This document shows, one piece after another, positions 1 through 20,245 of a stretch of DNA of 20,245 bases. The stretch is from positions 1 through 20,245 of the IMG/VR virus record IMGVR_UViG_3300043775_000947. One strand, written 5' to 3'. The first letter of the stretch is position 1; every line of letters starts with the position of its first letter. The translations under genes and the position numbers were made by a program. Under the pieces are notes generated by a model. The model worked only from the letters and a program-made list of their open reading frames with translations. It was not told the DNA's origin and made no database searches. Source of the stretch: a virus.

Positions 1-144
1 GATACCCTCAAAGGTGTCGCTTGCTACTGCCGCATCGCAGTAGCCCATCAGCGAGCCGTCTCGGTTGTAATACACTTCTTTGACTTCGTAATAAGGCTCG
101 TCAAACGCGCCTTCAAATTTAACCACGCGATAGTTCCATGACAT
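1..144 (-). CDS. Conserved small phage protein, MSWNYR type (partial, 3' end outside window)
   Basis: The reading frame starts at an ATG at 144 and runs off the left edge, leaving 48 codons with no stop. It begins MSWNYRVVKFEG, followed by a YYEVKEVYYNRDGSLMGYC segment. From memory, this pattern (MSWNYR, then an EVYY.xxG turn, then an acidic stretch) marks a small family common in phages and some bacteria, with no known function. The Shine-Dalgarno AAAGGA lies about 9 bases upstream and overlaps the stop codon of the VWA gene before it, so the two are probably translated from one leftward message. The opening is clear; function is unknown. Confidence 0.7.
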   Translation of the reverse strand, partial: MSWNYRVVKFEGAFDEPYYEVKEVYYNRDGSLMGYCDAAVASDTFEGI

Positions 145-158
145 GTCACTCGTTCCTT

Positions 159-1343
159 TCAATTAGTTAGTGTACTTACTTGAACAGTTTGTCCGACAGG
201 TATAGGCTGAACAGGCCGACTATTAACAACAAGCCAAAGTACAGGCAAATCACCCCAATCCCCAACACTATCCCCATAAAACTCTCCATCGGTAATAACG
301 ATTGCACATACGTAATCATCTTTCTCCTCCTTTTTCATCCACTCAGTTATACATGATGGTGACGTACCACCACCGCCTACAGGCTTGACCGCACTAGCCA
401 GTGCATCCATAGCTCCGCGCTCAAAACTGTCCACACCTACTACCTTACTACCCCACCATGCGATGTCTATGCCGTTCGGCTGTGTTTCGTTAGCTAGCTG
501 TTGCATGTACCCCATGAACGTAGAAAGTAAGCCGTCATCAATCGAACCCGACGTATCGCCAGCAATCAACACACGACCAATGCTCTCGCTGTATGGTGCT
601 GGGATATACAAGTCATATGCTACGTAAGTACGGTGTGGTCTGCGCCATGTTTGTTTGTCGTTACCCGCACACGCACTCTTAAAGAACTCAGCAAGCAATG
701 TCTTCCAATCCACCTCGGGCACTAGCATCGCAGACACGCTACGCGGCATGCTCGCACCAATACTACCAGCTAACGCGGCTTGACGTAGTGCGTTGTCTAC
801 CTGTACCTCAATGTCCTTGGCTTCTTCCTCGGATATTTGGTCGGCTTCTTCCCAGTCGTGGTCGTCGTGTCCGCTCTGCGGTACTTCCGTAGCGTTCTTG
901 GCAAGGTCATCGTACACAGCCTTGACGTTCCACACATCGGCGTCGCTGTACTGGGGCATGTACACACCACCCTCAACGAAGTCAATGCCGGGCTTGCCGT
1001 ATAGGTACTGGGTGTTAATCACCGCATCGCACGCAATGTTGGCTAGTTCGGGTGATTGTTTCCATAGTGACTGCCATACAAACAAGTGCCTAAACATCTT
1101 ATGGAAGTTCTCATGTAACACAATGAACTTAATCTGCGGCAGTGTTAGCCCCTCGATAAAGTCACGGTGGTACAATTCGTTCAAGCCATCGGTCGCGGCT
1201 GTCTGCACCTTGTGGTCACCATCAACAATCCCACTGCTACCCATCATAACGATACCAGCCATCCATTTCCATTGGTCGTCGTTCATGATAGCAACTTTGG
1301 TTTTGCTAATCAACTGCTCTGCTGTTAATTCATCCTGTCTCAT
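159..1343 (-). CDS. VWA-like / putative metallopeptidase protein (DUF2201-type), partner of the MoxR ATPase
   Basis: This 394-residue protein has an N-terminal metallopeptidase-like region with an HExxH motif (HENFH, about residues 77-81) followed by IACDAVIN. Its C-terminal half is von Willebrand factor A-like, with a MIDAS-type DTSGS motif at about residues 263-267 and a later ITDGE strand. An acidic linker (about 155-185) joins the two. This two-part layout matches the family known as DUF2201 (VWA-like, putative metallopeptidase). VWA proteins of this kind usually work with a MoxR-class AAA+ ATPase to remodel a client or insert a cofactor (compare ViaA with RavA, CbbO with CbbQ), and such an ATPase is encoded upstream in the same operon. 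The start has GGAG seven bases upstream and overlaps the preceding small gene by 14 bases. Client and peptidase activity are unknown. Confidence 0.82.
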   Translation of the reverse strand: MRQDELTAEQLISKTKVAIMNDDQWKWMAGIVMMGSSGIVDGDHKVQTAATDGLNELYHRDFIEGLTLPQIKFIVLHENFHKMFRHLFVWQSLWKQSPELANIACDAVINTQYLYGKPGIDFVEGGVYMPQYSDADVWNVKAVYDDLAKNATEVPQSGHDDHDWEEADQISEEEAKDIEVQVDNALRQAALAGSIGASMPRSVSAMLVPEVDWKTLLAEFFKSACAGNDKQTWRRPHRTYVAYDLYIPAPYSESIGRVLIAGDTSGSIDDGLLSTFMGYMQQLANETQPNGIDIAWWGSKVVGVDSFERGAMDALASAVKPVGGGGTSPSCITEWMKKEEKDDYVCAIVITDGEFYGDSVGDWGDLPVLWLVVNSRPVQPIPVGQTVQVSTLTN

Positions 1344-1581
1344 TTATAAACTCCAATCCTTTATCGGTCAGTCTAAAGTGTAAGTGTTCACCCGGCATTA
1401 GCTTGGGGTTGATTTTGCGCTCGATGTACCCATCACGTTCGGGGTAGTACAATCTAACCATAGTGCTTACCTCTTGGTATTGTACCCACCGCGTACCAAA
1501 CGTAATCAACCATTCAGTTAGTTCTGCGCGGCAGTTAAAACCAATCAGCGATGACGACATCGACTTTGTGTTTGATTTCAT
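1330..1581 (-). CDS. Small winged-helix-like protein, paralog A of the LTEWL family
   Basis: This protein of about 83 residues carries the core LTEWLITFGTRWV and ends LTDKGLEFINETG. Two other genes in this window (2377-2589 and 4288-4506) share the same core and ending, so this is an in-genome paralog family. The C-terminal LTxxGxxYL pattern is typical of the wing and last helix of winged helix-turn-helix proteins; DNA binding is therefore an inference. The ATG at 1581 has GGGAG six bases upstream. This start overlaps the end of the DUF3150 gene by 47 bases; a later ATG at 1560 would shorten the overlap but lacks a good ribosome site. Confidence 0.62.
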   Translation of the reverse strand: MKSNTKSMSSSLIGFNCRAELTEWLITFGTRWVQYQEVSTMVRLYYPERDGYIERKINPKLMPGEHLHFRLTDKGLEFINETG

Positions 1582-2380
1582 CACGTGCTCCCTCTAATCT
1601 AATCTCGCTGGCATCCACACCTAGTAAGGCTGACTCCAATGAACTCCTAGCCTTCTCCAACTTAGGGTCATTCGTTACGTTCAATCGCTTCAGCATGTCG
1701 CATAATTCTACAGCATTCTCTACCATGCTGTCACGGAATATCTTAGCCTTGCCAGTACTATCATAGCCTAGCCTGTCGCTCATGTGTCTAAGCGTGTCGT
1801 GCAGTCTAATCCATAGGTCTTGGTTCACCTGTGCAATGCGCTCGTTGTACATCGCTTCGTACTCCTTCTGCATGCCCTCTACTACTTCATTTGGTGCATC
1901 GATACGGAAGTCGCCTGTGCTTGGTAGTGGTAGGAAGCCCACCTTGAACCTAAACTTAGTAGCAATCTCTTCGACGTCGGGGAATTCGTTACGGTCAAAC
2001 AACGCACCCAGCTGGAAGGCTTGCGCACTAATCAACGTAGGGTAGTCACGTAGGAACTCTGCCACTAGCTGATTGAACGTAGCTTCTTGGTCGTTAATCC
2101 ATTGCTTCAACTCAAAGAACTGCATCATAGGTACCAAGCGTTGCCCGCTGTCAGACCAAGGCAATGTCAAACGATAGAAGTCATTGCGCGTTAAAGCCAC
2201 GAAGTCCGTCACACGTTTAAGGTTGTTCATACCAGCCAGTAGGTTCTTGTTAACGCGTGCCGCATCATCGCTGAACGCGCCCTTGTTTACCTTAACTTCT
2301 TTAGACGCAGTTTTGTCTAGCTTACGTGCTGTCCACGTTGATACGTTTAGTTCTACTATTGCCGCATTTAATGTTGTCAT
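1535..2380 (-). CDS. DUF3150-like protein, middle member of the MoxR/VWA module
   Basis: This 281-residue soluble, mostly helical protein has no signal peptide or membrane segment. The N-terminus (VELNVSTWTARKLDK, then a KVNKGAFSDDAARVNKNLL stretch) resembles the DUF3150 family. As I recall, that family opens with a sentence-like L.ISIW.ARKKL segment and is often encoded beside a CbbQ/NorQ-type AAA+ ATPase and a VWA protein on plasmids and phages. The same neighbours are present here. The middle and C-terminus (about 100-265) are rich in predicted helix and may be coiled. Its function is unknown; an adaptor between the ATPase and the VWA protein is my inference. AGGAGA lies eight bases before the ATG. 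The start overlaps the stop of the preceding small gene as ATGA, indicating translational coupling. Confidence 0.65.
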   Translation of the reverse strand: MTTLNAAIVELNVSTWTARKLDKTASKEVKVNKGAFSDDAARVNKNLLAGMNNLKRVTDFVALTRNDFYRLTLPWSDSGQRLVPMMQFFELKQWINDQEATFNQLVAEFLRDYPTLISAQAFQLGALFDRNEFPDVEEIATKFRFKVGFLPLPSTGDFRIDAPNEVVEGMQKEYEAMYNERIAQVNQDLWIRLHDTLRHMSDRLGYDSTGKAKIFRDSMVENAVELCDMLKRLNVTNDPKLEKARSSLESALLGVDASEIRLEGARDEIKHKVDVVIADWF

Positions 2381-2589
2381 TTCTGATTCTCCTGTAAATA
2401 TCTTATACCCTCTTTAGTAAGCTTCATCAGCATGGGTTGGCCAACTGATACGTCCACTAGATACCCAAGCCGCATTGACTTTATCAGCATTGTCATTGGG
2501 AACGTCTCAAACTTATTTATATCTACTATGCTAGTCCCATGTGTAATCAGCCACTCGGTTAGGAATGGAAGCATTTGTTTCTTGCTCAT
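2377..2589 (-). CDS. Small winged-helix-like protein, paralog B of the LTEWL family
   Basis: About 70 residues with the core FLTEWLITHGTSIVDINKF and the ending LTKEGIRYLQENQK, which match the small proteins at 1330-1581 and 4288-4506. The chosen ATG at 2589 overlaps the TGA stop of the MoxR ATPase gene (ATGA), and its own TGA overlaps the start of the DUF3150 gene, so it sits between them with no spacer. An in-frame ATG nine bases upstream (2598) is also possible. The tight packing suggests that its dose is tied to the ATPase module. It may bind DNA through a winged helix; this is inferred from pattern only. Confidence 0.65.
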   Translation of the reverse strand: MSKKQMLPFLTEWLITHGTSIVDINKFETFPMTMLIKSMRLGYLVDVSVGQPMLMKLTKEGIRYLQENQK

Positions 2590-3689
2590 AGTATCCATGC
2601 GTTAGCTATCGCAAACGCTTTAATCTGCTGGTTATTAAGCGCAATACTCTTTACTGATGGTGTGGCTACTATGGTTTTAATCCACGTACTCGTCACCTCT
2701 TTAGGTAAGCGATGGAAATACGTAGCAAACGCATCCACGTTATCCGCCTTAAGGTATTGCAATGACTTAAACGCTAGCATCAGCTGTGCTGGTGCGCTTC
2801 TCGGTACTCGCGCGTTATCGGGTTGCTTCACGATGTCATCTAGTGTGGGTAGGTCACCGCCCAACGCAAACATCGCGCTCATATCCAATGCCGCTTTCAT
2901 ACCTACCGTACCAATCAGTGCCTTGGTCATTAATGCTTCGCCTGTTGTGTCCATGTTATATATCTGATGGCTAGCTAACTCTAAGGTACGTGGGCACACG
3001 TACTGCTGGTTGTTGTGTTGTGGGTGGAATATATAATGGAATATCCCTTGCCCGTCCTTGTGCGCTCTAGCATCAAACTCTGTGTCCTTATACGAATGAA
3101 AGATAGCAGGGTTCTGTTTAGCCCACGTGATAACAAGCTCATGGATAGCATTGTTGATTGCCCAAGATTGCCACTCATCACCTGTCGACTTACGCATTGG
3201 CACACGAACTACTCGGCTGTTAGTATGGGCATTGGTTCTGTCCCCCACCCCATCAGTCGCGAAGTTCGTTGTGCCAAACACGATACTGCCTTCGGGTAAC
3301 TTGTAGTCACCCACCATCTGCTCAAGCAATAGGCGATTCACCATTAGCTTAACAAAGTCCGTACCCTTAAACACTTCATCAACCAAAATGACTTTGGGTT
3401 TGTTCCTGTCCGTGCCTAGCCATATCTCGTTTATGAACGCTCGCGTGACCTTAGCTTCGTGGTCGGGCATTGAAAGCGCAATGTCGGGAATGTCTTTTAA
3501 CGGCACGTCGATGTAGATAAAGTCGTAGTCACTTGTTCCCATTTGGTCTTTAAGGGATTTCAAGATACTAGACTTACCTACGCCGGGCTCACCCTCGAAA
3601 ATGTACGATACTTTGTTACCATTAGTACGTACTAAAGTCGCCGCTTCGTGGTGATTAACTGCAAAATTGTACGCATTTGTTGTTGCCAT
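2586..3689 (-). CDS. MoxR-class AAA+ ATPase
   Basis: This 367-residue cytoplasmic ATPase has a Walker A GEPGVGKS (about 33-40), a Walker B ILVDE (about 101-105), a sensor-1 strand VFGTTN (about 137-142) and a downstream arginine-containing segment RTNAHTNSRVVRVPM that fits the arginine-finger position. The spacing and the short N-terminus fit the MoxR/CbbQ/NorQ branch, whose members form hexamers and act with VWA-domain partners. Such a partner is encoded three genes downstream (159-1343), with a DUF3150-like protein between. In phages the role is unknown; head or host-complex remodelling is possible. AGGAG lies about eight bases upstream of the ATG. The gene follows a 159-residue DNA-binding-like protein with a 21-base gap and shares its promoter at 4269-4296. 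Confidence 0.88.
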   Translation of the reverse strand: MATTNAYNFAVNHHEAATLVRTNGNKVSYIFEGEPGVGKSSILKSLKDQMGTSDYDFIYIDVPLKDIPDIALSMPDHEAKVTRAFINEIWLGTDRNKPKVILVDEVFKGTDFVKLMVNRLLLEQMVGDYKLPEGSIVFGTTNFATDGVGDRTNAHTNSRVVRVPMRKSTGDEWQSWAINNAIHELVITWAKQNPAIFHSYKDTEFDARAHKDGQGIFHYIFHPQHNNQQYVCPRTLELASHQIYNMDTTGEALMTKALIGTVGMKAALDMSAMFALGGDLPTLDDIVKQPDNARVPRSAPAQLMLAFKSLQYLKADNVDAFATYFHRLPKEVTSTWIKTIVATPSVKSIALNNQQIKAFAIANAWIL

Positions 3690-3710
3690 GATGTTCTCCT
3701 ATTGTTTTAT

Positions 3711-4190
3711 TTATACTGCGTAAGACTTCAATGTCTTGATTGCGTCCAGTAGTATGCTCGCTTCTGCTGGTGGTGCCGCATACAACGAACCTTGGTAGTC
3801 AAACTGTACCAAAGTAGGCATCACTGTAACGTCTAGGTTGTCCACGTTTTTAACAGCGCGTTGCAATATCTCGCACGCTTCCTTGATTGATACAGTAGGG
3901 TGTACTGTCATCGTAGTGTGTGCTGTCGTTGGTGCTTGTGCCTGTACTGGTGTTGCATTAGCGTTAGCCTTAGCCTGTGCCTTAGCGCGAGCCTTAGCAC
4001 GAGCCTTGTGTTTCTTTTCCCAACGCATTTGATACACAAGCTGTGCATCGCAATTCGCCCAGCGTGCTACCTCTGCTGGCTTCATGTCGGGGTACTTGTT
4101 AAAGATTGATTTAATATGTGCGCGTTGCTTTGCGTACTTAGCCTTTACTGCTACTGCTGGTGATGCTGATGTATCTGAAACTAATTGCAT
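3711..4190 (-). CDS. Small basic protein with HTH-like segment and Ala/Lys/Arg repeat linker
   Basis: A 159-residue protein starting at ATG 4190, where AAGGAGA sits six bases upstream; an in-frame upstream ATG at 4217 lacks a ribosome site. Residues about 20-60 (IKSIFNKYPDMKPAEVARWA then ..DAQLVYQMRWEKKHKA) look like a helix-turn-helix. They run into a low-complexity linker of repeated KARAK/KAQAK units. The C-terminal half (about 95-159) includes a helix rich in acidic and aliphatic residues and ends LLDAIKTLKSYAV. It is the first gene after the promoter at 4269-4296, whose leader contains a hairpin plus T-run. A regulator or nucleoid-type protein is plausible; no specific family is recognised. 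Confidence 0.6.
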   Translation of the reverse strand: MQLVSDTSASPAVAVKAKYAKQRAHIKSIFNKYPDMKPAEVARWANCDAQLVYQMRWEKKHKARAKARAKAQAKANANATPVQAQAPTTAHTTMTVHPTVSIKEACEILQRAVKNVDNLDVTVMPTLVQFDYQGSLYAAPPAEASILLDAIKTLKSYAV

Positions 4191-4206
4191 GTCGTTCTCC
4201 TTGGTT

Positions 4207-4232
4207 AAAAAATCCAAAGCGACAAATGTCGC
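4207..4232 (-). terminator. Hairpin plus T-run in the leader of the 159-residue gene (possible attenuator)
   Basis: On the minus strand an inverted repeat GCGACA..TGTCGC (4219-4232, two-base centre) is followed six bases later by six Ts (4212-4207). It lies between a promoter (4269-4296) and the ribosome site of the gene starting at 4190. The short stem suggests weak or conditional termination. Its core resembles the GACA..TGTC centre of the 25-bp palindromes elsewhere in this window. Confidence 0.45.
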
Positions 4233-4268
4233 CGTGGGGTACTACACTTACTACTTACTAGGTCTACC

Positions 4269-4296
4269 ATTATACACCGACTGAGTCTTATTGCAA
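4269..4296 (-). promoter_or_regulatory. Sigma-70 promoter for the 159-residue gene and the MoxR module
   Basis: Minus-strand -35 TTGCAA (4296-4291), 16-base spacer, -10 TATAAT (4274-4269). The box overlaps the stop codon of the upstream small gene. The flanks TAAGACT just after the -35 and G.TAGA just after the -10 are shared with the promoter at 7783-7811, suggesting duplicated promoter cassettes. Confidence 0.65.
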
Positions 4297-4506
4297 GTGC
4301 TTGATACCTGCATCAGTTAGTTGCCACGTATAGCATTGAGTGTCTAGGTATAGGAACTTACGTTTATCTACCACATATGCCCAAAGGTCATTGTTGTTGT
4401 AGGTGTCGCCTAGTTTGTCCGCTGTTTCCACTACCGTTACCTCACGTGTACCAAAGTGCATAAGCCACTCGGTCAGCAGTTGTTTTACAATGTTGTCATC
4501 TACCAT
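4288..4506 (-). CDS. Small winged-helix-like protein, paralog C of the LTEWL family
   Basis: 72 residues: an N-terminal helix, the core LLTEWLMHFGTREVTVVET, a middle strand region and the ending WQLTDAGIKHLQ. The core and ending match paralogs A and B (1330-1581, 2377-2589). The LTDAGIKHL ending is the usual wing/last-helix signature of small winged-helix DNA-binding proteins; actual binding is inferred. The start overlaps the preceding gene by seven bases, so it is probably coupled to it. It lies just before the promoter at 4269-4296. Confidence 0.65.
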   Translation of the reverse strand: MVDDNIVKQLLTEWLMHFGTREVTVVETADKLGDTYNNNDLWAYVVDKRKFLYLDTQCYTWQLTDAGIKHLQ

Positions 4507-4682
4507 AGCATTCTGTCCAATTCATCTTGATATTTAGGTAGCACGGTTACTTCTCTGCCGTCAAAGCAAGCTTCCAAGTAATCACGCACAAAGTTAGTCA
4601 GCTGTGATGGGGGTACGACTGGCTCATCAAATTCATGCAAGCCGCGCCTGTTCCAATTAGGGCTGTGTCGTAGTGTTGCCAT
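4500..4682 (-). CDS. Small hypothetical protein, possibly a shortened LTEWL-family relative
   Basis: 60 residues from ATG 4682, which has AGGAAAGGA about eight bases upstream; a longer in-frame start at 4715 would add 11 residues of unlikely basic sequence. The N-terminus is basic (LRHSPNWNRRGLHEF). The C-terminal half reads LTNFVRDYLEACF then DGREVTVLPKYQDEL, which can be aligned loosely with LTEWLMHFGTREVTVVE of the next gene. It may therefore be a diverged or truncated relative that lost the wing. The start lies inside the preceding membrane-protein gene and the end overlaps paralog C. Function is not recognised. Confidence 0.5.
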   Translation of the reverse strand: MATLRHSPNWNRRGLHEFDEPVVPPSQLTNFVRDYLEACFDGREVTVLPKYQDELDRMLW

Positions 4683-4908
4683 TGTCTTTATCCTTTCCTT
4701 TTGTTTTCTCTGCAAAATAAATCGCTACCTGTCGTGCATGCAAGCACCTGTCTTGCTCTCTGAAATACAAGAACATGATACCCCCAGCCACGACCGCATA
4801 CATCATGGCTGGTATGTTATCAGACAGGTACTCAAGCAATGGTAGCAAGACGGACAGGACAGTTAAGCCCAGCCTGTCCCACCTAACATGTGATAGTAGC
4901 GTACCCAT
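4657..4908 (-). CDS. Small membrane protein with two predicted transmembrane helices
   Basis: 83 residues with hydrophobic segments at about 14-29 (LGLTVLSVLLPLLEYL) and 34-50 (AMMYAVVAGGIMFLYF), a short DN loop between them, and a charged, Lys/Asp-rich C-terminal tail (KTKGKDKDNGN). The stop codon of the metallopeptidase gene and the start here overlap as TAATG, a strong sign of reinitiation. Two-helix topology and small size fit a class II holin, but no endolysin is adjacent and the gene lies in the accessory region. An inner-membrane host-interaction protein is equally possible. Confidence 0.55.
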   Translation of the reverse strand: MGTLLSHVRWDRLGLTVLSVLLPLLEYLSDNIPAMMYAVVAGGIMFLYFREQDRCLHARQVAIYFAEKTKGKDKDNGNTTTQP

Positions 4909-5960
4909 TACATCATTCCCACTTTTAGGTTCTCGTTGCCGTAGTCGTAGTCAGCGTACGCATCGGATAGCGCGTAGTTGGCTTCCTCAAGCTGGTCGGC
5001 TAGGTCTTGCAACAGCATGGCTACGTCCTCGGGGTCGGCTTTACTAACCCACTCGGCTATGCTACGTGTAGACACAGACAGTAGTCGCTCGGCTGATGGT
5101 ATCTCGTACGCATCTAGTGCCGATGGTGTCGTGCCACGTGCAGTCTGCCATGAATTGAACCCGCCATAGCTAGGATAGTTAGGGTACGTGCGGTACTCGC
5201 GCTTGGTCGGGTCACGCTCGGCAACAAGGGTAATGCTATCCCAATCCAGTGCACATATAGCATCGCGCAACGCAAGGCAGTGGTTAGTGTCAAGCGACTC
5301 AAAATGGCTGTGCTCGCTGTCGTACCCAATACTTATGTTGACGCACTCGGGTATGATGTCCATGTACTCTGCTGTATCGGTGTACACACCTGTCGGGTCT
5401 AGCACGTAGCCCAAGCCAAACAAGTCAGCAAGCTGATTGCCTAACGCATCGCTACACGCTCGCTCGCCACGCTGATGGGTAATGATACTGGTCGTACCTC
5501 GCCTGTCAAAAGCAATCGCATGAGTAAAGCCCTTGAGCCAATCACGATGATGGGTAGCCATCTCACCACTACCCCAGCAACCAATTTCCTCGCCGCGATG
5601 GAATATGTACGTACCCGCAACACCACGCGCAATCATGTTAAACATAAGCCACATGCCAGCACCATCGTCAGCACCTAAGCAGTCTGCCTTGTCGGTAACA
5701 AACGCTGTGCCGTCATCGGACACCCACACTTCTTGCGTGAGGATACCCTCACTCGTTCCCTTGTCGCGGTGCATCGTGTCCACATGAGCAGACCATAAAA
5801 CCCCGTTACGCTTGACGTCTACAACGTAGGCGATGGTTTGCCCGTCTGCACCTAGCATGGGTGTTGGGTTAAGCGGTGTAATGAACCGCTCAATGAATGA
5901 TGTTTCGCCATCGCTGTCATGTTGGCGACGTGTTTCTAAAATACTAATAAGTTGTTCCAT
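4908..5960 (-). CDS. Zinc metallopeptidase of the M20/M28/M42 aminopeptidase type
   Basis: 350 residues from ATG 5960, where AGGAG lies eight bases upstream; an in-frame ATG at 5987 falls inside a palindrome and lacks a ribosome site. The ordered ligand set of co-catalytic zinc peptidases is present: SAHVD (His59, Asp61), GADDGAG (Asp98), HRGEE (Glu124 and Glu125, catalytic base and ligand), AFDRRGT (Asp152) and a late SEHSHFE histidine (about 217 or 219). The C-terminal 80 residues are acidic and helical. Enzymes of this clan remove N-terminal amino acids or cleave small peptides and amides in the cytoplasm; the substrate here cannot be predicted. A 25-bp palindrome lies in its 50-base leader, and the downstream membrane-protein gene overlaps its stop. 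Confidence 0.8.
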   Translation of the reverse strand: MEQLISILETRRQHDSDGETSFIERFITPLNPTPMLGADGQTIAYVVDVKRNGVLWSAHVDTMHRDKGTSEGILTQEVWVSDDGTAFVTDKADCLGADDGAGMWLMFNMIARGVAGTYIFHRGEEIGCWGSGEMATHHRDWLKGFTHAIAFDRRGTTSIITHQRGERACSDALGNQLADLFGLGYVLDPTGVYTDTAEYMDIIPECVNISIGYDSEHSHFESLDTNHCLALRDAICALDWDSITLVAERDPTKREYRTYPNYPSYGGFNSWQTARGTTPSALDAYEIPSAERLLSVSTRSIAEWVSKADPEDVAMLLQDLADQLEEANYALSDAYADYDYGNENLKVGMM

Positions 5961-5983
5961 TGTAATTCTCCTAATAGGTTGTG

Positions 5984-6008
5984 ACAAACCGACACCATGT
6001 CGGGTTGT
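5984..6008. repeat. 25-bp palindrome, copy 1
   Basis: Imperfect inverted repeat with arms ACAACCCGACA and TGTCGGTTTGT (minus strand), between the stop of the Cys/Asp-rich gene (6010) and the start of the metallopeptidase gene (5960). No T-run follows. It is one of five intergenic copies and may be an operator or an RNA hairpin separating the two genes. Confidence 0.7.
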
Positions 6009-6009
6009 A

Positions 6010-7683
6010 CTATGCTTGCATGGCTTCTACCATCATCTCGCGCTCACGTTCCTCAGCATCAATCTCAGCTTCGTACTCGTCGGCTTGGTCTTCATGGCAT
6101 GTAGTACCATCTGATAAGATATGTACTCTGTCTTGGTATATGAAGTCGTTGCCGTCAGTATCGGGGTGGTTTACGCATACAACATAGTCATTGTGATACA
6201 AACCATCAACAGTCTGTGTCATGTCGTCCATGTGGTAGTACTCACCGTCACGCTCGCATCGGTAGATGTCATGGTGGTCAAGTGTTTCTGTCCAGTAGTA
6301 GTCATCGCCAACACGTACGCATTCGTCCTCGGGGAAATAGTCCTCGTGTCTACGTCCATACGCATAGGTATAGTTTTGGTCACGGCAATACTCGCACACG
6401 TTGTTGCCATCGTGCTCTATGTAGTTAAGGTCGTCATCATCGTAACTATCACCGCAACAGTCGCATGAGCATGAATTGTCCTCGCAGTAGCCATTGGTAT
6501 TGGTCGCGCTGTAATCACCATCGCCCGCTCTGAGGTACGTCTTGCCGTCCACATTGGTAATGCCTACTGTCTGCGAGCCGTTCTCACCGCTGTCTAGGTA
6601 TGGGCAAACCGTACTGCCGTTGCTGGTTGTGATGTACTGAAGCAGTACACCATCAAGGTTGGTGCGGTTCTCGTAGCCATTAGCCTTAAGGTGGTCTAGC
6701 AGATAGCGTCCCTCTGCATACCCATTTGGGTCGGGATACACACGTAGCCAGCCTTGCTCATCGCCATCACGCACGATACACCTAGCCACAACGCGGTCAC
6801 CAGCTTGCACATACGCTAGGCGCAACACACTACGCTCATGGGCATACACACGGATAGCAGACTCATTCTGCATACAGCTGGACACGTGGTCACTGCCATA
6901 CACATCAAGCCAACCCTGCACATCATCGTGCGCTTTGAACTCCACGCGCCAGCCACCACGCGACTGCATATTGCTAGCGTGCTTCTCGGCTATGCTCTTG
7001 ACTTCTAGGTCAGACAGGGCTAGGGCATGTTGGTACTTGGTTAGGTAGCGACCAAGGCGGGTGCGCACCTCGCGCCCATCACGCATATGCTTGAGCGTTG
7101 GGTAGTATGCTATCTGATTGATGTCCTCGGTGGACACGTGTACGCGGTGCAAGGCATTGAACTTATGGAACGCTGTCCATGACGCTTCGTACCGCTCATG
7201 CTGTTCGGGTGTAGCTAGGTGGTGGTTACTGAATGGGTGCAGAGCACGCATGACGTCTATGCCTTCCCACGTGCCATTCTCAAAGTTACCCATGGCTGTG
7301 AATATGGCTGGCTCTATCATACGGGCAACCTTGCGGTTTATGCTGTCCATGTGGTGTATGTAATGGGCAAGCGGGTTTATGTCCAGTATGGTGGTGACAT
7401 CGCGCGCCGCAAGCGGTTTGATTTTGGCTATCGCCTTGGCTGTGTCGTGCCCGCTACGTTGGTAGGCTTTGTGGTCGCCGTTACGGTACTTGCGTCCGTT
7501 GTGCCAGTGGTCGTAGTTCTCTTGCTTGTATTGCGAACCCATGAACTCACGCACGCGGTTGGATACGAAATGCTTGTCGTCCTCATTTTTCCAGCCCGCC
7601 CACGTAGCGAGGAGGGGTGTTGCGGGTACAGTTACTAATGGTGCTGATACTTCTACTTCTGTGCTGTTGCATTTGTTACACAT
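6010..7683 (-). CDS. Large Cys- and Asp-rich phage protein with zinc-finger-like clusters
   Basis: 557 residues from ATG 7683, which has GGAG nine bases upstream; in-frame ATGs at 7692 and 7698 have only T-rich sequence before them. An N-terminal CNKC pair opens the protein. Residues about 35-350 are a mixed, His- and Arg-rich domain containing SSCMQNES and a RLAYVQAGDRVVARCIVRDG strand pair. Residues about 400-435 hold a cysteine cluster (CEDNSCSCDCCGDSYDDDD, then CEYC), and a third section to about 530 repeats Tyr/Asp-rich units (DDYYW, DGEYYHMDD, DGLYHNDY). Similar proteins occur in phages as hypotheticals; a metal-binding or nucleic-acid role is inferred. It has its own strong promoter (7783-7811) with a terminator-like hairpin in the leader. 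Confidence 0.7.
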   Translation of the reverse strand: MCNKCNSTEVEVSAPLVTVPATPLLATWAGWKNEDDKHFVSNRVREFMGSQYKQENYDHWHNGRKYRNGDHKAYQRSGHDTAKAIAKIKPLAARDVTTILDINPLAHYIHHMDSINRKVARMIEPAIFTAMGNFENGTWEGIDVMRALHPFSNHHLATPEQHERYEASWTAFHKFNALHRVHVSTEDINQIAYYPTLKHMRDGREVRTRLGRYLTKYQHALALSDLEVKSIAEKHASNMQSRGGWRVEFKAHDDVQGWLDVYGSDHVSSCMQNESAIRVYAHERSVLRLAYVQAGDRVVARCIVRDGDEQGWLRVYPDPNGYAEGRYLLDHLKANGYENRTNLDGVLLQYITTSNGSTVCPYLDSGENGSQTVGITNVDGKTYLRAGDGDYSATNTNGYCEDNSCSCDCCGDSYDDDDLNYIEHDGNNVCEYCRDQNYTYAYGRRHEDYFPEDECVRVGDDYYWTETLDHHDIYRCERDGEYYHMDDMTQTVDGLYHNDYVVCVNHPDTDGNDFIYQDRVHILSDGTTCHEDQADEYEAEIDAEEREREMMVEAMQA

Positions 7684-7709
7684 GATAGTCATCTCCATAA
7701 AAACTAAAT

Positions 7710-7745
7710 AAAAAAGTACAACCCGACACGTTGTCGGGTTGTACT
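7710..7745 (-). terminator. Terminator-like hairpin in the leader of the Cys/Asp-rich gene (25-bp palindrome, copy 2)
   Basis: Perfect 14-bp arms (AGTACAACCCGACA and its complement) with a three-base centre at 7715-7745 are followed on the minus strand by a run of T. It sits about 37 bases after the -10 box of the promoter at 7783-7811 and before the gene's ribosome site. That is the layout of an intrinsic attenuator, or of an operator that also folds in RNA. It would also stop read-through from the upstream HTH gene. Confidence 0.65.
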
Positions 7746-7782
7746 ACTAAAACAACGTCTGTTCATCAACTGAACATCTATC

Positions 7783-7811
7783 ATTATACTCGCGTTGAAG
7801 TCTTATGTCAA
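7783..7811 (-). promoter_or_regulatory. Perfect consensus sigma-70 promoter for the Cys/Asp-rich gene
   Basis: Minus-strand TTGACA (7811-7806), 17-base spacer, TATAAT (7788-7783): an exact match to the consensus. A small inverted repeat TGTTCA..TGAACA (7760-7776) begins near the expected transcript start and may be an operator or a 5' hairpin. The flanking bases resemble the promoter at 4269-4296. Confidence 0.85.
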
Positions 7812-7832
7812 GCTATGATGTTTTGTGATTGG

Positions 7833-8333
7833 CTATTCCCATTCGGCTAGCAGTGCTTCACGTTTCGCTATTTGGTCTGCTGTCAAGTGCTCGGGGTATT
7901 GAATTGGTTCTTCGTCCAGTGCCGCTACGTAATCGTTCTGCTCATGCTCTTGCGCCATCATGCGCTCATGCCTTTTAATTGCCGCGATGACTGCGTGCTT
8001 ATTCCATTTGTATTGCACTGCTATCTTTTGGAACGAGTGACCTGTGGCTGACAGTTCGTATATGTCTTTGTCGCGTAGCTGGCGTTGGTATGGCACAAAC
8101 CCATCTTGGTCTATTACGTTCGGGTCGCGTGTCTTAAGCAATTCCACAATCGTCTCGGGCTCGTAAAACTTCTCCAGTATGCGGTAGTAAAAGCGTTTCG
8201 TTTGTCGGTGCTGGTTTGGGTATACGAATGGAACGGGGTCGTTTGCGCCATAATGTGAGCCCTTAAGTTTTCGTGTAAATACGACTACGTTGTCTTGGTT
8301 AAATGCTAAATATCCTAGTAGGAATTCGCCCAT
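7833..8333 (-). CDS. HTH-containing putative regulator, possible autorepressor or initiator
   Basis: 166 residues. The N-terminal half (about 1-80) is aromatic and basic (RQTKRFYYRILEKFYEPE). Residues about 88-122 (RDKDIYELSATGHSFQKIAV then QYKWNKHAVIAAIKRHER) have the spacing of a resolvase/sigma-type helix-turn-helix. The acidic tail ends ALLAEWE. AGGAGA lies seven bases before the ATG. The promoter (8408-8437) has a perfect inverted repeat of GTTACGCTA across its -10 box, and the region upstream holds about twenty more copies of GTTACG. The simplest reading is that this protein, or another phage factor, binds that motif and controls this gene. Whether it is a repressor or a replication initiator is open. 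No named family is recognised. Confidence 0.65.
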   Translation of the reverse strand: MGEFLLGYLAFNQDNVVVFTRKLKGSHYGANDPVPFVYPNQHRQTKRFYYRILEKFYEPETIVELLKTRDPNVIDQDGFVPYQRQLRDKDIYELSATGHSFQKIAVQYKWNKHAVIAAIKRHERMMAQEHEQNDYVAALDEEPIQYPEHLTADQIAKREALLAEWE

Positions 8334-8398
8334 TTTGTTCTCCTATGTTGTTACGCTAAATTGGTGTTACGCAAGTTGTAGTGTGAAAATACCCCTGC

Positions 8399-8420
8399 GT
8401 TACGCTAATTATAGCGTAAC
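8399..8420. promoter_or_regulatory. Perfect 22-bp operator-like inverted repeat over a -10 box
   Basis: Arms GTTACGCTA (8399-8407) and TAGCGTAAC (8412-8420) flank the centre ATTA. The minus-strand -10 TATAAT of the HTH gene occupies 8413-8408, at the centre of the palindrome. A protein bound here would block RNA polymerase, so this looks like a repressor operator. Confidence 0.75.
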
Positions 8421-8437
8421 AGTTTTGCATGGTTCAA
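8408..8437 (-). promoter_or_regulatory. Sigma-70 promoter for the HTH gene
   Basis: Minus-strand -35 TTGAAC (8437-8432), 18-base spacer, -10 TATAAT (8413-8408). The transcript would start near 8401, about 68 bases before the ATG at 8333, and would carry two more GTTACG elements in its leader. Confidence 0.7.
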
Positions 8438-8921
8438 GTGAATTACGTAACGTTGCGTAACAGTGTTACGGAAATAAATAGCGTAACGGGGTTGTTTTTG
8501 AGGTGTTACGGTATAGAAGCTACGTAACGGGTGAAGTGAGCGTGCCGCGAGGTATGCCTTTGGTGGTGCGGTGTTACGGAGAAAAAACAGGGAAATACTG
8601 CGTTACACTCAAAAAACAATAGCGGCTAGACACTCGCTAATAGCGTAACACTTCCACGCATTTCTGTATCATTTTGCTGTTACGGAGGATTACTACTTTT
8701 CCTATCTATATATATTTTATGTAACTTGTAACACGACACCTCAATGCTTACTGCCACAAGGGTTTCCAGCGGTATAGGCACTTTTTTGTTACGTAGGAAA
8801 AGTTCGGTAACAGACATACGAAGTCATACTCTATCTACACGGGCGTAACACTCCGTAACGGCTTACCCAATCTCCGTAACATATTGATTTCATTGCGATA
8901 CGCAATTTACGTAACGGGTTT

Positions 8922-8946
8922 ACAACCCGACATGGTGTCGGTTTGT
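8922..8946. repeat. 25-bp palindrome, copy 3
   Basis: Arms ACAACCCGACA and TGTCGGTTTGT (one mismatch) in the gene-free region, directly right of the last GTTACG element. It is paired with copy 4, 21 bases away. The spacer on the minus strand contains TATGAT, a possible -10 box, so the pair may flank a promoter; no good -35 is seen. Confidence 0.7.
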
Positions 8947-8967
8947 GCTACTATCATAGAACGAGTG

Positions 8968-8992
8968 ACAACCCGACACGGTGTCGGGTTGT
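8968..8992. repeat. 25-bp palindrome, copy 4 (perfect)
   Basis: Twelve-base perfect arms ACAACCCGACAC and GTGTCGGGTTGT around a single central G. It is the most symmetric copy and best defines the consensus. There is no adjacent T-run on either strand, so operator or protein-binding function is more likely here than termination. Confidence 0.75.
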
Positions 8993-9130
8993 GCGAAAGG
9001 GGAAATTCCTTATGTCAAGGGGGTGGCGTTTGCGCATTTGGCATGGCGCGATGTCGGTCGCATACTGGTCGCTCGCTTCCTCGCTGGCTGGCTCGCTGGC
9101 TCGCTTACTGATTGTCACTCGTTCCGGGCA
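8993..9130. other. Gene-free stretch with short TCGCTGGC direct repeats
   Basis: Between the palindrome pair and the leftward terminator I see no convincing gene. Bases 9069-9105 repeat the unit (C)TCGCTGGC/CTCGCTT about four times. Copies of GAACGAGTGAC face each other at 8959-8969 and 9114-9124. A plus-strand frame from ATG 9012 (52 codons) is open, but it runs through a minus-strand terminator and has low-complexity Ser/Leu/Ala content, so it is not called. Confidence 0.4.
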
Positions 9131-9162
9131 TAAAAAAACCCCACTCATTTCTGAGCGGGGTT
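9131..9162 (-). terminator. Strong rho-independent terminator, leftward
   Basis: Minus-strand stem AACCCCGCTCA / TGAGTGGGGTT with a GAAA tetraloop and seven Ts. It lies 110 bases after the stop of the gene at 9272-9817. It closes that single-gene transcript and shields the GTTACG region from it. Confidence 0.92.
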
Positions 9163-9237
9163 CGGGTTAGTTATAAAGCTGGGTTTTTAATTTTCGTTTC
9201 ATCATTTGAAAGCAAGCGTATCGCCACATGATTTTAG

Positions 9238-9259
9238 CAAGGCGGCTTGCGCCGCCTTG
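9238..9259. terminator. GC-rich hairpin just after the stop of the 181-residue gene
   Basis: Perfect nine-base arms CAAGGCGGC and GCCGCCTTG around a four-base loop, 12 bases beyond the stop codon at 9272. On the minus strand it is followed by CTAAAATC rather than a T-run. It probably protects the mRNA 3' end or assists the stronger terminator at 9131-9162. Confidence 0.5.
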
Positions 9260-9271
9260 TTTCCTGTTAGT

Positions 9272-9817
9272 TTATTTTAAGATGATTTCAAGTGTTTGAA
9301 TGAAAGCCGCGTATGCTTGCTCAAACTCTTTGATTTTGCCGCTTGGTATGATGTTGATAAAATCATCAAGGTTTTTCTTTTCTTTCGCGATTAGCGCATT
9401 ACGCACCTTTTCAATGCTAGTGGGCTTTGCTTTTGGCGCCGCCGCTGGTGCCGCTGGTGCCGCTGGTGCCTTTGCCATGCGAGCCGCGCGGATTTTTGCC
9501 GCCGCCGCCGTTTTGCTTACCAACCACTTGAAACCTTTTGGCGCTAATGATTTGACGCGGCGAGCAACCCATTTTTGAGCGCTTTCAAGTTTGATTGTTT
9601 TGCCTTCTACCGCCTTTTGGTAGTCAATCCATGCGAGCGCTACCGCTTTTTTGCTGGCGTCTTGGTCTTTCTTGTTGGTTGCTTGCGCTATGTAAGCCGC
9701 CGCGATGATTAAAGCGGCGAGCGCTTCATTACCTGATTTTACTACACCAGCGCAAGCGCCTTTGAATTGCTCAGGTGATACAGTGATAACAACAGCTTTG
9801 CTAGATTTGTTTGACAT
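9272..9817 (-). CDS. Small basic Ala/Lys-rich protein, function unknown
   Basis: 181 residues, rich in Ala and Lys, with no membrane segment or signal peptide. Residues about 10-110 form predicted helices with basic patches (KWVARRVKSLAPKGFKWLVSK, KIRAARMAKA). A flexible APAAPAAPAAAPKAKP linker (about 117-135) leads to a C-terminal helical segment (about 136-181). A nucleoid- or DNA-binding-like protein is plausible from composition. It is a single-gene transcription unit with its own near-consensus promoter (9868-9895), a GAAA-loop hairpin at the 5' end and a strong terminator, suggesting high early expression. AAAGGAAAT precedes the ATG. No family is recognised. Confidence 0.65.
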   Translation of the reverse strand: MSNKSSKAVVITVSPEQFKGACAGVVKSGNEALAALIIAAAYIAQATNKKDQDASKKAVALAWIDYQKAVEGKTIKLESAQKWVARRVKSLAPKGFKWLVSKTAAAAKIRAARMAKAPAAPAAPAAAPKAKPTSIEKVRNALIAKEKKNLDDFINIIPSGKIKEFEQAYAAFIQTLEIILK

Positions 9818-9867
9818 GATATTTCCTTTATTAAGTTGAGTTAAGTATCGCTTTCGCGACAGTTCCT

Positions 9868-9895
9868 ATTCTACACTGATATCATATTCTGTCAA
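9868..9895 (-). promoter_or_regulatory. Near-consensus sigma-70 promoter for the 181-residue gene
   Basis: Minus-strand TTGACA (9895-9890), 16-base spacer, TAGAAT (9873-9868). The transcript would open with a TCGC-GAAA-GCGA hairpin (9848-9859), which often stabilises mRNA 5' ends. Palindrome copy 5 lies 10 bases upstream of the -35, where an activator or repressor could act. Confidence 0.8.
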
Positions 9896-9905
9896 TAGGT
9901 ATCAT

Positions 9906-9930
9906 ACAATCCGACATGGTGTCGGGTTGA
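9906..9930. repeat. 25-bp palindrome, copy 5
   Basis: Imperfect arms ACAATCCGACA and TGTCGGGTTGA immediately upstream of the -35 of the promoter at 9868-9895. There is no T-run. Placement next to a promoter supports an operator role for this palindrome family. Confidence 0.7.
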
Positions 9931-10125
9931 TACCCCTACCCCCGTAATTCCTGGATTTGTGCGCCTCTCCTCTCCTCTCTGTTTTGGACAAGCATCTTTC
10001 TATTTTCATATCATGACACCCCCTGACTTAATATGATGACCCCTAAAAATTTTTATTATAAAATTTTACAGGTTCGAGCCCCGCGACGTTGACAAGTTAA
10101 TGATTTATAAGGTAGATTACGCCCC
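9931..10125. other. Divergent intergenic region before the terminase genes
   Basis: No gene is seen. It contains a pyrimidine-rich run (about 9961-9985, CTCTCCTCTCCTCTC), an AT-rich inverted repeat (about 10044-10067) and a GGTTCGAGCC segment (10071-10080) resembling a tRNA T-arm. A TTGACA at 10089-10094 with TAGATT 18 bases on could be a rightward promoter, but its start point would fall at the terminase ATG, so the late promoter is not settled. A cos or pac site could lie here, as is common next to terminase genes; this is inference. Confidence 0.4.
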
Positions 10126-10818
10126 ATGGCTTCGCAGAGAATACAACTATATGATTTGCTTGAAGGAGTGGTTCCATACGAACCCCATTTAATACGTACA
10201 CCAATGCGTACTGAGGACTTAATGCCAGAACAAATCGTAAGTGCCGCTGCCAAAACAGCGAAAGATATACTCCGTAGGAGTGGTGCGCCCGACATAGAGG
10301 TCACCGATGAGGATGCAGCCAATGCTGAAACAGCGTTCCAAGCCTATGTGGACGGGAATAAATCCGCCCTAACCCATACAAAACTGCAAAAACCCGAATC
10401 CATTATCAAATTAGAAGCGCTAGTATCGGAATACGACTGGCGAGTCATCCAGCATACGGACCAAATTCGTATGATAGTCACGAACAAACTGCTAAACCTG
10501 TCCGATAACAAGGACCCGAAGGTACAACTCAAGGCTGTAGAGCTGCTAGGCAAGCTGGCAGACGTAGGAATGTTCGTTGAGAAGCAAGAAATCACGTATA
10601 AACAACGTACTGACGACGAAATCGACGCGGCACTGAACGAAAAACTGGGAATGCTGATAGAAGGAAGCTTTACTTCAACTGCCGAAACCGCTCCAGTACC
10701 GTTAGTGAACGCTACCAAACCTAAAACCGTGGACATACTAGTCCAAACTGACCCACTTGCTGTGTCACCACTGCCATCCATGCCTAAAATTGACATTGGA
10801 GCGCTATTAGGTGAGTAG
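10126..10818 (+). CDS. Terminase small subunit (putative)
   Basis: 230 residues, soluble and largely helical. Residues about 95-170 contain RMIVTNKLLNLSDNKDPKVQ then LKAVELLGKLADVGMFVEK, resembling the helix pair (R..ALELLGK..GMFVEK) that I associate with small terminase subunits and their oligomerisation core. The C-terminal 50 residues are Pro/Thr/Val-rich and probably disordered. The gene directly precedes and overlaps the large terminase gene by eight bases, the usual order. Small subunits form rings that recognise the packaging site and feed DNA to the large subunit. The ATG at 10126 has a modest AAGG upstream. The call rests on position plus the helical motif. Confidence 0.75.
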   Translation: MASQRIQLYDLLEGVVPYEPHLIRTPMRTEDLMPEQIVSAAAKTAKDILRRSGAPDIEVTDEDAANAETAFQAYVDGNKSALTHTKLQKPESIIKLEALVSEYDWRVIQHTDQIRMIVTNKLLNLSDNKDPKVQLKAVELLGKLADVGMFVEKQEITYKQRTDDEIDAALNEKLGMLIEGSFTSTAETAPVPLVNATKPKTVDILVQTDPLAVSPLPSMPKIDIGALLGE

Positions 10819-12355
10819 TTTAAGGGAATACATTGCTACTTTGCCGTTAGAGCAGGGTGTAAATGTCTTGACAAACCTGAAAAAGATGCCTGAAAGGGAA
10901 CAGCAGGAGTTTTTAGACCTTATTGAAGAGAAAATGACCCGCATAAAACGAAATGCGGCTCAAGGCGGACTGCTTGACTTCGTAAAAGCGGTGTATCCAA
11001 ACTACATGGTGGGTGCCCACCACAAAAGACTGGCTAAATTACTGGAGGAGGCGATTGATGGTGATAAAAAACGTATTATTGTTAACATTGCTCCTCGTAT
11101 GGGTAAGTCTGAGCTTGTGTCTTATCTGTTCCCTGCTTGGTTTTTGGGACACCACCCAGATAAAAAGATTATTATGGCCACGCATACCGCTGACTTGTCT
11201 ACTACTTTCGGTCGCAGGGTGCGAGATTTGGTTGGTAGTAAAGAGTATCGAGGTGTATTCCCAAATGTATCACTAAATCAGGATGCAAAAGCGGCCGGGC
11301 AGTGGAACACTAGCGACGGCGGTCAGTATTATGCGGCTGGTGTGGGCGGTGCGTTGGCTGGTCGCGGTGCCGATGTGTTTGTGATTGATGACCCGCACTC
11401 AGAGCAGGAAGCGAAAACAGGTAACCCGTCGGTGTTCTTATCCGCATGGGAGTGGTTCCAGTCAGGGCCGTTACAACGGTTGATGCCTAATGGGGTTATC
11501 ATAGTAGTCATGACACGTTGGTCGATGATGGACCTGACAGGTCAGTTGGTTAACCACATGATAAAGAACCCCGATGCCGACCAGTGGGAGGTCGTTGAGT
11601 TTCCAGCCATACTAGATGAAGGTACCGAAGATGAAAGGTCGCTATGGCCAGAGTTCTGGCCCCTTGAGGAGCTCAAGAAGAAACGCGCTGGTATGGATAC
11701 ACGGTACTGGTCGAGTCAGTATTTGCAGAATCCAACTGCAGAAGGAGCGCAACTCATTAAGAAAGAGTGGTGGTCGCACTGGGAGGGAGAGGCACCACCG
11801 GTATGTGAATATACGATTATGTCTTTGGACGCGGCTCAGGAGTCTCACAACAGGGCTGACTATAATGCAGTTACACTCTGGGGCATATTTTTTAATGAAG
11901 AGACCAATCAGAATAATATAATCTTGCTCAATGCGTGGAAAGAGCGGATGGAGTTCCCTGAACTCAAACGACGCATGATTGCCGAATACAAGGAATGGGA
12001 ACCGGATACGTTCTTGGTGGAGAAGAAGTCTAACGGTGCAGCGCTATACCAAGAGCTACGGTCCATGGGTATGCCTGTTTCGGAGTACACACCGGTGAAA
12101 GATAAGGTAGCTAGGGTTAACTCGGTTACTGATTTGTTTTCATCAGGTATGGTTTGGGCCCCAACAGACAGACGTTGGGCGAATGAGGTGATAACAGAAT
12201 GTGCCGAATTCCCAGTAGGCACGCACGATGACTTTGTGGATAGCTGCACACAGGCGTTAATCCGATTTAGAAAAGGTGGCTTTATTAAGTTACCTAGCGA
12301 CGAAGCTGATGATGATGTATTATATCGGTATCAACGTAAAGCAGCCTATTACTAA
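10811..12355 (+). CDS. Terminase large subunit (packaging ATPase/nuclease)
   Basis: 514 residues. The ATPase domain has a Walker A-like PRMGKSE (about 95-101), a Walker B VFVIDD (about 189-194) and the conserved coupling strand VVMTRWS. The C-terminal RNase H-like nuclease domain shows MSLDAA, a middle FLVEKKSNG segment and HDDFVDS near the end, supplying the acidic metal ligands. The enzyme docks on the portal, cuts concatemeric DNA and pumps it into the prohead. The start is a GTG at 10811 overlapping the small-subunit stop, with GGAG nine bases before it; the next in-frame ATG would remove the N-terminal helices. The length is typical. Confidence 0.93.
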   Translation: MSSLREYIATLPLEQGVNVLTNLKKMPEREQQEFLDLIEEKMTRIKRNAAQGGLLDFVKAVYPNYMVGAHHKRLAKLLEEAIDGDKKRIIVNIAPRMGKSELVSYLFPAWFLGHHPDKKIIMATHTADLSTTFGRRVRDLVGSKEYRGVFPNVSLNQDAKAAGQWNTSDGGQYYAAGVGGALAGRGADVFVIDDPHSEQEAKTGNPSVFLSAWEWFQSGPLQRLMPNGVIIVVMTRWSMMDLTGQLVNHMIKNPDADQWEVVEFPAILDEGTEDERSLWPEFWPLEELKKKRAGMDTRYWSSQYLQNPTAEGAQLIKKEWWSHWEGEAPPVCEYTIMSLDAAQESHNRADYNAVTLWGIFFNEETNQNNIILLNAWKERMEFPELKRRMIAEYKEWEPDTFLVEKKSNGAALYQELRSMGMPVSEYTPVKDKVARVNSVTDLFSSGMVWAPTDRRWANEVITECAEFPVGTHDDFVDSCTQALIRFRKGGFIKLPSDEADDDVLYRYQRKAAYY

Positions 12356-12364
12356 GGAATTACT

Positions 12365-14857
12365 ATGGCCATTGAAAAGAGTTTGTACGAAGCCCCGCAA
12401 GGGATTATCCCAGATGATGATACCATCGAACCCATTGAGATAGAAATAGAAGACCCTGAATCCGTTGCGATTCATATGGGCGGCCTTGATATCCTGTTGG
12501 AGCCTGAAGACCCGATGGACGATGAGTTCAATGATAACCTAGCTGAATACATAAGTGAAGGTGCATTGGCAGAATTGGCCTCCGATTTGATTTCGGACTT
12601 CGATGACGACATCAGCTCGCGTAAAGACTGGATGCAGACCTACGTTGATGGCCTAGAGCTGCTAGGTATGAAGATTGAAGAACGTACAGAACCGTGGGAC
12701 GGTGCCTGTGGCGTTTACCACCCACTACTGTCAGAAGCCTTAGTTAAGTTCCAAGCAGAAACCATGATGTCTATGTTCCCAGGTGCGGGTCCAGTTAAGA
12801 CACAAATCATCGGTAAGGAAACACAAGACAAGAAAGAAGCAGCAGCACGCGTCCAAGACGATATGAACTATCAATTGATGGATGTGATGCAAGAGTACCG
12901 CCCAGAGCACGAACGCATGCTATGGGGCCTAGGATTGAGCGGTAACGCCTTTAAGAAGGTGTACTTTGACCCGCACTTAGACCGTCAGGTATCCATATTC
13001 GTCCCAGCTGAAGACATGGTAGTACCATACGGTGCGTCAAACCTTGAGTCAGCAGAGCGCGTAACCCACGTTATGCGTAAGACAGAGAATGAACTACGCC
13101 GCTTGCAAGTGGCTGGCTTCTACTTAGACATAGACTTAGGCACACCAGCTAACACCCTTGATGAGGTGGAGAAGAAGATTGCTGAGAAGATGGGCTTCCG
13201 TGCGTCAACGGATGACCGCTATAAGCTATTGGAGATGCACGTTGACTTAGACTTGCCGGGGTATGAGGACAAGGATGAGGACGGCAACCTTACAGGCGTA
13301 GCCTTACCATACGTAGTAACCTTGGAAAAAGGCAGTACAACCATATTGGCTATCCGCCGTAACTGGGACCCAAACGATGAAACCAAACAAAAACGTCAGC
13401 ACTTCGTCCATTACGGTTATGTTCCGGGTTTCGGCTTTTATTATTTTGGGCTTATTCATCTGGTCGGGGCTTTTGCTAAGTCTGGCACTTCACTTATTCG
13501 CCAGTTGGTTGATGCGGGTACGCTCAGCAATCTACCGGGTGGTTTTAAAACTCGCGGCCTTCGTGTCAAGGGTGATGACACACCGATAGCTCCAGGTGAG
13601 TTCCGTGATGTGGATGTACCAAGCGGTGCGTTAAAAGACAACATCATGCCTTTGCCGTACAAAGAGCCGTCACAAGTTCTTATGTCATTGCTTGGCCAAA
13701 TCGTTGATGAAGGCCGTCGCTTTGCTAATACTGCTGACCTACAAATCAGTGACATGTCTGCGAACAGCCCAGTTGGTACTACACTGGCAATCCTTGAGCG
13801 TACATTGAAGGTGATGAGTGCTGTACAGGCTCGTATCCACTATTCAATGAAACAAGAGTTAGGCTTATTGAAAGGCATCATCGCTGCCTATACGCCAGAA
13901 GAGTACAACTACGAGCCAGCAGAAGGCGACCGTAGGGCTAAGAAGTCAGACTACGATAATGTCACAGTTATCCCTGTATCAGACCCTAACGCCTCCACAA
14001 TGGCGCAGAAGATTGTTCAGTATCAAGCAGTTATGCAGTTGGCACAGCAGTCACCACAGATATATAACATGCCATTATTACACCGTCAGATGTTAGAAGT
14101 GTTAGGTATTAAGGAAGCTGCTAAGTTGGTGCCAATGGACGATGACCAGAAGCCGACTGACCCAGTGACCGAGAACCAAAACATCCTGATGATGAAACCA
14201 GTAAAAGCCTTCATCATGCAAGACCATCAAGCACATATCACCGTGCACATGTCTGCAATGCAGGACCCTAAAATCCAACAAATGCTTCAAGGTAACCCAG
14301 CGGCACAACAAATGCAGGCTGCAATGATGGCTCACATCAATGAGCACATGGGCTTTGAATACCGTAAACAGATGGAGATGCAGTTGGGTATGGCCTTACC
14401 ACCTCAGAAAGATGAGATGGGTGATGATGTTCACATGGACCCAGAAATGGAAGCGCAGTTGGCTCCTATGTTGGCTCAAGCGGCTCAACAACTATTGCAA
14501 TCCAATCAAGCGGAAGTGGCGCAACAACAAGCGGCGCAGCAACAACAAGACCCAATGATTCAGATGCAGCAGCAAGAGCTACAGTTGAAAACAGCTGAAC
14601 AAGCACGTAAACAGAAGAAAGACGACACTGATGCTGTATTCAAAGCAGAACAATTGAAAATCGAAGCTGCACGTGTATTAGGTCAGCAAGAGACAACCAA
14701 AGGCCAACAAAAGAACGACCTACTTAAAACCGTTGCTCAGCTACAAGCGACTAAGCAACAACATGCAATTGATACAGGCGTTGACGTGATGAAACAAATA
14801 TCACAACAACAGTTCCAATCGAAGCAACAAACCAATAAACCGACAAAAGGTGAATAA
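12365..14857 (+). CDS. Portal protein
   Basis: 830 residues, in the range of the large P22-type portal family. The acidic N-terminus leads to a core with WDGACGVYHPLLSEALVKFQ (about 115-134), MSMFPGAGPVKT and a central GTTLAILERTLKVMSAVQAR helix that fits the tunnel region. The C-terminal 200 residues are Gln/Met-rich and helical (QQQAAQQQQDPMIQMQQQ), as in barrel or coiled-coil extensions of long portals. Portals form the twelve-subunit ring at the head vertex, docking terminase and then the tail connector. AAGGAAT precedes the ATG, and it follows terminase by nine bases. The repetitive Gln codons are a local feature, not a frameshift. Confidence 0.9.
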   Translation: MAIEKSLYEAPQGIIPDDDTIEPIEIEIEDPESVAIHMGGLDILLEPEDPMDDEFNDNLAEYISEGALAELASDLISDFDDDISSRKDWMQTYVDGLELLGMKIEERTEPWDGACGVYHPLLSEALVKFQAETMMSMFPGAGPVKTQIIGKETQDKKEAAARVQDDMNYQLMDVMQEYRPEHERMLWGLGLSGNAFKKVYFDPHLDRQVSIFVPAEDMVVPYGASNLESAERVTHVMRKTENELRRLQVAGFYLDIDLGTPANTLDEVEKKIAEKMGFRASTDDRYKLLEMHVDLDLPGYEDKDEDGNLTGVALPYVVTLEKGSTTILAIRRNWDPNDETKQKRQHFVHYGYVPGFGFYYFGLIHLVGAFAKSGTSLIRQLVDAGTLSNLPGGFKTRGLRVKGDDTPIAPGEFRDVDVPSGALKDNIMPLPYKEPSQVLMSLLGQIVDEGRRFANTADLQISDMSANSPVGTTLAILERTLKVMSAVQARIHYSMKQELGLLKGIIAAYTPEEYNYEPAEGDRRAKKSDYDNVTVIPVSDPNASTMAQKIVQYQAVMQLAQQSPQIYNMPLLHRQMLEVLGIKEAAKLVPMDDDQKPTDPVTENQNILMMKPVKAFIMQDHQAHITVHMSAMQDPKIQQMLQGNPAAQQMQAAMMAHINEHMGFEYRKQMEMQLGMALPPQKDEMGDDVHMDPEMEAQLAPMLAQAAQQLLQSNQAEVAQQQAAQQQQDPMIQMQQQELQLKTAEQARKQKKDDTDAVFKAEQLKIEAARVLGQQETTKGQQKNDLLKTVAQLQATKQQHAIDTGVDVMKQISQQQFQSKQQTNKPTKGE

Positions 14858-14859
14858 CC

Positions 14860-15057
14860 ATGGATTCAAACTTATTTGATGTTCTTCTTAAAGAGTACAG
14901 GGACCGCATGGCCATGCTTACAGATGCAATGGCACGCGGTAGTTGCGCTTCATTTGAGGAATACAAGTACACAAGCGGTCAGTTACGAGGACTTGAAGCC
15001 GCCTGTTCCATAATTACAGACCTCAAAAAACGATTGGAAAACGCAGATGACGAGTAA
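14860..15057 (+). CDS. Small helical protein between portal and chaperonin genes
   Basis: 65 residues: LFDVLLKEYRDRMAMLTDAM, then a short loop and EYKYTSGQLRGLEAACSIIT followed by a KKRLENADDE tail. It looks like a two-helix hairpin with possible coiled-coil character. Small proteins at this place in head operons are common and often uncharacterised; a connector or assembly role is inferred from position. AAGGTGA lies ahead of the ATG two bases after the portal stop, and its end overlaps the next gene by 11 bases. Confidence 0.65.
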   Translation: MDSNLFDVLLKEYRDRMAMLTDAMARGSCASFEEYKYTSGQLRGLEAACSIITDLKKRLENADDE

Positions 15058-15505
15058 CATAAATTTAGCTCAAGCCCTAGATTTATCAAGACTGGCCGAA
15101 AACGCCAAAAAAGAAGCACAAGAAGAAGCAGAAATACGAGCAATCGTAGGTGACGCAACAGATGTAGAAAAGGCAGCTCAAGTGCCACGACCCTCAGGCT
15201 ACCATATCCTATGCGCTATTCCGGCAAAAGATAAGGAATACGACAGCGGGATTGTTAAAGCAGATGAGACACTTAGAATGGAAGAAGCATTGACCACAGT
15301 ATTATTTGTGGTTGCTTTAGGCCCTGATTGCTATAAGGATGAAAAACGATTCCCTAGCGGTCCGTGGTGTAAAGAAGGCGACTTTGTTTTGGTGCGCCCA
15401 CACTCTGGTAGTAGGTTGGTAATTCACGGTCGTGAATTCCGTTTAATCAATGATGATACTGTTGAAGCCGTTGTAGACGAGCCACGCGGTATTATTCGCA
15501 AATAA
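15047..15505 (+). CDS. GroES-like co-chaperonin (Cpn10 fold)
   Basis: 152 residues. A charged helical N-terminus (about 1-45) precedes a Cpn10-like domain: PSGYHILCAIPA strand, a mobile-loop-like DSGIVKADE (about 66-74; compare GGIVL in GroES), a VLFVVALGPD strand, GDFVLVRPHSG (about 111-121) and HGREFRLINDDTVEAVVDEP at the end. Phage co-chaperonins such as T4 gp31 replace host GroES on GroEL to fold the capsid protein, and a place beside the scaffold and capsid genes fits that job. The start overlaps the preceding small gene and is probably coupled to it. The extra N-terminal helix is unlike bacterial GroES. Family assignment comes from motif spacing. Confidence 0.78.
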   Translation: MTSNINLAQALDLSRLAENAKKEAQEEAEIRAIVGDATDVEKAAQVPRPSGYHILCAIPAKDKEYDSGIVKADETLRMEEALTTVLFVVALGPDCYKDEKRFPSGPWCKEGDFVLVRPHSGSRLVIHGREFRLINDDTVEAVVDEPRGIIRK

Positions 15506-15515
15506 GGAGGACAAG

Positions 15516-16466
15516 ATGCCTGAATTTGACAAAGAAGAATTTACATTTCCCGATGAGCAAGTTGAAAAGGAAAGTGCGTCAGAAATAGAATTTGAAATAG
15601 TAGACGACACGCCTGAAGAAGACCGCAATCGTGAACCTATGCCGAAAGCCATCGTGGAGGAGTTAGAGCAAGACGACTTAACCAAATACGATGAAGCGAC
15701 TAAGCAAAAACTTAAACAAATGCGTAAGGTATGGCATGACGAACGTCGCGCCAAAGAAGCTGCATACAGGGAACAGCAAGAAGCCGTTGAGCTTGCACGC
15801 CGTGTTGTAGAAGAGAACCGACGCCTAAAGAGCACATTAGCTTCTGGTGAGAAGGAGTTCGTATCATCTATCCAAGCAACAGCCAATTTAGAACTTGAAA
15901 TGGCTAAGCGTGCTTACAAAGATGCGTATGATAATGGTGACAGTGACCGCTTGGTTGAAGCCCAACAAGCTATGCAAGAGGCAAGTATTAAGATTGCACA
16001 AGCTAAGAGCTTTAAGTTACCCCCTTTACAAGAAGATGATAATGATGTACAAAGTCATCAAGAACAGTATCGACAACCCGCGGCACCTCAGCCGGACCCA
16101 CGAGCCCAATCATGGCGTGACAAAAATGATTGGTTTGGTGCAGACGAAGAGATGACCGCTGCAGCGTTAGGTTTACATGAAAAACTTAAGCGTAATGGTG
16201 TCGTTGTTGGTTCTGATGAATACTATTCTACGTTGGACAAAACAATGCGGAAGAGATTTTCTGAGTATTTTGAGGATTCTGAACCAGAGGATTCAAAAAG
16301 CAAAGTGGAAAGTGCTCCTACAAAATTGAGTACAGTTGTTGCTCCAGCTACGCGTAGTACGTCTTCAAACAAGATTAAGCTAACGCAAAGGCAAGCTGCC
16401 CTAGCTAAAAAGATAGGCATCACTAACGAGCAATACGCAATTGCAATGAGAAAACTGGAGGCATAA
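15516..16466 (+). CDS. Putative capsid scaffolding protein
   Basis: 316 residues, highly charged, with no catalytic motif. An acidic N-terminus (about 1-60) is followed by a long coiled-coil stretch (about 65-175: RKVWHDERRAKEAAYREQQE onward), a Pro/Gln linker, and a basic C-terminal helical segment (IKLTQRQAALAKKIGITNEQ). This composition, and the place between portal and major capsid genes, fit scaffolds, which use a basic C-terminal helix to bind capsid subunits and leave or are cleaved before DNA entry. A strong AAGGAGG precedes the ATG. No protease domain is visible in it. Confidence 0.75.
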   Translation: MPEFDKEEFTFPDEQVEKESASEIEFEIVDDTPEEDRNREPMPKAIVEELEQDDLTKYDEATKQKLKQMRKVWHDERRAKEAAYREQQEAVELARRVVEENRRLKSTLASGEKEFVSSIQATANLELEMAKRAYKDAYDNGDSDRLVEAQQAMQEASIKIAQAKSFKLPPLQEDDNDVQSHQEQYRQPAAPQPDPRAQSWRDKNDWFGADEEMTAAALGLHEKLKRNGVVVGSDEYYSTLDKTMRKRFSEYFEDSEPEDSKSKVESAPTKLSTVVAPATRSTSSNKIKLTQRQAALAKKIGITNEQYAIAMRKLEA

Positions 16467-16467
16467 A

Positions 16468-16917
16468 ATGACCGATACAAGAATCACTCGTAATATAGAT
16501 ACTCGCGCAGTAACAGAACGTCCTAAACAGTGGCAGCAACCCGAACTATTGCCAGAGCCCGATAAGCAAGAAGGTTATTCTTATCGCTGGATTCGAGTCG
16601 CTACGTTAAACGCTGCGGACCCACGCAACTTATCTGCCAAGCTCAGAGAAGGTTGGGAAGCCGTTAAGCTAGAAGAACAACCACAGTTAGCAGTATTGGC
16701 CGACCCCGATAGTCGTTACAAAGACAACATCGAAATCGGCGGATTATTACTATGCAAGACTCCAAGTGAGTTTGTACAACAACGAAATGCTCATTTCGAC
16801 AACTTGTCCAAATCACAAACCGAGTCTGTAGATAATAACATAATGCGTCAAAGCGATGCCCGTATGCCTATGTTCTCTGAGCGTAAGTCAACGACATCAT
16901 TTGGCAAAGGTAATTAA
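16468..16917 (+). CDS. Conserved head-operon protein of unknown function
   Basis: 149 residues, soluble. The central region (about 37-85) reads GYSYRWIRVATLNAADPRNL then SAKLREGWEAVK, a small alpha/beta unit. A segment DNIEIGGLLLCKTPSEFVQQ follows, and the tail is Ser/Lys/Gly-rich (RKSTTSFGKGN). I recall similar short proteins next to capsid genes in uncultured phages, without a known role. GGAGG lies just ahead of the ATG, one base after the scaffold stop, so the two are co-translated. A capsid assembly or minor virion role is inferred from position only. Confidence 0.65.
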   Translation: MTDTRITRNIDTRAVTERPKQWQQPELLPEPDKQEGYSYRWIRVATLNAADPRNLSAKLREGWEAVKLEEQPQLAVLADPDSRYKDNIEIGGLLLCKTPSEFVQQRNAHFDNLSKSQTESVDNNIMRQSDARMPMFSERKSTTSFGKGN

Positions 16918-16940
16918 TTTAATTTTATTAGGAGTAATAT

Positions 16941-17531
16941 ATGGCTTATCCAACCGTTAGCGCTCCCTATGGCTTTAAACCGATTAACCGTTTAGATGGC
17001 TTACCATACGCAGGTGCTGTTCGTCAGTACCCTGTAACATCAGGTCAAGCAATCTACAATGGTCAACCAGTTGTTTTAGTTATAGGTGGCACCGTATCAG
17101 GCGATGCAGATTTAACAGCAGGTAACATTCTTGGCGTTGCAGTAGGTGTTCAATACACAAACTCATCAGGCCAAACAGTACAAGCGCAATACGCGCCAGC
17201 TTCAGGCGTAACTAATGTTATCGCTTATGTTGTTGATGACCCGTTTGCTTTGTACCAAGTAGCAATCACAGGTGACAACTCAACCATTACAGCTGCAGGC
17301 AAAAACATCGTCGGCACAAACGTAACAGGTATCGTTGGTACTCCTGATGCAAACACTGGTAACGCGACTTCATCTATCTATGGTGGTTCAGCTGCTGTTA
17401 CAGCAACTTTCCCATTCCGTGTGGTAAGTGTAGTTCCAGAATCAGCGACAGGTTCAAACTCATTCGTAGAATGTGTTGTTAAACTTAACTTGTCACAACT
17501 TCTATCAACCACTGGCTTAGCTGCCGCTTAA
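16941..17531 (+). CDS. Putative head decoration / structural protein
   Basis: 196 residues, rich in Gly, Ala, Thr and Val with regular beta-strand patterns (AIYNGQPVVLVIGGTVSGDA, FPFRVVSVVPESATGSNSFV) and very few charged residues. It begins MAYPTVSAPYGFKPINRLDG. Such composition and placement immediately before the major capsid gene fit a capsid-stabilising or surface-displayed protein. AGGAG precedes the ATG, matching the strong sites of the other virion genes, so high expression is expected. No catalytic motif is seen; a named family is not certain. Confidence 0.7.
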   Translation: MAYPTVSAPYGFKPINRLDGLPYAGAVRQYPVTSGQAIYNGQPVVLVIGGTVSGDADLTAGNILGVAVGVQYTNSSGQTVQAQYAPASGVTNVIAYVVDDPFALYQVAITGDNSTITAAGKNIVGTNVTGIVGTPDANTGNATSSIYGGSAAVTATFPFRVVSVVPESATGSNSFVECVVKLNLSQLLSTTGLAAA

Positions 17532-17546
17532 TTAAGGAGATAATAT

Positions 17547-18455
17547 ATGGCTATTTCACGCGCACAGCTCCTTAAAGAGCTACTACCAGGTCTTAATGCA
17601 TTATTCGGTTTAGAGTATGCACGATATGGTGAAGAACACACTGAAATCTACGAGACAGAGACTTCAGAGCGTTCATTCGAAGAAGAAACAAAATTGTCTG
17701 GCTTCTCAGCTGCACCTGTTAAAAACGAGGGCTCTGCCATCGCTTACGACAATGCTCAAGAAGCATGGACAGCTCGATACAACCACGAAACAATCGCTTA
17801 TGGCTTCAGCTTAACTGAAGAAGCTATCGAAGATAACTTGTATGACTCATTGTCTGCTCGTTATACTAAAGCATTGGCTCGTGCTATGGCTTACACGAAA
17901 CAAGTGAAAGCCGCCGCTGTATTGAATAATGGCTTTACCGCTGGCTATAACGGTGGTGACGGCACTACATTATTCTCAACTACACACAACTTAGTGTCTG
18001 GTGGTAGCAATAGCAACCGTCCAACAGTTGCAGCTGACTTGAACGAAACTTCATTGGAAAATGCAGTTATTCAAATCGCAGCTTGGACTGACGAACGTGG
18101 TCTATTGATTGCAGCTAAACCTAAGAAACTTATCGTTCCACCAGCATTGCAATTCGTTGCAACACGCTTGTTGGAAACTAAGCTACGTGTAGGTACTGCA
18201 GACAACGACATCAACGCCATTGAAAACAACGGTTCAATTCCAGAAGGTTACGCAATTAACCACTTCTTGACCGACAACAATGCTTGGTTCTTGACTACAG
18301 ACGTGCCAAACGGTATGAAACACTTTGTTCGTACCCCGTTGCAAAACTCAATGGATGGTGACTTCGATACAGGTAACGTACGTTATAAATCACGTGAGCG
18401 TTATTCATTCGGTTGGTCTGACCCATTAGGTATGTACGGTTCTCCAGGCGCTTAA
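17547..18455 (+). CDS. Major capsid protein (HK97 fold, Mu gpT-like)
   Basis: 302 residues. The sequence shows an N-arm (SRAQLLKELLPGLNALFGLE), an E-loop-like region with ETSERSFEEETKLSGF, the helix segment AYGFSLTEEAIEDNLYDSLS, DGTTLFSTTHNLVSGG, and a P-domain strand LIAAKPKKLIVPPALQFVAT. These match the pattern of Mu gpT-type capsid proteins, which share the HK97 fold. About 415 or more copies would build the icosahedral shell. AAGGAGAT precedes the ATG and a terminator follows directly (18470-18498), typical for the most expressed late gene. The N-terminus shows no obvious prohead protease domain, so the scaffold is probably supplied by 15516-16466. Confidence 0.88.
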   Translation: MAISRAQLLKELLPGLNALFGLEYARYGEEHTEIYETETSERSFEEETKLSGFSAAPVKNEGSAIAYDNAQEAWTARYNHETIAYGFSLTEEAIEDNLYDSLSARYTKALARAMAYTKQVKAAAVLNNGFTAGYNGGDGTTLFSTTHNLVSGGSNSNRPTVAADLNETSLENAVIQIAAWTDERGLLIAAKPKKLIVPPALQFVATRLLETKLRVGTADNDINAIENNGSIPEGYAINHFLTDNNAWFLTTDVPNGMKHFVRTPLQNSMDGDFDTGNVRYKSRERYSFGWSDPLGMYGSPGA

Positions 18456-18469
18456 TTAGGCTTGGTAAT

Positions 18470-18498
18470 AAAAGGGCTCACTTCGGTGGGCCTTTTTT
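18470..18498 (+). terminator. Terminator after the major capsid gene
   Basis: An 11-bp stem AAAGGGCTCAC / GTGGGCCTTTT with two wobble pairs and a TTCG tetraloop, ending in six Ts. It closes the head operon and isolates the pqqA-like gene that follows. Confidence 0.88.
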
Positions 18499-18524
18499 AA
18501 TGGTTTTCCGTATTGTGATATGTC

Positions 18525-18567
18525 TATAAAAGAGCAGAATGTGTACATGTGCACATCAATGTGTACA
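18525..18567 (+). promoter_or_regulatory. Putative promoter and GTGTAC-repeat leader of the pqqA-like gene
   Basis: A TATAAA at 18525-18530 is a possible -10; the -35 is weak (T-rich, near 18503). Downstream, AATGTGTACA occurs twice (18538-18547 and 18558-18567), exactly 20 bases apart, on either side of the perfect palindrome ATGTGCACAT (18547-18556). The two-turn spacing of GTGTAC/GTGCAC sites suggests a dimeric protein binding one face of the helix just before the ribosome site. Confidence 0.45.
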
Positions 18568-18592
18568 CTCAATCGACTTAAGGAGATTTACC

Positions 18593-18664
18593 ATGTGGAC
18601 TACACCAGCAGCTACTGAAATGCGTTTTGGCTTTGAAGTAACAATGTACGTAATGAACAAGTAG
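18593..18664 (+). CDS. pqqA: PqqA-like precursor peptide of pyrroloquinoline quinone (phage-encoded)
   Basis: A 23-codon gene starting MWTTPAATEM and ending GFEVTMYVMNK. It matches the bacterial PqqA pattern in length (22-24 residues), the MW..P opening, and the core GFEVT.Y in which Glu15 and Tyr19 sit at exactly the positions that the radical SAM enzyme PqqE crosslinks to build PQQ. The PqqD chaperone binds this peptide; PqqE, PqqB and PqqC then act on it, and proteases release the crosslinked dipeptide. None of those partners is encoded in this window. The AAGGAGATTTACC leader nearly copies the phage's own virion-gene sites (for example TAAGGAGATTAAT before 19714), and terminators stand on both sides, so it looks like a phage-adapted stand-alone cassette. 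It is far below usual gene-caller limits. Alternative: a PqqA-like RiPP with another product. Confidence 0.9.
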   Translation: MWTTPAATEMRFGFEVTMYVMNK

Positions 18665-18668
18665 TACT

Positions 18669-18688
18669 AGCCCCTTCGGGGGCTTTTT
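18669..18688 (+). terminator. Terminator after the pqqA-like gene
   Basis: Stem AGCCCC / GGGGCT with a TTCG tetraloop followed by TTTT, five bases beyond the pqqA stop. A compact, stable UUCG terminator that completes the single-gene unit. Confidence 0.88.
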
Positions 18689-18701
18689 GTTACATGTAAC
18701 A
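18688..18701. repeat. Perfect 14-bp palindrome TGTTACATGTAACA
   Basis: Self-complementary sequence directly after the pqqA terminator and touching the HNH stop. It contains the GTTAC core seen in the 8350-8915 array and an ACATGT centre similar to the pqqA leader. It may be a protein site or a boundary scar; role unknown. Confidence 0.5.
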
Positions 18702-19073
18702 CTACTTTTCTGTAAGCTGACCTGCTTTTAATTGACGTTCTTCGTGGTGGTGTTTGCGGTGGCAGTTGGCGCATAGGACTATGCATTTGGCTTCTATCTC
18801 TTCACGGGCTATTTTATAAGCTCCGTTCTGTACTAATTCACTTATCTTTCTGTTGGCTGGGTCGGGTACTACGTGGTGGAAGTCTAATGCTGACGGGTGG
18901 TTTTCACCACAGTTGGCACATGAAAGGGTTGCTTTAAAGGCTTCCCATTGAATACGTTTCTTTATCTTACCTAGTCGAACACGCTCAATCTGTGCAGGTT
19001 TGTTGCCTTCATAATGTTTCTTCGAATATAACTTTGCTTTTGCCTTTCGAACTGCGGGGTCTTTGTACGGCAT
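18702..19073 (-). CDS. HNH endonuclease (homing-type, opposite strand)
   Basis: 123 residues from ATG 19073 (a TTAGG site lies upstream; an ATG 13 codons earlier has none). The N-terminal half is very basic and helical (RKAKAKLYSKKHYEGNKPAQ). The HNH core comprises CANC (about 52-55), LDFHHVVP (about 63-70, catalytic His pair) and CANCHRKHHHEE (about 101-112, second zinc-binding pair and final His). Such small freestanding HNH enzymes cut DNA and often spread as homing elements in phage genomes. It lies on the minus strand between rightward virion genes with its own promoter (19103-19131), consistent with insertion. A packaging-associated HNH is less likely because terminase is distant. Confidence 0.85.
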   Translation of the reverse strand: MPYKDPAVRKAKAKLYSKKHYEGNKPAQIERVRLGKIKKRIQWEAFKATLSCANCGENHPSALDFHHVVPDPANRKISELVQNGAYKIAREEIEAKCIVLCANCHRKHHHEERQLKAGQLTEK

Positions 19074-19102
19074 AGTTAACCTAATAAAACATTGACATAC
19101 GA

Positions 19103-19131
19103 ACAATATCATAGTATAAATCAGTTATCAA
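19103..19131 (-). promoter_or_regulatory. Sigma-70-like promoter for the HNH gene
   Basis: Minus-strand TTGATA (19131-19126), 17-base spacer, TATTGT (19108-19103). The start would fall about 25-30 bases before the ATG at 19073. It would allow early expression independent of the rightward late operon. Confidence 0.55.
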
Positions 19132-19212
19132 CCGGGAAAAATCCGGCCTACTAGACTGTCCCGGCAGACGCATACAAGACTAATAGGCTTTACTTTGTAT
19201 GGAGATATTCAC

Positions 19213-19668
19213 ATGGCTAACACCACATTCAGCGGCCCAATACGCGCCGGTAACATCGCTAACACAACAGGTACCACATTAGGTACTAACGTTGCCAACA
19301 TCGGCCAAGTAGTAATGGCACAATCATCACCAATCACACAAGCTTCAGCTGCAACAACTATCGTAATCCCAGCAAACAGCCAAATCGTTGAAATCAACGT
19401 ATGGGTTTCAGCTGTATGGTCAGGCGTAGCAACTACATTTGGTGTAGGTACAACAGTATTGGCTACTAGATTCACAGCTGCAGGCGCAGTTGATGGCGCA
19501 GCAATTGGTGTGTTGTCAGTTACTCCAGGTACAGATGCTACACGTACAGGCGCTTTCATTGATGTAGGTACAACAGACGTTAAAATTGCTGTTACATCAA
19601 CAAACACAGGTACAGGCGCTGGCGTAATCACAGTTCGTTACGTTCAAGCTAACAACCTAACAGCTTAA
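19213..19668 (+). CDS. Putative virion structural protein (small beta-rich)
   Basis: 151 residues from ATG 19213 with GGAGAT six bases before the spacer; an upstream in-frame ATG at 19195 lacks a site. It begins ANTTFSGPIRAGNIANTTG and continues with TTIVIPANSQIVEINVWVSA, VWSGVATTFGVG and a Thr/Gly/Ala-rich beta pattern to the end. I recall ANTTFSGP-type openings in structural proteins encoded beside capsid genes of many uncultured aquatic phages, where they behave as head decoration or fibre-like proteins. It lacks charged clusters, signal peptide and membrane segments. It resumes the virion gene order after the pqqA/HNH insert. The exact virion location is unknown. Confidence 0.7.
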   Translation: MANTTFSGPIRAGNIANTTGTTLGTNVANIGQVVMAQSSPITQASAATTIVIPANSQIVEINVWVSAVWSGVATTFGVGTTVLATRFTAAGAVDGAAIGVLSVTPGTDATRTGAFIDVGTTDVKIAVTSTNTGTGAGVITVRYVQANNLTA

Positions 19669-19676
19669 TTAATCTA

Positions 19677-19690
19677 GGGGCTTCGGCCCC
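19677..19690 (+). terminator. UUCG hairpin between two virion genes
   Basis: Perfect stem GGGGC / GCCCC with a TTCG loop, eight bases after the stop at 19668, followed by GCTTTC rather than a clear T-run. It may be a weak terminator or an mRNA 3'-stabilising hairpin that adjusts the level of the next gene. Confidence 0.5.
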
Positions 19691-19713
19691 GCTTTCAATC
19701 TAAGGAGATTAAT

Positions 19714-20245
19714 ATGAGCGTAGTTTCATCAATAACCCGAGTAGGCACGTATGAGCCATTCGAGCTACAAGTTGCACGTGGTCAAATCACAATGCACAAT
19801 AGTTTTTCTGTCTTTGGTTACAACCCTGATGTAGATACATCAGAAGAAACTATCTGGCCAGATGGGGGCACTATTGTTCACCCTACAACTGCTTCTGTTT
19901 TAAAAGTTAGCTCTACTAGCGCAGATGATACGTCTGCAGGTACAGGCGCCCGTACGGTATACATCGAAGGGCTAAATGGTAGTTATAACGTTGTTAGTGA
20001 AACGGTAATACTAAACGGGCAAACTGCCGTAAACACCACAAACTCATACATGTATGTTAACCAGTTGTACGTTGTAACAGTCGGTTCTGGTGGTGAGAAT
20101 GCAGGTGTAATTAACGTAGGGACAGGTGTAGTTACCGCTGGTGTTCCAGCCGTTCTATATGACCTGATTGCTATCGGCTATAATACACGTACTACAGCCC
20201 ATTACTGTGTCCCTGCTGGCTATACGGCATACTTAGTACAAGGCA
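19714..20245 (+). CDS. Putative virion protein (partial, 3' end outside window)
   Basis: The frame starts at ATG 19714 with TAAGGAGAT ahead of it and stays open for 177 codons to the window end. It begins MSVVSSITRVGTYEPFELQV and contains FGYNPDVDTSEETIWPDGG, SADDTSAGTGARTVYIEGLN and NAGVINVGTGVVTAGVP, followed by a VPAGYTAYLVQG segment. I recognise this pattern (FGYNPDVD, then AGTGARTV.v.GLD, then VPAGYTAYL) from a widespread set of phage structural proteins in aquatic metagenomes, usually unnamed and placed after the capsid gene. A head or neck surface role is inferred. Not a tail fibre by any visible repeat. Confidence 0.72.
   Translation, partial: MSVVSSITRVGTYEPFELQVARGQITMHNSFSVFGYNPDVDTSEETIWPDGGTIVHPTTASVLKVSSTSADDTSAGTGARTVYIEGLNGSYNVVSETVILNGQTAVNTTNSYMYVNQLYVVTVGSGGENAGVINVGTGVVTAGVPAVLYDLIAIGYNTRTTAHYCVPAGYTAYLVQG

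Follow-up and report, generated by a model that had tools for sequence, protein, structure and literature searches.

A 23-residue PQQ precursor gene, pqqA, in phages of presumed Methylophilaceae hosts

Auxiliary metabolic genes of phages, psbA and phoH among them, are host-derived, and their presumed role is to sustain a pathway of the host. Genes of that type encode enzymes, whereas a phage pqqA, likewise host-derived and thought to maintain a host pathway, would give a consumable ribosomal peptide substrate. In PQQ biosynthesis, PqqE acts with PqqD to join a Glu and a Tyr of the PqqA peptide (Glu16 and Tyr20 in M. extorquens), and a protease, PqqB and PqqC complete the cofactor (PMC10906245). 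Among the closest described systems is the Lake Baikal viral population VP_266, a T4-like, presumed Methylophilaceae virus that encodes PqqA together with methanol dehydrogenase, and for which the same role as that considered here was proposed in 2020 (PMC7678222). That paper also states that phage P19250A encodes none of the auxiliary genes it reports. In addition, a reservoir study of 2026 includes viral pqqA in its list of phosphorus-cycle genes (PMC13188868). The initial annotation of the locus described here knew of no described phage pqqA, a view that these two reports contradict. PQQ goes unmentioned in the OM43 phage papers PMC8163748, PMC8024684 and PMC10580990, and in PMC9004378 it appears only as a component of the OM43 medium, added at 1 nM, with no pqqA named.

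The locus lies in a 20-kb fragment of a phage genome (20,245 nucleotides, the whole stretch analysed, called the window below), which is assigned to a phage because of matches to terminase, portal and capsid proteins, all upstream of pqqA (Table 1). An ATG at 18593 opens a plus-strand frame of 23 codons that is closed by a stop codon at 18662–18664, and the peptide encoded at 18593–18664 is MWTTPAATEMRFGFEVTMYVMNK. The features that had been claimed from inspection of the letters were all present: a complete 23-codon frame, Glu15 and Tyr19, a GFEVT.Y core (here GFEVTMY), an MW..P start (here MWTTP), and a ribosome site ahead of the frame, located as AAGGAG. E15 and Y19 have the E-x3-Y spacing of the PqqE cross-link pair. 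Alignment to the Pfam and TIGRFAM PqqA models, which the initial annotation had proposed as a check, exceeded both cut-offs, with 40.3 bits against 21.1 for Pfam PF08042 (E = 3e-10) and 38.8 bits against 20 for the equivalog model NCBIfam TIGR02107 (E = 5.6e-10). The wording “pqqA-like” proved too weak, as the peptide is a full PqqA that matches a Methylophilaceae chromosomal PqqA in 23/23 residues.

In the window the PqqA motif is found a single time, and 100 shuffles never produced it. Free-standing PqqA peptides are short, about 23–29 aa, and this one has 23 aa with its own start, ribosome site and stop; it had been missed by gene annotation. As far as sequence can tell, 18593–18664 is a true pqqA that originated in Methylophilaceae.

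Table 1. Features in and around the pqqA locus, in window coordinates.
Feature	Position	Strand	Basis or remark
pqqA (23-aa PQQ precursor peptide)	18593..18664, stop included	+	frame and PqqA models
Ribosome-binding site AAGGAG	18580..18585	+	7 nt from ATG; similarity to host pqqA starts about here
Predicted intrinsic terminator (hairpin), between capsid gene and pqqA	18470..18497	+	
Predicted intrinsic terminator (hairpin), directly after pqqA	18669..18684	+	
Major capsid protein, HTVC023P/HTVC027P-like phage lineage, upstream neighbour	17547..18455	+	PHROG major head protein; tblastn
HNH endonuclease, downstream neighbour	18702..19112	-	PHROG
Terminase large subunit	10811..12355	+	marks window as phage
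Phage-type upstream region (putative promoter/leader)	18495..18592	+	common to unrelated phages, not to host pqqA loci
Two direct repeats AATGTGTACA	18538-18547 and 18558-18567	+	TGTACA palindrome at 18539-18556; possible operator

The same 23 residues constitute the PqqA of many Methylophilaceae, for example an OM43 single-cell genome (L289) and Methylophilaceae bacterium 11 (L281). At the DNA level the window gene is 94–99% identical to chromosomal copies of this family, and the similarity to host pqqA loci is limited to the ribosome site and reading frame, ending at the stop codon. Within a sample of 150 Methylophilaceae genomes, pqqA was found in 149, at 0–12 copies per genome (median 4) and with at least two copies in 140; multicopy pqqA alongside single pqqBCDE had been published earlier (PMC4109929). 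The bacteria themselves thus appear to use pqqA dosage. The host of the window phage is presumed, from pqqA itself, to belong to this family. The initial annotation had asked whether the host has pqqB–E, and for the presumed host family the answer is yes: of 8 genomes, 7 had a pqqE that scored over its cut-off and the remaining one was a single-cell genome of 0.9 Mb, and pqqBCDE operons were present in two. PQQ-dependent methanol dehydrogenases and further quinoprotein homologues were also found in bacterial genomes of the family. The window copy resembles the orphan pqqA genes of Methylophilaceae chromosomes in its identical peptide, in the style of its ribosome site and in standing apart from pqqBCDE, but differs from them in lying in a phage genome, next to a capsid gene and behind a phage-type promoter region. 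As expected of an auxiliary metabolic gene, it sits between phage genes, derives by all appearances from a host and is maintained by selection.

In the window, pqqA lies directly 3′ of the major capsid gene, whose product is 63–64% identical to those of pelagiphages HTVC023P and HTVC027P (tblastn), and is bracketed by two terminator-like hairpins. It is predicted to form a transcription unit by itself, equipped with a phage-type promoter region and a terminator. A search for a Sigma-70 consensus gave nothing beyond chance level, and an Rfam search near the gene gave no match. The exact AATGTGTACA repeat occurs in the window only at 18538–18567 and is partly retained in the phage alignment of the upstream region; the repeats around the palindrome are perhaps an operator.

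The segment 18495–18665, comprising the upstream region and the gene, is 80–87% identical to four viral loci (L145, L164, L141 and L187) and 75% identical to a fifth (L146). Over the stretches compared, these five otherwise lacked DNA similarity to the window, nor could a relative of the window's capsid protein be detected in them, and the upstream regions of host pqqA genes showed no likeness to 18495–18592. The simplest reading of these alignments is that a cassette of promoter and pqqA has been handed between otherwise dissimilar phages; common descent with a slower-changing patch is a possible alternative. Kin of the HNH endonuclease encoded downstream adjoin pqqA in three loci (L001, L009 and L179) and adjoin the capsid gene in seven relatives lacking pqqA (L005, L016, L022, L040, L060, L077 and L078). 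The enzyme might be a free-standing homing endonuclease that mobilises the pqqA slot.

Several features far upstream in the window were also recorded. Three minus-strand ORFs of 72–84 aa (1330–1584, 2377–2598 and 4288–4506) have a common motif like LTEWLIxHGT and look like a small paralogous family. Minus-strand genes at 159–1343 and 2586–3689 encode a DUF2201 metallopeptidase/VWA-like protein and an AAA ATPase, reminiscent of MoxR/VWA systems, although the labels of the 159–1343 product conflict (“HNH endonuclease” in PHROGs, DUF2201 in Pfam). An M28-kind peptidase, encoded at 4908–5987 (minus strand; PHROG peptidase 1.7e-70, Pfam M28 slightly under its cut-off), is unusual for a phage early region.

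Viral contigs were scanned with a degenerate DNA pattern for WxxP-x7-GxEVTxY, which fixes E15 and Y19. The pattern matched at least 120 contigs, compared with 2 matches for an out-of-register control in which the spacer was one base shorter, and among the in-register matches listed every one was a complete PqqA peptide of 23–25 residues. A ribosome-site-like motif preceded the gene in 127/127 cases with enough sequence. When the fixed positions were varied, no PqqA was found among the viral stretches recovered for E15D (25 stretches), E15Q/K (3 stretches) or Y19F/S/C (5 stretches). Across 106 distinct viral pqqA genes, and counting non-pattern codons only, pN/pS was 0.27 (pN 0.16, pS 0.59); the low ratio at these codons indicates that selection acts on the peptide and not on the DNA. 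Viral pqqA is under purifying selection. Its neighbouring genes fell into 35 context groups. A search of 1.7 Mb of viral loci revealed neither pqqB–E nor methanol dehydrogenase, the latter in contrast to VP_266; the sampled phages bring only the PqqA substrate and no pathway enzymes.

Matches in an annotated phage collection comprised nine Methylophilales phage records (P19250A, Venkman, MEP301, MEP401, MEP402 and four Melnitz), one uncultured spring phage and two records labelled “Acinetobacter phage MD-2021a”. The last two were not counted as evidence for phages, since the record that was inspected looks bacterial and the other stands under the same label. The inspected record (CAKLQF020000010.1, L088) carries a full pqqBCDE operon and a polyphosphate kinase gene (ppk) and is probably a bacterial contig mislabelled as phage. 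None of the matching phage records annotates pqqA; each has either no feature at that place or an antisense hypothetical protein. The peptides of P19250A, Venkman, MEP301, MEP401/402 and Melnitz are 73–100% identical to that of the window, although these isolates belong to other phage lineages and carry the gene at other genome positions. In P19250A, pqqA occupies the complement of KX815270.1 28085–28153 (L082 4001–4069) and encodes a peptide 100% identical to the window's. All OM43 phages named in PMC10580990, together with P19250A, have pqqA. Because the gene is present in every cultured Methylophilales phage named in the literature searched, precursor supply is probably a common part of infection.

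Within the capsid family of the window, pqqA immediately follows the capsid gene in 14 loci (the window and 13 others). The initial annotation had held that absence from close phage relatives would count against the gene, and this was borne out in part: in the stretches examined around the capsid gene, pqqA is present in no more than 2 of the 80 nearest relatives by capsid that were compared. At least 400 bp past the capsid gene were available in 69 of the 78 relatives without it. On the capsid tree the trait needs 5 changes, compared with 14.0 in shuffles, none of 500 shuffles being as low. The trait is therefore clustered on the tree, yet has been gained or lost more than once. Its presence may be read as tracking the host rather than the phage lineage, as a host-linked accessory gene and not a lineage core gene.

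How might such a gene serve a phage? During infection the phage gene would make PqqA, which host PqqD/PqqE, the protease, PqqB and PqqC would convert to PQQ. PqqA is used one for one per PQQ, so that an extra or phage-timed copy could lift precursor supply, and extra gene dose or phage-timed expression is on this account plausible for PQQ upkeep. The phage copy may add to or replace used precursor, sustaining supply while host transcription is shut down, and the PQQ supplied could keep the periplasmic PQQ-dependent methanol dehydrogenase running, providing energy and carbon for phage production. Purified PqqA yielded PQQ in Gluconobacter extract, according to work cited in a passage of PMC9851590, and pqqAB overexpression raised PQQ by 29% in Acetobacter (PMC7936290). 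The rise from pqqAB alone was far below that from pqqABCDE in the same study, and precursor may therefore not be the sole limit on PQQ. We consider the best explanation, with a probability of roughly three in four, to be that this is a genuine, phage-kept pqqA that sustains PQQ precursor for host methanol dehydrogenase in infection. It is preferred because the peptide is identical to the host's, because pqqBCDE and PQQ-dependent methanol dehydrogenases occur in the bacterial family, and because the family has itself multiplied pqqA.

PQQ might be supplied for another purpose, for instance as an antioxidant or for a different PQQ enzyme, as PQQ is redox active and further quinoprotein homologues are encoded in the bacterial genomes. 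Methanol dehydrogenase, however, is the main PQQ user in methylotrophs, and we consider a different use unlikely. One published virus, moreover, pairs pqqA with methanol dehydrogenase (PMC7678222). The oxidation of sugars, which had been suggested as a benefit alongside that of methanol, found no support. Diversion of host enzymes had been suggested as well: a phage peptide occupying PqqD/PqqE could block or divert the host PQQ pathway, for example starving rival phages or the cell, and given the tight binding of PqqD to PqqA (Kd 0.39 µM, PMC10906245) surplus peptide could compete. This is disfavoured, since a peptide identical to the host's is normal substrate, and the variants tested never replace the cross-linked residues, whose retention a decoy would not require. 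We regard interference with the host pathway as improbable.

That the phage acquired a host gene by chance and retains it without function is, in our judgement, more improbable still. The gene spans only 69 bp and its DNA is close to host copies, but viral pqqA combines strong synonymous divergence (pS 0.55–0.59) with few amino-acid changes, is spread over at least 35 gene contexts and all of the named isolates, and retained a ribosome-site-like motif in each of the 127 cases. We give the least credence to a role of the DNA itself as an attachment or recombination site, a target for integration or recombination with several host pqqA loci rather than a gene. Host copies are many, and the DNA similarity is bounded by the ribosome site and stop codon; yet what is retained is the entire frame, through codon-wise purifying selection and not exact DNA identity, and a phage-type promoter region stands ahead of it. 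Melnitz, which is lytic and T4-like, has pqqA too, and the window proteins tested included no recognisable integrase.

Maintenance of PQQ for methanol oxidation thus stands as the preferred reading. The wider proposition, that stand-alone pqqA is near-general in Methylophilaceae phages across dissimilar lineages, travels as a promoter–pqqA cassette and reflects a precursor dosage commonly required for infecting methylotrophs, is offered tentatively, as something just short of an even bet. That every named isolate has pqqA, that the cross-link residues are invariant and that a promoter–pqqA cassette is shared all appear to be unreported in the literature searched, and the position of the gene in P19250A corrects the statement made about that phage in PMC7678222.

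Methylophilaceae, including OM43 and Methylopumilus, are important methanol consumers in oceans and lakes. Infected Methylophilaceae may keep or raise PQQ-dependent methanol oxidation, an effect on the carbon cycle that would have been overlooked because annotation skips genes as short as 69 bp. The gene could also serve as a sequence marker that points to the hosts of uncultured phages, and phage pqqA offers a testable case of a phage supplying a peptide substrate instead of an enzyme.
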